The notes under the pieces: generated by a model
What the model was told of the DNA's origin: nothing
The model's database searches: none
What the model saw: the letters and a program-made list of their open reading frames with translations, nothing else
From: Gammaproteobacteria bacterium
GTDB lineage: Bacteria; Pseudomonadota; Gammaproteobacteria; SG8-11
Reading direction: 5' to 3'
Assembly (NCBI GenBank): GCA_024641505.1
Contig: JAHECY010000033.1
Coordinates: 1-40,474 of the forward strand
Length of the DNA stretch: 40,474 bases
Shown: in pieces, positions 1-40,474 of the stretch
How the letters are laid out: every line of letters begins with the position of its first letter
How positions within the stretch are numbered: the stretch's first letter is position 1
Position numbers and translations under genes: made by a program

Positions 1-1943
1 CATAGATATTCGCGTGCAAACCAAACAAGGAGGAATTCTTGGCTTTGTACAACGTTTCCAGCAGCACGATGCGATATTCTTCATTGCGTGGGTCACGTAC
101 CAGGGAATGCTTCAACATCTCGATGGCATGTTCCGAATCACCACGCATTACGGAAAGCTTTGCCGCGACCATGGTATCCAACGGGTTAAAACCCGCGGCT
201 TCATGGTTGTCCGCGACCGCTTTGGCATCAAGATCCTCAGCATCATCCAACACCGGAATTTCAGCATAATGCTGAAAAACAGGCGCCTTCCCGGGACTGG
301 GGCGCCGGTACCTCAACCAGATGGCGACGAACACGCCACACAACACCGCAACAAAACCCGCCACCAGCAGTATTGTTTTGAGCAGCGAGGATTCCGGTGT
401 GCCGGGTGGCTCACTCCGGGATTCCTGCCGGGTCGCGACCTTTGCCTCTGGTACCGACTCCGTGCCGGGTACCGTTTCTTGATCAATCGGGGTTGCTGCC
501 GTCGCGTCAGTACTTGCCCCGCCATCCTCCGTACCCGGTATGGTGAATCTTGCAGACGTCTCGACAATGGGTACGGGAACGATAGCGGCAATGGGGACCG
601 TCTGTGGCGCCAGCGCAGGTTGTCCGCGCCGTGTTTCCAGCTGCGCCACCAACAATGTCTTAGACGCATATACTTCCTGCAGTTCCAGCAAGCGTTGTTC
701 CATTAGCGCCACGCGATCCTCTATATATGCCTGTTCCGCCCCCGGTATCCGTTGCGTGCCCAGCATTTCCACGGCCCGGGTCGGCGACACCTGCGACTCG
801 TGGCCGGCATCCCTGCTGAAATCGCGCTCGGCAACGTGTACCGGCTTGCGGTTCTTGGTGTTGCGCGCCTTCGAGGTAGCGGCACCATCCAGTTTGGAGT
901 TCTTTCTGGGCGGTACCTTACGGACACCTTTGCCACTGGAATTCTTTTGATCGTTGGCTGCGGTCACCGGCGATGGTAACGATGCGCCGGAACGCCAGAC
1001 CCTGTTATGGGTACCAACCTGGCGCGCCGCCTCTTTCCTGCTGATGGATGCGATATCGTCGGGATCTTTCAACTGTAAATAATACCCGGCCTTGAGGCGA
1101 TTGATATTGCCCGCCACAAATGCATCGGTATTCTGTCGATAGAGCGCCAGCATCAATTGATTGAGATTGACGGATTTGTCCGGGCGGAACTTGCGTCCGA
1201 TAAAACCAAGACTGTCGCTGATCAATGTCGGGCCATAGGTTTCGACACCGTCAACGACGCCATATTTTCCCGGTCGCGACTTGCCCTTGCGCGCAGTGGC
1301 GTGCTGCTTCGGGGTGGCGGGCGCCACATCCTGCACCACCACGCGCGTAGTAGTGGTCGTGGTAACGGGAGCCGCGCGCGCGTGCCGCGCGGGTGCAGTC
1401 GGGACTGCGGTGCTGGACACTACCCCGGAACTTGCCGGACTTGATTGTCGTGGCGCGGGTGTCGTATCCGCAGGCGCCGATTGACGTTGCCGAACCGTGG
1501 CACCCCCCCCCGGTGACGTCGCGGACGATGCATTTACGGGCACCGGCTCGGGCGCTGTCTGCGGATCGAGAAACGCGGTAAATTCCCGCAACACATGACT
1601 CTCGCCGTAACTCACTTGCAGTACGAAACTAACGATGACCTCGTCCACCGGCTGCGCTGTTCGCAATTGCAAACGCGCCCCGCCTTCAGTGGCGTGCTTG
1701 GCGATGTGAATCTTGCCCAGGATCGACGCATAGCTCAGCCCCAGCTGATTGTGCAGCTCTGCAGAGCCCACGCGCGCGGTGATCTGATCCAGACTTTCCT
1801 TTGGTGTCAGCTCCAAATCAATAGTGGCATCCAGGGGTTCACCCAGATGCGATGTGACGACCAGTTCTCCCACGCCCAGGGCTGACGCAAGCAGCGGCGT
1901 CATCAGGCCAACCACAAAGAACAACAAACACCAACGCAACATT
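1..1943 (-). CDS. fimV: FimV, pilus-associated peptidoglycan-binding hub protein (5' part, runs off left edge)
   Basis: About 647 codons are open without a frameshift from ATG at 1943 to the window edge, so the C-terminus is missing. Residues 1-22 form a signal peptide. Residues 23-125 match the FimV N-terminal domain (ALGVGELVVTSHLGEPLDA). A Pro/Thr/Ala-rich linker leads to a FimV-core/LysM-like domain at about 235-292 (NLNQLMLALYRQNTDAF, then GNINRLKAGYYLQL). A transmembrane helix lies at about 519-542, and a cytoplasmic TPR-like start follows (DTMVAAKLSVMRGD). This signal peptide, LysM-like, single TM and cytoplasmic TPR layout is that of FimV, which supports type IV pilus secretin assembly, polar organisation and cAMP signalling in Pseudomonas. 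A G9 homopolymer falls at codons 144-147. A putative SD (AGGGAT) precedes the ATG by about 8 nt. Confidence 0.9.
1503..1511 (-). repeat. G9 homopolymer inside fimV
   Basis: Nine consecutive G residues on the coding strand encode Pro-Gly-Gly-Gly in the low-complexity linker between the FimV N-domain and the FimV-core domain. At the present length the frame is open. A change of one base would end translation before the LysM-like domain and the membrane helix. Confidence 0.85.
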
Positions 1944-2118
1944 AATTTATCCCTGCAGGTCCTTATCATGAAAGCTGATGAACTTATACCGGACTACTAT
2001 ACCTATGCTACTTTATAGGGTTATCGTCCAGATATTCGGATTGCTCCAGGAATTACCAGCATGTAACGCATGGCAAGAAAGACCTGGACCGACGGTAGCG
2101 CCGGTGCCGGGGACTCTA

Positions 2119-4530
2119 TCAGTGGGTAACCGAGGGGCGCAGAATATCGCCAATGGGCATGGGTCTGCCGAGATGGTAGCCCTGCCCATAGCCGACGTTT
2201 AAATCCACCAACATCGAGCTAACCGCCTGGGAGTCGACGAACTCGGCAATGGTCATGATGTTGAGCGCGCTGGCCAGTTCGGTGATGGCCTTGACAAACA
2301 TCTTGTCGGTGGCGTCGTCGTTGACATTGCGAATAAAGCTGCCGTCGATTTTCACGAAATCGACATTGAGATTTTTCAAATAGTGCAGAGAGGAGAAACC
2401 AACGCCAAAATCGTCGAGCGCGAAACGGCAGCCCATTGCGCGCAGCGCTTCGATAAAGCGTCGGGCATAGGCGACATTTTCCACCGCCGCGGTTTCCGTA
2501 ACCTCGAAAATCAAACAACGGGGATCAGCGCCATATTGAGCTATCATATTTTTAACGAATTCCAGGACATCCGGCTGCCCGAAATAGCGACCGGAAACAT
2601 TGATTGCCAGGGACACCGGCGCGCCGTTGCGAACGCTCTCACCCTGCAAGCGAATACTGGTCTCCATCACCCAGCGATCGATGCCGCGTATCAGACCGAA
2701 GCGCTCCGCGGTGTCCAGAAACGCACCGGGCAAAATCAACTTGGCGTCCGCGTCCACCATACGCAACAATACTTCATGATGTACGATCTGATTGTTGCGC
2801 AAATCATAGACCGGTTGGCAATAGAGCGCAAAACCCTCGTGCGCGAGTGCAGTGCGTATCTTGTCCTCCCAATGCACTTGCGCATACATGCGTTCCACGC
2901 CTTTGTCCGCGCTCGTGTACCAATGAAAACTGTTGCGGCCGGCGTCTTTCGCCATATACATGGCGGCATCCGCCGAGGCCAGCAACTCGCTGGGCGACTG
3001 ATCGGGCTGAGGAAAACTGATCATGCCGATACTGGCGCTGACCCGCGTACTGGTGGCGCCACGCACCATTATTTCACTGCTGGACAGGGTTTCGAGAAGA
3101 TTACGCGCCATGGCCTTGGCGTCGAGCTCCTCGCATTCCGGCAGAATGATGCCGAACTCGTCACCACCCAGGCGACCCAGAATATCCGTGGCGCGCAGTG
3201 CGCGTTTCAATCGAGCCGACACCTGCACTAAACATTCGTCACCCGCATGATGACCATAAGAGTCATTGATATACTTGAATTGATCAAGATCCAGGAACAG
3301 CAACACGCCATGATGCTGATAACGCTCGGCATACGACACTTGACGCATCAATTCCACCTGGAATTTATGTCGGTTGATCAGTCCGGTCAATGCGTCATGC
3401 TCGGCAAGAAACACCATGTGCGCCTCCGCTTCCTTGCTCTCGCTGATATCGAACATCAAGCCGCGCAATAGTTGATCGCCGCTGCCATTCTGTTCCGTCA
3501 CGCAAATGTGCCGCAACCACATCATGTCGCCGGCGTTGTTACGCAACCGGTGATCCAGCGAAAACGAGACACCCGGGCCCCGCGACAACTGCAACAATGA
3601 AATCACGCGTTCCGCATCCTCCGCGTGTATCTGGTTTCGAAAAAAGTCCTTTTCCAGCCAGCAATCGTGTTCAAATCCAACCAACTGCTGCACATTCTCG
3701 CTGACATAGCTGAACCGCCAGACACCACTCAACGGCGCCTCCCAGACCACCGCGTTGATACCATTAATCAACGTCGACAGGCGCAAACTTTCCATGACCA
3801 ATGCGGCACGCTCATATTCCAGAGCTTGCTGGGTATCCTGCAGGTGCTGCGCCAGAGAATTGAAGGTGTGCGCAAGATTCTCGATATCGCTGCCACTGCC
3901 AATACGGGAGCGAATCCGATAACTGAAATCACCGGTACGCAGCGCCATGGCTCCCTGCTCCACCTGACGCAGACCCCGGGTAAGAAGGAATCCAAAGATC
4001 ACCACCAGGGAAACAGAGGCGATCAGCGCGGCGATGGCGATCATGGTATTCTGAAACCGGGTGGCTGCGGTGATGCGCATGATTTCCGCGACACTGTAGC
4101 CAATCGCCAAAGCTCCCAGATTCTGATTCGCGATGGAGATATTACGTTTTACATCGAAAACTCCATCCATCATGGCCTGACTGTAGTAGCGATCGAGATG
4201 TTCCGTTGTCGGTACCTGGCCAAAACCGGCCATGGTTTCACCGAACCGGTTGTATACCGCCACATAGGCCACGCTTTTGTTTTTTTTCAGCAGGGACAAG
4301 GCGTCTTCCAGACTGGCGCGGTCATTGTACGCCAGACCGGCGGCCAGGGAGTTGGCGAGAATAGAGGTCGTTTGATTGACTTGCTGCTGGAACAAGGCGC
4401 CATGACTGGAGCTGATCAGACGCACGCTGTTCCAGACCAGCAACGTCAACATCACGAACAGCACGCACAACACCGCCACGATCAGACGCGTGGCGAAACT
4501 CATGGGCGCCCACAACCTGGGGAGGCGCAC
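2119..4530 (-). CDS. CHASE8-like/HAMP/PAS/GGDEF/EAL cyclic-di-GMP enzyme
   Basis: This 803-residue membrane protein should make and/or break c-di-GMP. In order: TM1 at about 17-37, a periplasmic CHASE8-like domain at about 38-160, TM2 at about 163-187, HAMP, a PAS domain at about 255-370, GGDEF at about 380-540 and EAL at about 555-795. The active-site loop is intact (GGDEF), and an RxxD inhibitory site (RATD) sits exactly five residues before it. The EAL domain has EVLLR in place of EALLR, the Asn of INVSG, the Glu of FEVTE, DDFG, the Lys and Asp of VKIDGS, the Glu of TIAEF, and the Gln of GYGQG, so phosphodiesterase activity looks possible. It follows the PhnD-like gene by a few bases, presumably in one operon. 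The start is ambiguous: GTG at 4530 or ATG at 4503 (MSFATR); neither has a strong Shine-Dalgarno. Confidence 0.93.
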   Translation of the reverse strand: MRLPRLWAPMSFATRLIVAVLCVLFVMLTLLVWNSVRLISSSHGALFQQQVNQTTSILANSLAAGLAYNDRASLEDALSLLKKNKSVAYVAVYNRFGETMAGFGQVPTTEHLDRYYSQAMMDGVFDVKRNISIANQNLGALAIGYSVAEIMRITAATRFQNTMIAIAALIASVSLVVIFGFLLTRGLRQVEQGAMALRTGDFSYRIRSRIGSGSDIENLAHTFNSLAQHLQDTQQALEYERAALVMESLRLSTLINGINAVVWEAPLSGVWRFSYVSENVQQLVGFEHDCWLEKDFFRNQIHAEDAERVISLLQLSRGPGVSFSLDHRLRNNAGDMMWLRHICVTEQNGSGDQLLRGLMFDISESKEAEAHMVFLAEHDALTGLINRHKFQVELMRQVSYAERYQHHGVLLFLDLDQFKYINDSYGHHAGDECLVQVSARLKRALRATDILGRLGGDEFGIILPECEELDAKAMARNLLETLSSSEIMVRGATSTRVSASIGMISFPQPDQSPSELLASADAAMYMAKDAGRNSFHWYTSADKGVERMYAQVHWEDKIRTALAHEGFALYCQPVYDLRNNQIVHHEVLLRMVDADAKLILPGAFLDTAERFGLIRGIDRWVMETSIRLQGESVRNGAPVSLAINVSGRYFGQPDVLEFVKNMIAQYGADPRCLIFEVTETAAVENVAYARRFIEALRAMGCRFALDDFGVGFSSLHYLKNLNVDFVKIDGSFIRNVNDDATDKMFVKAITELASALNIMTIAEFVDSQAVSSMLVDLNVGYGQGYHLGRPMPIGDILRPSVTH

Positions 4531-4536
4531 CTCTAA

Positions 4537-5376
4537 CTATTCCGCCAGATAGATGCGCATCGGTTGATAGGCTTCCGGCGTGACTTTGCTGTATCCCGGA
4601 TGATCGATCTGCACCAGTATTTTTTTGCCATCGGGCTTTTTATCCATGGCCAGCAAAAAATTCTGCAAATTATTCTTGAATTCCTGCGGCAAGTCCTTGG
4701 CCACCAGAATGCCGACCCCGGGCAATTCCTCGCTTTCCGCGATGATGCGGAAATCCGCGCCTTCCCGATTGGCCTTGTTCGCGACATTAACGGAGATTAT
4801 AGCCGCATCAGCTTCCTTGCCCAGTACCGATTGGTAGGCTGCGTTGTGCGTTGGCAATGCCATGTACACCGGTTGTTTGTCCCCGGTAAGACCCTTGCTT
4901 TCCAGCAGCTTGACGCCCGCCTTGGTCACCAGTGCTTCCACTTCCGGTGTGGCGACCACTTTTCCCGCCAGATCACCGACGGTTTTTATCTTGCTCTTTT
5001 TCAATACCACGATTTGGGCGGTCAACTTGTTGTTGGGTGTAGCAATCAGTTCATAAGTCCCGGAGTCAAGAGCCGGAATCACAAAATGCGGCGCGGTCAA
5101 AAGAATGTCGTACATGCGTGCGCTGGTACGCTTCTGAAACTCTTCAAAATTCGGTGCGGTTTCCAGAATGATATTGCTTTTCAAATTGCTGTTAATATAA
5201 TCAACCAGAGGTGAAAACCGTTTAAATAAGGAAACCGGACTGATCGACGGCAACAACCCCAACACCAGTGGCCGCTCCGTTTGCTGCGCCGGTTCCTCGG
5301 CATGGACACGCGCAACAGTTGCCGGAACCGACAGAACCGCTACCACCAACGCCTGGAGCACCACTTTAATCAACAT
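4537..5376 (-). CDS. PhnD-like phosphate/phosphonate-type periplasmic binding protein
   Basis: 279 residues with a signal peptide (about 1-26, cleaved after HAEE or VHA). The mature part has the fold signature of PhnD-type substrate-binding proteins (LGLLPSISPVSLFKRFSPLV near the N-terminus, then LKKSKIKTVGDLAGKVVATP in the middle). No ABC permease or ATPase gene is adjacent. Instead the gene runs directly into the GGDEF/EAL sensor downstream. I infer that it presents a ligand to the periplasmic domain of that sensor rather than feeding a transporter. The ligand cannot be read from sequence; proteins of this family bind phosphonates, phosphite, phosphate and other anions. Confidence 0.88.
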   Translation of the reverse strand: MLIKVVLQALVVAVLSVPATVARVHAEEPAQQTERPLVLGLLPSISPVSLFKRFSPLVDYINSNLKSNIILETAPNFEEFQKRTSARMYDILLTAPHFVIPALDSGTYELIATPNNKLTAQIVVLKKSKIKTVGDLAGKVVATPEVEALVTKAGVKLLESKGLTGDKQPVYMALPTHNAAYQSVLGKEADAAIISVNVANKANREGADFRIIAESEELPGVGILVAKDLPQEFKNNLQNFLLAMDKKPDGKKILVQIDHPGYSKVTPEAYQPMRIYLAE

Positions 5377-5506
5377 TCATCCCCCTACCCTGCCTTCGCT
5401 TTGGTATTAATTAGTATAGATGAGGTTTAGCGCCAGTAAAGACCCCTGCGATAAACGCCGGAGGTTTCCCGGTGAACTTTGCCGCACCCCTTATCCCTGT
5501 CTAGCA

Positions 5507-6706
5507 TCAGGACACGAGCTTGTCGAAAATCTTGAATCCTGCGACATAGGTACCGATCGCGGATCCCAGACTCGAGAGCATGAATATCAGCAACACTCGA
5601 CTGACTCGATTGCGCCACCACCCCATCACTGAAGTTGTATCCTTGCGCAAGCGCCCAAAATCTTCCACACGCGGCTTCTTGAGAAATACCTCCACCGCCG
5701 CGGTCACCATGCCGGCGCCAATGGTTGGATTTAATGAGGTGATCGGCGCGGCCACCCCCGCACTAAGGATAGTCAGCGGATGCGCGCCGGCGATCAGCGC
5801 ACCCAAAGCGGCAAGCCCTCCATTGATCACTACCCAATCAACCACCATGTCCCAACCCATGGCGGGACTGCGCTGGAAGCCGATGATAAACCCCGTGATG
5901 ATCAGCAACACCACCAACCATGGAATCATCTTGGGCCAGCGACTGGCGGGCGGGATGCGGTCCAATGCCTCAATGGTCTCACGGGGAGTACCGGTATCGC
6001 CGCCCAAGGTTTCGAGCATGCCTTTCATGTGGCCGGCGCCGATCACCACCAGAATGCGCCGGGCACTGCTCACCGCCAACTCCTCGCGGATACGCGCCAC
6101 CATATAGCGATCACGCTCAGCGATCAACGGCTCATACAATTGCTGTGATTGTTCGGCGAATTGCGCGAACGCGGACTCCAGCATGTCCCCTTCCTTGAGA
6201 CGTTCGATTTCTTCTTCCGAAACCTCCTCGTTGGACACCAGACTCACCAGCAATCCCGACAACAGATACATGCGCCGCCACCAGGGCACGTTCCGGTAGA
6301 TACGCTTCAGCGTGGTGCCGATTTCGCGATCAACCAGCAGAATCTGCAGATTTTTCTCCTGACCAAGCGTTACCGCCATGCGCATTTCCGCGCCGGGTTC
6401 AATACCGAACTGCTCTGCCATGCGCTGCTGGTAGGCTCCGAGTGCGAGATTCGCGGCGACCATCGCCACCTTACCCTCTTTGATTACCTGAAACAGGTCC
6501 ATTTTCGCCAACAAGTCTGGATTCAACAACGCATTGTAGCGGCTGGGGCAAAGCTCCACCGCCACCGCGTCGAAGGTTTCCTCCTCCAACAGACGGCGCA
6601 CAGACTCCGCACTGGCCCGCGACACATGCGCGGTCCCTAAAATAACAAGCTCTCTGCCGTCCACCGTCAGGCGGGATATGGGTTCAGATCCAGAGGTTTG
6701 ATTCAT
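5507..6706 (-). CDS. TraB/PrgY-family membrane protein
   Basis: 399 residues starting at ATG 6706. The N-terminal half has the TraB/GumN-like signatures: LGTAHVS at about 28-34, VAVELCPSRY, and GAGHMKGM near residue 220. The C-terminal part has three to five hydrophobic segments (MIPWLVVLLIITGFIIGF; an Ala/Gly-rich pair around GALIAGAHPLTILSAGVA; a last one near VLLIFMLSSLG). The family is named for enterococcal pheromone shutdown proteins and is widespread in bacteria, archaea and eukaryotes. The conserved Gly-x-x-His and Glu residues have been proposed to be metalloprotease-like, but the bacterial role is unsettled. The gene starts 29 bases after purU and probably shares its transcript. Confidence 0.9.
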   Translation of the reverse strand: MNQTSGSEPISRLTVDGRELVILGTAHVSRASAESVRRLLEEETFDAVAVELCPSRYNALLNPDLLAKMDLFQVIKEGKVAMVAANLALGAYQQRMAEQFGIEPGAEMRMAVTLGQEKNLQILLVDREIGTTLKRIYRNVPWWRRMYLLSGLLVSLVSNEEVSEEEIERLKEGDMLESAFAQFAEQSQQLYEPLIAERDRYMVARIREELAVSSARRILVVIGAGHMKGMLETLGGDTGTPRETIEALDRIPPASRWPKMIPWLVVLLIITGFIIGFQRSPAMGWDMVVDWVVINGGLAALGALIAGAHPLTILSAGVAAPITSLNPTIGAGMVTAAVEVFLKKPRVEDFGRLRKDTTSVMGWWRNRVSRVLLIFMLSSLGSAIGTYVAGFKIFDKLVS

Positions 6707-6735
6707 GCGTAATATACTTGAGTTGGATTGGAGTT

Positions 6736-7593
6736 TCAGTTGAAGACGACGGTGCGGTTGCCGTACACGACGATACGGTCTTCAAGATGCCATTTGACGG
6801 CGCGCGCCAGCACATTGCGCTCCACATCACGGCCCAATTCACGCAAGTGAGCGGGCTGCAGGCGGTGCGACACGCGCACCACATCTTGTTCGATAATCGG
6901 GCCCATATCCAGCTCTTCGGTAACGTAATGGGCAGTGGCACCCACCAGCTTGACGCCTTTATCATAGGCCTGCTGATACGGGTCCGCCCCTACGAAAGCC
7001 GGCAGGAAAGAATGGTGAATATTGATAATGCGGTGCGCATACTGCTGGATCATGGCGCCGGATAGAATTTGCATATAACGCGCAAGAATAACCACATCGG
7101 CATTGCCGCGCATCAGTTCCAGCATGCGGGATTCAGCTTGAGCCTTATTGTCGCGCTCGACCGGCACATGATGAAACGGCACGCCGAAATTTCTTACCGC
7201 CGTTTCCAGATCCGGGTGATTGGAAATGACCATGGTTACGGTGCCCGGCAATTGTCCCCGGGACCAACGCCACAGAATCTCCAGTAACGCATGGTCATGG
7301 CGCGATACCAGAATCGCGATATTCTTGGGCGCGACCGCATAAGTGATGCGCCAATCCATGGCGAACTGGCGCGCCACCGCATCGGCAAAAGCTCTTTCCA
7401 GGAGGGTACGCGACACATCCAGGTGTGGCGTCTGAAATTCCAGACGCATGAAAAACATGCCACCTTCAGGATCGGTAGTGTGCTGATCCAGGGATGTAAT
7501 ATTGGCGCCATGATGGTAGAGAAACGTGGCGACAGCGGCGACGATACCCGGTTTGTCCGGGCAGGTAATCAATAGACGCGCGGTAGTATCCAT
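6736..7593 (-). CDS. purU: Formyltetrahydrofolate deformylase
   Basis: 285 residues. PurU hydrolyses 10-formyltetrahydrofolate to formate and tetrahydrofolate, balancing one-carbon pools and supplying formate for PurT. An ACT domain at about 4-85 ([20 protein letters not shown]) precedes a formyltransferase-fold domain. Catalytic residues are visible: Asn and His of INIHHSFLP, and Asp of [10 protein letters not shown]. The frame is open 12 codons further to a TTG at 7629, but the ATG at 7593 begins exactly where PurU proteins begin ([13 protein letters not shown]), so I chose it; there is no strong Shine-Dalgarno for either. The traB-like gene follows. Confidence 0.95.
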
Positions 7594-7691
7594 AGGGAAA
7601 AAGCGATCGCGGTGCGCTCCAAGTGGCAATGGCGCATGATAGCATATCCGGGAAGCGTATAGTCATGCGACCATCAAGCCAAAAACGCTGG

Positions 7692-7717
7692 TCCAGGGCT
7701 GAAAACACTGCCCTGGA
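7692..7717 (-). terminator. Probable terminator after the second FimV-core gene
   Basis: A perfect 8-bp stem (TCCAGGGC/GCCCTGGA, 10-nt loop) lies 10 bases after the stop of the upstream minus-strand gene. On that strand a T5 run follows about 7 bases after the stem. The T-run is not immediately adjacent, so efficiency is uncertain. Confidence 0.55.
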
Positions 7718-7726
7718 GGGGGTATG

Positions 7727-9382
7727 CTATAGACGGTTGCTCACATTGGACTTACTGCGCATCCGGCTCATCTGCTCATCCGCTTCCACAGTGCCGATGC
7801 GGTACAGATCTTCCAGATTCGGCACATTGAGCAGGTAAGAATCCCGCAAACGCCAGATATCACCGTTGATAAACGCGCCGGGATTTTGCACATACATCGC
7901 CCACATCATCTGATTGAGACTGATATCATCGGCGGGAATCAGACTGTCGGCGATATCCTCCAATTTACTGCCCGGCTTGGTCGGCCCAAACACGTACAGC
8001 CCCTTGGGTGCGTCGGTTTTCTTGTTCCGGGAAATCTTAAATTTTGGCGCCGGTATGGCGTCCACCGTCACCCTGCTCAGACTATCCGCGCGCGCTGCCT
8101 CACCGCCGGATTTCGCCAGATCAGCACCAGCGGCAACAGAACGGTCCTGCCGTCGAGCGGGCGCCGCCACCACCTTGGATGTCTGGGTGGCTTTCGTTGC
8201 TTTCACCGTTTTGGGTTTGGTGACCTTTGTATTTCTGGATGAAGCGGGGGATGGGGCTCGCTTGCTCACGGGCGCTTCACGCGTCCGTGATTTGCCGGAA
8301 ACCAAATCCACAATTTCACCAATTTCTTCTTGCCCTTGGGGCCGTGCGGAAATAACCGCTGACTGGTTTTGCGTGACGGTATCTGCCCCGACATCCAGTG
8401 CGTGGACTTCAGGCTCCAGGCCGTCATCGGACCGGGCACCGGCACGCGCCGCACCCTCGGTCTCCATGCCCAGCAACTCGTACTCGGATGGCGCGCCGTG
8501 CTTTTCTTCCAGCGCGGTACCCGCCGACAGCTTGCGGTCCGGCAGCGCGAACGGTTTGGCGATGCCGGCATTGCCACTGCGCTCCAGCTCCACCAGCTCG
8601 ACCACTTCCCTGATCGTATCATCGGCCGCGCCGCCACGTACCGGTACGCCTGTGCCCCGGCGTACCACGGTCACTGTCGCCGCACGGCGCTTGGGGGACG
8701 CCGCGGTTTCTCGCGCCACCTCGGTGGCCGCGGTGTCGCTGTTTTGATCTTGCCGTTTGGCGCCAAATAATTCGTCCACATTGCGCGGCGCCAGCATCTC
8801 TCCGACACGCGCTTTTTCCACCGGGGTCACGGCTTGCCGGGTTGCCGGTTGGGCGTTATCCCGATCCGAGGCAGTTGTGGCAGTTGTGGCAGTTGCGGAT
8901 TCCCGCTCTTTGGGCGCCGCGCCAAATAACTCATCAACACTGCGCGGGGACAACATCTCCCCAAGGCGGGCCTTGTCGACGGGCGAGATGACTTGTTTCT
9001 TCGATGCGGGAGCCTTGGCGGCAGGAGCGCTGACATCCGTCTTTTCCTGCTTTACCGTGACGCTTGCAGGCTTGGCTGTTGATGGCTTGTTTGTTTGCGC
9101 GTCCGGGGCGCCAGTACTGCCTTTCGAAAAGAGATTAATCAACTCTAAATCAAGATCCTGGGCACTGCGCGCACCGCTGGCGGATTCGCTGACAGATCCC
9201 GTAACCGGCACTGGTTCCGCATTGACCGCGGGACCGGACTCGTGTTTGGCTTCACTCGCACCCGCGCCGGTAATACTGGTGATTTCATTGTAATAGTCGT
9301 AGTCCCTCGGGTGCTCGGCCAGGCCGACCACGGGTGCTACCAACAAACCAAACGTAATAATGTTTCTTGCCCACATAACCAT
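7727..9382 (-). CDS. Exported protein with C-terminal FimV-core/LysM-like domain and repeated short motifs
   Basis: 551 residues. A signal peptide (about 1-22, GLLVAPVVGLA) is followed by about 430 residues of Ala/Thr/Lys-rich, probably disordered sequence. A FimV-core-like domain closes the protein at about 462-528 (GLYVFGPTKPGSKLEDIADS, then SLNQMMWAMYVQNPGAFING). The same domain lies mid-protein in FimV at the left edge. The linker has two near-identical blocks, at about 133-154 and 186-207, sharing P-V-(D/E)-K-A-R-(L/V)-G-E-M-L-(S/A)-P-R-(S/N)-V-D-E-L-F-G-A, and looser acidic-hydrophobic motifs (ELINLFS, EVVELVE, EYELLGM, EIVDLVS). There is no membrane helix after the signal peptide and no TPR part, so it is not a second FimV. 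It probably binds septal or polar peptidoglycan. The true partner is unknown. Confidence 0.82.
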   Translation of the reverse strand: MVMWARNIITFGLLVAPVVGLAEHPRDYDYYNEITSITGAGASEAKHESGPAVNAEPVPVTGSVSESASGARSAQDLDLELINLFSKGSTGAPDAQTNKPSTAKPASVTVKQEKTDVSAPAAKAPASKKQVISPVDKARLGEMLSPRSVDELFGAAPKERESATATTATTASDRDNAQPATRQAVTPVEKARVGEMLAPRNVDELFGAKRQDQNSDTAATEVARETAASPKRRAATVTVVRRGTGVPVRGGAADDTIREVVELVELERSGNAGIAKPFALPDRKLSAGTALEEKHGAPSEYELLGMETEGAARAGARSDDGLEPEVHALDVGADTVTQNQSAVISARPQGQEEIGEIVDLVSGKSRTREAPVSKRAPSPASSRNTKVTKPKTVKATKATQTSKVVAAPARRQDRSVAAGADLAKSGGEAARADSLSRVTVDAIPAPKFKISRNKKTDAPKGLYVFGPTKPGSKLEDIADSLIPADDISLNQMMWAMYVQNPGAFINGDIWRLRDSYLLNVPNLEDLYRIGTVEADEQMSRMRSKSNVSNRL

Positions 9383-9608
9383 GTCCCGCTTTATTCATCC
9401 GTACCGAAATCCTAACCCCGATAATAACTTTACATAATACTATTTTTTAATTATCTGACATGTAATTAAACAAGTTTTCTAGTGGAATTACCAGGGCCTC
9501 CTCCCATTCCCGCCGGGACTGGAGGATCGATGGCAGTAGTACTTATCATCATTGGCGAATTATAAATGAAAAGACCACGACTCGATCGCATTAATATAAT
9601 AAAACAAT

Positions 9609-10931
9609 TTAAGTAGGGAGAATAATTTTGACCTGAAGCCCACCCAGCGCCGGAGACGCCGAAAATTCCAGATCACCGTGATAGGACTGGACCACGTCAT
9701 GCACGATATCCAGACCCAGACCATGGCCCGAAGTGCGTTCATCCAGACGCGCGCCGCGCTGCACCAGAGTCTGAAAATCATGCGCCGTAACCCCGGGACC
9801 GTCATCCTCGATGGTCATCACCAAGGTCGCGCCTTTATGCATACTGATACGCACCTGGTGCGCCGCCCATTTGCAGGCATTGTCCAGCAGGTTTCCCAAC
9901 AGCTCCAGCAGATCCTCCCGATCGACGTTGACGTGAAGCTGCGCATCCAGGTCCTGCTCGACGCGCAGGTTCTTGTCGCGGTAAATCGCCAGCAGAGTAT
10001 CGATTAATCCCTGAATCTCCGCCGCTACGGGATAATGTTTCACATAAACGTCGGCGCCCGCCAGGCGCGCCCGTTTCAGCTCGCGCTCGGTAAGCTGCCG
10101 AATCTTGTCGAGATTGACGCCCATATCCCGGCGCAGTTGGGTATCAGCGCTGAGCTTGTCGTTGGCCAGTAATTGCTGCAATACCGAAATCGGTGTCTTC
10201 AATCCGTGAGCGAGATTGCCCAGTGACTTTCGGGAACGTTGCATGCGTTGCCGCATCGCCAGCAACAAGCGATTGATCTCCAGGATCAGGGGTGCAATTT
10301 CCCGCGGTACGTCGGCGGACAACGCACTGATTTCCCCCCGTTCCAGCTCCTGCAACTGCCGGCGCGCCGCGTCGACGGGCCGCAGGCTGCGGTGCACTAC
10401 CCACGCCTGCAGCAACACCAACGTGATCATGACCGCAATGGACACCATACCGTAACGCCATTGAAAACGAGCGATGTCTTGCTGCAGCCCGGAAATATCC
10501 TCGGCTACCACAATCGTCAGTTGATGCGCCTGCTTGTGATAACCCCGCCTGCTTACCAACAAATGTTGATTTGCGGGGCCGTCCTCGTAGCCGTAAGTGT
10601 ATGCGCCCGCGCCCAACACGGTCGGGATCAACGTCAAGTCCCATAAAGAGCGGGAACGATAGACGCCACCTTGGTAAAAAACTTCGAAATAGTGTCCGAA
10701 GAAAGGCTGACTGTATGCCGACTGCAGGCGACTGCTGTCCACGATGAGCCGCCCTTCGATGGTAAATGCCACCGCCGCCAGCACCGCTTCACCTTCCCGG
10801 TCGAGTTCATGGAGTATATATTCTTCGAGCAAATAGCGGATGGTACCCGTGACCAGCAGCCATTGGATTCCCAGCAGGATAATCAGGCTGATGAATAAAC
10901 CTCCGCCCAGCCGATATTGCAGGGAATGCAC
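9609..10931 (-). CDS. Sensor histidine kinase, PhoQ-like
   Basis: 440 residues. TM1 at about 10-33, a periplasmic sensor region, TM2 at about 155-178, a HAMP region, then a kinase core. The phosphoacceptor box reads NLAHGLKTPISVL, the H-G-L-K-T-P form typical of PhoQ relatives. The N box (LLGNLLDNACKWA), G1 (EDDGPGV) and G2 (GHGLGLDIV) are intact. Translation starts at a GTG whose G is the last base of the regulator's TAG stop (TAGTG), with GGAGG five bases upstream, so the two are translationally coupled. It is the last gene of the cytochrome b561/SHP/DHC/PepSY/regulator operon. The ligand is unknown; context suggests redox, oxygen/NO or cation sensing. Confidence 0.93.
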   Translation of the reverse strand: MHSLQYRLGGGLFISLIILLGIQWLLVTGTIRYLLEEYILHELDREGEAVLAAVAFTIEGRLIVDSSRLQSAYSQPFFGHYFEVFYQGGVYRSRSLWDLTLIPTVLGAGAYTYGYEDGPANQHLLVSRRGYHKQAHQLTIVVAEDISGLQQDIARFQWRYGMVSIAVMITLVLLQAWVVHRSLRPVDAARRQLQELERGEISALSADVPREIAPLILEINRLLLAMRQRMQRSRKSLGNLAHGLKTPISVLQQLLANDKLSADTQLRRDMGVNLDKIRQLTERELKRARLAGADVYVKHYPVAAEIQGLIDTLLAIYRDKNLRVEQDLDAQLHVNVDREDLLELLGNLLDNACKWAAHQVRISMHKGATLVMTIEDDGPGVTAHDFQTLVQRGARLDERTSGHGLGLDIVHDVVQSYHGDLEFSASPALGGLQVKIILPT

Positions 10932-11596
10932 TATGCCTCCGCCGAAAACACGTACCCTTGGCCGCGTCGCGTCTGGATCATGTCCTTACCCACGATCTGG
11001 CGCAAACGCTTGATATACACCTCAATGACATTGCTGTCTTTGTCGGAATCGTAGTCATAAACATGCTCGGTCAATTGGGATTTGGAAAGCACCCGATCCG
11101 GGTGCAACATGAGGTAACGCAGCAAACGAAATTCGGTGCCGGTCAGTTGATGCAACTCGCCTTGTGCATCGATGACTGCCTGACGCTCCTCGTCCAAACG
11201 CAGGCCACCTACCGTCAAGTCGCCGCCCACCTGCTGTTTGCTGCGCCGCACCAGAGCATGCAGCCGGGCAACCAACTCCTCAGTGTGAAAGGGTTTACCG
11301 AGATAATCGTCGGCACCGGCTTTGAAACCATCCACCCGCTCATGCCATTGATCGCGCGCCGTCAGGATGAGCACCGCGATCTTGTTGCCGGCTTGGCGCC
11401 AGGCGCGCAGCACTTCCAGACCCGACTTTCCCGGCAATCCGAGATCGAGTACCACGGCGTCATAGGGTTCCTCGCTGCCCATGAATTCACCATCGATGCC
11501 GTTATCGGCTACATCCACGGCGAATCCGGACCGCATCAGTTCCTTCTTCAGTCCCTGGGCGAGATCGGTATCGTCTTCCACCAGCAGCAATCGCAT
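10931..11596 (-). CDS. OmpR/PhoP-family response regulator
   Basis: 221 residues. A receiver domain at about 1-115 has the acidic pocket (VEDD), the phospho-Asp in VVLDLGLPG, Thr in LILTARD and Lys in LGKPF. A C-terminal OmpR-type winged helix at about 125-220 contains EFRLLRYLMLHPDRVLSKSQ and RGQGYVF. The ATG at 11596 overlaps the TGA of the PepSY gene by one base (TGATG) behind a GGAGGA Shine-Dalgarno, so I prefer it to the TTG one codon upstream. It pairs with the PhoQ-like kinase that starts on its stop codon. A direct repeat upstream of the operon (13629-13651) is a candidate binding site. Confidence 0.94.
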   Translation of the reverse strand: MRLLLVEDDTDLAQGLKKELMRSGFAVDVADNGIDGEFMGSEEPYDAVVLDLGLPGKSGLEVLRAWRQAGNKIAVLILTARDQWHERVDGFKAGADDYLGKPFHTEELVARLHALVRRSKQQVGGDLTVGGLRLDEERQAVIDAQGELHQLTGTEFRLLRYLMLHPDRVLSKSQLTEHVYDYDSDKDSNVIEVYIKRLRQIVGKDMIQTRRGQGYVFSAEA

Positions 11597-11913
11597 CAAT
11601 CCTCCAGTTCCTGTTGCAGTAGTTTACCGCTGGCGGCGTCAAACCTCAGTTCCCAGACTTTGCCCTCCGCATCGAGCACTTCAAGCTCATAAATCAATTT
11701 TCCCGCCTTGCGTTCCAAATCGACTTCCAGAATTTTGCCCGGATAGGTCTTCTTTACCTGCGTGAGCAGGTTCTCCAGCGGCAAGATCTCACCGTGTTGC
11801 ACCAATTCTCGGGCATCGTCATGGTCCAAGTCCCTGGCAACCACCGGCGGCACCACTGTCAGCAGCAAGCACGGCAGCAAACCAAGCCGAATCAGAAAAT
11901 TTGTCATCTGCAT
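11596..11913 (-). CDS. PepSY-domain periplasmic protein
   Basis: 105 residues. Signal peptide (LGLLPCLLLTVVPPVVARD), then one PepSY domain (GEILPLENLLTQVKKTYPGK, a strand with YELEVLDAEGKVWELRFDA, and a closing KLLQQELED). PepSY proteins are often encoded beside PhoPQ-like two-component systems and cytochromes b, where they are thought to modulate a protease or a sensor. Here the gene sits between the diheme cytochrome and the regulator and overlaps the regulator start by one base. The open frame extends further upstream, but only the ATG at 11913 places the signal peptide at the N-terminus. Confidence 0.9.
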   Translation of the reverse strand: MQMTNFLIRLGLLPCLLLTVVPPVVARDLDHDDARELVQHGEILPLENLLTQVKKTYPGKILEVDLERKAGKLIYELEVLDAEGKVWELRFDAASGKLLQQELED

Positions 11914-11957
11914 GGCGACGTCACCCAAAAGTTGTGATCCTACCGCGACCCATTGCG

Positions 11958-12509
11958 TCAGTCGTCCCAGCGGCCATAGCCGGGAATGGTAATTTCCCGT
12001 TCGCTGAATGATCCCGCTTCCGCACGCTGGTGGCAAGCACTGCAATTACTGAGACTGCCCACTTGCGTGTTGGTCTTGATCATGCGCGCGGGAATCTCAC
12101 GATGTTCTTTCCGAAAATAAGGAATCTCCGTGATGCGCAACGGCGCGCTATTACCCGCGGAACGGGCAAACTTCACCGAACGCCGGTAGTTAACGCGGTC
12201 CGCGCCATTGGCTACCAGGTAAGCGGTAAGCGCCTTGGTCACATCCGGCGCGAGTTCGGCATTGTCGCCAAAATGGTCGCTCAACCCGGACATGATTTTT
12301 TCCCAGGACGCCGCCGGTAACAGGCCAGGGGGATACGCCAGATGGCAGGAAGCGCATTCCGCACGGTATTGCTCATTACTGACCGCCGCCACATCCGCGG
12401 TTTTGCCCCAGGCAGCGCCCCGGTGTTCGTCGTCATCACTGGAAAACACTTCGCCCGCGACGCCGGCAAGCGCCAGAGTGGTGATCAATATTGCCAATTT
12501 TTCTTTCAT
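11958..12509 (-). CDS. Diheme cytochrome c (DHC family)
   Basis: 183 residues with a signal peptide (about 1-22) and two c-type heme sites: CASCH at 52-56 and CSACH at 156-160, the second near the C-terminus. Size, spacing and the late second heme fit the DHC family that accompanies SHP, transferring electrons to it from a membrane cytochrome b. The ATG at 12509 has GGAG about five bases upstream; the longer open frame lacks support. SHP lies 31 bases upstream and cytochrome b561 before that, the same three-gene set first described in Rhodobacter sphaeroides. Confidence 0.92.
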   Translation of the reverse strand: MKEKLAILITTLALAGVAGEVFSSDDDEHRGAAWGKTADVAAVSNEQYRAECASCHLAYPPGLLPAASWEKIMSGLSDHFGDNAELAPDVTKALTAYLVANGADRVNYRRSVKFARSAGNSAPLRITEIPYFRKEHREIPARMIKTNTQVGSLSNCSACHQRAEAGSFSEREITIPGYGRWDD

Positions 12510-12540
12510 GTCACATCTCCACACAGATTGATACTGGATT

Positions 12541-12948
12541 TCAACTACCACGGATAAAGGCCAGAAAATTTGCCTTTTCCTGCGGGCTGCATTCCCGGCC
12601 CAGGGTCCATTTGCAATTGCGTCCAAACCACTTTTCAATATGCTTGACATCGGTTAAACGCTTGCCGTTGACGCTGGGCGCCATCGCATCGATGGGTTTT
12701 CCGGTCTTGGCATGCTTACCCGTTTGGCGCAAATTCCGGGTATGACAGGTGGCGCAGGAGCGATCCTGGTCGGCTCCTGCCGGGCGAAATTCCCGGGTCC
12801 ACAGAGTGTTGGCCGCTCCCGGGTCCGCCGCGCCCGCGCCTTGACCGGCGTAGGTTTGCAGCAGTTCGTCCACGGCCGCCGCGCCGGCACTGCCTGCCAG
12901 CAGCATTGATCCCGCGAGCATTATTGCAATCGAAATTTTCTTCATCAT
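12541..12948 (-). CDS. Monoheme cytochrome c SHP (DUF1924)
   Basis: 135 residues with a signal peptide (about 1-25). A single heme site, CATCH, lies at 65-69. The block MAPSVNGKRLTDVKHIEKWF with Asn94 matches the SHP region that supplies an Asn axial ligand, displaced on oxygen or NO binding in the characterised R. sphaeroides protein. Cys112 and Cys120 (NCKWTLGREC) could form the disulfide known in that protein. The start is ATG 12948 behind GGAG; the TTG at 12975 is rejected because it would put nine residues before the signal peptide. The physiological role of SHP is unresolved; it binds small diatomic ligands and is reduced by DHC. Confidence 0.92.
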   Translation of the reverse strand: MMKKISIAIMLAGSMLLAGSAGAAAVDELLQTYAGQGAGAADPGAANTLWTREFRPAGADQDRSCATCHTRNLRQTGKHAKTGKPIDAMAPSVNGKRLTDVKHIEKWFGRNCKWTLGRECSPQEKANFLAFIRGS

Positions 12949-13005
12949 CCGGTCTCCAATTAACAGGTAAAACAATTGCGCCGCGATACCCTGCTGGCGC
13001 CATGA

Positions 13006-13575
13006 TCACTCGATGACTTTCTTGCGTCCGGTCCACATGGCGCGCACCAGATTTTCCCGATGCACCACGCTCTCAAACAGCACGCCCGCCAAATGCACCA
13101 CGACCAGCGTCAGGGTAAAATTCGCGAAGAATTCATGAATTTCCTCGAACACATCCTCTAGCCAGGCGCCACCCGCCACGCTGGCGAGAGGCCCCGCATG
13201 GTCACCGGCGCCGTAAACCACCATGCCGGTAATCACGGTCACCACCAGGCTCACCAGCAACAGCACGATCATGGCGCCGCCGGCGGGATTGTGACCCAGG
13301 TAGCGCGGTGCACGCAGCTTCAGGGTATTCTTGAGGTATCCCAGAACCGCGCGTGGCCGATAGACGAATTGGGAAAATCGCGCGTACCGGGTGCCGATCA
13401 ACCCCCAGACGACACGCAACAACAGCAGCAAACCTATAGTGTATCCGGCAAATACGTGCAGCCCCAGAAAATCCTCCTGGGTCACATAGGCACTGGCAAA
13501 ACTCAGCACCAGAAGCCAGTGGAAATAGCGCACCACCGCATCCCATACCCGTACAGTTTTTTCGCTTGCCGCCAT
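13006..13575 (-). CDS. Membrane cytochrome b561 (bacterial type)
   Basis: 189 residues with four membrane helices. Candidate heme-ligating histidines are His19 (YFHW), His40 (LGLHVFAGY) and two late ones in FEEIHEFF and VVVHLAGVLFE, as in the diheme bacterial cytochrome b561 family. It should pass electrons from the quinol pool to periplasmic DHC and on to SHP. It is the first gene of the operon; ATG 13575 has AGGAG about seven bases upstream. Spacing to SHP is 57 bases. Confidence 0.94.
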   Translation of the reverse strand: MAASEKTVRVWDAVVRYFHWLLVLSFASAYVTQEDFLGLHVFAGYTIGLLLLLRVVWGLIGTRYARFSQFVYRPRAVLGYLKNTLKLRAPRYLGHNPAGGAMIVLLLVSLVVTVITGMVVYGAGDHAGPLASVAGGAWLEDVFEEIHEFFANFTLTLVVVHLAGVLFESVVHRENLVRAMWTGRKKVIE

Positions 13576-13628
13576 TGCAGCACTCCTGATCCGACACTAT
13601 GACAACAGTGTACTGATGCTGGCTGAAC

Positions 13629-13651
13629 TCAAGGTGAACGAAATCAAGGTG
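13629..13651 (-). promoter_or_regulatory. Direct repeat upstream of the cytochrome operon, candidate regulator site
   Basis: On the minus strand CACCTTGA occurs twice with seven bases between (15-base period), 54-76 bases before the cytochrome b561 start. OmpR/PhoP-type regulators bind direct repeats, and the operon encodes such a regulator. Their usual period is nearer 10-11 bases, so the assignment is tentative. Confidence 0.35.
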
Positions 13652-13830
13652 TTTGAGGCAATCCGGGCGGTGGGGCGCCGTGATAACAATATTTAATATT
13701 TGTACATGAGCGACACCGCCATGGCGGGATTTCTTATAAGGCGATATTTCCCGAAATTACAAAGAGTGCGAGCTTTATCGCAGTTCATCGCTATAGCGAA
13801 GTGATAATGCGAGAAAATCCGCCGATACCG

Positions 13831-13858
13831 TTGCTTCTGTTTTAAGCAGTGATACACT
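13831..13858 (+). promoter_or_regulatory. Candidate sigma70 promoter for the lipoprotein gene
   Basis: TTGCTT and TACACT are separated by 16 bases, ending 49 bases before the lipoprotein ATG. The match is fair (TTGACA/TATAAT consensus). The rest of 13576-13907 holds the cytochrome-operon upstream region and a near-palindrome of A/T around 13690; I see no further gene there. Confidence 0.4.
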
Positions 13859-13907
13859 GACTGGCATTACATAAAACAAGATCATGAACCCGTGGGAGGG
13901 GCAACAT

Positions 13908-14339
13908 ATGAGAACAACAGTAGCCACGGCTGCGGGCGCCGGTATGGCGTTGCTGCTGTCGATAACAGCAGGGGGATGTGCCAGCACTGTAAAAGTGTAT
14001 GCCGGACCCGAATTGCCGCAGTCTCGTGTTTCCACATTGATGCCGGACAAGGCTTCCGGCAGCCACCTTTCGGAAATCAACATTCGTCGCATCAACGGCA
14101 AACAGGTGGATGATTTGATCAATCCACAGTACCAGGTACTACCGGGGCAACACACGGTAAATGTAGAAATGCGCAAAGAGGGTCCGAGCCGCAGCGTGTA
14201 CGCCACGTCCCGCGCCATCAACAACGTTTCCTTTACCGCCTTACCCGGTCATAACTATCGCATAGTCGGCGATATCCAAGATGGTATTGGCATGGTGTGG
14301 GTGGAAGATGCCGCGAGCGGCGACCGGGTCAGCGAATAA
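13908..14339 (+). CDS. Outer-membrane or inner-membrane lipoprotein of unknown function
   Basis: 143 residues. The signal peptide ends in a lipobox, TAGGC, with the lipidated Cys at about 24. The mature part (about 120 residues) contains RINGKQVDDLINPQYQVLPG and a strand-rich C-terminus (LPGHNYRIVGDIQDGIGMVW) resembling small PEGA-like beta-sandwich lipoproteins; I do not recognise a specific family. ATG 13908 has GGAGGGG six bases upstream, which decides it over the in-frame ATG at 13884. Confidence 0.82.
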   Translation: MRTTVATAAGAGMALLLSITAGGCASTVKVYAGPELPQSRVSTLMPDKASGSHLSEINIRRINGKQVDDLINPQYQVLPGQHTVNVEMRKEGPSRSVYATSRAINNVSFTALPGHNYRIVGDIQDGIGMVWVEDAASGDRVSE

Positions 14340-14369
14340 CGCGGTACTGTGGCTCAACCGCGTGCCGGT

Positions 14370-14822
14370 TCAGTCCCGCAGCACATATTGCGATAACTGT
14401 TGCAGCAGCACGGTCATATCACTGGACAAGGCATCGCCGCTTTGTTGGTGATAATTTCGGACCTTGCCGGATACCGTCAGTTTGAGTTCATGGTTGATGC
14501 AGTCACGGCAGGCGCTCTCCGCGGGAAATGTCTGGGGCGTCAGGTAGACCGCATGCACCTGACGCGACAGCGCTTCAATATCCGGCGGTGACAGCAAGCC
14601 GGTTTTCTCCCGCCCTCTGCGTTCGTCAATTACCGACATCCGGGCGTCATCGGTAATTCGTATCACCTGGCGCATGCCCAAGAAACCGCCGGAAATGTGA
14701 TATTCCAGCGACCAGGGCGCCTCACAGGATTCTTCAGGCAGCGGCGAATCGGCACCCAACGGCGCGGCACCCGCCGGCGCCTGCCACAATATCAATAGCC
14801 AAAAACCAAGATAGTTGCGCAT
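14370..14822 (-). CDS. Small secreted protein of unknown function
   Basis: 150 residues with a signal peptide (LLILWQAPAGAA, cleaved near residue 19). The mature part has Cys33 and a Cys pair (ACRDC) near residue 105 that could form disulfides in the periplasm. It includes YHISGGFLGMRQVIRITDDA and a C-terminal helix. I do not recognise the family. It is convergent with the lipoprotein gene, 30 bases away. Confidence 0.7.
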   Translation of the reverse strand: MRNYLGFWLLILWQAPAGAAPLGADSPLPEESCEAPWSLEYHISGGFLGMRQVIRITDDARMSVIDERRGREKTGLLSPPDIEALSRQVHAVYLTPQTFPAESACRDCINHELKLTVSGKVRNYHQQSGDALSSDMTVLLQQLSQYVLRD

Positions 14823-15128
14823 GCCGCACTCCGACCTACGTAGTGATTTAAGGTGGTGATGAAACCTCAGGGAGCATCATTGCTGTAGACACGGGACGCC
14901 GTCAAGAGCCACGCAGCGACTGGACGGCCGCCATCGAAACCCAAGCCTCCCACCAGGACCTCGAACCACCAACCAAATCGCTGCCCTCAACCAACTACCT
15001 GATTGAATCCATTGGTATTGATGCATTATTTATCAGGCACCTGCGCGCGGCGCCCGGTCAAGCCTCGCAGCACTGCCCGTTAACACAACATGATTGCCGA
15101 CAGGACGTGCGCAAACCACGGCCGGCAT
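14823..15128 (+). other. Intergenic stretch without a supported gene
   Basis: About 306 bases between two minus-strand genes. One plus-strand frame is open for over 200 bases here and continues antisense to the DUF2789 gene, but it has no usable start codon or Shine-Dalgarno. No clear terminator hairpin is visible. Confidence 0.4.
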
Positions 15129-15359
15129 TTATCGCAGCAACAAATCCAGTTCGTCCGCCGCGACCGCCCAATCGGCATCCAGTTCGATCGCCTCGCGGAG
15201 AAAAGCCGCTTGCGCGGGGGACCACCACGGGGCATGGGAGAGCCGCACTTCAGGCGACAGGGGGCTGTGTTGTTCCACAAAACTGTGGATACTGGGTTCG
15301 TCGTCGGGCAACCCGAGCTGCGCGAATAAGGCACCCAAACTCTTGATAAAACCGTGCAT
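15129..15359 (-). CDS. DUF2789 protein
   Basis: 76 residues matching DUF2789 over its full length: LGALFAQLGLPDDEPSIHSF at the start and WWSPAQAAFLREAIELDADW with a C-terminal ELDLLLR. The family is small, all-helical, largely gammaproteobacterial and uncharacterised. No membrane or export signal. It stands alone, with 371 bases upstream and about 240 bases to the next minus-strand gene. Confidence 0.88.
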   Translation of the reverse strand: MHGFIKSLGALFAQLGLPDDEPSIHSFVEQHSPLSPEVRLSHAPWWSPAQAAFLREAIELDADWAVAADELDLLLR

Positions 15360-15731
15360 TGTTCACTCCGAAATGACTGGCAGGAAAGTAGGGAATACTC
15401 CGGAGTTAGCGGCCAATGACACCGATACTTCAACAAATCCGTCTGCAATTTTTGCGAATGTGATCTGGAGCACACTTTTTACCGGAGAGTGCCCTTGGCG
15501 GTGATTTAGACGGGGCGCTACCCCAGCGCAACTGCGCCCTGGTGTTGCAATTTCCAGGAATACCGCCTGCCCCCGATGTATTCCCGAAGGCGCGATACCC
15601 GGCCAGGCAGAATTAATCGGTTCGTAAATTCAGTGAACCAGCATGCTGGTGCGGCGCCCACGAATCGGAAACCGCAAGTGGCAATTTAACATACCGGCCG
15701 ACGTGGCGGTCGGCCGGTCATCCGTCACAGA
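15360..15731. other. Intergenic stretch with a strong GC hairpin
   Basis: Upstream of DUF2789 and downstream of the DUF2846-like lipoprotein. The only clear element is the inverted repeat at 15693-15718 listed separately. I see no open frame worth calling. Confidence 0.5.
15693..15718 (-). terminator. Perfect 10-bp hairpin after the lipoprotein gene
   Basis: ACCGGCCGAC and GTCGGCCGGT flank a 6-base loop, 13 bases after the lipoprotein stop. No T-run follows on the minus strand (ATGTTAAATT), so it could be a weak intrinsic terminator or a 3'-end protecting structure. Confidence 0.5.
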
Positions 15732-16307
15732 CTAAACGCCGGAGTCTTTATTTAACATGGTCTTATCAGCGCCCTTCTGCTCAAATTCCGGTAGATACTT
15801 GTCTTTCTTGGCTTTACTATTGGCGGCGATTTTCTCCGCATAGGCCAAACCTGCCGGCGCCGGCTCCATCGGCTTCATGACCTTAAGCCAGGCATCGATT
15901 TTATCTTTCTCCAGTTGTCCGTTTTGGGGATGGAAACTGAAACGTCCGCCAAAAACCCCGGGCCTGATTTGAACCACCGCATAATAGGTTTTTCCTGCCG
16001 CCAATTCGGCTTCCATAAAATCTGCGCTTTCGCCAATGACCATAAACAAATGCTTTCCAGGCTCCGCTTGATAAGGAATTATGGTCTTGACGGTAGAGGT
16101 CCCCAGGTACTGATCACCGTCATACAGCACCGCCACATTACCATCCCCCAACATACGTGCCGGCCGCAAAAAAACCACCAGCGCCTTACCGGGCTGAGGC
16201 GTGATTGCGACACTCGCATCTTTGATCACCATCATATGAGGTGCTCCACAACCAACCATAATTGAAACAAATATGCTTATCATTAACAACTTTATCGCGA
16301 ATTTCAT
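15732..16307 (-). CDS. DUF2846-like lipoprotein
   Basis: 191 residues with a lipobox (IMVGC, Cys about 20). The central part, KALVVFLRPARMLGDGNVAV then PGKHLFMVIGES and LAAGKTYYAVV, resembles DUF2846-type lipoproteins, whose function is unknown. The C-terminal 60 residues are charged and helical (KIAANSKAKKDKYLPEF). ATG 16307 has GGAG six bases upstream and puts the signal peptide first; the longer frame to 16388 does not. Confidence 0.8.
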   Translation of the reverse strand: MKFAIKLLMISIFVSIMVGCGAPHMMVIKDASVAITPQPGKALVVFLRPARMLGDGNVAVLYDGDQYLGTSTVKTIIPYQAEPGKHLFMVIGESADFMEAELAAGKTYYAVVQIRPGVFGGRFSFHPQNGQLEKDKIDAWLKVMKPMEPAPAGLAYAEKIAANSKAKKDKYLPEFEQKGADKTMLNKDSGV

Positions 16308-16826
16308 GGAGTCTCCTTCGTCAGGGAATCGAGCTGGATTTTTATTTTTTCCCGGCATCGACCAGGACTGAAACACATTACCAAGCAATGTTCGACACTC
16401 AGCCGTACTTTGGAAGTATAGACCATAAAAAACCCGAGTTTGTCAGCAAGGCACATTTCAGGAACTGATCTTGACCGGGGACACTCGCGCAGCTACCGGA
16501 GCCGTGGCGGTGTTGGCGGGAAAACCCACCCCCGGGAATTCATGACCGCCATCTTCCGCCATCACGGCACCATCATTATTTCCCATCGGCATACCGTTCG
16601 GGGCCATACTCACCGAGCCGACAAACATCATTCCCGCAACGGGGCCCAGCGTCCCTGGTCAGCACGCGCAGTACCACACATTATTTCTGGCATTATTGGT
16701 CAGAAACCATGTCCGCTATCAATATTCCAGCCCATAGAACGATATACCTGGGAAGGAACCAGCACGAAGGCGGGACGCCAGTGTTGACGTACGCCACCTG
16801 GAATTCAACCGCGGCTCTTGAACCTT
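16308..16826. other. Intergenic stretch with a doubtful 57-codon minus-strand ORF
   Basis: 519 bases upstream of both the lipoprotein (minus) and the GspE-like gene (plus), so promoters for both should lie here, but I see no strong match. On the minus strand ATG 16631 to TGA 16458 encodes 57 residues beginning MMFVGSVSMAPNGMPMGNND, Met- and Gly-rich, with GCGGGA too close to the start. It may be a gene remnant or chance. Confidence 0.3.
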
Positions 16827-18587
16827 ATGTCGAAAACCAAGCTTTCCCTCAAATCAGTACTCAAAGACTTGGTCGCGGACAAAATTGTCGCCCCGGCGGA
16901 CGCGGAGAAGCTGCTGCTGCAAAATCGCAACAAGGACGAAACCGTCCATCCGCTGATTATCATTTCCCAGCAGGAACTCAAAGATCAACATCCACCCCAT
17001 AAACCCCTGACGCTGGAACTGCTCACTCTGTGGTTGGCGAATAAAGTGAAGCTGCCCTATGTGCGCATCGACCCACTTAAGGTGGACGTCACCTCGGTGA
17101 CCGCGGTGATGGCGTTTGCCTACGCGGACCGCAACAAAATTCTGGCCATACACGCGGATGACAAGGAAGTCGTTATCGCCACGGCCGACCCGCTCAATAC
17201 CGCCTGGGAATCCGGATTGAAGCAGATCACCAACCGGCAAATCAAGAAAGTGGTGGCCAATCCCCAGGACATCAGTCGTTTCCTGGGAGAATTCTATAAT
17301 CTCTCGCAATCGGTGCAGGCGGCGACCGGCAAGAACACCGGCAGCCATGTCGACATCAATAACCTGGAGCAATTGCTGGAACTGGGCCGCGCCGACAAGC
17401 CCGACGCCAATGATCAGTATATCGTCAACATCGTCGATTGGTTGTTGCAGTATGCATTTGATCAACGGGCCAGTGATATCCACCTCGAGCCGCGGCGCGA
17501 CAAGGGCAATATCCGGTTTCGTATCGACGGCATATTGCAGCAGGTATATGAGATGCCACCGGCGGTAATGCTGGCGGTAACCGCCCGCTTGAAAACCCTG
17601 GGACGCATGGATATCGCGGAAAAACGCCGACCGCTGGATGGCCGCCTGAAAACCAAGTCTCCCGAAGGCAAGGAAGTGGAACTGCGGCTGTCCACCATGC
17701 CCACGGCGTTCGGGGAAAAAATGGTAATGCGCATTTTCGATCCGTCGATTCTTTTCAAAAGTTTCAGTGAGCTGGGATTGCACGGCGAAGACTTCGAGAA
17801 ATGGCAACACATCATCTCACATCCCACGGGCATTGTGCTGGTGACCGGACCTACCGGCTCCGGGAAAACCACCACGCTTTACTCCACGTTAAAGCGCCTG
17901 GCGAATCCGGAAGTCAATGTGTGCACCATCGAAGATCCCATCGAAATGATCGAGCCGAGTTTCAACCAGATGCAGGTACAACAGTCCATCGATCTGGATT
18001 TCGCGTCCGGCGTCAAAGCACTGCTGCGCCAGGACCCGGACATTATCATGATCGGTGAGATTCGCGACTATGAAACGGCACAAAACGCCATTCAAGCCGC
18101 GCTCACCGGTCACCTGGTGATTTCCACCCTGCACACCAACGACGCGTCATCTGCCGTGACCCGGCTCATCGAAGTTGGCATGGCCCCGTATCTGATCAGC
18201 GCCACCGTGCTCGGGGTCATGGCGCAGCGCCTGATTCGGACCTTGTGCCCCCACTGCAAACGTAAATCCGGTCTGGATCCGAACGCCTGGAACGCCTTGG
18301 TGCATCCATTTAAAACTTCGTTACCGGAAGTGGTTTACACCGCCAATGGCTGCAGCGAGTGTCGCAACACCGGCTACCAGGGACGCATCGGTGTCTACGA
18401 AATCATTACCATGAACCAAGTCATCCGCCGGATGATCAAGCCGAATTGCGAAGCTGCGGAAATCAGGGCACAAGCCGTGAAAGACGGCACTATACTGCTA
18501 CGCCTCAACGGCGCGCGTAAAGTTGCCGAAGGTGTTACCACTATCGAGGAAGTGTTGCGGGTGACGCCGCATCTGGAAGAAGATTAA
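16827..18587 (+). CDS. GspE/PilB-type secretion ATPase (orphan)
   Basis: 586 residues, ATG 16827 (the TTG at 16818 is less likely). An N-terminal GspE_N-like region at about 1-170 is followed by the hexameric ATPase core: Walker A GPTGSGKTTTLYSTL at about 340, Asp box around VCTIEDPIEM, Walker B DPDIIMIGEIRD at about 405, and His box HLVISTLHTND. A zinc-binding pair CPHC (about 474) and CSEC (about 508) is the C-terminal tetracysteine motif of GspE and PilB. Such ATPases power type II secretion or type IV pilus extension. No other secretion gene is nearby. It converges on the DUF2007 gene with three bases between stops. Confidence 0.9.
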   Translation: MSKTKLSLKSVLKDLVADKIVAPADAEKLLLQNRNKDETVHPLIIISQQELKDQHPPHKPLTLELLTLWLANKVKLPYVRIDPLKVDVTSVTAVMAFAYADRNKILAIHADDKEVVIATADPLNTAWESGLKQITNRQIKKVVANPQDISRFLGEFYNLSQSVQAATGKNTGSHVDINNLEQLLELGRADKPDANDQYIVNIVDWLLQYAFDQRASDIHLEPRRDKGNIRFRIDGILQQVYEMPPAVMLAVTARLKTLGRMDIAEKRRPLDGRLKTKSPEGKEVELRLSTMPTAFGEKMVMRIFDPSILFKSFSELGLHGEDFEKWQHIISHPTGIVLVTGPTGSGKTTTLYSTLKRLANPEVNVCTIEDPIEMIEPSFNQMQVQQSIDLDFASGVKALLRQDPDIIMIGEIRDYETAQNAIQAALTGHLVISTLHTNDASSAVTRLIEVGMAPYLISATVLGVMAQRLIRTLCPHCKRKSGLDPNAWNALVHPFKTSLPEVVYTANGCSECRNTGYQGRIGVYEIITMNQVIRRMIKPNCEAAEIRAQAVKDGTILLRLNGARKVAEGVTTIEEVLRVTPHLEED

Positions 18588-18590
18588 GAA

Positions 18591-18911
18591 TCATTCTTGC
18601 GCCGGCGCAGTACCGCAATGCCAGCACAGCTCAAATCCCGCGGGATTGATTTCGCCACAGACGGCGCACGACCATTGCATGCGTAAAGCACTTTGGCCGT
18701 ACTCCTGGCGTAGAAAGTCCTCAATAAGTACCCGCACATGGCCCGGGTGCTCATCATCCCCGATCCACACCGACGGAAACGCCATGGGATTGACCGCCTG
18801 CAGGCTGTGCGTAAAGACATCGGACAAATGCACCGCGACACCGCGTGCCGTCAGATACTCCCGAATACGTTCGGCTTCGATGAAATCCCTGGCCAGATAT
18901 ATCTTCTGCAA
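18591..18911 (-). CDS. DUF2007 protein with C-terminal zinc ribbon
   Basis: 106 residues. The first 70 match DUF2007 (MQKIYLARDFIEAERIREYL), a small PII-like alpha/beta domain annotated as putative signal transducer. The C-terminus carries CAVCGEINPAGFELCWHCG, two Cys-x-x-Cys pairs forming a RanBP/zinc-ribbon-like site. The start is TTG 18911 with GAGG about five bases upstream; there is no in-frame ATG. It lies 50 bases after murI on the same strand and may be co-transcribed. Confidence 0.86.
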   Translation of the reverse strand: MQKIYLARDFIEAERIREYLTARGVAVHLSDVFTHSLQAVNPMAFPSVWIGDDEHPGHVRVLIEDFLRQEYGQSALRMQWSCAVCGEINPAGFELCWHCGTAPAQE

Positions 18912-18961
18912 AAACCTCGGCCTCCGGTCGCTTGAGCATCCCCTCGGGTGCCCCCCGACGA

Positions 18962-19780
18962 TTAGAAATCAGTGAGCGCTTGTACCTTGAATTTGCGCAG
19001 TCCGGCATACGGCACGAATTTGTTGAGCGTGCTGATATCCCCCGTGGTCAGCAACAAATCGCCTTTGTGCAGATCACTGGCAAGCAGATATTCATTACGC
19101 AAGCGTTTGCGCAACTGGTGCGCTACCGGCAGCGAGGTATCCAGGATATTGACTTTATTGCCGGTCACCGTGCGCATCAGGGATTTCACAATCGGAAAAT
19201 GGGTACAGCCAAGGACCAGCGTATCCATCCCCTGCGCGACCATCGGCGTGACATAATGACGCACCAGGGATTCGGTTTCCAGGCAATTGAAGGGCTCATA
19301 TTCGATCTGACGCACCAGATCCGGACAGGCTGTTTTCAACAGCTTTACTTGCTGGGCATGGCGTTGAGTGAGCGTAATAAAACGTTTACTGGCCAGAGTA
19401 CCGGTGGTCGCAAGCACACCTACCACCTTGGTCTGGGTAATGGCGACGGCGGACTTGATGGCGGGTTCGACACCTATGATGGGAATCGCATAACGCGCGC
19501 GCAGACTGTCGATGGCGGCCGCAGTCGCGGTATTGCAGGCAATAACCAGCGCTTTGATGTTTTGCTGCAGCAGGTAGTTCGTCAACTTCACCATGCGCGC
19601 GCATACCGCTTCCTCGGACTTCTCGCCATAGGGCGCGAATGCGGCGTCGGCGATATAAATCACCTGCTCCCGCGGTAAAATCTTTTTCACCTCCCGTAAT
19701 ACGGACAGGCCGCCCACCCCGGAATCGATAAAACCGATGGGTTGATGGTGTAAATGTCTGAAAAATGCGGGTTGCGTCAT
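18962..19780 (-). CDS. murI: Glutamate racemase
   Basis: 272 residues. MurI converts L- to D-glutamate for peptidoglycan. Both catalytic cysteines are present: ACNTATAAA and LGCTHFPIV. The first Asp is in FIDSGVGGLSVL. The usual VPYG substrate loop reads AFAPYGEKS. The length is normal. It is followed on the same strand by the DUF2007 gene. Confidence 0.96.
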   Translation of the reverse strand: MTQPAFFRHLHHQPIGFIDSGVGGLSVLREVKKILPREQVIYIADAAFAPYGEKSEEAVCARMVKLTNYLLQQNIKALVIACNTATAAAIDSLRARYAIPIIGVEPAIKSAVAITQTKVVGVLATTGTLASKRFITLTQRHAQQVKLLKTACPDLVRQIEYEPFNCLETESLVRHYVTPMVAQGMDTLVLGCTHFPIVKSLMRTVTGNKVNILDTSLPVAHQLRKRLRNEYLLASDLHKGDLLLTTGDISTLNKFVPYAGLRKFKVQALTDF

Positions 19781-20010
19781 ACCTGATACCTTGAATCCAC
19801 GAACAGTTTGTGTCCGGACATCTCATACAATGATTGTGGAACTGCGTCGCCTATTTCCCGGGCGAAATCGGCTGTGCTGGTTATCGGCAAACACCCACGA
19901 GAATTTATGCCGCAGTTCTCAAAGCGCGGCAACTATACAAGATTTTCCTGATATTGGAAGATTCGTCACGCTGACGGGAAATTAACGAACTTTAAGAAAA
20001 AAGCAGTTCC

Positions 20011-20076
20011 GGAGCAAGATCAAGGACATAGCAAAAATCCATCGGCAACAATATTTATCCCCGATGGACTTGCTCC
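20011..20076 (-). terminator. Nested inverted repeats, probable double terminator of clpB
   Basis: An outer 8-bp pair (GGAGCAAG at 20011-20018, CTTGCTCC at 20069-20076) encloses an inner 7-bp pair (CCATCGG at 20039-20045, CCGATGG at 20061-20067). On the minus strand the inner stem is followed by ATTTTTG and the outer arm is followed within about 10 bases by T6. It starts 19 bases after the clpB stop. The rest of 19781-20094 shows no gene. Confidence 0.6.
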
Positions 20077-20094
20077 AGAACCCGTAGCGCGGAC

Positions 20095-22689
20095 TCAGCC
20101 GGCGTCCGGCGTGCCGCCACTGAACACAAACCCGTCGGCATTCGCGTCGACCTTGATTACCGACCCCGGACCAAATTCGCCCGCCAGGATGCGCTGCGCC
20201 AATGGATTCTCGATGGACTGCTGAATCGCCCGCTTCAACGGCCGCGCCCCGTACACCGGATCAAAACCCGATGCACCCAGGCGATCCAGCGCCGCAGGCG
20301 TCAGTTGCAGATCCATGTTCCGATCCAATAGACGTTGGCGCAGGAAATCCGTCTGCAAGTTGGCAATGGCGCGTATCTGCGCTTGCACCAGGGGGTGAAA
20401 CACCACGATTTCATCCACCCGATTGATAAACTCCGGCCGGAAGTGTTGCCCCACGATATCCATGACCGCCGCTTTCATGCGCCCGTAATTTTCCTCACCC
20501 GCCATTTCCTGGATCAAATTGGAACCCAGATTGGAGGTCATGATAATTACCGTGTTGCGGAAATTGACGGTGCGGCCATGACCGTCGGTCAAGCGGCCGT
20601 CGTCCAGCACTTGCAGCAGCACATTGAATACATCCGGATGCGCTTTCTCCACTTCATCCAGCAGGATCACGGAATACGGTTTACGACGCACATGTTCCGT
20701 AAGATAGCCGCCCTGCTCATAGCCTACATAGCCGGGAGGCGCGCCGATCAGCCGGGCCACGGAATGCTTTTCCATGAATTCCGACATATCGATGCGCACC
20801 ATGGCATCTTCCGTGTCGAACAGAAAATGCGCCAGAGCCTTGGTCAATTCGGTTTTACCGACACCGGTCGGTCCGAGAAACAAAAACGAGCCACTGGGCC
20901 GATTGGGATCGGACAAACCGGCCCGGGAACGACGGATCGCGTCGGCTACCGCATGGATGGCTTCCTCCTGCCCGACCACACGCTGATGCAGCACATCTTC
21001 CATGCGCAGCAACTTGTCGCGCTCTCCCTCCAGCATTTTGGAGACAGGTATCCCGGTCCATTTGGAAACCACTTCGGCGATTTCTTCTTCGGTGACGCGG
21101 TTGCGCAGCAGGCGGGTCTGCTGAGTTTCGGCGCTGCCGGCTGCCACCAGTTGTTTTTCCAGTTCCGGTATGCGCCCATACTGCAACTCCGACATGCGTG
21201 CCAGATCGCCGGCACGGCGCGCGGTTTCCAAATCCATGTGCGCCCGGTCAAGATTTTCTTTAATAAATTGCGCGCCTTGCAGCGACGCCTTTTCCGCCTT
21301 CCAGACGTCTTCCAGATCGGCAAAATTCCGATCCAGGCGCTGAATTTCTTCTTCCAGGTCTCCCAGGCGTTTCCTGGAGGCCTCATCCTTTTCCTTCTTC
21401 AGGGCCTCGCGTTCGATCTTGTATTGGATCAAACGCCGCTCCAATCGGTCCATTTCCTCCGGTTTGGAATCGATTTCCATGCGAATTCGACTCGCGGCCT
21501 CATCGATCAGATCAATGGCCTTGTCCGGTAATTGCCGGTCGGTGATGTAGCGATGGGACAGCATGGCGGCGCTGACGATGGCCGGATCGGTGATATCGAC
21601 CCCATGGTGCACCTCATATTTCGGTTTCAAACCGCGCAAGATGGCAATGGTATCTTCCACGCTCGGTTCATCCACCTGAACTTTTTGAAAACGGCGTTCC
21701 AGCGCCGCGTCCTTTTCCACGTACTCGCGATACTCGTTCAAGGTGGTGGCGCCGATGCAATGCAGCTCGCCCCGCGCCAGTGCCGGCTTCAACATATTGC
21801 CGGCGTCCATGGCGCCTTCGGCCTTGCCCGCACCCACCATGGTATGCATTTCATCGATAAACAGGATCACCTGCCCTTCCTGTTTGGCGAGATCGTTGAG
21901 TACGCCTTTGAGGCGTTCCTCGAATTCGCCCCGGTATTTGGCGCCGGCGATCAGCGCCCCCATATCCAGGGCCAACAGCCGCTTGTTCTTGATACCCTCG
22001 GGTACCTCACCATTGACGATGCGCAAGGCCAGGCCTTCGACAATAGCGGTTTTGCCCACCCCGGGTTCGCCGATCAATACCGGATTATTCTTGGTGCGCC
22101 GCTGCAACACCTGGATCGTGCGCCGTATTTCGTCATCACGGCCGATAACCGGATCAAGTTTACCCTGCTCCGCCCGCTCCGTAAGATCGATAGTGAAACG
22201 TTGCAGCGCCTGGCGTTGATCTTCGGCATTGGCATCATCCACCTTCTGTCCGCCGCGCATATTGTTGATCGCCAGGTCCAGAGCGCCCTTGGAGGCCCCG
22301 GCTTTACGCATCAGATCGCCGATATTGCCTTTATCGTCCAGGGCGGCGAGCAGAAACAATTCGCTGGAAATGTACTGGTCCTTGCGTTGCTGAGCCAATT
22401 TATCCACCACATTGAACAGGCGGGCCAAATCATTGGAAATATGCACATCACCCGGTTGCCCCCCCTGCACTTTGGGCAAGCGTTCCATGGCCTCGCCCGC
22501 GGCACTGCGCAATTGATTGACATTAACCCCGGCCGACGTCAACAGATGACGCGTGTTGCCCCCATCCTGATCCAACAACGCCACCAACAGATGCACCGGA
22601 TCGATAAACTGATGGTCCCGACCCACCGCCAGACTCTGGGCATCCGCCAGAGCCAGTTGAAACTTACTGGTAAATTTATCCATGCGCAT
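20095..22689 (-). CDS. clpB: ATP-dependent disaggregase ClpB
   Basis: 864 residues. ClpB works with DnaK to rescue aggregated proteins after heat stress. An N-terminal Clp repeat domain at about 1-145, AAA1 with GEPGVGKT and [12 protein letters not shown], the M-domain coiled coil at about 400-525, and AAA2 with GPTGVGKT and [12 protein letters not shown] are intact, followed by the C-terminal D2 small domain. The start [19 protein letters not shown] aligns directly with E. coli MRLDRLT, so ATG 22689 is chosen; the frame extends further only through the promoter region. A heat-shock-type promoter lies about 50 bases upstream. Confidence 0.97.
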
Positions 22690-22737
22690 TTGGAGGAACC
22701 TCTCAGGAATTAAGAACAGTTTAATAATTAACCTAAA

Positions 22738-22765
22738 AAATAGGGCCTTGAGCGTAGGATTCAAG
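22738..22765 (-). promoter_or_regulatory. Sigma32-like promoter of clpB
   Basis: On the minus strand CTTGAAT, 13 bases, then CCCTATTT, close to the RpoH consensus (CTTGAAA, 11-16 bases, CCCCATNT). The implied transcript start is about 42 bases before the clpB ATG. Confidence 0.65.
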
Positions 22766-22769
22766 GCCC
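22743..22769. repeat. Perfect 9-N9-9 inverted repeat overlapping the clpB promoter
   Basis: GGGCCTTGA and TCAAGGCCC flank exactly nine bases. The geometry equals that of the HrcA operator CIRCE, but the sequence differs. On the minus strand a TATTTTTT run follows, so it also resembles an intrinsic terminator. Confidence 0.7.
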
Positions 22770-23021
22770 AGGCCTCGACGCCAGCAAGGAAAATGACCCA
22801 ATTCAGGACGTAACCACCTGGAATTCATCTGAAAAAGTCACTGTTCCCCAGTTCTCACGTCAGGAAATATGATTAAAATACAGCGCTTCCAAGATATTAT
22901 TTGGGGTAAAATTAGCTTTGGTTTCAGTTCCGCACCCGTCGAGTTGGTGCCCACATCCGTCATTACCCCATCGACGAAACCGGCAAATGAACAATGTAGC
23001 AAAATCAAGGGAGACACCTCT

Positions 23022-23699
23022 ATGCGATTACTTCTGGCTGAAGACGACGCTCTGCTGGGTGACGGCATCTGCGTCACCCTGAGTGAAGCCGGGTATGCTA
23101 CCGACTGGGTGACCGACGGAGAGTCCGCGGAAAGCGCTTTGCAGACAGGTGAGTACGAAGCCCTGATCCTGGACCTGGGCCTGCCCCGCAAGTCCGGCAC
23201 CGAGGTGCTGCGTCATTTACGTTCCCGCGGCAGCGATATTCCGGTATTAATCCTGACGGCGCGCGACACTGTGGCCGATCGGGTTTCCGGCCTGGATTCC
23301 GGCGCCGACGATTATCTGGTCAAGCCGTTCGACATGGACGAGCTCGGCGCCCGGTTACGCGCATTGTTGCGTCGCAGTGGCGGCCGCTCCAATCCTATTA
23401 TCGAACATGAACGTATTACCGTCGACCCCGCCTCACACATTGTTACCCTGGAAGGCAGACGCGTCGATATTTCACCGCGGGAATTCGCGGTCCTGCGATT
23501 GCTGCTGGAAAATCGTGGCAAAGTCCTGTCGCGCGCCCGTCTCGAAGAAGGACTCTACTCCTGGGGCGATGAAGTGGAAAGTAACGCGGTGGAAGTCTAT
23601 ATCCACCACCTGCGAAAAAAGCTCGGCGCGGAGTTAATTCGTACCATTCGCGGCGTTGGCTACACCATCGATAAGTCAGGTGATGCCCGACTGAACTGA
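23022..23699 (+). CDS. OmpR-family response regulator, QseB-like
   Basis: 225 residues. Receiver domain with AEDD at the N-terminus, phospho-Asp in LILDLGLPRKSG, Thr in LILTARD and Lys in LVKPFDMDEL; C-terminal winged helix with SPREFAVLRLLLENRGKVLS and RTIRGVGYTI. The sequence is of the QseB/PmrA type. ATG 23022 has GGGAG about eight bases upstream; the frame is open to 22869 but that part looks non-coding. It is divergent from clpB across 332 bases, and its kinase follows after 233 bases. Confidence 0.94.
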   Translation: MRLLLAEDDALLGDGICVTLSEAGYATDWVTDGESAESALQTGEYEALILDLGLPRKSGTEVLRHLRSRGSDIPVLILTARDTVADRVSGLDSGADDYLVKPFDMDELGARLRALLRRSGGRSNPIIEHERITVDPASHIVTLEGRRVDISPREFAVLRLLLENRGKVLSRARLEEGLYSWGDEVESNAVEVYIHHLRKKLGAELIRTIRGVGYTIDKSGDARLN

Positions 23700-23729
23700 T
23701 GTCCGACACCAGGAAACGCCGTAACCCCA

Positions 23730-23770
23730 CCATGCCATCACGGCAGAGCACGGTAATGTGCATGGCATGG
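23730..23770 (+). repeat. Inverted repeat between regulator and kinase
   Basis: CCATGCCAT and ATGGCATGG form a perfect 9-bp stem around 23 bases, in the 233-base gap between the QseB-like and QseC-like genes. No T-run follows, so it is not a canonical terminator; it could be an operator or an RNA structure that sets the regulator:kinase ratio. Confidence 0.5.
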
Positions 23771-23932
23771 GAGCTTAGCAGCCGCCCCGGGGATTAAGCC
23801 AGGACACAGATACTCATGGATGGCGCTCCCAGAATTCTTTATACTAAGCCGCATAATCCCGCCTTCGCGCCGCTCAAGGTGCAATCTGAAGGTTCCTCTC
23901 GGCATGACTTCGGGAAGGTAGGTCGACATATC

Positions 23933-25318
23933 ATGAACCATTCGATCCGCAGACGTCTGCTGGTCGCGCTCTCCGGGGCCATTACCGCCGCCTGGTCTTT
24001 GACTGTAGTCTTCAGCTACGTTGACATTCGTTATGAAGTCACTGAATTGCTGGACGCCCAGCTGGCGCAATCTGCGCGCGCACTGCTGGCGTTTAACACC
24101 ACTTCCCTCGGCGCCTCACCAAGCGAAGCCGGTAGTTCGGAAAAGTCCGAGCAGTTGCCCGTCGCGGCCGAACGCCTGTTCGCGCACCGCTATGAAAACA
24201 AGCTGGCCTTTCAGATCTGGCGTTCCTCCGAGGAACTGGCGCTGCGCTCCCCAAACTCGCCGATGTTTCCCATATCCAGTAAAGAATACGGTTACAGCGA
24301 TGTTGATGTCATGGGCCATTCATGGCGTGTATTCTCCCTGCCTGATGACAACAGCCCGATGATCGTCAAAGTCGGCGAACAATATGAAATCCGCGAAGCC
24401 CTGATCCAGAATATCGCGGTGCGCACCTTGTTACCGCTGGCGTTCGCATTGCCGTTTCTCGGCATGCTGACCTGGTTTGGTGTTGGGCGCGCCTTGAAAC
24501 CACTGGAAAAACTCGCACGACAGGTCCAAAATCGCGCGCCCTCATTTCTCGAACCGGTGGACGACAGTGGCGTCCCCGCTGAAGCGAAACCGCTGGTGGA
24601 TTCCTTGAATAATCTTTTTACCCGACTGGATCTGGCGTTCGAGGGTGAACGTCGTTTCACCGCCGATGCCGCCCATGAATTACGCACCCCCTTGGCCGGC
24701 ATCAAAGCCCAAGCCCAAGTAGCGCTGAAGTCCGGCAATCCTCAAAATCGAGAGAAAGCGCTACACCGGGTGGTTGAAGGCGTGGATCGAGCCACCCATC
24801 TGGTGCATCAATTGCTGACCCTGGCGCGGCTCGACCCGGACAACAGCATGTTTCAAGTGCAGAAGGTCAATCTGCGGGATGTGGCGCATCGGGTGGCCGG
24901 TGATCTGGACGCAATGGCCGCGGACAAACGCATCAAGGTCACCGTCGACATCAAAGACGACGGTGTGATCATGGGACATCCGGACGCGCTGGGGATTCTG
25001 CTGCGCAATCTTGTGGATAACGCCATTCGCTACACACCCGATGGCGGCCGCATCGATATATCCGTACGGCGTCACGAAGGTAATTTGATATTATCCGTTG
25101 CCGACAGCGGCCCGGGAATTCCTCCGGAAGACCGCGAGCAAGTCTTCAAACGCTTCTATCGGCGCCTGGGCACCAAAGCCGCCGGCAGCGGTTTGGGCTT
25201 GTCCATCGTCAGTCGCATCATCGAACTGCATCAGGCAAATATCACCCTGGACACTTCCATCTACCAGGGATTGCAGATCGATGTGATCTTTCGCGCCGAT
25301 AAAACCCAGGAAATTTGA
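23933..25318 (+). CDS. Sensor histidine kinase, QseC-like
   Basis: 461 residues. TM1 at about 9-30, a periplasmic sensor of about 130 residues, TM2 at about 165-185 (LLPLAFALPFLGMLTWFG), HAMP, and a kinase core with the H box AAHELRTPLAGIK, N box LLRNLVDNAIRYTP, G1 DSGPGIPP and G2 GSGLGLSIV. The QseC-type sensor and H box agree with the QseB-like partner upstream. ATG 23933 has GGAAGG about 13 and GTAGG about 9 bases upstream; the longer frame to 23816 lacks a membrane-compatible N-terminus. Confidence 0.93.
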   Translation: MNHSIRRRLLVALSGAITAAWSLTVVFSYVDIRYEVTELLDAQLAQSARALLAFNTTSLGASPSEAGSSEKSEQLPVAAERLFAHRYENKLAFQIWRSSEELALRSPNSPMFPISSKEYGYSDVDVMGHSWRVFSLPDDNSPMIVKVGEQYEIREALIQNIAVRTLLPLAFALPFLGMLTWFGVGRALKPLEKLARQVQNRAPSFLEPVDDSGVPAEAKPLVDSLNNLFTRLDLAFEGERRFTADAAHELRTPLAGIKAQAQVALKSGNPQNREKALHRVVEGVDRATHLVHQLLTLARLDPDNSMFQVQKVNLRDVAHRVAGDLDAMAADKRIKVTVDIKDDGVIMGHPDALGILLRNLVDNAIRYTPDGGRIDISVRRHEGNLILSVADSGPGIPPEDREQVFKRFYRRLGTKAAGSGLGLSIVSRIIELHQANITLDTSIYQGLQIDVIFRADKTQEI

Positions 25319-25638
25319 ACCCGGCGCAGCTAATAGTTTCTACTAAAATCAATGTATTATAGTTAAGGACCTATTAAGTTTTTACCGGTAATTTTAGTCC
25401 TGCAGACCGGCGGAGAAATGTCATCCCCTGTAGTGAAAAACTTCGCGGTTTGTACCCTGTGTTGCTTGTTGCTTTCCTTCCAGAAGATGTTCCAGGAATC
25501 CTCACTCCTGGACCTCCCTATGCCCCATCCCAATGGGGCATTTTTTTCGCCCGTGAATGGGCTGGCCAGGGTCGAGACCTTCGCGCGCAAACATATCATC
25601 TATCTTTGATTCTCAGGCTGTCAGCGACGGCCACGACA
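25319..25638 (+). other. Intergenic stretch, possible small RNA or long 3' UTR
   Basis: 320 bases between the kinase and a convergent gene. A TATTAT box near 25355, several GGA triplets, a CCAGGA/TCCTGG hairpin at about 25490-25510 and the terminator at 25521-25547 would fit a transcript of about 180 bases. A 63-codon plus-strand frame (ATG 25418) lacks a Shine-Dalgarno and reads through the terminator stem, so I do not call it. Confidence 0.35.
25521..25547 (+). terminator. Strong rho-independent terminator
   Basis: A perfect 8-bp stem, TGCCCCAT/ATGGGGCA with loop CCCA, followed at once by T7 on the plus strand. It ends either the regulator/kinase transcript or a small RNA from the preceding 200 bases. 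Confidence 0.88.
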
Positions 25639-27165
25639 CTATTTAATTTCTGAGAGAAATCCGTGTGCCAGTTGGCCGCGGGTGGGTTCATAACTCGGAT
25701 AAGGGTAGATCTGATTCAAGGGCATACTGCGGCCAGCGGTTTGCACAATGCGTACATGCTCGCGCCGGAATTCACGGGCGTTGGACAGACCGCAGGAATG
25801 CGCGATCTCATCCAACTCATAGTTGAGCCAATGGGCGTAGGTGGCCACGCGCTCCGCTTTGTTGACCACCACTAAGCCCTTCTGCAACCGTTTGTTATGG
25901 GTGGTAATACCCGTGGGACAGGTATCCTTGTGGCATTGCAGGGACTGGATGCAACCCAGAGCAAACATGAATCCCCGTGCCGACACCACGAAGTCCGCGC
26001 CCACGCACAATGCCCACGCGACATCCGCACTGGTCACCAATTTACCCGAAGCGATCACATGGATACGATCTTTCAATCCATAGCGGATCAATGTATCCAC
26101 GGCCATGGGCAAACTTTCGCATAAAGGTAAACCGACATGATCCGCCAATACTTGCGGAGTCGCGCCGGAGCCGCCATCGCCGCCGTCCACGGTAATAAAA
26201 TCCGGCGCGCCATCCAAGCCATGCCGGCGAATAGCCTCGCAAATCATGGACAGGAAAGTTTCACTCGACACCACGCATTTGAATCCGACCGGACGGCCGG
26301 TGACTTCCCGTATGTGTTGAATCATGCGAAGCAGATCCTCGGGGGTACGCACCTCTTTATGGCGATTCGGGCTGATGGAGGCCGTGAATGCCGCGATACC
26401 GCGAATGCGCGCCACTTCTTCGGATACCTTGACGGCCGGAATCACGCCACCCCGGCCCGGTTTAGCGCCTTGGGAAAGCTTGATCTCGAACGCCTTCACG
26501 CGCTGCGCCACTTCCCGCAATTTGGATTCAGACAGATTGCCATCGGCGTCACGCACACCGTATTTCGCCGTACCGATCTGATACACCAGATCACCCCCGC
26601 CTTCCAGGTGACAGCTCGCCAGCCCACCCTCGCCGGTATTGAGCCAGATTCCCGCTTTTGCCGCGCCCTGCGACAGCGCGCTGATCGCCGGGGCTGACAG
26701 GGCACCAAAGCTCATGCCGGAGATATTGAAAATTCGGTTGGCAATAAACGGATGCTCGCACTGCGGACCAATCACCATGGGTGGCGCCGGCGTGCATTCC
26801 TCCTCTAATTTCGGATAACCGGAGTTGACAAAAATCATGGTGCCCGGCTCCCGTAAATCGATGGTGGAACCAAAGCCGATCAAGCCACCCAGACCTTTGG
26901 CTGTACGATAGATCCAGGCTCGCGTCGCCCTGTTAAAAGGCAATTCCTCGCGGTCATGAGCGAAAAAGTATTGGCGAAAGTATTCCCCTTGACGTTCCAG
27001 GAAATAGCGCAGTCGGCCGATGACGGGGAAATTGCGCCGCACGGCATGGTGGGTTTGGGTCATGTCATGGACGAACATGACCAACAGCACCAGCATGACG
27101 ATACCCGCCATCCAGCCCATGATCACGACCACCCAGTTAACGATATTTAATGATGTTTCAGACAA
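25639..27165 (-). CDS. Membrane-anchored FMN-binding glutamate-synthase-like protein
   Basis: 508 residues. An N-terminal helix at about 8-32 (NIVNWVVVIMGWMAGIVML) anchors a long FMN-binding domain of the glutamate synthase central type (GSTIDLREPG, ISGMSFGALS, TVDGGDGGSGATP). A 3Fe-4S motif C-x5-C-x4-C (CIQSLQCHKDTC) is intact, as in GltB. There is no N-terminal glutaminase domain and no GltD-type partner nearby, so the nitrogen donor and electron source are unclear; related standalone proteins are common and mostly uncharacterised. The start is probably TTG 27165 without a clear Shine-Dalgarno; ATG 27120 is possible. It follows the acyltransferase gene by about 20 bases. Confidence 0.88.
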   Translation of the reverse strand: MSETSLNIVNWVVVIMGWMAGIVMLVLLVMFVHDMTQTHHAVRRNFPVIGRLRYFLERQGEYFRQYFFAHDREELPFNRATRAWIYRTAKGLGGLIGFGSTIDLREPGTMIFVNSGYPKLEEECTPAPPMVIGPQCEHPFIANRIFNISGMSFGALSAPAISALSQGAAKAGIWLNTGEGGLASCHLEGGGDLVYQIGTAKYGVRDADGNLSESKLREVAQRVKAFEIKLSQGAKPGRGGVIPAVKVSEEVARIRGIAAFTASISPNRHKEVRTPEDLLRMIQHIREVTGRPVGFKCVVSSETFLSMICEAIRRHGLDGAPDFITVDGGDGGSGATPQVLADHVGLPLCESLPMAVDTLIRYGLKDRIHVIASGKLVTSADVAWALCVGADFVVSARGFMFALGCIQSLQCHKDTCPTGITTHNKRLQKGLVVVNKAERVATYAHWLNYELDEIAHSCGLSNAREFRREHVRIVQTAGRSMPLNQIYPYPSYEPTRGQLAHGFLSEIK

Positions 27166-27186
27166 GCGGAATACCGGTTTCAGAAA

Positions 27187-27882
27187 TCAGAGACCAGTCC
27201 CATGCAAAATGCGTGCTATGTCAGAGAGACAGGCATCATAACTCTGCTTATCGCAAGCCATCGGTGCGTGCAGTGTCAGGCTCACCCGGCTGGGCAAGAT
27301 CAGAGACGGCAGCACATATCCCGGGGCGCGTACACCTGAGATAAAGACCGGATAGATCTGCGTGCCACTGCGTTGCGCCAACTTGATCACCCCGCCTTTG
27401 AGACGCGGCGGCACCTGCTCCGTCTGTTCCGGGACGTGAATGCGACCGTGCGGGAACAAGGCAATCACCTCACCGGCTGCCAGCGCGCGCAGGGCTTCCC
27501 GAAAGGCGAATTCCGGTCCGCCACCTCGTTCCACCGGAATGCAACCGGCGGCCTTGAACAACCATTTCAGCCCAAAACGTTCATACTCTTCCCGAGCAAT
27601 AAGAAATCGCAGGGGTCGACGCGCGGCGGCCACCAGCAAAAACGGATCCAGTCCGGAGATATGATTACTGACAACCAACGCGGCGCCCTGCGCCGGCAAC
27701 GGGATCATTTGACCCTGCAAACCATGCACATGCCGGCACACCCACCGGATCAGACAATCGACGCGGTTGATCCAAACACCGCCCCAATCAATACATTCTG
27801 TATGGCTGCACCATCGTATCAACATTCGATAGGCAATGATTCCCAAGACGCCCAAAGCGGCGAGCACCAACCCGATCACCAT
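27187..27882 (-). CDS. PlsC-type 1-acylglycerol-3-phosphate acyltransferase
   Basis: 231 residues. An N-terminal membrane helix (VIGLVLAALGVLGIIAYRML) precedes a PlsC domain. The acyltransferase H-x4-D motif is NHISGLDPF at about 74-82; the second motif, usually FPEGTR, reads FPHGRI, and the third includes GCIPVERGG. The FPEG Glu is replaced by His, so substrate or activity may differ. ATG 27882 has GAGGAG about five bases upstream and is preferred to the TTG at 27894. It is first of two genes with the glutamate-synthase-like protein. Confidence 0.88.
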   Translation of the reverse strand: MVIGLVLAALGVLGIIAYRMLIRWCSHTECIDWGGVWINRVDCLIRWVCRHVHGLQGQMIPLPAQGAALVVSNHISGLDPFLLVAAARRPLRFLIAREEYERFGLKWLFKAAGCIPVERGGGPEFAFREALRALAAGEVIALFPHGRIHVPEQTEQVPPRLKGGVIKLAQRSGTQIYPVFISGVRAPGYVLPSLILPSRVSLTLHAPMACDKQSYDACLSDIARILHGTGL

Positions 27883-28020
27883 AAAACTCCTCAACCTTCG
27901 GTCACAGGTTTAAGTACATCATGACGTGATACAACAGACAATGCGCACCTTTGGCGTAACGGCTGGTCATGATTTGCACACTCTGGACTTTCGCGGAAGT
28001 GCAGCGCTCGCGACCGGCGA

Positions 28021-28500
28021 TTACTTTTTCTTCTTCGTGGATTTTTTCTTGGTCTTGACCTCGCCCTTGGCACCGGCGGATTGCAGCAGCTCGATCAGGG
28101 CAACGTTGGCATATTGGTCGGCAATCGACAGGGGGGTAAAACCGGCACTGGTTTTCACATTGACATCGGCGCCATAGGCGATGAGGTCCCGCACCAGAGG
28201 TTCGCTGCCGGAATGTACGGCATCGATCAAAGCGGCAGAGCCAATGCTGTCCTTGGCATTGACATCGGCTCCCACGGACACCAACACCCGAGCCACGGTA
28301 CGGTTGCCAAAATGGGCGGCCGCCATCAATGCGGTCTTGCCCAGTTTATTGGCGCTGTTCACATCCACCCCGGAGGCCAGCAATCCTTCCACCTTATCCT
28401 GGTCGCCAATACGGGAGGCGCTGAGCAACTCATCCACAGGCTCTGCCTGGGCACTGCCCAGTATCAGTAAACAAATGAGGAAAAACCCATGTTTCGTCAT
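28021..28500 (-). CDS. Periplasmic ankyrin-repeat protein with Lys-rich tail
   Basis: 159 residues. A signal peptide (about 1-19, LICLLILGSAQA) is followed by four ankyrin repeats (KVEGLLASGVDVNSANKLGK, then TALMAAAHFGNRTVARVLVS and two more). The C-terminus is strongly basic (KTKKKSTKKKK). It is a protein-binding module; the partner is unknown. No obvious operon: 138 bases separate it from the acyltransferase downstream, and a repeat array lies upstream. Confidence 0.87.
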   Translation of the reverse strand: MTKHGFFLICLLILGSAQAEPVDELLSASRIGDQDKVEGLLASGVDVNSANKLGKTALMAAAHFGNRTVARVLVSVGADVNAKDSIGSAALIDAVHSGSEPLVRDLIAYGADVNVKTSAGFTPLSIADQYANVALIELLQSAGAKGEVKTKKKSTKKKK

Positions 28501-28645
28501 AAACAGATAGAATTACCGGATACTCTTGCAGTCATCAGCAAAAGTATCGGGAATTCCAGAGAATTCTTAAGTAAGCCGAATAAATCAGTGCCTAGGGAAT
28601 ACTAATTTAACAACCGTGGAAACTACTGAAAAATTGTTGTTATGC

Positions 28646-29070
28646 GTAGGGTGCGTATGACGCACCGCTTTTGCCCTCGCTTCCGCGGCTTCGTCTACAA
28701 CAAAAAACCGGTGCGTCATACGCACCCTACACGACGGGGTGTTATTGCGAAGCTTTGAGGTAACGCCACCTTCGCTCGGCACATAATGCGCACTGCTCTG
28801 CGCAGGGTGCGTATGACGCACCGCTTTTGCTCTTGCTTCCGCGGCTTCGTCTACAACAAAAAACCGGTGCGTCATACGCACCCTACACGACGGGGTGTTA
28901 TTGCAAAGCTTTGAGGTAACGCCACCTTCGCTCGGCACATAATGCGCACTGCTCTGCGCAGGGTGCGTATGACGCACTGCTCTGCGTAGGGTGCGTATGA
29001 CGCACCGCTTTTGCCCTCGCTTCCGCGGCTTCGTCTACAACAAAAAACCGGTGCGTCATACGCACCCTAC
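28646..29070. repeat. Array of three palindromic repeat units, 156-base period
   Basis: Units of about 85 bases lie at 28646-28730, 28805-28886 and 28986-29070. Each begins GTAGGGTGCGTATGACGCACC (third and first) or the same from GGG, and ends with the inverse GGTGCGTCATACGCACCCTAC, so a long stem encloses a conserved core with TTCCGCGGCTTCGTC and ACAACAAAAAACC. Units 1-2 and 2-3 are separated by a near-identical spacer of about 74 bases. A 28-base partial copy at 28961-28988 precedes unit 3. The minus-strand frame across the array is a repeat artefact. Confidence 0.9.
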
Positions 29071-29134
29071 GCCGGCGTCATAGACAGGTGCGATCCTGGT
29101 CGGCCGGCGTCATAGACAGGTGCGACTCGGGTCG
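29071..29134. repeat. Tandem duplication of a 32-base unit
   Basis: Two copies of a 32-base unit beginning GCCGGCGTCATAGACAGGTG follow the palindromic array directly, differing at a few bases near their ends. They separate the array from the CBS gene stop by seven bases. Confidence 0.85.
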
Positions 29135-29141
29135 GCAGGTG

Positions 29142-29546
29142 TCAGGCATCCTGACACATGCCTTTGAGCACCATATCGGTAAGACTGACGATACCCACCA
29201 CGGCGCCGCCATTCACCACCGGCGCACGCGACAGGCTAAGACGCTGAAACAAGCGCGCGCAGTAGCGTATGTCCATCACCGGGTCCACGGTAACCACGGG
29301 CTTGACCATCACCTCATAGACGTTGACGCGTTCCGGCGCTTTATCCTTGGCCAGCACTTGACGCGCGATATCGGAAATCAGCAACATGCCGTACTCGTCA
29401 TCATTGTGACGTTTGTTCACGATCAGACATTTGGTCTCAATGTGCTTCATGGTCCGCAATGCCTCCTGGATCGTCGCCATGCCGTCCACCATATCGAAAC
29501 CTTTTTTCATAACATCCTGCACCCGGATGACAACTCGATCTTTCAT
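29142..29546 (-). CDS. Twin CBS-domain protein
   Basis: 134 residues forming one Bateman module: CBS1 at about 8-65 (VQDVMKKGFDMVDGMATIQE, ending LLISDIARQV) and CBS2 at about 75-130 (EVMVKPVVTVDPVMDIRY, ending GIVSLTDMVLKG). Such modules bind adenine nucleotides or SAM and gate partner proteins. Its ATG overlaps the PII-like stop (ATGA), and it closes the DUF1538 operon, so I infer that it senses cellular nucleotide state for that membrane complex. An inverted repeat TGTCAGG/CCTGACA overlaps its stop codon. Confidence 0.92.
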   Translation of the reverse strand: MKDRVVIRVQDVMKKGFDMVDGMATIQEALRTMKHIETKCLIVNKRHNDDEYGMLLISDIARQVLAKDKAPERVNVYEVMVKPVVTVDPVMDIRYCARLFQRLSLSRAPVVNGGAVVGIVSLTDMVLKGMCQDA

Positions 29547-29893
29547 ATTTCCTCCTCAACTTTTTCCGTGAGGCTTACCACCTGCTTCGCTACGCCCACC
29601 GCATCCTCGACATCGATCATAAATGCGATGCCTTGACCGGACTTGCGGTCCATCTCTCCGGCCTCGGCAATCTTCTCCAGAATCTTACGGGACAGGTGCT
29701 CCTCCACCAGCAGCAACACCACGTCGCGCTGACTTTCCAAAGATAAGCCAAAAAATGTTTTTGTCTGGCGCAGCCCTTCGCCGCGCGCATTGTTGATTAC
29801 GGTGGCACCGGTAGCGCCGCAGTCACGCGCCGCGTTCATGACCTGGTCGGTCTTGTCGTCCTCCACCAGGGCGATTATGAGTTTGAAATGCAT
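29543..29893 (-). CDS. PII-like signalling protein
   Basis: 116 residues aligned with PII: HFKLIIALVEDDKTDQVMNA as beta1-alpha1, then GATGATVINNARGEG as beta2, a shortened T-loop (LRQTKTFFGLSLESQ) without the uridylylatable Tyr of GlnB, and a C-terminal half with VEEHLSRKILEKIAEAG and a GQGIAFMIDVEDAV strand. Canonical PII binds ATP/ADP and 2-oxoglutarate; which of these applies here is unknown. It lies three bases after the second DUF1538 gene and overlaps the CBS gene by four. GGAGGA precedes the ATG. Confidence 0.9.
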   Translation of the reverse strand: MHFKLIIALVEDDKTDQVMNAARDCGATGATVINNARGEGLRQTKTFFGLSLESQRDVVLLLVEEHLSRKILEKIAEAGEMDRKSGQGIAFMIDVEDAVGVAKQVVSLTEKVEEEI

Positions 29894-29896
29894 GCA

Positions 29897-30673
29897 CTAT
29901 TCCTCCATATTGGATTTCTGCATTCCGCGCCGGGCCCGCCACTCACTCAGCTGAGCATAGCCCATTACGGTAATCATAGGGAACAAACTAGCAAACGCGA
30001 TCAGCCCGAATCCGTCGAGCATCGGACTGCGTCCGGGAACGGTTGCCGCCAAACCCAGACCGAGCGCCGCCACCACCGGTACCGTTACCGTTGATGTGGT
30101 GACACCGCCGGAATCATAGGCCAGCCCGACAATTATCTTGGGCGCGAAATAGGTTTGCACGATCACCAGCACATAACCCGCGATGATATAATAATGCAAG
30201 GGGGTGCCGGTGACGATGCGGAACGTGCCCAGCGCGATACCCGCCGCCACGCCAATGGCTACGGCGACACGTAACCCCCACACCGTAATGGCACCACCGG
30301 ATACTTCCTGAGCCTTGATAGCCACCGCCATCAGCGCGGGTTCCGCGATGGTGGTGGCGAATCCAATGGCGGCGCCGAAAATATAGACCCAGTAATAATC
30401 CCGCCAATTCAATCCACTCGAGTTACCGAGAAACTCCGGCGCCGTCAACTGACTGGCCATCAGTTTACCTATGGGGAACAATGCTTCCTCCAGGCCCATG
30501 AGGAACAACACCATGCCCACCAATACGTAGAAAAATCCCAGCAGGATCTTGCGTAAATTAGGCACCGGTTTACGAATCACCAGTAACTGGAAGCCGAAAA
30601 TAATGGTCACAATGGGCGTAACATCGACCAATGTGGATTTGCAACTGCCGAGAAATTCCCAGAAAAATTCCAT
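29897..30673 (-). CDS. DUF1538 membrane protein, second subunit
   Basis: 258 residues with about six or seven membrane helices. DUF1538 hallmarks: [49 protein letters not shown] and [17 protein letters not shown]. The family is uncharacterised; the Gly/Ser/Thr-rich paired motifs resemble re-entrant loops of secondary transporters (inference). ATG 30673 overlaps the stop of the first subunit (TGATG); the GTG one codon earlier is less likely. The PII-like gene follows after three bases. Confidence 0.93.
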   Translation of the reverse strand: MEFFWEFLGSCKSTLVDVTPIVTIIFGFQLLVIRKPVPNLRKILLGFFYVLVGMVLFLMGLEEALFPIGKLMASQLTAPEFLGNSSGLNWRDYYWVYIFGAAIGFATTIAEPALMAVAIKAQEVSGGAITVWGLRVAVAIGVAAGIALGTFRIVTGTPLHYYIIAGYVLVIVQTYFAPKIIVGLAYDSGGVTTSTVTVPVVAALGLGLAATVPGRSPMLDGFGLIAFASLFPMITVMGYAQLSEWRARRGMQKSNMEE

Positions 30674-31404
30674 CACATCACCATGCCGTAGGCCATGACG
30701 AAAATCATGGGCGTCAATGACGCGAAGGCGATCAACCCGAATCCATCCAACATGGGGTTACGCCCGCGAATACTGGAGGCCAGACCGACGCCCAGCGCCG
30801 TCACCAGGGGCACGGTAATCGTCGAGGTCGTCACTCCTCCGGAATCGTAAGCAATCCCGATAATTTCCTTAGGCGCGAAGGTCGTCATCACCACCACGCC
30901 CAGGTAGCCCGTCATAATCAGGTAGTGGATGGGCCAGCCTTTGATGATGCGCACCACACCCAGCACGATCGCCAAACCCACGGACAACGCCACCGTCAAT
31001 CGCAGTCCGAAAGCGTAACGGCCCTGGGCGTCGACACTGTCCTCGATCATCCCGCCCGCCGCCGCCACCTGCGCGGCTTCCTTCGCGATTGCAATCAATG
31101 CCGGTTCCGCCACGGTGGTGGTAAATCCCAACGAGAAGGCAAACACCAGCAGCCAAAGAACGCTACCCTTACGCGCGAACGCGTGCGCCAGCGATTCGCC
31201 GATGGGGAACAATCCAATGCGCAATCCGCGTACAAACAAGGTCAACCCCGCCATCACCAGCAAGGTCCCAAACAGAATTTTTTCGATATGCGGTATCGGC
31301 TGGTGCAACACGATTAACTGAAAGAAAGCGATCACCGCGATGATAGGCAAGAGATCCCGAACACTTTCCAGCGTGGAATCATAAATTTCACGGAAGATTT
31401 TCAT
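30673..31404 (-). CDS. DUF1538 membrane protein, first subunit
   Basis: 243 residues, paralogous to its downstream neighbour. It shares [50 protein letters not shown] and [17 protein letters not shown] in the same order, plus an extra loop (about 115-130) absent from the other copy. The two halves probably form a pseudo-symmetric heterodimer. ATG 31404 follows a GGGGG tract closely; TTG 31413 is an alternative start. It heads the four-gene operon and is divergent from the sodium:amino-acid symporter gene, with 148 bases between. Confidence 0.92.
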
Positions 31405-31552
31405 TACCCCCAATCATAGTAACCAACTGCGCCGGACACCATCACTATTTTCAGCCAATAGTGTTTCCAATGTAGCCTATGCTATGATCGAACGCACCCG
31501 ATGAGCTGTAACCAATTACAATACTAACAATACACGGCGCGAGGATACCAAT

Positions 31553-32923
31553 GTGGGCGATTTTGTCGAAAAGCTGACCCAATGGAGTGGTGATCTGGCA
31601 GGGATGCTATGGGGGAGTCCAATCACCCTGATCGTTTTACTGGGTGTGGGCGTTTATCTGACATTTAAAATGCGCTTTATTCAAATTCGCGGCTTTCGCC
31701 ACAGCATCGATTTAGTGCGCGGCAAGTACAGCAAGCCCGAAGATGTCGGCGAGGTTTCCCATTTCCAGGCATTATCCACCGCCTTGTCCGCAACCGTAGG
31801 CACCGGCAATATCGCCGGCGTCGCCACGGCTATCGCCCTGGGTGGGCCAGGCGCATTATTCTGGATGTGGGTTACCGCGGCCATCGGCATGGCGACCAAG
31901 TTCGCGGAATGCTCCCTGTCCTTGAAATTCCGGGAAGTGGCACCGGACGGCCAAATCGCCGGCGGCCCCATGTACACCCTGCTGCATGGCCTGAAAATGA
32001 AGCGCACCGCCGCGGCCTTTGCCACGTTTGCCATGATTGCATCCTTTGGCATCGGCAATATGGTGCAGGCCAATTCCGTGGTGGACGGTTTAAATTACAT
32101 TTTCCCGGGCGCCAATGAACAGGGTTGGGGCATCGGCGTGGTGATGGCGGTGTTGGTGGGTCTGGTGATTCTCGGGGGCGTCAAGCGTATCGCCAAGGTC
32201 GCCAGCGCCATCGTGCCGTTCATGGCCATCATGTATATCGCCGCGGCCATGATCGTTCTGCTCAACCATCTCGCGGACCTGCCCGGCGCTATCCTTACCG
32301 TCGTTAACAGCGCGCTGAACCCCTGGGCAGTAGGCGGTGGCGCCGTGGGCGAAGCCATTCGCTGGGGGGTGGCGCGCGGTTTATTCTCCAATGAAGCAGG
32401 TCTGGGATCTTCCCCCATGGCGCATGCCGCCGCCCGCACCAACGAACCGGTTCGGGAAGGTCTGGTGGCCATGATGGAACCCTTTATTGACACACTGATC
32501 ATTTGCAGCATGACCGGTCTGGTGATCATCGTCACCGGCGCCTATATCGACCGCCCTGAAGAATTGAAGGGCGCCGCTCTCACCGCGCATGCCTTCAGCC
32601 AGGTGTTGGGCCAGGGCGGCGCCTGGGTGGTGGGTTTCGGCCTCTGTTTGTTTGCATTTTCCACCATGATTTCCTGGTCCTACTATGGCGATCGCTCCAC
32701 CTATTTTCTGTTCGGCGAGAAAGCGGTGATGCCCTACCGGGTGCTGTACACCGTTGCGGTCGTGCTTGGCGCCGCCGTGCCCTTGAATCTGGTATGGAAC
32801 ATTGCGGATTCCATGAACCTGCTCATGGCCATTCCTAATTTGATTTGCCTGGTGCTGCTGGCGAAACTGGTCAAAGACATGGCGGATGATTATTATTCAC
32901 GAACCCATGAAAGAACTTCGTAA
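31553..32923 (+). CDS. Sodium:alanine/glycine symporter (AGCS family)
   Basis: 456 residues with about ten membrane helices. The AGCS signature GTGNIAGVATAIALGGPGA lies at about 83-101, and FSNEAGLGSSPMAHAAARTN near 280 is the second conserved block. The family imports alanine or glycine with sodium. Translation starts at GTG 31553 (GTGGGCGATTTT) behind GAGGA; an overlapping ATG at 31551 is out of frame and gives only eight codons. It is divergent from the DUF1538 operon. Confidence 0.93.
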   Translation: MGDFVEKLTQWSGDLAGMLWGSPITLIVLLGVGVYLTFKMRFIQIRGFRHSIDLVRGKYSKPEDVGEVSHFQALSTALSATVGTGNIAGVATAIALGGPGALFWMWVTAAIGMATKFAECSLSLKFREVAPDGQIAGGPMYTLLHGLKMKRTAAAFATFAMIASFGIGNMVQANSVVDGLNYIFPGANEQGWGIGVVMAVLVGLVILGGVKRIAKVASAIVPFMAIMYIAAAMIVLLNHLADLPGAILTVVNSALNPWAVGGGAVGEAIRWGVARGLFSNEAGLGSSPMAHAAARTNEPVREGLVAMMEPFIDTLIICSMTGLVIIVTGAYIDRPEELKGAALTAHAFSQVLGQGGAWVVGFGLCLFAFSTMISWSYYGDRSTYFLFGEKAVMPYRVLYTVAVVLGAAVPLNLVWNIADSMNLLMAIPNLICLVLLAKLVKDMADDYYSRTHERTS

Positions 32924-32948
32924 CCGACCAACACCCCGGCAGGCATCG

Positions 32949-33464
32949 ATGAAAAAAATGCTCCTGCTCGCGGTGCTGTTGCTCCCGGCGCCCGGCGCCA
33001 TGGCGCAGGGCGCACAGTACACCCGGGCCTTGATGGTCATGGGCGCGGCGGAAGGTTATGATGCCGGCATGGCCATGGGTTTGGGGTATGGCGCGCACCT
33101 GCCCGATTCGCTGCGTTACCTGAGCCTGGAGGGAGACGCCTCAAAAAATTTTTCGCACATGTCACAACACAATGCGGGCACGCAGATCAAACGTTCCTAT
33201 GCCCGGGCTGCGGTCTATGCCGCAGTGACATATCCGGTAGACCCCCGTTTTGACATCAAAGGCAGAATCGGTGTCCATTACACCAGCTACCAGGACCGGG
33301 ATGGCGGCACCGACGGCGTAACACGTGGACACGCGCACGGCATGGATACGGGAGTCGGCGTGCTCGTTCATTTTCGGGTGCAGCAGGATATCGTGGTGGA
33401 ATACACGACCACGACCTTGAATGACTTCACACAATTAATCATTGGCATGCAGTTCACTTTCTAA
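32949..33464 (+). CDS. Outer-membrane beta-barrel protein of unknown function
   Basis: 171 residues. Signal peptide MKKMLLLAVLLLPAPGAMAQ, then alternating strands (YDAGMAMGLGYGAHL; DIKGRIGVHYTSYQD; QQDIVVEYTTTTLNDF) and a C-terminal Phe (GMQFTF) recognised by the BAM complex. Its size fits an eight-stranded OmpA/OmpX-like or Opa-like barrel. ATG 32949 places the signal peptide at the N-terminus; the frame is open to 32886. nadC starts at the base after its stop codon. Confidence 0.82.
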   Translation: MKKMLLLAVLLLPAPGAMAQGAQYTRALMVMGAAEGYDAGMAMGLGYGAHLPDSLRYLSLEGDASKNFSHMSQHNAGTQIKRSYARAAVYAAVTYPVDPRFDIKGRIGVHYTSYQDRDGGTDGVTRGHAHGMDTGVGVLVHFRVQQDIVVEYTTTTLNDFTQLIIGMQFTF

Positions 33465-34292
33465 ATGATAACCAAAGACATCCAAGACAATGTTCGCGCC
33501 GCTCTGGTCGAAGACCTGGGCAACGGCGATATCACCGCCGGCCTCATCCCCAAGGAGCAAACCGCGCGCGCGCGCATCATCGTACGTGAACCCGCGATAT
33601 TATGCGGCATCCCCTGGGTGGAGGAAGTGTTCCAGCAACTGGGGGGCGGAGTAAGCTTGCACTGGTGCGGGAACGATGGCGACACGCTGGTGCTGGACAG
33701 TACCGTGTGTGAACTGGAAGGTCCGGCGCGCACGCTGCTCACCGCCGAACGCACCACCCTGAATTTTCTACAAACCTTGAGCGGCACCGCCACTGTCACG
33801 CGCCGCTACGTCGACGCCATCGCCGGCACACCGGTGCGCTTGCTGGACACCCGCAAAACCCTGCCCGGCCTGCGCGTCGCCCAGAAATACGCGGTACGCT
33901 GCGGTGGCGGTCTCAATCACCGCATGGGCCTGTTTGACGCCGTACTCATCAAGGAAAACCACATACAAGCCGCCGGCTCCATTATCGCGGCCGTGCAGCA
34001 AGCCCGATACCTGCATCCCCGGGCACCCTTGGTGGTGGAAGTGGAAACACTGGAGCAAATCAAAGAGGCGCTAACCGTCGATGTCCCCCAACTTTTACTG
34101 GACAATATGGCGCCGGCGACACTCTGTAAAGCGGTGCAACTGACCGCCAAACGGGCCAAACTGGAAGCCTCCGGCGGCATCACCCTGGCCAATATCCGTA
34201 TCATCGCGGATACCGGCGTCGATTTTATTTCAATCGGTTCCCTGACCAAAGACCTCAAAGCCGTCGATTTTTCCATGCGTTTCCACACCTGA
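33465..34292 (+). CDS. nadC: Quinolinate phosphoribosyltransferase (decarboxylating)
   Basis: 275 residues. NadC makes nicotinate mononucleotide from quinolinate and PRPP in de novo NAD synthesis. Family blocks visible: VREDLGNGDIT-like ALVEDLGNGDIT, TAERTTLNFLQTLSGTAT, LDTRKTLPGLRVAQKYAVRC with the Arg/Lys that bind quinolinate, and the C-terminal VEVETLEQIKEAL and EASGGITLANI. Length is normal. ATG abuts the barrel stop codon with no clear Shine-Dalgarno, so initiation may depend on upstream translation. Confidence 0.96.
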   Translation: MITKDIQDNVRAALVEDLGNGDITAGLIPKEQTARARIIVREPAILCGIPWVEEVFQQLGGGVSLHWCGNDGDTLVLDSTVCELEGPARTLLTAERTTLNFLQTLSGTATVTRRYVDAIAGTPVRLLDTRKTLPGLRVAQKYAVRCGGGLNHRMGLFDAVLIKENHIQAAGSIIAAVQQARYLHPRAPLVVEVETLEQIKEALTVDVPQLLLDNMAPATLCKAVQLTAKRAKLEASGGITLANIRIIADTGVDFISIGSLTKDLKAVDFSMRFHT

Positions 34293-34388
34293 GATATTAT
34301 TTTTAAGGCGTTTCGCCGAGCTAATGCGCGTATCGGCCATTTCTGCTAAAGTCCCCGTTCCTTTAAACCAACTTGTGTGGAGTGCTCG

Positions 34389-34886
34389 GTGAGATTACTT
34401 ACAATATTCATTGTTTTAGCAATGGCCCTGGTGATCACAGCCTGTTCCGAAGATAAAGTCGAAGGCTACAGCAAGCCCGCCCAGCAAGGTGCGGCGCAAC
34501 AATCCACCGGTGATACCGGGCAACAGATGGCCGCTGACCGTCCGGGAATGAACGCGCAGGGCATGGATCAACAAATGGGCAATTCCAATATGCCCGCGGG
34601 GCATCCCGGTGCCGGCACCAGTGGCGCGCCTGCCCCCTTGTTGAAGCAGGAATTGCATCCCGGTGGTGGCAAGGTATTAAAAGTCATGCATGCGGGTGGC
34701 TACACCTACATGGAAGTGGACATGGACGGCAAGAACACCTGGGCCGCCGCCACCGGCATGAAAGTGGAAACCGGCGATCAGGTGAAATGGCAGGACGGCG
34801 CGGTAATGCAGAATTTCACCAGCAGCACCCTGCATCGCACGTTCGATGAAATTTTATTCGTGTCCAACGCTTCCGTAGGTCAATAA
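34389..34886 (+). CDS. NrfJ-like lipoprotein with Met-rich linker
   Basis: 165 residues. The signal peptide ends in VITAC (lipidated Cys about 18). A Gln/Gly/Met-rich linker follows (GQQMAADRPGMNAQGMDQQM, then GHPG). The C-terminal 70 residues (GKVLKVMHAGGYTYMEVDMD, WAAATGMKVETGDQVKW, NFTSSTLHRTFDEILFV) match the NrfJ-like domain of small proteins found near nitrite reductases and in other redox settings; function unproven. GTG 34389 has GGAG six bases upstream and is preferred to the GTG at 34377. Confidence 0.82.
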   Translation: MRLLTIFIVLAMALVITACSEDKVEGYSKPAQQGAAQQSTGDTGQQMAADRPGMNAQGMDQQMGNSNMPAGHPGAGTSGAPAPLLKQELHPGGGKVLKVMHAGGYTYMEVDMDGKNTWAAATGMKVETGDQVKWQDGAVMQNFTSSTLHRTFDEILFVSNASVGQ

Positions 34887-34898
34887 CAAAGAGCCGCC

Positions 34899-36602
34899 AT
34901 GCGTACTTCCAAGCTCCTGATCGCTACCCTGAAGGAAACCCCGGCCGACGCGGAAGTCATCAGCCACCAGCTGATGCTGCGTGCCGGGATGATTCGTAAA
35001 CTCGCCGCCGGGGTCTATACCTGGCTCCCCCTGGGATTGCGCGTGTTGCGCAAGGTCGAGCAGATCGTACGGCAGGAGATGGACAATGCCGGCGCCCAGG
35101 AGGTCCTCATGCCCGCGGTGCAACCGGCGGAATTGTGGGAAGAATCCGGGCGCTGGCAGAAGTACGGCCCGGAGTTATTGCGACTGAAAGACCGCCATCA
35201 GCGGGACTTCTGTTTCGGCCCCACCCATGAAGAAGTGATTACCGACCTGATTCGACGTGAAATTCGCAGTTACAAGCAACTCCCGGCAAATTTCTACCAG
35301 ATCCAGACCAAATTCCGGGATGAAATCCGGCCCCGGTTCGGCGTGATGCGCGCCCGGGAATTCATCATGAAGGACGCTTATTCCTTCCACGAGAACGCCG
35401 CTTCCCTGGACGAGACCTACAAGGTCATGTACGACACATACAGCCGCATCTTTCAGCGTCTGGGCCTGGATTTCCGTGCGGTATTGGCCGATACCGGCAG
35501 CATCGGCGGTGATGCCTCCCACGAATTTCATGTGCTCGCGGCTTCCGGCGAAGATGCCATCGCCTTCAGTTCCGACAGCGACTACGCCGCCAACGTGGAA
35601 ATGGCCGAGGCCCTGGCACCCCGAACAGCGCGTCCGGCCCCGGCGCAACCCTTGACGGTGGTGGACACCCCGAAACAACACACCATCGAGGAAGTGAGTG
35701 GTTTTCTCAAGGTGGACGCCAGCAAGATTCTCAAGACTTTGATCATCATCGATGATGATGGCAATGCCTACGCCCTGGCGCTGCGCGGTGACCACCAACT
35801 GAATGAAATCAAGGTGGACAAACTGCCCCAGATCAAGGCGCCGTTCCACTTCGCCACCCCCGAACAGGTGCGCACGCTCGCCAAATGCGATGTCGGCTCC
35901 CTGGGCCCGGTGGGGCTGGAAATTCCGTTGATCGCCGATCGCAGCGCCCTCGCCCTGGCGGATTTCGTGTGCGGCGCCAACCAAAATGACAAACACATGA
36001 CCGGCGTCAACTGGGACCGCGATCTGCCGGAGCCCAATCTCATCGCCGATATCCGCAATGTGGTGGAAGGCGATCCCAGCCCCGACGGCAAGGGCACGCT
36101 GGCCATCAAGCGCGGCATCGAAGTCGGGCATATTTTCAAACTGGGCACCAAATACAGCGCCGCCATGAACGCCAGTTGCCAAGCCGAAAACGGCAAACAG
36201 ACGATCATGACCATGGGCTGCTACGGTGTCGGCGTTTCACGCATCGTCGCCTCCGCCATTGAGCAGAATCACGACGACAAAGGCATTATCTGGCCAGCCA
36301 ATATCGCCCCTTTCACCGTGGCGCTGCTCCCCCTGAACATGCACAAATCCATCGCCCTGCAACAAGCCGTAGAAAAACTCTATACCGAGCTGCAACAAGC
36401 CGGTTTCGATGTGTTGCTGGACGACCGCAAGGAGCGCCCCGGCGTCATGTTTGCCGACATGGAGCTCATCGGCATTCCCCACCGCCTGGTGCTGGGTGAC
36501 CGGGGCCTGGCCGCCGGCGTGGTGGAATACAAGGGTCGTCGCGACGCCGACTCGCGCGATATTCCACTGGGCGAGATCATCGGCTTTCTGAAGTCCGCCT
36601 AA
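34899..36602 (+). CDS. proS: Prolyl-tRNA synthetase, bacterial type
   Basis: 567 residues. Class II motifs: motif 2 with [19 protein letters not shown], motif 3 near [17 protein letters not shown]. The YbaK-like editing insert that removes misacylated Ala lies at about 225-390 ([30 protein letters not shown]). An anticodon-binding domain closes at about 465-567 ([20 protein letters not shown]). Full length for the bacterial type. GAG about five bases before ATG 34899 serves as the Shine-Dalgarno; the NrfJ-like gene ends 12 bases upstream. Confidence 0.97.
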
Positions 36603-36981
36603 CGCCGCAGGGGGCGCGCGCCTGCCGCCCCCAAATCCTGCGAATCCCTGCCAGATCACGGAAGATCCACTGCAATTCGCGCATGTACCACCCTGAATCC
36701 GCCATGCGCGTGGGCTCAACCACGGGCCGCAAACACTGAACACCGCGCCAGGACGCAGGGCTCGCCACGTCGCCACCCGTTACCGCCCGATATTTTCAGC
36801 ACCGCCGTGACAGCCACCGGCTTCCGCCTGGGGAAAAACTCGTAAAACTTTGCCACTTCGGCGAAAAATCGCGGAGATTCCGTGCGCTGGCCCACAAAAC
36901 CCGCGCGGCTTCCGCTTAAAGTTTCGGGCAAAAACCGCCGAAAACATTAGCAGATACCCGGAATTATTAAGCCCCAATACC
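36603..36981 (+). other. Intergenic stretch between proS and the lytic transglycosylase
   Basis: 379 bases. A 7-bp GC hairpin (GGGGGCG/CGCCCCC, 9-base loop) at 36610-36632 follows the proS stop by seven bases but has no T-run. Short minus-strand frames around 36716-37091 overlap the next gene and lack support. No clear promoter. Confidence 0.45.
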
Positions 36982-37554
36982 ATGATGTTATTGCGTATTT
37001 TGACACTGACCGGCTTATTGACCCTGGCCCTGACCAGCATGGCCGCGCCGCCCAGGCAAGCCCCGGACCCGGAATTACGGTCCATACTCATGGACGCGGT
37101 GGCGGAAACTGCCGTATTTCAGGACGCGTATTACGCGGAAGTGTGGCTCATGGACATGTCCAGCCGGCTCGAACGCTACATTCCAGACCCCTACACACGC
37201 ATTGAACTGCTGAAAAGTGTGCATAAAGAAGCCACTCGGGCGCGCGTATCGCCGGAGTTGGTGCTGTCGATCATTCACGTGGAAAGCTTATTTGATCCCT
37301 GGGCCATCTCCCGGGCAGGAGCCCAAGGTTTAATGCAAGTGATGCCGTTCTGGCGCGGCGAATTGGGATTGAAGGATTCCAGCCTGTTCGACATGCAAAC
37401 CAATGTGCGCCTGGGTTGCACCATTCTGCGCTATTACCTCGATAAAGAAAAAAACCTCACCCGTGCTCTCGCCCGCTACAACGGCAGCACCGGCAGCTTT
37501 CGCTATCCCAATAAAGTCTACAAAGTAATGGACACGCGCTGGAAACGCCGCTGA
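36982..37554 (+). CDS. Lytic transglycosylase, SLT family
   Basis: 190 residues with a signal peptide (LLRILTLTGLLTLALTSMAA). The SLT domain covers about 70-185: catalytic Glu in SIIHVESLFDPWAIS, then GAQGLMQVMPFW, LFDMQTNVRLGCTILRYYL and ALARYNGS. It should cleave peptidoglycan glycan strands to 1,6-anhydro products. ATG 36982 (MMLLRIL) puts the signal peptide first; the frame is open to 36850. Similar small transglycosylases often lie next to proS in gammaproteobacteria. Confidence 0.9.
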   Translation: MMLLRILTLTGLLTLALTSMAAPPRQAPDPELRSILMDAVAETAVFQDAYYAEVWLMDMSSRLERYIPDPYTRIELLKSVHKEATRARVSPELVLSIIHVESLFDPWAISRAGAQGLMQVMPFWRGELGLKDSSLFDMQTNVRLGCTILRYYLDKEKNLTRALARYNGSTGSFRYPNKVYKVMDTRWKRR

Positions 37555-37656
37555 TTCTTGCTTCATCCTCCCCTTGTAACATTCATGTCTTGTCCCTGTC
37601 TCTAGCGGGTGTTATGGTGCCGGTCCTATTTGTTACGGGAAACTAAGGAGAGGTTT

Positions 37657-38685
37657 ATGGGTGAATTAAAACTTTATATCAATCGTTTATTGTTGACCAC
37701 AACAGTCCTGTTTTTCTGCGCCGCAACAGCGATGGCTGGAAATGCCAAACCTGTGGCGCAAGTTAAAGGCAAGTTATCCGTGATGGTGCTTGGTTCCGGT
37801 GGTCCACTACCCCCCGCGGGACGCGCCAGCTCCTCTTACCTTATTTTTGTCGATGGAAAAGCGCGCATCCTCATGGATGCCGGTGGCGGTTCTTTCAACA
37901 GTCTCAGCGCCAGCGGCGCCGTGATCAAAGATCTGGATATCGTGCTGTTAAGCCATTTGCATATCGATCACACGGCGGATCTCTCCGCGTTTGTTAAAGG
38001 CATCTATTTTCAAAGTCGTGGCGCGGGCACCAAGCGTGAAGCACCGATCAATATTTACGGTCCCGGCGCCAACGGCGCCACCTTCCCCAACAGCACCATC
38101 ACGCAGTATCCGTCGACCAAGGAATATGTGGATGGCCACTACAACATGGAAACCGGCGTACAGCGTTATTTGAATGTTTTCGCCAAAGCCATCAGTGCCG
38201 GCAACTTTGCCTATACCGCCAACGACATCGATCCGGATGTGACCAAAGACGTGGCCACGGTATATGACAAAGACGGCCTGGTGATCAAAGCTATCGGTGT
38301 GGTGCACGGCCCGGTACCCTCCCTGGCCTATCGCATCGAATATGGCGGCGCCAGTCTGGTATTTTCCGGCGACACCAACTCTAAGACCGGCAACATGAGC
38401 AAAATCAGCAAGGGTACCGACCTGCTGATCTACGACACCGCCATCATGGATGACGTACCTAACGTGGAAAAGAATCCGGCGGACAAGGTGTTTTTTGCCC
38501 TGCACACCACGCCATCACGCATGGGTGAAGTGGCCAGCGAAGCGGCGGTCAAAACCCTGCTGCTGTCCCACATTACACCCATTACCCAGCCTCATCTCGA
38601 CAAGATTAAAGCCACCGTCAAGGCCAAAGGTTTCAAGGGCAAGACCGTGGCGGCTGAAGACCTGAAAGTTTATAACCTGCCCTAA
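37657..38685 (+). CDS. Periplasmic metallo-beta-lactamase-fold hydrolase
   Basis: 342 residues with a signal peptide (cleaved near ATAMA, about 29). Metal ligands are complete: H-x-H-x-D-H in LSHLHIDHTADL, His in GVVHGPVPS, Asp in VFSGDTNS and a last His in LLSHITP. The arrangement is closest to RNase Z/arylsulfatase-like MBL proteins rather than to antibiotic beta-lactamases; the substrate is unknown. ATG 37657 has AGGAGAGG about five bases upstream, ruling out the longer frame from 37609. Confidence 0.9.
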   Translation: MGELKLYINRLLLTTTVLFFCAATAMAGNAKPVAQVKGKLSVMVLGSGGPLPPAGRASSSYLIFVDGKARILMDAGGGSFNSLSASGAVIKDLDIVLLSHLHIDHTADLSAFVKGIYFQSRGAGTKREAPINIYGPGANGATFPNSTITQYPSTKEYVDGHYNMETGVQRYLNVFAKAISAGNFAYTANDIDPDVTKDVATVYDKDGLVIKAIGVVHGPVPSLAYRIEYGGASLVFSGDTNSKTGNMSKISKGTDLLIYDTAIMDDVPNVEKNPADKVFFALHTTPSRMGEVASEAAVKTLLLSHITPITQPHLDKIKATVKAKGFKGKTVAAEDLKVYNLP

Positions 38686-38700
38686 ATCACATCAAACCGT

Positions 38701-38755
38701 ATACGCACCCTACTCCATCCCTGCATCACCGGCCGTAGGGTGCGTATTACGCACC
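38701..38755. repeat. Dispersed copy of the palindromic repeat
   Basis: ATACGCACCCTAC at 38701-38713 and GTAGGGTGCGTAT at 38735-38747 form a perfect 13-bp inverted repeat around 21 bases. The second arm runs on into its own palindrome, GGTGCGTA-T-TACGCACC. The arms are those of the array at 28.6-29.1 kb, but the core differs. It lies between the stops of two convergent genes. Confidence 0.85.
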
Positions 38756-38783
38756 GTCCTTTATCGTTTCCCGCAACCCAGAT

Positions 38784-39182
38784 TCACTCCGGCCACGCCT
38801 TATACTGCGGCAAATCATCATTGATCTGATACCAGTTAGCTTTAAATGCGGTAAATATATGACACTTCGGCCGCTCCTCCACTTCGCCATCGAACGTTCC
38901 CAGACGCACGCGTATTTGATCGGTATTGGGTTCATTGATGCTCATGATGGGCGAAGCGCACAACTTGCAGAAATGCTTGGTCTTGCTGGGAATATGCGCG
39001 TAAGTCGCCAACAATTCCTTGCCTGAGGTAATTTTAAAGTGATTCGCCGCCACCCAGCCGTTGGTGGCAAACGCACTGCCCTGCACCCTGCGGCATTCAG
39101 TACAATGACAAAACACGATATCGTTGATCGGCCCTGTAACCTCGAACCGCACCGCGCCACACAAACACCCGCCTTTATACAT
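38784..39182 (-). CDS. GFA-family (formaldehyde-activating-enzyme-like) zinc protein
   Basis: 132 residues with the full GFA zinc-ligand pattern: GGCLCGAVRFEV at 4-15, CHCTECRR at about 25-32 and FCKLCASPIM at about 71-80. The founding member reacts glutathione with formaldehyde, but most members, including small ones like this, have no known substrate and are generally annotated by fold only. It converges on the MBL-fold gene across the palindromic repeat. Confidence 0.93.
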   Translation of the reverse strand: MYKGGCLCGAVRFEVTGPINDIVFCHCTECRRVQGSAFATNGWVAANHFKITSGKELLATYAHIPSKTKHFCKLCASPIMSINEPNTDQIRVRLGTFDGEVEERPKCHIFTAFKANWYQINDDLPQYKAWPE

Positions 39183-39278
39183 TGTGCCTCCTGATGGTGT
39201 CGGGCATGCAATCGCCCACTAACATGCTAGAATACTCTGCACCACCGCACAAGCCAGCAATCGGAGAAAGCAACCACC

Positions 39279-39635
39279 ATGATCCGCGGCGTCGCCAATA
39301 TCATGCTCAGCGTCAGCGACCTTGACCAGGCGAGCACGTGGTACCAGGACATCCTGGGCCTCAAGCTGGCCTATAAGAACAGCAAATCCGGCTTTGCCGA
39401 ATTCGACGTCGGCGGCACCCGCATCGCCCTGCGCACGGTCGCGCCCTTTGGCAACGGCGCCAATCCCATGCTCAGCCTCTACACCTACCGGTTGGAAAAA
39501 ACCGTGGCATCACTCAAAACCAAAGGCGTGAAATTTCTCGACGACGGACAGGTACAAGCGGAATTTTACGGCCGGCAGATTCGTATGCAGGACCCCGACG
39601 GTAATATCATTACTCTATTCGAAGCCAATGACTGA
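39279..39635 (+). CDS. VOC-superfamily (glyoxalase/dioxygenase fold) protein
   Basis: 118 residues, one VOC domain with two beta-alpha-beta-beta-beta modules (NIMLSVSDLDQASTWYQDIL; FDVGGTRIALRT; RQIRMQDPDGNIITLFE). The first metal-ligand His of glyoxalase I is absent (IMLSV); the terminal Glu of TLFE is present. Function unknown. GGAG lies 12 bases before ATG 39279. It overlaps the next gene by eight bases. Confidence 0.9.
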   Translation: MIRGVANIMLSVSDLDQASTWYQDILGLKLAYKNSKSGFAEFDVGGTRIALRTVAPFGNGANPMLSLYTYRLEKTVASLKTKGVKFLDDGQVQAEFYGRQIRMQDPDGNIITLFEAND

Positions 39636-39999
39636 GCCCAAGCCGCTAATCAGCTACCAAATCTTTTTTTTGCTACAAAGAACATGCACTCTGCAAATCG
39701 GTAAACTCGGCCGATTCACCTTCCCCGCCGGCCATTACACCTATACCGGCAGCGCCAAACGCAACATCGACGCCCGCATTGAGCGCCACCTGAAAAAGAA
39801 TAAACCATTGCGCTGGCACATTGACCATCTACTGGCCGTGCCCCAGGCGCAAATCATTAACACCCGAAAATCGACGCAAGCAGAATGCGCCTTGAATCGA
39901 AACACACCGGGGGACATTATTGCACCTCGCTTTGGGGCAACCGATTGTCGCCAGGGATGCGGCAGTCATTTGAAATATAAACGTAATCCAAGCATGTGA
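39628..39999 (+). CDS. DUF123 GIY-YIG-like protein
   Basis: 123 residues matching DUF123, a GIY-YIG nuclease-fold family: AGHYTYTGSAKRNIDARIER carries the GIY-YIG-equivalent strand and the Arg, RWHIDHLLAV the family's His/Asp segment, then ECALNR and FGATDCRQGCGSHLKY with a possible Cys/His metal site. The family is often fused to or near endonuclease III; the cellular substrate is not established. Its start lies within the end of the VOC gene (eight-base overlap), implying coupled translation. Confidence 0.9.
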   Translation: MTEPKPLISYQIFFLLQRTCTLQIGKLGRFTFPAGHYTYTGSAKRNIDARIERHLKKNKPLRWHIDHLLAVPQAQIINTRKSTQAECALNRNTPGDIIAPRFGATDCRQGCGSHLKYKRNPSM

Positions 40000-40369
40000 C
40001 TGACTGCGGATGCCCGCGCCTGCCCCAGCAACATCATAGTGATGTACCGTAATAATTCCTTAAAGTAGTTGCCTTTGCTCCAGATTCTTCTATCATTAAC
40101 AAAAGGCTCACATTGGACATGGCTTAGCCGGTGACATGCCCTCATTAGGTCGCAATTATCTTGGCAGAATGCGCGCAAAGGACGCCAACGGCCTGCGCCA
40201 TCAGATACCGCTCCGTATTGTTTGTAAATTGCTGTTCCGTAATTTGTTATTGCTGACGATCCAGGAAACCGGGTTTAGCGGGGTTTGCTGTGGGTGCCGA
40301 TAGTACGATTGTGGAACTATTATTTTCGGGAATTACTTTTCCGGATATTTAACTGTTAGCCAATAAAAT
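40000..40369 (+). other. Intergenic stretch without a supported gene
   Basis: 370 bases, richer in A/T than the genes around it. A 70-codon minus-strand frame at 39966-40178 overlaps the DUF123 end and has no family features. I see no strong terminator or promoter. Confidence 0.4.
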
Positions 40370-40474
40370 ATGCGCGATCCCAATTTCTCAGAATCACAAT
40401 TACAGCAAGCAGTTAATTCTGCATATATGCGACATATTTTCGAGACAAAAGGTCAGTGGGTGTTTGCACATGTT
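40370..40474 (+). CDS. Possible 5' end of a gene running off the right edge
   Basis: An ATG at 40370 opens 35 codons to the window end (MRDPNFSESQLQQAVNSAYM, then RHIFETKGQWVFAHV). The composition is protein-like, but there is no clear Shine-Dalgarno and too little sequence to name a family. Confidence 0.4.
   Translation, partial: MRDPNFSESQLQQAVNSAYMRHIFETKGQWVFAHV

Follow-up and report, generated by a model that had tools for sequence, protein, structure and literature searches.

Does the perfect inverted repeat that lies over the promoter of clpB in this gammaproteobacterium have a function of its own, or is it an accident of an ordinary heat-shock promoter? The window, i.e., the whole stretch of 40,474 nucleotides that was analysed, carries clpB on the minus strand (20095–22689, ATG at 22689), and its product is the ATP-dependent disaggregase ClpB, over cut-off for NF008118 and TIGR03346 (NCBIfam score 1531.6 bits, cut-off 1417). 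At the site, the plus strand reads AAAAAATAGGGCCTTGAGCGTAGGATTCAAGGCCC and the minus strand, that of clpB, reads GGGCCTTGA-ATCCTACGC-TCAAGGCCC-TATTTTTT. The strand-neutral repeat, GGGCCTTGA-N9-TCAAGGCCC (22743–22769), has arms at 22743–22751 and 22761–22769 around a loop at 22752–22760; the arms pair without a mismatch, and the pairing goes no further. A T-rich tail, TATTTTTT (22735–22742, minus strand), lies past the repeat, is terminator-like toward clpB and is also part of the −10 element and the start region. The sequence confirms what the original prediction had described, a perfect 9-N9-9 repeat over a good RpoH promoter match and followed by this tail.

The minus-strand sequence ahead of clpB, CCTGGGCCTTGAATCCTACGCTCAAGGCCCTATTTTTTAGG, holds both sigma-32 hexamers: the −35 element CTTGAA (22760–22765) and the −10 element CCCTATTT (22738–22745). 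They are separated by a spacer of 14 nt (CTTGAA-N14-CCCTAT, 22765–22740), the promoter lies 50 nt ahead of clpB, and the inverted repeat overlaps the −35 element, the spacer and the first three −10 bases. This promoter, CTTGAA-N14-CCCTATTT, agrees in hexamers and spacing with the sigma-32 consensus CTTGAA-N13-17-CCCCATNT as given in a passage of PMC4263515. The −35/−10 consensus of RpoH also appears in a portion of PMC9866376, according to which RpoH raises clpB among other genes in Pseudomonas aeruginosa. RpoH itself is encoded in the genome (TIGR02392, 412 bits vs. a cut-off of 323).

Orthologs were compared over 109 distinct clpB upstream regions, gathered from 30 loci of one search (own locus included) and 80 of another, the latter being the best 80 of 577 confirmed stretches. 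Further ClpB matches, listed without loci, were left out, and some of the 109 regions come from close relatives of each other and are not independent. G001, a genome of the same genus (79% complete), yielded no more than a weak match at 31% identity that is not a ClpB, and therefore the nearest kin fall outside the comparison. The sigma-32 scan covered the 140 nt before the clpB start codon with a threshold of 10/12. Regions were compared anchored at the hexamers; a whole-intergenic MAFFT alignment was unusable because region lengths differ and promoters stayed unaligned.

Of the 109 regions (own included, with the best 80 of 577 among them), 98 reach the 10/12 threshold for sigma-32, vs. an average of 1.7 for shuffled sequences. 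In the same sample, best 80 of 577 included, 103 regions match at 9/12, and 6 of the 11 regions below 10/12 are also below 9/12. The distance from the −10 element to the start codon has a median of 41 nt in the ortholog promoters, and those with a spacer of 14 show almost invariant hexamers and spacer and flank positions near base composition (again with the best 80 of 577). The claim of a sigma-32 promoter is strongly supported by this conservation. Like other proteobacterial RpoH promoters of clpB, this one combines the two hexamers, a spacer of 14 and 50 nt to the start codon, a pattern conserved among the orthologs retrieved; unlike them, it carries a chance-like mirror of the −35 element in its spacer. 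Judged from sequence comparison, the promoter itself is an ordinary one, of known kind and common to related bacteria.

The repeat behaves differently from the promoter in this comparison of upstream regions, which the original prediction had proposed: the promoter is conserved, and the repeat is found in the own genome only. Among the 98 sigma-32 promoters (from regions including the best 80 of 577), arms of at least 8 bp occur once, in the own genome; the longest perfect repeat measures 9 bp there, 7 bp in L013 and at most 6 bp in the rest, and ortholog arm lengths are near those of shuffles with the hexamers preserved. Of these 98 promoters, best 80 of 577 included, 1 has the −35 element mirrored (as TCAAG or TTCAA) within the spacer or −10 element, vs. 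1.31 expected. The response regulator gene divergent to clpB (23022–23699, plus strand) is QseB/PmrA-like, below both curated cut-offs, and a related regulator stands beside clpB in three other distinct loci, L012 (= L065), L094 and L041 (best 80 of 577 included), the first of them from the same family, its ClpB being 76% identical across the first 200 residues. No arms of at least 7 bp were found within 330 nt in these three relatives with the same layout, L094 having 20 masked bases at the −35 element. The original prediction had named absence of the repeat from relatives as evidence against itself, and absent it is among the relatives compared, none of which is of the same genus. The repeat may also be a genus-specific or recently acquired element.

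Other copies within the genome, for which a search had likewise been proposed, are lacking: the repeat is unique, with two places within 3 mismatches, no more than a backward-pattern control gives, and the sigma-32 matches before grpE, dnaK and htpX (gene names checked) are without a mirror repeat. An interspersed repeat was rejected, since the 332-nt intergenic region matches the own genome elsewhere only as short pieces (E of at least 2.57). Across genomes, the pattern CTTGAA-N7-9-TCAAG-N0-3-CCCNAT matches 11 of 369 (own included), and the backward-pattern control 2 of 369. By ORF reading and a family scan of three, the ten other matching genomes have one match before grpE, one before dnaK and none before clpB; another lies inside an ORF that precedes an rpoD-like gene (matched by the RpoD model below its cut-off). 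A recurrent promoter-plus-mirror element in the class was rejected: the excess of 11 over 2 is no evidence for the mirror because the control ignores the sigma-32 promoters that are common across these genomes. In L144 (G056) and L138 (G350), sigma-32-like promoters before dnaK and grpE also have a TCAAG mirror in the spacer, which is probably chance, given the number of such promoters.

When the 332-nt intergenic region is shuffled by dinucleotides, 40 of 2000 shuffles contain a perfect repeat with 9-bp arms and a loop of 3–20. The whole 40-kb window contains four perfect repeats with arms of at least 9 bp and a loop of 3–12, vs. 1.50 ± 1.36 in 30 shuffles. Two other perfect repeats lie at 25520–25541 and 15693–15718; one is followed by a T-run between convergent genes and is likely a terminator, and the other lies just past a minus-strand ORF ending at 15732. 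The clpB repeat is unusual at its exact spot and within chance for a feature picked by eye from 40 kb; its position over the promoter is most likely a coincidence, and it most likely has no function of its own.

Starting from the observed sequence, gene identity, promoter conservation and non-conservation of the repeat, we consider it highly probable that the site is an ordinary RpoH (sigma-32) promoter serving clpB, with its −35 element mirrored by chance. RNA polymerase with RpoH would bind CTTGAA and CCCTATTT (22765–22738). The clpB mRNA would begin some 5–8 nt downstream, near 22730–22735, with a predicted leader of about 45 nt and heat induction through RpoH. One arm contains the conserved CTTGAA, the non-conserved spacer would happen to hold its mirror, and an inverted repeat without function of its own would result. 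Against this explanation, a perfect 9-bp repeat at this exact place is improbable for a single promoter (6 of 20,000 simulated random 44-mers with both hexamers fixed).

The adjoining T-run also counts against it, as it completes a terminator shape with a 9-bp hairpin of −16.1 kcal/mol (z −3.05). The element could be an intrinsic terminator or insulator toward clpB, in which minus-strand RNA folds GGGCCTTGA/TCAAGGCCC and stops in TATTTTTT; RNA that arrives from further upstream, or that runs antisense to the divergent regulator, would be halted, leaving clpB under sigma-32 alone. The GC-rich hairpin followed by a T-run is indeed that of an intrinsic terminator; unlike one, it has no co-directional gene upstream and its arms double as promoter. 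The upstream genes point the opposite way, with no recognised co-directional gene, and a search of the minus strand between 22600 and 23100 turned up no sigma-70-like promoter. The own region is among 5 of 109 (best 80 of 577 included) with a terminator-like site toward clpB, vs. 2.5 expected from shuffles, which is no clear enrichment, and the other four sites in that sample lie further upstream, 85–136 nt from the start codon. Being limited to loops of at most 8, a separate terminator scan missed the clpB hairpin. Of the proposed terminator, the hairpin and T-run stand; the shape is absent from relatives with the same layout and not clearly enriched, leaving a weak rival that we regard as unlikely. 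A dual-coded version, a sigma-32 promoter as DNA and a terminator as RNA, would have arisen recently in the genus and would stop upstream or antisense RNA exactly at the clpB start, keeping clpB strictly heat-inducible beside the divergent two-component operon; we give this version little credence.

That operon corresponds to a QseB/QseC-like pair divergent to clpB (23022–25318), below curated cut-offs. The predicted clpB leader also contains a direct repeat, TTAA-N7-TTAA, of 11-bp period (22710–22724), which resembles PmrA/QseB-type boxes and to which the divergent response regulator could bind.

A perfect dyad of 9-N9-9 geometry on the polymerase site would also suit a lineage-specific repressor that covers the −35 element and spacer, CIRCE/HrcA- or HAIR/HspR-like with a sequence of its own. 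We hold this to be very unlikely: the repeat has no second genome copy (the sole other CCTTGA-N9-TCAAGG is in a coding sequence on contig C71) and is absent from the clpB promoters of relatives (best 80 of 577 included), and HrcA, whose operator geometry the original prediction had invoked, has classical CIRCE sites elsewhere. Portions of PMC545781 give the CIRCE consensus and a CIRCE ahead of rpoH in Geobacter sulfurreducens. The CIRCE sequence, TTAGCACTC-N9-GAGTGCTAA, agrees with our arms at 1/9, the best intergenic match is 10/18, and geometry alone agrees. Both stand ahead of a chaperone gene with 9-N9-9 geometry; unlike CIRCE, our repeat is unrelated in sequence, and in this genome CIRCE precedes groEL and rpoH. 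HrcA is encoded (TIGR00331, 321 bits), with CIRCE sites on contigs C204 and C37; an HrcA operator with CIRCE sequence at clpB was rejected on both grounds, the 1/9 arms and the classical sites elsewhere. The CIRCE on C204 is perfect and about 390 nt before groEL, a gap in which we would expect groES. The other, with one mismatch (L131:2553–2579; G000:C37:17052–17078), stops about 37 nt short of the rpoH start, and therefore RpoH itself may be under HrcA control in this gammaproteobacterium. A literature search on HrcA/CIRCE by the exact phrase "upstream of rpoH" found no paper in the library searched.

The half CTTGA also resembles the HAIR half-site CTTGAGT. HAIR, CTTGAGT-N7-ACTCAAG, was found at clpB in Streptomyces albus, according to a section of PMC6102357. 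Our repeat shares CTTGA/TCAAG halves over a clpB promoter; unlike in HAIR, the spacing is 2 bp shorter, and the best HAIR match, 8/14, lies elsewhere in the intergenic region. Three of the four MerR-type proteins were scanned and none is over the HspR cut-off (best 42.4 bits vs. 105); the fourth, outside that scan, is an ORF with a MerR-like domain fused to an apparent receiver domain. The HspR/HAIR reading was rejected on the 8/14 match and on scores far below cut-off for the three MerR-type proteins scanned.

That the clpB leader contains a thermosensor or attenuator at the RNA level, two roles also proposed originally, is extremely improbable even though the repeat folds well as RNA: the predicted start is downstream of both arms, and therefore the hairpin would lie outside the leader; the predicted leader is less stably folded than the majority of its shuffles (−6.3 kcal/mol, z +1.09), and a known RNA family was rejected, with no Rfam match in 22500–23100 at E up to 5.

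Should the terminator reading prove correct, it would mean compact insulation of a stress gene from read-through. For the preferred reading, an ordinary sigma-32 promoter with a chance mirror, the comparison of about a hundred orthologs is what tells a conserved promoter apart from a chance repeat, and a CIRCE-like geometry spotted by eye on a heat-shock promoter need not mean an operator.
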